From a virus, in IMG/VR virus record IMGVR_UViG_3300007511_000150, positions 1 to 24,178 of that record: 24,178 nucleotides of DNA; one strand, given 5' to 3'. Position 1 is the first letter of the stretch. The number at the start of each line of letters is the position of its first letter. Below are positions 1 through 24,178 of the stretch, in pieces. The notes below the pieces were generated by a model. The model was not told the DNA's origin. It saw nothing but the letters and a program-made list of their open reading frames with translations, and searched no databases. The translations under genes and the position numbers were made by a program.

Positions 1-1148
1 AGATAAAGAGTGGTTGAGTCAGAAGCAGATGCATGATCTTGAATTATACTTGCAATATTTCTTGAATCAGTACTTGCAGAATCAGAAGTAATTGATAGAG
101 CCGAACCAGTAGTTAATCCGTCCATTGACATATTAATACCAATTCCAGTAGTAGCAGTATCTGCAGTAATGTCAATAACTCTTCCAGCTCCGGCAATCGT
201 TCCTGTGGAAGTCAAATCTATCATTTTACCAGTAGTTAATCCGTCCATTGACATATTAATACCAGTTCCAGTAGTAGCAGCATCTGCAGTAATATCTACA
301 ACTTTTCCTGTCATTACACCTGCATGAGAAACTTCTACTGTTGTTCCAGAAGTACCAACTGCAGCGATTTTTGCAACATTTGTAGTTGTTTGTTCTGAAT
401 CTATTTCAAGAGAATATCCACCAGCTGCAAGATTAGTATCAATAAATAATCCCCTACCCGCATCTGCTTGTAATGTCATTGCAGTTGCACCAGTTGCCAA
501 TGCATGATTTTGAATAATTGTTGCTAAACTTCTTGTTGCAGTAGAAGAAGAATCAGAATCTATATAAATTCCAGATCCAGTAGTAAGAGCATCTGCAGTA
601 ATATCAATTACCTTTCCTGTAGTTACTGCATCTGCAGTAATATCGACAACATCAGCAGTTGTTTGACTTGCATTAACATCTACGGCAATCTGATCTACAT
701 CTAATCCTGTAAGAGTAATTGCTGGTTTTCCTGAATCGGCCTTTTGTGTTATAGTTGCATGACCTGTGAAAGTATTAGCCCATAACATTGTGGTATTACC
801 CAAATCAAAAGAAACATTAGCATTTGGTATGAAACTTGAATTAATATCTGCAGTAAATGTTACTTGATCCGCATCAGCATCACCGAATACAAGATTTCCG
901 CTAATAGTTGTGTCGCCGTCAACTACTACATTTCCGTGTACTGTTAAATTTTCACCAATTACAACCGATTTACTTACGCCTACTCCACCAGCGGTGATAA
1001 TAGAACCAGTAGTATTACTAGTAGAATTAGTAGTATCTAATGTTTTGATGATATTATTCATACCATCTGATTGAGTCATTACTATGACTTCATTGGTTTT
1101 GACCCTCCATTGATCAAAGGTATCCGTTAAAGCGACATTAGCGGTCAT
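1..1148 (-). CDS. Repetitive tail fibre protein, N-terminal 382 codons (partial)
   Basis: The reading frame starts at 1148 and is open to the left edge, so the C-terminus is missing. The N-terminus (TANVALTDTFDQWRVKTNEV) is the attachment-end pattern of many marine phage tail fibres. Next comes a hinge-like stretch (GGVGVSKSVVIGENLTVHGN, VVVDGDTTISGNLVFGD) and SFDLGNTTMLWAN at ~110-125, also typical of such fibres. From ~170 the protein is a shaft of repeats built on DITADAxTTGxGI, with GINMSMDGLTTG present twice. This suggests a beta-rich, probably trimeric, shaft. AGGAG at 1157-1161, 8 bases before the ATG, overlaps the stop of the 77-aa gene and fixes the start. Its likely role is host recognition. 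The receptor-binding tip lies outside the window. Confidence 0.8.
   Translation of the reverse strand, partial: MTANVALTDTFDQWRVKTNEVIVMTQSDGMNNIIKTLDTTNSTSNTTGSIITAGGVGVSKSVVIGENLTVHGNVVVDGDTTISGNLVFGDADADQVTFTADINSSFIPNANVSFDLGNTTMLWANTFTGHATITQKADSGKPAITLTGLDVDQIAVDVNASQTTADVVDITADAVTTGKVIDITADALTTGSGIYIDSDSSSTATRSLATIIQNHALATGATAMTLQADAGRGLFIDTNLAAGGYSLEIDSEQTTTNVAKIAAVGTSGTTVEVSHAGVMTGKVVDITADAATTGTGINMSMDGLTTGKMIDLTSTGTIAGAGRVIDITADTATTGIGINMSMDGLTTGSALSITSDSASTDSRNIASIIQDHASASDSTTLY
106..303 (-). repeat. Direct repeat in the tail fibre shaft (123-base period)
   Basis: Bases 106-180 and 229-303 are near-identical copies of about 75 bases, offset by 123 bases (41 codons), with five differences by my count. 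Both encode DITADxxTTGxGINMSMDGL and the following TTG. The repeat is in frame, so copy number changes would lengthen or shorten the shaft without breaking the gene. A longer-range repeat, offset 471 bases (157 codons), links the IIQDHA segment near 31-50 and the IIQNHA segment near 502-521. Confidence 0.85.
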
Positions 1149-1159
1149 TTATCATACTC

Positions 1160-1393
1160 CTATTTGTGAATTAATTCTTTTAAAAGTAGTTTAATTTCAA
1201 TCATTTCTTCTTGAACTACAATAAGTTTTTCAACTTGTTCCTTCAAACTATTTATATCGTTTTGTTGTCTCAAGAAATAAGCCTTTTCTCTTCTATGCCG
1301 TTGTAATGCATTGTAATCAGCATTCAACAATGCTTTGGAATGTAAATCCCTTACATAGCTAGGATCTTCTGTTTGTATTAATTGACTACTCAT
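1160..1393 (-). CDS. Small coiled-coil protein (77 aa), conserved-looking phage protein of unknown function
   Basis: The N-terminal half contains EDPSYVRDLHSKALLNADYN then ALQRHRREK. I know this 'V-R-D-x-x-S-K-A-L-L-N-x-D-x-x-A-L' pattern from small unnamed proteins of T4-like marine phages. The C-terminal half (from ~40) is a heptad-like helix, with NSLKEQVEKLIVVQEEMIEI followed by KLLLKELIHK, and probably forms a coiled coil. It sits between the DUF4815-type gene and the tail fibre gene, so a chaperone or connector for the fibre is possible; that is inference. It has no Shine-Dalgarno sequence, only an AT-only stretch before the ATG. A late promoter octamer lies inside the gene, and its stop codon overlaps the ribosome site of the fibre gene. 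Confidence 0.75.
   Translation of the reverse strand: MSSQLIQTEDPSYVRDLHSKALLNADYNALQRHRREKAYFLRQQNDINSLKEQVEKLIVVQEEMIEIKLLLKELIHK
1249..1256 (-). promoter_or_regulatory. T4-type late promoter octamer inside the 77-aa gene
   Basis: A third exact TATAAATA on the coding strand lies within codons for D-I-N-S of the 77-aa gene, about 100 bases before the tail fibre start at 1148. It would give the fibre gene its own late transcript with a leader of about 95 bases and a good ribosome site. Because it lies in coding sequence a chance match cannot be excluded, but the only other exact octamer I found outside these coding-strand sites is a single antisense copy. Confidence 0.5.
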
Positions 1394-1402
1394 ATTATTA
1401 TA

Positions 1403-1410
1403 TATTTATA
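1403..1410 (-). promoter_or_regulatory. T4-type late promoter octamer before the 77-aa gene
   Basis: An exact TATAAATA on the minus strand sits in the 19-base gap between the stop of the DUF4815-type gene and the ATG at 1393. Only 9 bases separate it from that ATG. T4-type late transcripts start about 6 bases past the octamer, so the leader would be only a few bases long. It may therefore drive the 77-aa gene as a near-leaderless message, or serve mainly the tail fibre gene. Confidence 0.6.
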
Positions 1411-1412
1411 TG

Positions 1413-4400
1413 TTAATCTAAGGCGATTGCTCTCATGTCCCTAACCCTTGGCATATCCCAATAATTGTTTGCCACCAGAGCTATTTTTACTGCAAAAGTT
1501 TTAAATGTTTCATACCTTATATTATTTGATGTATATGCTGTAGTTTCTCCTGAAGTTTTATAGATAAATTCTTGAATATCATCTTTACCTTTAGAAATTC
1601 TACCAGCAGATGTTTCTTGAGACATTAATGTATAATTTTTTAAATCGAAATCATCAGGATCATCTACATTCTTAACTTTATAATAGACATGAACATCAGT
1701 TCCTTTGGGTTTATATGCATTTATTATCAATTTTAAATCTGATGCATCAAATCCATCTTTCAACGAAACTCTTCTTGAAACATATTTTGATTTTATAGGT
1801 CCACCAGATGACCTTTCTTCACCAGTACATACAACTGCTGCATTTATTGAACCAGTTGGATTTCCAGCACTTATGGAAGAATTAGAAATAGCTACTGTAG
1901 GATTTTGTGTATATCCTGAACCTGAAGTATATACTATAACATTTGAAACATAACCATTTGCCACTAATACTGTCATTTTAGTATTACTTGCGGTCTTTCC
2001 TGTTACAGCATTTAATTGTGCATTTGGATTAGCCCAAATCAAAACGGCATTAGCAAATCCACCAGAACCAGTAGTTGGTGTGGTTTTATTATTTGCATTT
2101 GTTTTAATTGTAACAGAAGATACGTTTTTACTTGTGTTTCCTTCTAAATGAATAACTGATGTTACAATACCATATATTCCACTATTATTTGCATTCACAT
2201 CAGATGCGCAGTTTGCCATTACTGCCTCACCAACTACAAATGCACCAGGATTACTACCATCTACAGTATAACCACCATTTGCACTTGAAATTGTTGTTGA
2301 ATTGGAATTACAATTCATAGTAACAGCAACATGAACATTTAAAGTTGCACCATTAGATGTTCCGCCACCAGATAAAGTTGCAGTATATGCTTGTGGCATT
2401 ACATTTCCATATCCTGACCCTTTAGTTGATATGGAAATGTCTGAATTAGAAAGACCACCATTATCAATTAAATTTTCAATAGAAATTACATTCAAACGAT
2501 CCAAATCTATTACAGGAGAAACATGAGAATTAGATGAAGTCATTTCAGCCCGAACTCTAAATGTTCCATTTGTTGTATTAATGATTCTCTTCTGAACTAC
2601 ATATTCATAATTTTGATCTGGACTGATTTTAACATAATCTGCAGAACTCTCATTACCATCACCCAAAGTAAAAGTTGAATTTGACGCTGCAATTTTATAT
2701 TGAATTTCAGTATCACTAAATTCAATATGTGAAGTACTAATTCTAGCTTTATCAATTAACGTATTTGCTGTATTACCAATAGCAGAATTTGCATGAGTTT
2801 GTAATTTGGCAAAATTAGTATTTCCTCCTGTTCCTACAGTAAAATCTGCCCGCTTCATATTGAACATTAAATACTTATCAGGTTGAGCTTCCCAAATACC
2901 AGAATTTTGTGGTTTATAATAATTACCAACATAAACAGGTTTAGAAATTTTTCTTGTTGTTCCAGTAACAGATTGACCTTCTTCCGCAAGATGTAAAATA
3001 TAATCCTTACTATTTGTAGACACTACTAATGCATACTCATCAGGAGTCAAATATACAGGAGAATCAAATGTAAATGTTGTAGCAGTATTTGAATCTTGAG
3101 TATTTGCTGTTGCATTAACATTAATTGAATCTGGATTTATTGTAACTTCTGAAAAAGGTAAAATTTTTGAAGCACTTGGAAATCCATTAACAATTGGTCT
3201 TATCTGAACATTAACAGGAATAAGAGAATCTTTGGCAGAGAAATATAAAGTTACACTTCTTAGAAATAGACCCTTTGGAAAACTATTAGGATCTACATGA
3301 AATGTTTGACATAATGGATTTATCCATCCTGTTTTTTCAGTTTGTCTTGAAGTAGTATCAGTAACAATAGCTTCAGAATCTACCAATTCTCTACGATTAT
3401 ACAATTCCCTTGTAGAGATAACCATTTGTTCTCTATTTTGTAACAATCCCTTTGCTGGCCACATAGTTTCTGCAGTTGTAATTGTTGCATCAACATTATT
3501 AAGGGCACTATCAGTAATTCTAAATAATTTATTTCCAGTTCTCCATGTTGCATCATCAATATAAATTTCTCCTGCTACTTGACCATGTTGATCTGTCTGC
3601 ATGATACCATTAGATATACTAATATCTCCTTTTGATACAGTAGATATATTTGCAGTCGCTAAACTATCCACTCCTTGTACAGTATTTGCTACTGTAAATA
3701 CGTGAGTGGCATCACCAATATTTCCAGTAAAAATTTCTCTTTTGCCTTCTGGAAGAGAATTTGCTGAACCATATGGTGAACTATCAGTTGCCGAAATATT
3801 ACCAGTTAAATTTGAAATGTGAAGTGTGGCTGCATTACTAACTGTATTAGATGCAATCATAATTGTACCCCAATTATTTGCACCATCTTTAATAGTTTCA
3901 CCAACTGTAAAATTTCCATTAGCAGCAATTAATGTTAATTTTGTTGCTGGTCTTACTATAGCCGAAACATCTGTTTCACTAAACCACACATAAACATTAC
4001 TAAGTGGTTGAAGTCCTTTAGCAGCAAACTGTATAGTTTGTCCTCTTACATACGGAACTACTGTAGTATCAACTACTTTATTTCCAACGCCTCTCTTAAT
4101 TGATTCAGGAGGATTATCTGCACTAATTCCAACTCTCGATTTAGAACTTTCTAACTCTGAAGTACTTCTATTAGACTTAGTAGTTTTTCCTTTAACTTCT
4201 ACACCAGCTTCCGCAGTTTCTGTTAATTGTTTTCCTGTCCAATTAGTACTCCAATCATCATATTGTGTACCAAATCCCTTTCTTCCTGTTTCAGGGCTTA
4301 ATACCCAATTATCATTTTGACCTTCAAGATTTGTAGTAACATCTGGCCGTTTTTCTTGAGTAAACCAAGTATCTGAAGATGGAGTTAATGATACGTGTCC

Positions 4401-7400
4401 AAGAAAATTTACAATATTAAATGGATTAATTGCAGTACTAGAACTTCTAAAAGGTTGTTCGATAAAATTTACATCAGTATATGGAAGAGTAACTAGATCT
4501 CCCGTTTTTGTAACATTATTACTATATGTTGAATTATATGTAAATCTATGATTATCATAACGGAATCCAGGCCTCATTTCTTTTGTTGCATATTCAACTG
4601 AAATATTATAATCATCATTCATAACATCACCAACTGAATGACCCGCAAAAGAATCAATTAACATTCCATTCTTAAACGCCGCACCTCTTGGATTAAATAA
4701 TGAATCTTGAGCTGCACCAGAAGTAAAATCTCTTGCTGCCGTTTCTTTCTCTAATATTGTTAAAGAAGTATAATATTCTAATCTTTCAATTCTCTTTTCC
4801 AATTTACCAATATCCCTCATTGTGAAACGCTTATTATCAATATACTTTGTAGTAATATCAGAGAGATTAAATGTGTATGCAGGAATATTCAAGACATAGA
4901 GTGTCATTGAATCTTCATCATCAGAAGGTGGAACAGGATTCAGTCCTGACTCCCCTCTAAGAACTTTAAATTTTCGGTCTTTCGTAAGTGCAATCTTATC
5001 TATTCTAGACAAATAATAACTAAAATTTGCATCTAAAGATCCATCTGGATCTGGAATTGCATTTGGTTCTATTGCAGCAGTATTTGCATATAATTCATTA
5101 CTTTCATTTTCTCTTCTAGGTCTAAAATCAATACAATCTCTCAAAGAAAATGTTTCACCACTTGTTGGGCTAGTAAATTCTGGTATTTTTCCATAATCAA
5201 AAGTCAAAGTACTGGATGCATCTTTTTGATTATATGATCCAGAAGTTGGGTATGAATCTACTGAATGATAACCTACTCCACCATCCCAATTAAAATAATC
5301 AACTACAACCATAATCTTTCCGGCGGGCCCAGCATAACCAGGCTTTAATTTTATTTTTGCGTGATCATAGAAATTATCTTTTTGTCCTGTATCAAATTCG
5401 TATCTATGAGTAATATCATTAGCAGAAGCAGTCATCGCTATATTTGATACTTCAATAAATGGTTGACCAGAATCTACAACTTTTACTAAATTAAATGCAT
5501 CTGAGACAGGAATAGTATCTGTTAGATTTTGCTCTTGATTCGGTGTAGAAAAATAAAATTGTCCACTAGTCACATCAGATACAGGCGCATAAGGAGTACT
5601 AGTTCCATTAGCAGTAAAATGTGATCCATTACCACTTACCAATGTTTTAGTTCTAGGTCCTGGTTCTTTCTTTACAGACGAACTTTCTACAGTATAAATT
5701 ACATCAGCGACAAATGCAACATTAGTATTACAATTAATTTCTACTGTTCCTCTGTCATTACTAACTACTACTGGTCTAATCTTGGCTCCTGCATTGTTTA
5801 GTGCACCAAGATCTAAATAATCTCCAACTGCCATTACTCGTGCTATACTAGCAGAAGCATTTGGAAGAGTAGTACCAGAGGCTACGGCATTTACAAATGT
5901 CTGTGCGGAACTTGTATTGGTCTTAACCATTACAATGAAATTTTCTTTTGCGTTCGTTTCAGATAATGTTCCACCTCCAGGCATAAATCTATAATTCGGA
6001 TTAGAAAGAGTGAGTGATAATTTTCCAGAAGAATCAGAAGTTAATGCCTTCTCAACAAACTTCATTGAATAACTAACAGTATTTCCTGTTCCTGCAGTTT
6101 CTTTTACTGGGCTTTGAGGTAATGAATAAACCAAAGAATTTAAATCAGTACTTCTTAATTGTGTATTACCAGAAGTAGAACTATTAAATTTTCCTGAATC
6201 TGAGATATCTGCATATGAATTTATAGTAGGGGGAGCTCCCAATGCAGCAACTAACATAGTTTCTACATCTTTGATCTTAAAATCTATTTCATATGTAGTA
6301 TTTGCGATTGATGCTTGAGTCAATACAGTATTACATACAACATAGTGACCAGTTGAATTGGAATAATAATCATCAATAAGTCTTACATCACTAGTAACAT
6401 CAATACCACTTGTTGTATTGACTGTAATACTTGCACCATCATAAGCATTGTTCACATAAGATGTTGTTGCTGTTGCCAATCGAACAATTCTAGTATTTGC
6501 CATTGCTCCGCCAACAGTTCCAGTAACATTATTTGAAGTTTTAACATCCCAAAGATACATTCTATAATTTGAATGATTTGTATCTGGTGATGATGTATTT
6601 CCAGATTTCTCATCCCAATCCATACTACGAACTCTTGCTGTTCCTGCAAGAGTAGATTGATACTGTGCATTACTAGCCAAATTTACAGATGCTTTTCTAA
6701 CTGAATGTAGATCTACTATTTGATGAGATCCAATATCAAATAAACTATTAACTCCATCAACTATAACATAATTTCCAATTTCTGTACTAATACTATAATC
6801 TGTTACACTTTCGGTATCTCTTCCTTTATCCATATCAATATATTGTGTTGCGATACTTTCATACTCATAACCCTTTACATAGGCTTTACCAGGATCTAAA
6901 CCAGCAGAAATTTCTGATTCATTATAGATTTTAGCTCCTTCTATTTGAGCGGAAAGAGCAGTTTGAACAGTTAATCTTGTATTGTTTGAAATTGCTGTAA
7001 TTTGAGAAGTAGTTGTATTTGAACCAAGATAAATGTAATCTCCAACATCTAATTCTGTAATAAATAATGTATTATTTCCAAATACAGAAGTTCCGGCAGC
7101 TCCTGCATTTGCAGTAGTACCCGATATTCCTCTATGTGCTTTTAAATCTAGATTAAATGGTGTTATTGTATAATCACCAGATTCATCATACGTTCTTCTT
7201 GCTAAAGTTTTTCCAAGTTCACCATAAGTAGGGTATTTAATTTCTTGTTGTTTTACACCATCTTGAACTTTCAACAATTGAATAAAATTTTCATCTGCTA
7301 ATTGTTCTACTGGATCAGTAGCAGTTATTTCTTTTGTTGATAATGCAAGTTCAACTTTATATCTTGTTCCCCCCGGAGCAGCATAGTTATATGAACCTGA

Positions 7401-8072
7401 GGCAGGATCAAGTAAAGTAGAATCATCATCATTTGTTTTAATAGTTTCAGTAATTTGTAATCCAACTCGACCAGAAGGAGTTCCTGAATATGCATTAAAT
7501 ACTACAGTATTTGCTTCGTTGAATACAAAAAACCCACCAACAAAAAATACACCAGAATCAATACTAACTACAGAACCATTTCCTACCGCATTAGATATTC
7601 CAGAAGGACCAGCCACACTAACAACTGTGGCTTGAGTTGATCCCCCCTCTATGACAATTGTTTCTCCATCCGAAAATGTATTTGCTGATAAAGGATGAAA
7701 CATTAATGTAGGTTGTGTATTAGTTGTAGCTGCCTGCGATGCCACAACTCTACCCCTAGAATTAGATGTTTCTCCCGTAACAGTTACACCCGAAAATGCA
7801 GCGGCGTTAATATTAACCCCCCCGTACTGGGTTTCCAGTTTAAGAGACTTAACTTTTGTATCTAAAGTTAAATCAGCTCCAAGAACTTTACTTCCGTCCT
7901 TGAACATATGTTTACCATATCTTTCAATTTGTTTTTGAAGTATGGTTTGAAGCTGTGTTACCTCTCTTGCTTGTACCGCATATCCTGGTCTAAAGAGTAT
8001 TCTATAATACCCCTTAGACTCGGCATAATCATCATAATACGGTGTTACATTGAAATTTGTAGAAAGTGGCAT
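1413..8072 (-). CDS. Giant DUF4815-type virion structural protein (2219 aa)
   Basis: The N-terminus matches the DUF4815 pattern seen in many marine tailed phages: NFNVTPYYDDYAESKGYYRI, then LFRPGYAVQAREVTQLQTIL, then QIERYGKHMFKDGS (residues ~6-62). Other blocks I associate with this family are FTMRDIGKLEKRIERLEYYT (~1085-1110), CQTFHVDPNSFPKGLFLRSV then VNVQIRPIVNGFPSA (~1585-1640), and a C-terminal region from YVSRRVSLKDGFDASDLKLI to VRDMRAIALD. Between them are beta-rich segments including GETI-type and Gly-Tyr modules (for example GSGYGN, GSGYTQNPTVAIS). No membrane segment or catalytic motif is evident. AGGGA lies about 8 bases before the ATG. It follows gp8 by 37 bases, where T4 would have gp9 and gp10, so a peripheral baseplate or fibre-attachment role is likely but inferred. 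The N-terminal part contains a G7 and two G6 runs. Confidence 0.85.
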   Translation of the reverse strand: MPLSTNFNVTPYYDDYAESKGYYRILFRPGYAVQAREVTQLQTILQKQIERYGKHMFKDGSKVLGADLTLDTKVKSLKLETQYGGVNINAAAFSGVTVTGETSNSRGRVVASQAATTNTQPTLMFHPLSANTFSDGETIVIEGGSTQATVVSVAGPSGISNAVGNGSVVSIDSGVFFVGGFFVFNEANTVVFNAYSGTPSGRVGLQITETIKTNDDDSTLLDPASGSYNYAAPGGTRYKVELALSTKEITATDPVEQLADENFIQLLKVQDGVKQQEIKYPTYGELGKTLARRTYDESGDYTITPFNLDLKAHRGISGTTANAGAAGTSVFGNNTLFITELDVGDYIYLGSNTTTSQITAISNNTRLTVQTALSAQIEGAKIYNESEISAGLDPGKAYVKGYEYESIATQYIDMDKGRDTESVTDYSISTEIGNYVIVDGVNSLFDIGSHQIVDLHSVRKASVNLASNAQYQSTLAGTARVRSMDWDEKSGNTSSPDTNHSNYRMYLWDVKTSNNVTGTVGGAMANTRIVRLATATTSYVNNAYDGASITVNTTSGIDVTSDVRLIDDYYSNSTGHYVVCNTVLTQASIANTTYEIDFKIKDVETMLVAALGAPPTINSYADISDSGKFNSSTSGNTQLRSTDLNSLVYSLPQSPVKETAGTGNTVSYSMKFVEKALTSDSSGKLSLTLSNPNYRFMPGGGTLSETNAKENFIVMVKTNTSSAQTFVNAVASGTTLPNASASIARVMAVGDYLDLGALNNAGAKIRPVVVSNDRGTVEINCNTNVAFVADVIYTVESSSVKKEPGPRTKTLVSGNGSHFTANGTSTPYAPVSDVTSGQFYFSTPNQEQNLTDTIPVSDAFNLVKVVDSGQPFIEVSNIAMTASANDITHRYEFDTGQKDNFYDHAKIKLKPGYAGPAGKIMVVVDYFNWDGGVGYHSVDSYPTSGSYNQKDASSTLTFDYGKIPEFTSPTSGETFSLRDCIDFRPRRENESNELYANTAAIEPNAIPDPDGSLDANFSYYLSRIDKIALTKDRKFKVLRGESGLNPVPPSDDEDSMTLYVLNIPAYTFNLSDITTKYIDNKRFTMRDIGKLEKRIERLEYYTSLTILEKETAARDFTSGAAQDSLFNPRGAAFKNGMLIDSFAGHSVGDVMNDDYNISVEYATKEMRPGFRYDNHRFTYNSTYSNNVTKTGDLVTLPYTDVNFIEQPFRSSSTAINPFNIVNFLGHVSLTPSSDTWFTQEKRPDVTTNLEGQNDNWVLSPETGRKGFGTQYDDWSTNWTGKQLTETAEAGVEVKGKTTKSNRSTSELESSKSRVGISADNPPESIKRGVGNKVVDTTVVPYVRGQTIQFAAKGLQPLSNVYVWFSETDVSAIVRPATKLTLIAANGNFTVGETIKDGANNWGTIMIASNTVSNAATLHISNLTGNISATDSSPYGSANSLPEGKREIFTGNIGDATHVFTVANTVQGVDSLATANISTVSKGDISISNGIMQTDQHGQVAGEIYIDDATWRTGNKLFRITDSALNNVDATITTAETMWPAKGLLQNREQMVISTRELYNRRELVDSEAIVTDTTSRQTEKTGWINPLCQTFHVDPNSFPKGLFLRSVTLYFSAKDSLIPVNVQIRPIVNGFPSASKILPFSEVTINPDSINVNATANTQDSNTATTFTFDSPVYLTPDEYALVVSTNSKDYILHLAEEGQSVTGTTRKISKPVYVGNYYKPQNSGIWEAQPDKYLMFNMKRADFTVGTGGNTNFAKLQTHANSAIGNTANTLIDKARISTSHIEFSDTEIQYKIAASNSTFTLGDGNESSADYVKISPDQNYEYVVQKRIINTTNGTFRVRAEMTSSNSHVSPVIDLDRLNVISIENLIDNGGLSNSDISISTKGSGYGNVMPQAYTATLSGGGTSNGATLNVHVAVTMNCNSNSTTISSANGGYTVDGSNPGAFVVGEAVMANCASDVNANNSGIYGIVTSVIHLEGNTSKNVSSVTIKTNANNKTTPTTGSGGFANAVLIWANPNAQLNAVTGKTASNTKMTVLVANGYVSNVIVYTSGSGYTQNPTVAISNSSISAGNPTGSINAAVVCTGEERSSGGPIKSKYVSRRVSLKDGFDASDLKLIINAYKPKGTDVHVYYKVKNVDDPDDFDLKNYTLMSQETSAGRISKGKDDIQEFIYKTSGETTAYTSNNIRYETFKTFAVKIALVANNYWDMPRVRDMRAIALD

Positions 8073-8109
8073 TCAATCTATCCCTACTTAATTGTGATTA
8101 ATACTATTA

Positions 8110-9762
8110 TTAGAATTCAATTATTAACTTAACATCTTCTATTTGATCATCGGCTCTTGTTACAGGTGAACGGTTTTCCACATATAACACATCCCCAGAA
8201 AATTTTTCCATATCTCCACCAGCAACGGCGCTAGTATTAGCAGAACCAGAACTAGTTCCACCAGTAATAGTTTCATTTGCTTGGAAAGATCCAGCAATAC
8301 CATCAAAACCGGCGGTTGTATTACTACCAGTAGTAACATCAACCAATCTAAGAGTTGTATTACTCTTAAAGTCAACTACTTTACCAGTTGCACCAGATAG
8401 TGCACCCGTTATAACTTCATCTTCAGAAAATGCTGTACTATTCCAAGACTGAATTGTAGCAGTTACACATTGATCAAGTGTAGATGAAGTGGCCACATCA
8501 CCATTAGCAAATAATGGTTGAGCCAAAAGACCGATCTTACGGAAATCGTTGTTTGTAGTAAAGTTACCAGATTCCCCGTATTCCAATCGACTGTTGACCA
8601 TTACAAAGAAACCTCCAAGTTCTTCAACTGCATCATCACCATGACCACCTCTTGGTCCAATGATAGGTGAAATTGCACCAGAACTTCCAGAGTTTGTGGA
8701 AATGGTTGCCACGGCATTACCATAATTATTTCCACCAGAAATAACTACAATATCTCCAATAACACCAGATGCGGTATTTGTGGCACGTACATTAGCACCT
8801 TGTCCATCACCAGTAATTGCAACTTTAGGGGCGATAGAGTATCCATCACCGTCTGCAGGAACATTTGAACTTGCAAGTGCAGGAGTCCAAGTTACAACCT
8901 GAGTACTAGATTGGTAATCTGTAATTGTTCCACCTTTACCAGTAACACCACTACCAGAATCAGAAGTAAAATAAATGTCACAATCAACAATATCATCTGT
9001 AGAAAGTCCAGATCCAGTAATCTTACAAGTAGTTGTAGTTTCTGTATATCCAGATTGAACAGTTCCAGATTCAAATTTGTATGCACTACCTCCATTAGTT
9101 ACATGAGCTACATCAATAGCGCCATTTCCAGAAGTATTTGCTGCAATTTCAACATCAAACTGGAAAGACGAATCGGTTGTATTTGCGATTGCGTTATTGG
9201 CCTTACGTACTCTTTGTGCGGGCATATAACTAGGAGTTACAAATTTAAGAGCTCTCGCTGCAGAAATCTGATACATGAATTTCCATTTATAACTGTCACC
9301 AGTTTCTACAATGGATGTTCCTGTTCCTGAGGGTTTTGTGGTTGATGTTCCACCAGAGTTATTGTTGGCGAGACATTTATATACATTATAGTCATCAGTC
9401 ATTACATAGAATTGTTGATCCCATAATGAATTGTTTGCATGAGTATATGCAAAATAATTTGATCCGGTTGTCCAATCATACCTTGGTACAACATGACTTA
9501 CTTCCGTTGATCCAATTTTCTTGGCTGCAATCATGTCTCTCCAATGATTATATACCGTATTGGAAACAGAATCAGTAGGCGTTGGTGGAGCTGTATCATC
9601 TGTCCACGGGGTTACTTTACCTATAAAAAGGTACATATTTGTAGTAAGTGCCCCACTCGCATCTGTAACGGCATCCCCCGAAGTAGCCGTGACTTCATCA
9701 AACGCTTCCACAAATTGTTTAGCGTTGTGAATTCTAAATTTATTGGTTACTATAGCAGGCAT
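8110..9762 (-). CDS. 8: Baseplate wedge protein gp8-like, with internal insertions (550 aa)
   Basis: gp8 is a baseplate wedge subunit that binds gp7 and gp10 at the periphery in T4. This protein matches T4 gp8 in order: IVTNKFRIHNAKQF near the N-terminus (T4 IVTSKFRTEKMLNF), PTDSV then VVPRYDW at ~60-95 (T4 PTDSV, VIPRRDW), YKWKFMYQI near 160, DFRKIGLLAQPL at ~410 (T4 GFRQISIITNPL), and SGDVLYVENRSPVTRADDQIE at the end (T4 SGEMIYMENRPPIIMAMDQTE). T4 gp8 is 334 residues; the extra ~215 lie in two inserts at ~195-385 and ~425-520, made of Gly-Tyr and GETITG-type beta modules. GGAGGA at 9771-9776, 8 bases before the ATG, fixes the start, and a late promoter precedes it. Identification is confident. 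Confidence 0.93.
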   Translation of the reverse strand: MPAIVTNKFRIHNAKQFVEAFDEVTATSGDAVTDASGALTTNMYLFIGKVTPWTDDTAPPTPTDSVSNTVYNHWRDMIAAKKIGSTEVSHVVPRYDWTTGSNYFAYTHANNSLWDQQFYVMTDDYNVYKCLANNNSGGTSTTKPSGTGTSIVETGDSYKWKFMYQISAARALKFVTPSYMPAQRVRKANNAIANTTDSSFQFDVEIAANTSGNGAIDVAHVTNGGSAYKFESGTVQSGYTETTTTCKITGSGLSTDDIVDCDIYFTSDSGSGVTGKGGTITDYQSSTQVVTWTPALASSNVPADGDGYSIAPKVAITGDGQGANVRATNTASGVIGDIVVISGGNNYGNAVATISTNSGSSGAISPIIGPRGGHGDDAVEELGGFFVMVNSRLEYGESGNFTTNNDFRKIGLLAQPLFANGDVATSSTLDQCVTATIQSWNSTAFSEDEVITGALSGATGKVVDFKSNTTLRLVDVTTGSNTTAGFDGIAGSFQANETITGGTSSGSANTSAVAGGDMEKFSGDVLYVENRSPVTRADDQIEDVKLIIEF

Positions 9763-9820
9763 TTTATTATTCCTCCAAAAAGTCTAATATGTTAATTAAA
9801 ATTATCAATTCCCATTGTTA

Positions 9821-9828
9821 TATTTATA
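9821..9828 (-). promoter_or_regulatory. T4-type late promoter for gp8
   Basis: The minus strand reads TATAAATA, an exact match to the T4 late promoter -10 octamer recognised by the phage sigma factor gp55. It lies in the 73-base gap between the gp7-position stop and the gp8 start, the longest gap in the window. It leaves a leader of about 50 bases ending in a strong GGAGGA ribosome site. Placement and exact match make this the best promoter in the window. Confidence 0.8.
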
Positions 9829-9835
9829 AAAAAAT

Positions 9836-12800
9836 TTATGTATAACGTACTGCTGAAGTGATAGATGTTTCTTCTTCTGTAAGTGGAACACCTGATCCTG
9901 ATTCAAAAACCATAAGATCATCATTCTCCATTAAGAAGTTCCATGTTGTTTGTTTCCAAAATGGAACAGCATCAGTACCACCCCAATGTTTTCTGGTTAC
10001 AACTAAAGTATCATCATCTGTAATAGATGAAATCTTAAATTCTCCAGGTTCTGTAAATAGTATCTTTGTTCCATCCTCTAGTAATAAATCATCAGACAAG
10101 GCATCAGAAGTTTCCATAATAAGTTGTCCTGAATCATCTTCAAGATACATAATATCTCCTGCCTGAGAATCTTCACCTAAAAGATAAAAACTTTCATCAG
10201 TAGTATTTAGGTCATATCCACCTTGGATACCGTCTTGCATTCCTCCTTGATCAGTAAAATCTCCAATAAATTTAAATGTAGCAAAACCCGCGAGATTAGA
10301 ATCCTCTGAACTAATAAACCACCTGAAATCTCTTATTTGTACACCTCTCACATATTCCATTACATCATCTTCTACGTGCATTACTCTCATTGTTTCGTGT
10401 TCTAATCTTTCATCTGTTTCTAGTAAGATTTCAACATCAAAATCTGTATCTTCTAGAAGAATATTTTCATCTCCTGTATGAAATACATCACCGACACGGA
10501 GTTCTTCTGTAAATACTGTATTTGTTCCAGTTACAGTTGTGCCATTATGAGGAATGGAAATCCGACCTGACATTTGTTCAGGTTCTTTTCTTTCTGTTTT
10601 GGATGTTCGTATAGCAGCAAAATTATGAGAAAGAGTATAAGGAGTAATTAATCCTTGACCCTCTACTCCTGCCGGGTTGTCAAATCCAGCCATCCATTTA
10701 TGTAAATCTGAACCAGCTGTTCCTGCACAATAATAATAAAGATTTCCAGATTCAGGCATCTTCATTAAAATATACGCACCAGGTTGTCCCGCAATTCCTA
10801 CACGGGTAACATCAGTAGTATATTCTGATCCACTATTATGATGACCATTTAAAGTAGTAGAAAATGCCATTAAGTGTTCTTCTCCTGAATCATTATCAAA
10901 ATTAGAAGAATCACTCACATCCCATTTATAATATACTCCAGGTTCAAATACAATATTTGGATGTTGTACTCCATCTAAAAAGAACCTATGTTTAGATTGA
11001 CCCATAGCAGTTGTCATTACAATTGTTCTTACGGGTTTAGTATAATCAGAAACTCCGCCGGTTCTACCAGGAATAAGTTCAACTTCACCATTTAAAGTTT
11101 TTACATGGCCCTCTTCAGTACTTATTCTAATATTATTATTCTCAAGAATCATATGAGAACCATCCTCCATGAATAAATTATATCCACTATTCTCATATAA
11201 ATTTAAATTAAATTCAGGAGCAGTTCCGTCTCTAACTCCACCCATTTCATCTTCTAATTGAGTTCTTATATCATCTTCTGCACAAAAAATCTGACTAGAA
11301 TCTTCAGTAAGTAAATGTCCCAAAAATGTCCAGGGTAATTTATTAGCTGGTGTTATTTCAATAGTTGAAGTTTTATTAGGATTTTCTTCTGTAATTGCTC
11401 TGGATCTGTCTTCATGAATGAGATGATCATCATTTTCCATTAAAATATGCCAACCCATTTGATCTACTAAATCGGCTTGAACTTCTACATCTAACAGTAA
11501 ACTGCATTCCAAAGATTCTTGTAGATTAAATTGTACATGATTTTCTATTGATGTGCCGATACTAACAATTTGAGTATTTGCTAATATCACCGGCCGATAG
11601 TAAGGTGCAGCTATAAATTGTACTTGTACATTACTTAAAGCTGGAGTAATTTCAACTTCACCAAACCATCTCAAAATACGATCATGTCCTATAATAAATC
11701 TAGCCAATCGTGTAGATTCATCACCCTCTTCTATGAAATGTCCTCCATCTTCTAACATTAGATGGAATTCTAAAGATTCTTGTAGATTAAATTGCACTTG
11801 ATTTACATTGTTCTTATCAATTCCATAATCCTTTTTCTCAAGATAGAAATAACTTGCATTAATTGCATCATCTTCATTCTCTATCAAACTACCATCTTCC
11901 ATTGAAAGCCTACCCAATGAAGTAAGTTTATCAACGTATTGATACAATGGTGCAACTTGTTTAATTGTCCAAGATTGTCTTTCCAACATCATATGATCTT
12001 CTGGTTGGCTTCCACCGAACCAGAAAGTTCGTTCTTCATAAATTAAATTGCTACCATCTTCACCAATTATATTTCCAGCTCCATCTGTCCACTCTTCAAC
12101 AGCTATTAAGTAAACATAAGAAGTGTCCTCATATGTGATTTTACTTCCATCCTCCATAAGTAAATCATAACCCAAACCTTTAAAAAGATTTAAATTAACA
12201 TGAGTACGTAATTGTGGAATACTTGAATACTGACCATCTACACTATCTGTATCCTCTTCAAGTGAAATAAATCTAACAGGACCTTGACCAGCAGTTCCAG
12301 AAGTTTCATCTAAAAGATATGCGGGACCATCTTCCGTTAAATCTTCTAAAAGAATATCACTATTGAAACTCATATCAATGGTTGTTGCACCAGATTCAGG
12401 AGTTGGAAAACTTAATTTCGGATAAAGAAATGTTCCTCCATGTTCAAGTAAAAATTTTTCATTATCTAATTCATCCGATAATGCATCATTGAATGGCGCT
12501 TCCCAATTTGAAGTATTTGCTCTCCAACCATTTGCAAATGCTAAAGTTTCTACTTTAATTGTCCCACCACCTGTAGCAGTCTGTGCGGTGGCAGCCGCTC
12601 CGGCTCCAGGATCGCCTCTGTATAATACTACAGTATAAGAATTTGAATTTGGAACAGTAGAAACTTCATATCTTCCATTCCAAAAATCTTGTGTTGCTTT
12701 AGTAATTTGAATTTCATCGCCGACTTCTAAATTATGTAATGTTTCTGTAATAGTAGCATATATAATAGAACCTTCTGCGTGGGTTCTTTGCATTGTAACA

Positions 12801-15800
12801 TTTCTGAAATCCTCTATTAAAAGATTTTCGTCATTTCTTACATCAATCTTTCCATCCATTGCTTGCCAAGGATGTTTCATGGTCTGTAATTCTATTATTC
12901 CACCACTTGGATCTAGATAAGATTGATATCCACCACCCGCTACTGTAGAAGTTGGTTTATGTTGAACATTTGCAAAAGAATTAATTGTAGGAATAGTTAC
13001 ACGATATCTTGGTGAATATCCTCCCGCAGTACGTGCAGTATTAGAGTCTGTAGAATTTATATCACCAGATCTACCAGCATCAAACATTGCTGCAGATTCT
13101 TTATTACGAAATGCCACCTCTCCAAACATTAACATTCCAGACGGGTGAACTAATCGTTTTACACTATCACGATAATCAGTAACATCAAAATCTGTTTTCA
13201 ATACATAAGAAAAGTCTTGATAATACCTGTTATCTTGTAACTTTGGTGTTCCACTTAATAATCCTTTACCCCCTGTATAATATCCAGCATATTCAGCAAA
13301 AGCACCTAATGTAGCAGTAAGAACAGCATTTCTATTTCCTGTAGTTGTAGATAGAGTTGGAAGAGATGTATAACCTGCACCAAAATTATAAACTTCGATT
13401 GTCTTAATAGCTCCAATTGCAATAGCTGAAACTCCAACGGTTGCATTATTTCCTTTTAGTGAAGTATCTACAGTATATGTGTTATAAGAAGATAAGTATG
13501 CAGACACCACACCCCTAACTCTCAATTCTCCATTAATAGTTGCTGATCCATCTTCTGGTAAAGTAAATGAATAAGTATTCGTAGTTAGAACAGTAATTTC
13601 TCTAGTACCATTGATAGTTGTAGTTAATGCTCCTGTAAATTTAATTTTATCGCCGGTTCGTAAATTATGTCCTGTATCTGTTACTGTAACAGTTCTATTT
13701 CCAGATCCACTTCCTACCGCAGTAACTGTTCTTTGTTCACCCCATGTTACTACGCCATTATAATTAAGAACATATGTTTGCCCACTCCCTATTGCCTTAG
13801 AAGTTTCAACTTCAATGGTTGTTGAATTAGAAAATCCTGTTACAGTTGTAGTTGATGAATCTGCATAAACTAAAGTGCCTCTGACAACATCATTTGGAAA
13901 ACTTGCAGACGCGATAGTTACTACAACATCATGATCAGTTATAAATTTATCATTACCATTTTCATGAATAAATCCAGATGAATCGGAAACACCTTCTTGT
14001 TGTAAATAAAATCCCTTTTGTGTAATTGTCCCTGAACTAACAGTTGAAATTGTATTAGTATAAGAAGTAAGTCTTTCTGATGTAGGTCCTGTTTCAGTAA
14101 ATACTCTTGAACTACCTTGAAATAATCCATCTGCCGGATCATCTTCATATGCAATAATATCTTCATTTTCCATCAACAAATATTCTGTTGTAGATGAAAA
14201 CGTATTAACAGTTGTCATTTGGAAACGGAGAGTTGTATTACCATCCGCAATATAAGGTCTTACTGGCTTAGGCTTATCAATAAAATCAAGAACCTTTGCT
14301 CTAGCAGAAAAATCATCATTATATACATAACTGTTTTTTACAAAATTATTGGCAATTGCCATATAAGTTAATTTATATGTTTGTGCAGCATCATTTATTC
14401 CAAAATTCTTTTCGGTTTCTACTTTAACAGAAGAAGTATTTGTAACAGAAGTAATAAAATCAGTATTACCATTTGCATATTCAATTTTTAATAAACCAGA
14501 ATTAGCATCAGGAAAAGTGCCACCAGATAATGTAACAACATTTCCAGTTTGAGTAATTGTACCAGTAGTATAAGTGTGAAGATTTAAATTAACCAAAGAA
14601 TTATTTGCGCCAGTAATATCTAATGCATTTCCAAGAGTAGACATATAGCCATTTGTTACTGTAACGACAGGAGAAGCTTCATATTTTTCACCACCCGCTG
14701 TTATTTGACAAGCAGAAATTGCACCAGTATTTTTTGTACTCGTAGTAAAAGCACCTTGAGTTAAATGTGCTACAGTATCTCCTGATTGACCAAAGGCATC
14801 AGTAATCGTAACATTTGAACTACTATTGACTGATTGGACTGCAGGAGTATTACTTAATTCAAATGTAATACCCGTGTGAGTAAGTGCACTATCATGTGAA
14901 TTTGCGGATTTAGTAGCATATGCTTTTGTTCTTGCTGGATCATATACCATAACGGTATCACCATTAATAAAATTATTAACAGATGTGATATCTGGTAATA
15001 CGGGATCAACATATATTGAACCTACAGTATATAATATTTGAGTACTATTTGCTCCTATAATAGTACCCCAAACAGTATTTGATCCATAATCAATATCGTA
15101 TATTTGACTAGATGAAATCGAATGGCTATCTTTAACTGATATTACTGTGGTATTTGTATATCCAGTAATAATAGTTGTATTACCATTTGCATAGGTAAGT
15201 TTACCACCTACAATATCTCGTCTTTCTGCTTCAGAAAGGGGAGTATCTAATGTTATAGTAGTTCCTGTTTGTAATAATCCAATATTATCACCAAGCTCAC
15301 TTCCAATTCTTACTTTTTTATGTAATAGTTGGCCAGCTTTTAAAAACTGAGTATTCATAAATGGCGACGCTGAATCAAAATATTTTCCATTTGTTATTGT
15401 TGCTCGAAATACTACTGAACTATTCGCCCACAAATGAGTATTTGCATTATGACCCTTCAGCGTTGCATCATAATCAGCTGCATTTATTAAAGTATCTCTA
15501 AATGTTGCAACTTGATCTGAATTTATAACTGTTTGGTGGGTTGTAATAATTTCTGAAACTCTTGCGGCTGCTCCTGAACCACCTGTGCCCTCATCAATAA
15601 ATTTAAGAACATCACCTACAGAATAACCATCTCCTGAGTCGAGAATATCTATGCCCTCAACAACAGCATCTGCAATAGTTGCAACCCTTGCCTTTGCATC
15701 TTGTCCACCTCCACCACTAATAGAAATTTCATCGCCAATTGTATATTCTGTCCCTCCAACATCTACAGAAATTCCCTTTACAAGACCAGAAGTAAAGGCA

Positions 15801-16846
15801 GTAGCAGACTTTCCATCTATATCTACTTCAGAATCAATTCTTTCATCAACTTTAAAAAATCCTAATACACCATCATCATCTAATCCAGCAACAACTTCAG
15901 ATAGATAAAGCTCTGTAACTAATAATGCTCCGACAGCAGAAGTTATAGCACGTTCTACTATAGCAGTGCATTTAGAAGATGCCCCTGTAATTTTTCTTCC
16001 TGTAAATAATTCTAGATTAGTTGCCGATGAAGATATAATTTTAATAGTCTTATCAAGAGTCCATCTACCATCACATAATTTTATAAGATCATTTTTTGGA
16101 TAATAAAATTCTACATCTTCTTTTGCAAATAAAGTTCTGAATAACCAAGTAAAAGATTCTTCATTCCCTTTCGACCTATAGACCCGTTTCATTCTCTTTA
16201 AAAGTTGTCTACGATCCGTTTTTGTTGTTCTTGGAATATTTGTATAAAATTCTTTCTTCCAGGCATCATCAATTAATCCCTCATTTGTAGTATCAATATC
16301 CTGCATTTCGGGAAGTTCCCTAATAGCAGCGACGGGATTTCTTGTTCTAAATGATTCTATTGATGCTTCGGGAAGTGTTCCAGAAAGAACACCATTAGCT
16401 AATGTGGAATATGCACGGGATGATGAACCTGTAATCTGTTCACCATATTGAAAAACAGTATTATTTGTGGGTTTTATAAATGCTACAGTATTTCCTTTTG
16501 TTCCTGTAATAACTGCTGTTGCACCTGAGTTATTACCTGTAATAGTTTCACCTATTAGAAAAGAAAGATTTGCATTTAATGCAGTATCACGCTCGGATTC
16601 TAATTGTAATCTATCACCATCTTCATATGAAAGAAATTCTACTCCCTCTGCAATAGCAATAGAATCTTCTGGTAAAAGTTTGTATTCGTTAAAAGTAATA
16701 GAATCAAAAACAATTTGATGTGATTCTAAAAACTGATAATATTTCTCTACAAATGTTTTAAATTTAGGATGTTCATATGAAACAAATTCAGGTAACTGAC
16801 TCTCAACTAATACTGATATATCTTTTTTATCTTTTACTTCAGACAT
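9836..16846 (-). CDS. Giant baseplate wedge protein in gp7 position (2336 aa)
   Basis: Located between gp6 and gp8, where T4 has gene 7, but 2336 residues against about 1032 in T4. The N-terminus (LPEFVSYEHPKFKTFVEKYYQFLE-type segment at ~18-40) and residues ~195-265 (RRQLLKRMKRVYRSKGNEES, then LFRTLFAKEDVEFYYPKNDL, then DGRWTLDK) are patterns I know from gp7-position proteins of marine T4-like phages. A second conserved block at ~1175-1250 contains GLLSGTPKLQDNRYYQDFSY and VHPSGMLMFGEV. Residues ~525-1040 carry three copies of a beta module. From ~885, and densely from ~1490, come acidic LMEDGS motifs. Residues ~1940-2054 resemble a cupredoxin fold. AGGAT 7 bases upstream sets the start; it follows gp6 after 2 bases. 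In T4, gp7 spans from the wedge core to the periphery. Calling this gp7 rests on position plus conserved segments, not on direct alignment to T4 gp7. Confidence 0.8.
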   Translation of the reverse strand: MSEVKDKKDISVLVESQLPEFVSYEHPKFKTFVEKYYQFLESHQIVFDSITFNEYKLLPEDSIAIAEGVEFLSYEDGDRLQLESERDTALNANLSFLIGETITGNNSGATAVITGTKGNTVAFIKPTNNTVFQYGEQITGSSSRAYSTLANGVLSGTLPEASIESFRTRNPVAAIRELPEMQDIDTTNEGLIDDAWKKEFYTNIPRTTKTDRRQLLKRMKRVYRSKGNEESFTWLFRTLFAKEDVEFYYPKNDLIKLCDGRWTLDKTIKIISSSATNLELFTGRKITGASSKCTAIVERAITSAVGALLVTELYLSEVVAGLDDDGVLGFFKVDERIDSEVDIDGKSATAFTSGLVKGISVDVGGTEYTIGDEISISGGGGQDAKARVATIADAVVEGIDILDSGDGYSVGDVLKFIDEGTGGSGAAARVSEIITTHQTVINSDQVATFRDTLINAADYDATLKGHNANTHLWANSSVVFRATITNGKYFDSASPFMNTQFLKAGQLLHKKVRIGSELGDNIGLLQTGTTITLDTPLSEAERRDIVGGKLTYANGNTTIITGYTNTTVISVKDSHSISSSQIYDIDYGSNTVWGTIIGANSTQILYTVGSIYVDPVLPDITSVNNFINGDTVMVYDPARTKAYATKSANSHDSALTHTGITFELSNTPAVQSVNSSSNVTITDAFGQSGDTVAHLTQGAFTTSTKNTGAISACQITAGGEKYEASPVVTVTNGYMSTLGNALDITGANNSLVNLNLHTYTTGTITQTGNVVTLSGGTFPDANSGLLKIEYANGNTDFITSVTNTSSVKVETEKNFGINDAAQTYKLTYMAIANNFVKNSYVYNDDFSARAKVLDFIDKPKPVRPYIADGNTTLRFQMTTVNTFSSTTEYLLMENEDIIAYEDDPADGLFQGSSRVFTETGPTSERLTSYTNTISTVSSGTITQKGFYLQQEGVSDSSGFIHENGNDKFITDHDVVVTIASASFPNDVVRGTLVYADSSTTTVTGFSNSTTIEVETSKAIGSGQTYVLNYNGVVTWGEQRTVTAVGSGSGNRTVTVTDTGHNLRTGDKIKFTGALTTTINGTREITVLTTNTYSFTLPEDGSATINGELRVRGVVSAYLSSYNTYTVDTSLKGNNATVGVSAIAIGAIKTIEVYNFGAGYTSLPTLSTTTGNRNAVLTATLGAFAEYAGYYTGGKGLLSGTPKLQDNRYYQDFSYVLKTDFDVTDYRDSVKRLVHPSGMLMFGEVAFRNKESAAMFDAGRSGDINSTDSNTARTAGGYSPRYRVTIPTINSFANVQHKPTSTVAGGGYQSYLDPSGGIIELQTMKHPWQAMDGKIDVRNDENLLIEDFRNVTMQRTHAEGSIIYATITETLHNLEVGDEIQITKATQDFWNGRYEVSTVPNSNSYTVVLYRGDPGAGAAATAQTATGGGTIKVETLAFANGWRANTSNWEAPFNDALSDELDNEKFLLEHGGTFLYPKLSFPTPESGATTIDMSFNSDILLEDLTEDGPAYLLDETSGTAGQGPVRFISLEEDTDSVDGQYSSIPQLRTHVNLNLFKGLGYDLLMEDGSKITYEDTSYVYLIAVEEWTDGAGNIIGEDGSNLIYEERTFWFGGSQPEDHMMLERQSWTIKQVAPLYQYVDKLTSLGRLSMEDGSLIENEDDAINASYFYLEKKDYGIDKNNVNQVQFNLQESLEFHLMLEDGGHFIEEGDESTRLARFIIGHDRILRWFGEVEITPALSNVQVQFIAAPYYRPVILANTQIVSIGTSIENHVQFNLQESLECSLLLDVEVQADLVDQMGWHILMENDDHLIHEDRSRAITEENPNKTSTIEITPANKLPWTFLGHLLTEDSSQIFCAEDDIRTQLEDEMGGVRDGTAPEFNLNLYENSGYNLFMEDGSHMILENNNIRISTEEGHVKTLNGEVELIPGRTGGVSDYTKPVRTIVMTTAMGQSKHRFFLDGVQHPNIVFEPGVYYKWDVSDSSNFDNDSGEEHLMAFSTTLNGHHNSGSEYTTDVTRVGIAGQPGAYILMKMPESGNLYYYCAGTAGSDLHKWMAGFDNPAGVEGQGLITPYTLSHNFAAIRTSKTERKEPEQMSGRISIPHNGTTVTGTNTVFTEELRVGDVFHTGDENILLEDTDFDVEILLETDERLEHETMRVMHVEDDVMEYVRGVQIRDFRWFISSEDSNLAGFATFKFIGDFTDQGGMQDGIQGGYDLNTTDESFYLLGEDSQAGDIMYLEDDSGQLIMETSDALSDDLLLEDGTKILFTEPGEFKISSITDDDTLVVTRKHWGGTDAVPFWKQTTWNFLMENDDLMVFESGSGVPLTEEETSITSAVRYT
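9890..12465 (-). repeat. Acidic 'LMEDGS' motif array in the gp7-position protein
   Basis: From residue ~1460 to the C-terminus the protein repeats a short acidic motif, roughly aromatic-x-L-[ML]-E-[DN]-[GD]-[SD]-x-h-I-x-E-D. Examples are LLMEDGSKITYEDTS (~1559), IIGEDGSNLIYEE (~1590), LSMEDGSLIENEDD (~1646), LMLEDGGHFIEEGDES (~1693), ILMENDDHLIHEDRS (~1798), LLTEDSSQIFCAEDD (~1840), LFMEDGSHMILENN (~1886), LLEDGTKILFTE (~2260) and FLMENDDLMVFESGSG (~2302). One outlier copy, LLMENEDIIAYEDD, is at ~889. Four copies sit in a longer unit starting [NQ][LF]NL. At DNA level one 23-base stretch is identical at 11511-11533 and 11772-11794. Function is unknown. Confidence 0.75.
10685..11030 (-). other. 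Cupredoxin-like segment within the gp7-position protein
   Basis: Residues ~1940-2054 run: a strand into HRFFLDGVQHPNIVFEPGVY, then YKWDVSDSSNFDNDSG, then EEHLMAFSTTLNGHH, then EYTTDVTRVGIAGQPGAY, then LYYYC and HKWMAG. This is the layout of a plastocyanin-like domain: Gly-Val-Tyr-Tyr strand, an 'HxxxFS' His, then a Tyr-rich strand ending in Cys with His and Met after it. The candidate ligands are His1991, Cys2040, His2049 and Met2052 (C-x8-H-x2-M). I recall related segments ending YYYC..H..M in other marine phage virion proteins. Copper binding is inference; a structural role without metal is equally possible. Confidence 0.5.
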
Positions 16847-16848
16847 TT

Positions 16849-18726
16849 TTAATATCCTGTTGAGATAGTTTGACCATCAACTGTTCCAATTGAACCAGTT
16901 GTATATGTTCCTGTTCCAGAATCGTCTAATATAGTTACATCAATATCTCCACTTTGAATCAATATAATTTGTTCACGTAAAGGTAAAATATCATTTGATG
17001 CGGGAGTTACAAAAATTTCCATTCCTGTAGTATTACCAGTAGAAGCAGATCCTATAGCCTGTGGGGCAAAACTAAGAAGAGATATTTTACCTGTTCCATA
17101 TGTAACAGATCCTATATTATTATCAACTAAAATTCTATTTTGTCCAGAAGTTCTATATACCTGAATAACACCATTGGAATCTTGTAATTTACATCCTGTC
17201 CAAGTGGTATTAGCAGAATCAGTATATGAAAAATCTGTACTTGTTATTGATCCCCAAAAAGTATTTGAAGGATGGTAAATTTCATTTGAAAAATTTAAAT
17301 CATAGGCAGAACTAGATCCTAATAATGGGTATAAATATCGTTTTACTTGAATTGAGGTTTGATTACTTTTAATTGAAACTTCTGACTCATCAATTTTTTT
17401 AACTAAATTAGAATATCTAAATGATTTATCAAAATCTTTTAATGATGTATCTCCATATCCTGTTATTGAATTCGTAACTGTAGCTTTGAGAGAAGAAGAA
17501 CTATTTGTTGTTAATGTTGCATCATATTTTACTGTGGCATTAACTTTTAAATACAAATAATCTGGATCTTTAATTTCAGGAGTAACACCAACAACATTTC
17601 TTTTAGAAAGTATAGTATTAGTAATCCAAGCTTTTGTTGATCCTGAAAGCACTGTTCCAGTAGTAGGCTTGACAGCAACAAAAACCTTTCCATAAACTGG
17701 TGGATCATTATCTTCTCCACCCCAAGCAACAACAGATTGGGCCCCACTATAATCTCTTTTGACTAAACTTACATAATCATAAATGGTCACGGCTCTATTT
17801 TGAGCATCATAACTTTTTGGTGCATTAAATTTAATACCTTCAATATCTTCTGGTATTTGACCACCACCTGCAGTTGATGTAGTTACAATTTTTACATTAG
17901 AATATCCACCAACATCAGAAATAACAGAGAAAGATTTACATCCATTTGTTAAATTTGCGTCACATATTAAACTTGAAAGAATTATAATATTTCCATTTGA
18001 AATTGGTCTGCCTAAGACTCCATCACCAAATTCAACTTCATATTTTCCATCTGCAGCTTCGGTTAAAAAATATACATTCGATGTAGCATTTACCGTGGTA
18101 ATATCATTTGCCATTGAATATACAGCAGAAGTAGTATCAGTTGAAGATGTTTGAATAGTTACAGATAATGTGTCTGTATCTACATTTGCATTGGGAAGAA
18201 TAAATTTTTGATCTTTATCTCCTGTATTTGCGGTATAACGATGTGTTACAGGAACCCCCTGAGTTAATTCTACAGCCGAAACAGTATAAACACCATTGGC
18301 ATTAAGGTTTACTGAATGAGAATTTGAAGTACACCACACATAAGATACCCCATCTACATCACCAGAAAATTGTGTATTTTTTGCTACACTAATCACGGCA
18401 GGAGTACCAGCAGGAGTAATTTGCATATTAATTATTGCCTTTGAACCTTTTGCAGAACGAGGATTATATCCTAAATGTTTGGCTCTCGCCACAACTGAAT
18501 TTCTAAGAGTTGCAGAATCCAAAAACATTTCGTTTGCAATCATGTTTGCATAGTATGCATTATAATGTGTATTATATGCTAATATGTCCATAAGAACATC
18601 AAAAGATGATCCTTTAAAATTATAACCAACGAATTCATCCTGATTGGACATAAATCCCACTAGATTGTCTTTGATCTTTTGAAAATCTAATTCAGATACA
18701 TTTAGTTTTCCTTCTGCACTTGCCAT
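16849..18726 (-). CDS. 6: Baseplate wedge protein gp6-like (Baseplate_J family)
   Basis: The protein is 625 residues; T4 gp6 is 660. gp6 forms the dimeric backbone ring of the baseplate and belongs to the J-like/Baseplate_J family. The N-terminus is the diagnostic part: LDFQKIKDNLVGFMSNQDEF, then FDVLMDILAYNTHYNAYYAN, then EMFLDSATLRNSVVARAKHLGYNPRS at residues ~40-95. This signature is shared by T4-like gp6 proteins of marine phages. A further segment, YDAQNRAVTIYDYVSLVKRDYSGAQSVVAWGGEDNDPP split across ~305-340, is typical of Baseplate_J proteins. A strong GGAGAG at 18735-18740 with an 8-base spacer fixes the start. The gene lies between gp25 (1-base gap) and the gp7-position gene (2-base gap), so gp25, gp6 and gp7 form one translation block. 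Confidence is high. Confidence 0.93.
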   Translation of the reverse strand: MASAEGKLNVSELDFQKIKDNLVGFMSNQDEFVGYNFKGSSFDVLMDILAYNTHYNAYYANMIANEMFLDSATLRNSVVARAKHLGYNPRSAKGSKAIINMQITPAGTPAVISVAKNTQFSGDVDGVSYVWCTSNSHSVNLNANGVYTVSAVELTQGVPVTHRYTANTGDKDQKFILPNANVDTDTLSVTIQTSSTDTTSAVYSMANDITTVNATSNVYFLTEAADGKYEVEFGDGVLGRPISNGNIIILSSLICDANLTNGCKSFSVISDVGGYSNVKIVTTSTAGGGQIPEDIEGIKFNAPKSYDAQNRAVTIYDYVSLVKRDYSGAQSVVAWGGEDNDPPVYGKVFVAVKPTTGTVLSGSTKAWITNTILSKRNVVGVTPEIKDPDYLYLKVNATVKYDATLTTNSSSSLKATVTNSITGYGDTSLKDFDKSFRYSNLVKKIDESEVSIKSNQTSIQVKRYLYPLLGSSSAYDLNFSNEIYHPSNTFWGSITSTDFSYTDSANTTWTGCKLQDSNGVIQVYRTSGQNRILVDNNIGSVTYGTGKISLLSFAPQAIGSASTGNTTGMEIFVTPASNDILPLREQIILIQSGDIDVTILDDSGTGTYTTGSIGTVDGQTISTGY

Positions 18727-18727
18727 G

Positions 18728-19120
18728 TTAAGTTCTCTCCAAATAAACTTCTAAGGTTGTTTCTTTAATATCATTATCTGGTATATACTCAATCTTTATA
18801 AAATATGAATTATCACGTTCTCTTGCTTCAACAGTAACTTGTTTCACATTAGCCCTACTTTCATATCTTGTTATTGCATCTTCAATGGCCGATTCAATTC
18901 TAGTTTCAGTTAATCTCCCAAAAGGTTCAAATAGAAGTGCATTAAGTCCACCTGAAACTTCTGGTTGAAATAATCTTTCCCCCGCTTGAGCTCTAATTAT
19001 ATTGTTTATAGAACGATTAATTGCTTTAGTTTTTTTAACTGTTAATAGATCTCCATGAGCAGGATGTTTTCCAAAACTCATATCAAAATCTTTATATTCT
19101 TTTCCGTATGTTGTTGGCAT
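18728..19120 (-). CDS. 25: Baseplate wedge protein gp25-like (GPW/gp25 family)
   Basis: This is a 130-residue member of the gp25/gpW/TssE family; T4 gp25 is 132 residues. In T4-like phages gp25 joins two gp6 copies to form the core of each baseplate wedge, beside the tail sheath start. Supporting segments are IKxSINNI-like NRSINNIIRAQAGERLFQPE, then GLNALLFEP, then ETRIESAIEDAITRYESR, then a beta C-terminus ending TTLEVYLERT. These follow the T4 order (NSLLGII..RPFDPE..LFE..ESAVRNYEPR). The family EPR motif reads ESR here, a Pro to Ser change. The ribosome site is weak (AAGAG). The gene is one base from the gp6 start, so the two core wedge subunits are made together. Identification is confident. 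Confidence 0.93.
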   Translation of the reverse strand: MPTTYGKEYKDFDMSFGKHPAHGDLLTVKKTKAINRSINNIIRAQAGERLFQPEVSGGLNALLFEPFGRLTETRIESAIEDAITRYESRANVKQVTVEARERDNSYFIKIEYIPDNDIKETTLEVYLERT

Positions 19121-19146
19121 AATTACTCTTAATATTTAGTTAAATT

Positions 19147-21039
19147 TTATAATAGACCCAAAACAAGTGCTAATAAATCTATTGGATTTCTACTACTACC
19201 TGCAGCAACTAATGCTTCACCTTCTGTTGCGACAAATAATACACCAGCAGCATATGCATGATTAGGAATTCCTGTTGCGCTTTCTATTTCTCGTTGAATT
19301 CCTTTATTTCCTTCAAATTGATTTTTGATATAAAGTGCATATACACCCGTTGAAGGTAATGTAATTTGAAAGAAAGCTAAAAACTCATCTATGATATCAA
19401 TTAATTCTTGTAAAAAGGCTTGTATTCCTTTTATCATATCTATTAAATCTTGTATAAATGCAGCGGAATCAGAAATCATTCCTTTGAGTTGTTTTACAAA
19501 GTTTTCTAGTATCTGAAAAAATTCTCCCCAACCAGGAATAATATCCTTAATCAGAATTCCTCCAAAATCTGGTGGAATAGAATCAGGAAGTTCTGCTAAT
19601 ACTTCCATAGCTATTTTTCCTACCTTTGGATATATTCTTTTAGGTTTAGGTAAAGTTGTTGTATTTTGTCCTTTTATGACATAATTAAGTTGTGTATCTA
19701 AAGTAGATTTTCCTTTCGATTCCATCTCATATACAGTATCACCAGTTATAAAGGGATTTAAACCATCTACAGTTCTAATAGGTTTTGCAACAATCGTCAT
19801 ATCAATCCATCTACCATCTGGATTAAGATCAATTACTTGATCTGCTTCCATAATATTTCCAACATCATCTGTAATAGAAGTAGTTTGAACAGTACTCATA
19901 GAAGAATCCACAACTGAATCCGCATTAACAGATATTATACTAGCAAGACCCCCATATACATGACCTCCTATAACATCCCCCTCTTCAAATGTTCCATAAT
20001 AAGTATCTACCTGAGTTAATTTTATTTCAGTATTTGCAGGAGTCATTACTTCATTTAATGAATCTAATAATCCCTTGCCAGTAGCAATAGCAAATTCAGG
20101 AATATCAGTAAACATTTTAGAGAATTTATCAAATGTAGTGGCAAAAATTTCAAACGATGGCGCACCAATTACAATTGCAATTGCACCGGCACCCCCATCA
20201 TATTCTAAATTTCCTTGAATATTCGGTTTTCCTACTTGAACTTTCGTATTAATTGCAATTCTAGAAAGTTTAAAATCCTTAATATTAGATCCATCTTCTG
20301 CATCCTTACCAATATTATATAATTGTAAGCCGAATTCCTTAGTTCTATCCCATCCCGCATAAGAATTTCCATCTGAATCATATACTACAGTTCCAGTACG
20401 GGGAGATCCTGATACAGCACGAAATCTAGGAACATCACCATCATCGTCAAATGCTTTTGTAAATTCTTTGATCACTTGTTTAACTGTAAATTGAGGATAT
20501 GGGCTAATCATAGAAAGAGGATCAACAGTAGAATTTTCATAAGGATTATATCCACCAGGAATTAATTTTCTTGGTGTTGCTAAATTAGGTTTTGCCTGAC
20601 CCGAATCCAATTCTGCTTGAGTCGGTACAACATTCGTTTCTACATCATTATCAAACTCATCTTTAACTAACCACAATCTTTCTCCATTAAAATTCCTCAA
20701 TTGTTCAAATCCATAAGTAAATGCGGGTGTAGGAGTTACATTTTTAACAAAATAAGGATCAACGTATAGATACCAAAATCCGGCGTCTTTTAAATCTTGG
20801 ACTTGTTTAAGTACTTCATCCGCCAATTTATCTAATGCAATTAATAGAGGATTTATTTGTTGTAACATGGCAAGAATTTTAACAATTTCCATTGCTGCAG
20901 AAGCCAATCCAAGAGTGTCTTTTACTGTTTGAGCAAGAGAGGCCGCACCCTGAGCTAATTTTTGAATATCTCCAGCTTTAGCAATTTGATGAGGTTTCCA
21001 TTCTGCTTTTGCCCTTAATAACGCTTGAAATTCAGCCAT
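19147..21039 (-). CDS. Putative tail/baseplate-associated protein (630 aa) with hydrophobic helices, unidentified
   Basis: No family is recognised. Residues ~20-85 form a long Ala/Leu-rich amphipathic helical region (for example KILAMLQQINPLLIALDKLA). Residues ~495-560 form a second, more hydrophobic helical region (GEFFQILENF, then LIDMIKGIQAFLQELIDIID). The extreme C-terminus is also hydrophobic (LLALVLGLL). Between them lies a mixed region with GDVIGGHVYGGLASI at ~360, which resembles the GETITG-type module of the neighbouring wedge proteins. The start overlaps the 72-aa gene by 8 bases and has an AAGG-type ribosome site. The next gene, gp25, begins 26 bases downstream of its stop. The position suggests a tail structural protein; the hydrophobic helices could mean oligomer packing or membrane contact during injection. 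No catalytic residues are evident. Confidence 0.75.
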   Translation of the reverse strand: MAEFQALLRAKAEWKPHQIAKAGDIQKLAQGAASLAQTVKDTLGLASAAMEIVKILAMLQQINPLLIALDKLADEVLKQVQDLKDAGFWYLYVDPYFVKNVTPTPAFTYGFEQLRNFNGERLWLVKDEFDNDVETNVVPTQAELDSGQAKPNLATPRKLIPGGYNPYENSTVDPLSMISPYPQFTVKQVIKEFTKAFDDDGDVPRFRAVSGSPRTGTVVYDSDGNSYAGWDRTKEFGLQLYNIGKDAEDGSNIKDFKLSRIAINTKVQVGKPNIQGNLEYDGGAGAIAIVIGAPSFEIFATTFDKFSKMFTDIPEFAIATGKGLLDSLNEVMTPANTEIKLTQVDTYYGTFEEGDVIGGHVYGGLASIISVNADSVVDSSMSTVQTTSITDDVGNIMEADQVIDLNPDGRWIDMTIVAKPIRTVDGLNPFITGDTVYEMESKGKSTLDTQLNYVIKGQNTTTLPKPKRIYPKVGKIAMEVLAELPDSIPPDFGGILIKDIIPGWGEFFQILENFVKQLKGMISDSAAFIQDLIDMIKGIQAFLQELIDIIDEFLAFFQITLPSTGVYALYIKNQFEGNKGIQREIESATGIPNHAYAAGVLFVATEGEALVAAGSSRNPIDLLALVLGLL

Positions 21040-21250
21040 TTTTTGCCTTCTTTCTTTCTTCAGATTTTCGTTGACCTTCTAACATTCTTTCCCAACCTTC
21101 TTTTTTAATTTCCATCAAATCATTATACATAGTAGCAAGCTTCTTTGTATTATCTAGTAATTTTAATATATCTTCTCTACGAATTTCTGCAGGATGCCAT
21201 TTACCATCTGTAAAATCCGTATTCTCGTTTGGTTTTTTTTCTTCAGCCAT
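21032..21250 (-). CDS. Small charged helical protein (72 aa), unidentified
   Basis: The 72 residues are strongly charged (Lys and Glu rich). A helical stretch of about 45 residues (from REDILKLLDNTKKLA to the C-terminus) could form a coiled coil. No known family is recognised. A strong AAGGAG at 21259-21264, 8 bases before the ATG, lies inside the last codons of the 963-aa gene, which supports this start. The gene ends in TGA inside the first codons of the next gene, giving an 8-base overlap (ATGGCTGA) and likely translational coupling with the 630-aa protein. A small helical partner or assembly factor for its larger neighbours is plausible but inferred from context only. Confidence 0.7.
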   Translation of the reverse strand: MAEEKKPNENTDFTDGKWHPAEIRREDILKLLDNTKKLATMYNDLMEIKKEGWERMLEGQRKSEERKKAKNG

Positions 21251-21252
21251 AA

Positions 21253-24144
21253 TTAATACTCCTTATCTCTTCCACTTAAAATTTCATATTTATTTCGATC
21301 ATCTTTTACTAAATCTACGAGATCAGATAATGCTTCAATATCCTTAATAATAGCTCCCAATAAATCAACATCTTGTCCTAATAGATGATTTACATTATTA
21401 AAAATTGCCCTACCATAAGGAAGTTGACCACCAGTAGTATTCGATGCTGGAATTGAACTTACTCTAATTGCAGGAGGATTTCCTCTTGATGCTGCTGAAC
21501 CAGAATATGTTGGTACTCCAATTCTTGCATCTATTTCTCTTATTCGTTTATCACAATTATCTTTAAATGTTCCTAGTTCAGTACCAAAAACAGTCCAACG
21601 AGTTACCCCATTAATAGAACCAGTAAGAGATGCGTAATTGACAGCACTTCCAGTTGCCGGAGATAATGCTGAAGGATTATATACTTTAGATCCCCTTCCA
21701 CTATTATTAAAATCAGTACGAAATTGTGTTAATGCAGCAAGTAAAAGATCACGATCCCCCTCTGGCTGAGATGCCAAATAAGTATCAAAATCTGCATCAG
21801 ATATTCCAGTACCATTTGCATCACCAGCAGTTCCGCCAGATGCGGTTCTTGGAGCAGCAGTTCCAGTAATAATCGGATCTCTAAATGCATCAACTGCCTG
21901 TAGTGCATCTACAGTAGTATTAATAAATGCTATATCAGCATTGGCAGTAGTTGCCTCAAACATATGTTTCTGGACAAAATTATAATAACATTGAAATGGA
22001 CCATCCATATGATAAGTATATGCAAGAGTATATGAAGAAGAACCACAAGAAGTAGTTACATCAATAGTAGCTTGAACATGATTTGTTGTTATTATATTAT
22101 TTGCTTCTAATACATAATATGTCAATACAGATGCATCTCTATCTCCTGTGCCATTAACTCCCCCTTCGGATGCATCCGGGCCCGTACCGATTCCTAAAAG
22201 AGTATCTGCATATGTAAATGCATCATCTGCTGGAACAGTAGTAGTATTAGAAGTAGAACAATCAGTAGATCCAATCGTAACCGTGGTGCCAGTAACCCTT
22301 GTTACAATTTCCGCCATACCCTTTCTTGGAGATATGTTTCTTGGTTCAGATTCGGAACTTGGTGGACTTGCCAAGACAGTTGGGGGATAATTTGGATCTG
22401 CAGGAGCATCTCCCGTAGTACCATAATCATACCCCCTATAACTTGCAGGAGCATAAAAATATTTATTAGCATTATCTACAATATAACGATATTCTCCAAC
22501 AGTTTGACCAGCTCCATTCTTTCTTCCTTTATTCCATGAAACATATCTTCCACACCAAACATCCTTATTTCCCAACCCTGATGGTTGTGTTCCTGTAATT
22601 TCACCCCCTTTAGTTGCATATGCCTTCGTTGTACCTGCAGTTGCCGGTTTAATTGGATTCTTTTCTATATCTGGATAATTTACTTCATTAAATTCTTGTC
22701 CTGAAGAATCATATTGATTACTTCCTCCTTTGATTAAATCATCAGAACCAGCATTACCAGGATCAAAGAAATTTAAAAGAGAAATAAATTGTGAAGTATT
22801 TGCTACACATAAATCATGTTCAGAATTATTAGGATATGTACCTGCATCATCTCCCACAGGAGTCCAATTAGTATTAGCAACAAGTCCTTCTGCCGATACT
22901 TCTAATTGAGCAAAAATATCATCTTTTCCATGTCCGACAGGAACACTATTTACAGTAATAGTAACAGTTCCATTTGCGGTTGCCTTAGCATCATATGCCA
23001 ATGAATAACTTGTTCCAGTAGAAACTGTTGCAGAATTATCTAAAGTTACTACTGTATCACTATCCCTTGTAACTACATTACCACCTCCACCAGTAAGAGT
23101 TAAAGTGGATCCCTGAATATCAGAAGGCCAAGTACCACTAACAAGAGTAACAGTATTTCCGGCTTGTCCAACTGTTCCTGTAGTATAAGTGATAGTTCCT
23201 AATTGTGCTTTATTATCAGCACCTACTACTGCTGACAATTTAGGAGCTCCACCCGCACCTTCAGGAATACCTGTGCCACTTACTACATCTTGCCATTTGA
23301 TTTTTGCAATATCGGTTTCAGAAATATCAGTAAGTTCTATACTATCCGTTGTTGTAGTAGCAGTAATAGTAAATGTATTAATTTTATCAGCGTGTTTTTT
23401 TAAATAAAATTTCTGACCAAAAGAGGGGCCGACAGGAGTATAATCTGTATTACTCCCTTGAGACAATGACTCCATATCTAAAGTATTTAATTCATATACT
23501 CCACCTGCATTTTTAACTTCACAACTAACTACATTACATTTTGCCCAATGATAATTCCATGTATTTGCGTCCTCTTCACTAGCTACAGAAGATCCCCATG
23601 CTATTGTGTTCCCGAAAAAAACATCAACCCCATCTGGTGTAGTATAGGCATTCAAATTTCCATTTATATCTTCTAGTTCTCCTGAAACTCTAGATCTCAC
23701 CAAATAATAATCAGTAACTTGAGTACTAAATGTATTTCCATCAATAGTTTGAGTTCCTGCTGTGTTCTGTAAAGTAATAGTAGTCTGACCATCTAAAGTT
23801 GTACATACAAATCCAAAAAATGAAGTATTCGGTTCAGTTAAAGTAAGAGCACCATTAACAGTTTCATAAGTTGGTAAAGTAAATTTCTCATAATCATCTT
23901 TAATGGCATGAGCCCCCATACATATCAATCTTTGCTTTGCTAAATTTTGACATATATCATGAAGAGAATAATTACCAGAAGAAGAAGTAAATTTCTGACA
24001 TAATGCCTGCAGATAAGTTTGAGCGAATTCTCTTGATAATGCAATTGCACCAAGAACACTTGAACGAGCATCAATAAATTGTGGTTGATACCCCTCTAAA
24101 TTTAATTTGGTTTCATTTTTCTTTTTTGTTATATTTCCAGCCAT
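21253..24144 (-). CDS. Large putative virion structural protein (963 aa), unidentified
   Basis: I do not recognise this protein by name. It is 963 residues, has no signal peptide or clear membrane segment, and is rich in Thr, Ser, Asn and Gly, as expected of a phage structural protein. The N-terminal ~70 residues (LNLEGYQPQF, then an Ala/Leu-rich helix with several Cys) look alpha-helical; the middle is beta-rich. Residues ~320-390 hold a module beginning GQAGNTVTLVSGTWPSD and ending SYSLAYD that resembles three copies in the gp7-position protein. The last ~75 residues (GQLPYGRAIFNNVNHLLG onwards, ending GRDKEY) look like a conserved folded tail. The start ATG has only a weak Shine-Dalgarno (AGAGA, 7-base spacer). 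Its AAGGAG near the stop serves as the ribosome site of the next gene. Position directly upstream of gp25 and gp6 suggests a baseplate or tail role; that is inference. Confidence 0.8.
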   Translation of the reverse strand: MAGNITKKKNETKLNLEGYQPQFIDARSSVLGAIALSREFAQTYLQALCQKFTSSSGNYSLHDICQNLAKQRLICMGAHAIKDDYEKFTLPTYETVNGALTLTEPNTSFFGFVCTTLDGQTTITLQNTAGTQTIDGNTFSTQVTDYYLVRSRVSGELEDINGNLNAYTTPDGVDVFFGNTIAWGSSVASEEDANTWNYHWAKCNVVSCEVKNAGGVYELNTLDMESLSQGSNTDYTPVGPSFGQKFYLKKHADKINTFTITATTTTDSIELTDISETDIAKIKWQDVVSGTGIPEGAGGAPKLSAVVGADNKAQLGTITYTTGTVGQAGNTVTLVSGTWPSDIQGSTLTLTGGGGNVVTRDSDTVVTLDNSATVSTGTSYSLAYDAKATANGTVTITVNSVPVGHGKDDIFAQLEVSAEGLVANTNWTPVGDDAGTYPNNSEHDLCVANTSQFISLLNFFDPGNAGSDDLIKGGSNQYDSSGQEFNEVNYPDIEKNPIKPATAGTTKAYATKGGEITGTQPSGLGNKDVWCGRYVSWNKGRKNGAGQTVGEYRYIVDNANKYFYAPASYRGYDYGTTGDAPADPNYPPTVLASPPSSESEPRNISPRKGMAEIVTRVTGTTVTIGSTDCSTSNTTTVPADDAFTYADTLLGIGTGPDASEGGVNGTGDRDASVLTYYVLEANNIITTNHVQATIDVTTSCGSSSYTLAYTYHMDGPFQCYYNFVQKHMFEATTANADIAFINTTVDALQAVDAFRDPIITGTAAPRTASGGTAGDANGTGISDADFDTYLASQPEGDRDLLLAALTQFRTDFNNSGRGSKVYNPSALSPATGSAVNYASLTGSINGVTRWTVFGTELGTFKDNCDKRIREIDARIGVPTYSGSAASRGNPPAIRVSSIPASNTTGGQLPYGRAIFNNVNHLLGQDVDLLGAIIKDIEALSDLVDLVKDDRNKYEILSGRDKEY

Positions 24145-24154
24145 ATATTTTTCT

Positions 24155-24178
24155 CTATGATAAAGGTCCCGAAAATGG
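24155..24178 (-). CDS. Possible 3' end of an upstream gene (partial)
   Basis: Read on the minus strand from the right edge, one frame gives PFSGPLS followed by a TAG stop at 24157-24155, ten bases before the start of the next gene. That spacing matches the tight packing elsewhere in the window, so this may be the C-terminus of the preceding structural gene. Only seven codons are visible, so nothing can be said about function and the reading frame itself is a guess. Confidence 0.25.
   Translation of the reverse strand, partial: PFSGPLS

Follow-up and report, generated by a model that had tools for sequence, protein, structure and literature searches.

A copper-type ligand set in a baseplate wedge protein

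Why would a viral baseplate protein carry the residues of a blue copper site? The question arises from the window, the whole 24,178-base IMG/VR virus fragment analysed here, whose minus strand encodes a run of T4-like baseplate proteins: gp25, gp6, a wedge protein of 2336 amino acids, gp8 and a DUF4815 protein. The large protein had been assigned to the gp7 position of the wedge, an assignment that holds: it scores 38.4 bits against PF23786 (Baseplate_wedge; gathering cutoff, 27), and its gene is flanked by those for gp6 and gp8. The genes that define this context are:

8110..9762, minus strand: gp8-like baseplate wedge protein (context; PF09215, phrog_438)
9836..16846, minus strand: baseplate wedge protein, 2336 aa, gp7 position (PF23786 and phrog_17744, baseplate wedge subunit)
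16849..18726, minus strand: gp6-like baseplate wedge protein (context; PF21379, PF21871, phrog_219)
18728..19120, minus strand: gp25-like baseplate wedge protein (context; PF04965)

The C-terminal part of the wedge protein (9836-11800, minus strand) contains many short repeats of the LLxEDGxxIxxE type, for example LFMEDGSHMILE and LLLEDGTKILFTE, and the segment under study is surrounded by them. Its features are:

10676..11044, minus strand: cupredoxin-like domain, wedge protein residues 1935-2057 (profile E 1.2e-22; AlphaFold2 model and fold searches)
10874..10876, minus strand: codon for H1991, which corresponds to the first His of the copper set (HP[FMLI] motif; residue position, family alignment)
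10727..10729, minus strand: codon for C2040, in YYYC (residue position, family alignment)
10703..10726, minus strand: AGTAGSDL, the eight-residue spacer between Cys and His; all other copies seen have a spacer six residues shorter (alignment, loop count)
10700..10702, minus strand: codon for H2049 (residue position, family alignment)
10691..10693, minus strand: codon for M2052, at the axial ligand position (residue position, family alignment)

The residues named in the original prediction lie exactly where it placed them: EEHLMAFS begins at 1989 (H1991), LYYYC at 2036 (C2040) and HKWM at 2049 (H2049 and M2052). The entire protein has only six cysteines. All four residues align with the ligand positions of a family of related phage domains, in the His ... 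Cys-His-Met order of type 1 sites. A profile of this family, built mainly on copies from other phages, recognizes the window domain with an E value of 1.2e-22, a match far beyond chance. Profiles of the two domain halves give 1.4e-16 for the N-terminal half and 2.9e-6 for the C-terminal half, which contains the Cys. Searches with the window domain alone were uninformative: Pfam returned no family match, the gathering thresholds of PF00127 and PF25489 both remaining out of reach; a sequence search of the PDB found no copper protein and nothing useful; and a scan of viral contigs produced no close relative, leaving the window copy as the one known example of the long loop.

The segment is predicted to adopt a cupredoxin fold

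AlphaFold2 was run on wedge residues 1930-2068 with 70 aligned sequences. The model has seven strands, a mean pLDDT of 76.6 and a pTM of 0.71, with block means of 71-95 over model residues 11-110 and values below 50 at residues 117-121 (amino acids 2046-2050, including H2049). The metal site of the window copy is thus a putative one, the loop that carries H2049 being modelled at low confidence. In Foldseek searches of the PDB, the best 15 matches are all cupredoxins (best E 2.9e-3), some antibodies appearing lower down. In VIA-align the best 50 rows consist of cupredoxins only, with Z scores of 7.1 to 5.8; a Z below 8 could, taken alone, reflect nothing more than a widespread arrangement, although the entries here are uniform throughout.

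A homologue with a normal-length loop (L020, 45% identical), modelled on much the same alignment, gives a pLDDT of 91.0 and a pTM of 0.86 and is confident across its ligand loop. Its best 50 VIA rows are again all cupredoxins, with Z up to 9.9. That top score is obtained with the nitrite reductase of Hyphomicrobium denitrificans, on its N-terminal cupredoxin domain (2dv6; 104 residues, 2.7 A; Foldseek E 8.2e-5), in an alignment that covers all four ligand positions; rusticyanin follows with a Z of 8.9. The window domain and L020 are thus both predicted to be Greek-key beta sandwiches of the cupredoxin type, and the check on which the proposed fold had been made to depend, structure prediction, came out in its favor. 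An immunoglobulin V domain was also considered, a 70-sequence profile having given only weak antibody V-domain matches (YYC motif). This candidate was rejected for want of a second Cys and on the preference of the fold searches for cupredoxins.

The classic type 1 copper set consists of two His, one Cys and an axial Met (or Gln). The phage domain resembles amicyanin, rusticyanin and the nitrite reductase N-domain in predicted fold and in ligand order, with at most about 20% identity in structural alignments. It differs from them in being lodged inside tail and baseplate proteins with no known redox partner. Amicyanin has the C-x2-H-x2-M spacing typical of the phage family, whereas the window loop reads C-x8-H-x2-M. 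A resemblance to the type 1 site of copper nitrite reductases, suggested originally, is correct for the eight-residue Cys-His spacing and does not extend further: the NirK loop is C-x8-H-x4-M, with four residues between His and Met instead of two, and the window protein is without a type 2 copper domain.

The domain recurs in tail proteins of marine phages

Among annotated phages, the closest tblastn matches are virion structural proteins of the cyanophage S-TIM5 group (36-40% identical). Looser ones include pelagiphage tail fibres and a Kyanoviridae protein, T4-GC399, encoded between gp9 and gp8. Profile searches add the C-terminus of gp9, the connector between wedge and tail fibre; cyanomyovirus gp9 genes ending in the domain are found, for example, at L010:7465-7776 and L177:3001-3312. 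Four alignment-based scans of viral contigs yielded 655 copies in 335 sources. Similar segments in marine phage virion proteins had been suggested originally, and the fold is indeed not unique to this phage. Phage isolates contributed 347 records with a normal-loop copy as query and 327 with a gp9 copy; judged by organism name, nearly all are marine or aquatic, with cyanophages in the majority. The hosts are unrelated (cyanobacteria, Pelagibacter, Methylophilales).

A plasmid scan for the domain found none, and a scan of genome contigs gave 26 loci. The Pelagibacteraceae loci that were inspected lie in genes of tail-fibre size that follow a large ORF of virion size, and are probably phage or prophage. 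An ORF of 382 amino acids in a Cellvibrionales MAG (UBA1963; L434), of either host or viral origin, has three tandem copies with intact ligands. Predicted viral structures matching the domain belong to S-TIM5, to tail fibre-like proteins of P-SSM2 and to gp9 proteins; among the matches listed, no name says cupredoxin.

Existing Pfam models capture the family sporadically. The copy in L336, a close relative of the window phage, passes the gathering cutoff of PF25489 (At5g54830-like; 30.9 versus 27), a family in which the window domain scores nothing, and falls just below that of PF00127 (Copper-bind; 19.3 versus 21.2). PF00127 is matched by 3 of 70 family members, at best with 1.3e-4; gp9 of cyanophage S-SM1 reaches 22.4 bits against PF25489, and other copies weakly match Cu-oxidase_3.

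Ligands are kept or lost as a set

The ligand loop is recognizable in 537 copies. It reads C-x2-H-x2-M, the amicyanin loop, in 529 of them, as originally suggested for marine phage virion proteins; seven have C-x2-H-x2-Q and the window copy alone has C-x8-H-x2-M. Replacement of the axial Met by Gln, a change known from stellacyanin, is seen in L012 (cyanophage P-RSM6, 4992-5414) and in the inner copies of L195 and L196. The ligand set is intact in all 199 gp9-type C-terminal copies. In a set of 178 representatives, the four ligands are all present in 130 and all absent from 39, with few mixed cases. The ligand-free copies, chiefly the second copy of GC399 and the GC345 tail fibre, lack both His and the Met along with the Cys, yet they keep scaffold glycines and tyrosines (for example alignment positions G138, Y142 and Y197). 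To judge from the alignment, they look like instances of metal-site loss on a retained fold. In a FastTree tree this co-loss corresponds to two independent events on supported branches and three in all, and because the events are so few the pattern is statistically not strong. Alignment of homologues had been proposed as a means of telling whether the ligands are freely lost; they are lost as whole sets in particular copies, not freely.

Copies inserted within copies

Profiles of the two domain halves (N and C) revealed nested copies, which occur in several metagenomes and in two protein families. The halves follow the order N-N-C-C in L360 and in GC399 proteins from six contigs; L344 and L346 show N-N-N-C-C-C:

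L344 ORF, aa 1419-1732; L346; L360, aa 1084-1295: nested copies (half-domain profiles)
L193, L195, L196, L197, L202 and L203, aa about 378-605: nested copies in GC399 proteins (half-domain profiles)

The arrangement suggests that a whole cupredoxin has been inserted into a loop of another, after an EYTTG stretch, up to three deep. In L195 the insert separates STGSS from AADYEN; un-nested relatives, L010 for one, have the two almost side by side. The outer copy of L195 keeps both H400 and C594-x2-H-x2-M, 194 residues apart. All three nested ligand sets of L344 are complete, including the outermost (H1437 and C1721), whose members lie 284 residues from each other. Survival of the split outer sets lends independent support to the notion that the four residues work together. 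Nested copies also amount to a clean natural experiment on the tolerance of the domain to being split. L360 has in addition a C-terminal extension (aa about 1560-1955) that is absent from the window protein and by eye resembles a sugar-dehydrogenase-type propeller (DGYLYIATGDGG, YAYGFRNPWR, EEINQV).

An optional module

Thirty-one close relatives of the window phage were compared (gp8 at least 80% identical, enough upstream sequence available). Their wedge proteins carry one to four cupredoxin copies in 11 cases, and none, in the part seen, in the other 20. In some of the relatives the alignment to the window protein restarts just past the domain, from window residue 2066 in L384 and from 2070 in L352, and no aligned stretch in relatives of this type covers the domain itself. 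Together, the 20 wedge proteins lacking the domain and the alignments that resume beyond it indicate that the cupredoxin is an optional, shuffled module. These properties speak for a role at the surface and against one on which tail assembly depends.

The extended loop of the window copy

The six extra residues between Cys and His raise the possibility that the window domain is simply an Ig-like sandwich serving in adhesion or spacing, in which the insertion has split the Cys from the His, metal binding has been lost and the remaining residues are relics. The solitary long loop among the 537 is what one would expect of such a decayed site, as is the low pLDDT around H2049. It is also true that the fold survives total loss of the ligands in the GC399 second copy and the GC345 tail fibre, and that many close relatives do without the domain. 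However, degenerate copies mostly drop Cys, His and Met together, and the window copy has not: it retains H1991 and the Cys as well as the H-x2-M pair. Moreover, the window sequence H-K-W-M-A-G-F parallels H-R-Y-M-S-G-Y of intact GC399 first copies (consensus H-[KR]-[WY]-M-[AS]-G-[FY]), a likeness that backs H2049 and M2052 as the ligands even with the insertion in place. Finally, PDB 2vmj is the solved structure of a nitrite reductase in which the C-x8-H-x4-M loop has been swapped for C-x2-H-x2-M; one scaffold can therefore accommodate type 1 loops of either length. On balance, we regard loss of the site in the window copy as unlikely, if the most serious of the alternatives. Loops in this lineage are being remodelled, since the inner copy of L360, whose wedge protein is 45% identical to that of the window, has lost its Met.

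Discussion

Taken together, the data favor a genuine cupredoxin that forms a shuffled accessory module on the phage surface, with a type-1-like copper site and a structural or contact role; we put the probability of this reading, which draws on sequence and model evidence, at roughly 0.6. The strength of its parts differs. Homology, predicted fold, ligand conservation and genomic context are what the analysis shows; metal binding, which metal it is and what the module does are inferred. Copper binding by the family is probable; for the window copy the odds appear about even. A structural or adhesive role is more likely than a catalytic one.

The module would be displayed on the baseplate wedge, where the mid-domain His and the Cys-His-Met loop near the end of the domain would converge on a single copper ion. 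Most family members would form such a type-1-like site and the window copy, an extended-loop variant (C-x8-H-x2-M), probably would too. Copper is available outside the host cytoplasm and would be acquired there; once bound, it could tie the loops of the domain together. The domain would then act as a structural or contact module, much as iron does at the tip of the T4 gp37 fibre, rather than as an electron carrier. Iron sites have been described in the T4 long tail fibre protein gp37 (HxH) and predicted in Alteromonas phage R22Y (PMC11705849). The precedent lies in the presence of metal ligands in phage tail fibres; the site itself differs, gp37 having an HxH octahedral iron in a trimeric fibre and the phage domain a His-Cys-His-Met set in a single beta sandwich.

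A different occupant, such as Zn or another soft metal, or Cu(I) only, with a purely fold-stabilizing function, seems rather improbable. Recombinant type 1 sites can take other metals and the cytoplasm, where phage proteins fold, is poor in free copper; against this, two His, a Cys and a conserved axial Met or Gln make up the signature of type 1 copper.

Tail-fibre iron in marine phages has been discussed both as structural and as bait for a receptor, the Ferrojan Horse idea (PMC11705849). By analogy, copper might be put to use at host contact, either to carry electrons or to bait a copper-uptake receptor, and the redox-competent ligand set kept in every gp9-type copy, gp9 being the tail-fibre connector, would fit. 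We consider this quite unlikely: neither a gene for a redox partner nor a link to a receptor is known, among close relatives the module is optional, and it occurs in phages whose hosts are unrelated. Nearly as doubtful is a broader scenario in which the particles of marine phages, those of most cyanomyoviruses among them, contain many copper ions in blue-copper domains at the joints of baseplate and fibres. The metal would work at the moment of contact with the host, through redox chemistry or as receptor bait, and the domains would have spread by mutual insertion.

The cupredoxins known so far are electron carriers, soluble or attached to membranes, and domains of oxidases. A literature search, outside of which lay subscription journals and preprints, found among the titles listed no report of a cupredoxin as part of a virion. 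A large set of such modules on marine phage tails has thus apparently gone undescribed, although some of the proteins could already be labelled by automatic domain annotation (e.g., InterPro). Virus particles with these baseplate cupredoxins may carry copper. Should the site prove genuine, then among the most abundant marine viruses some would bear a soft-metal centre where baseplate and fibres meet, and phage particles would be linked to marine copper chemistry, as has already been proposed for iron.
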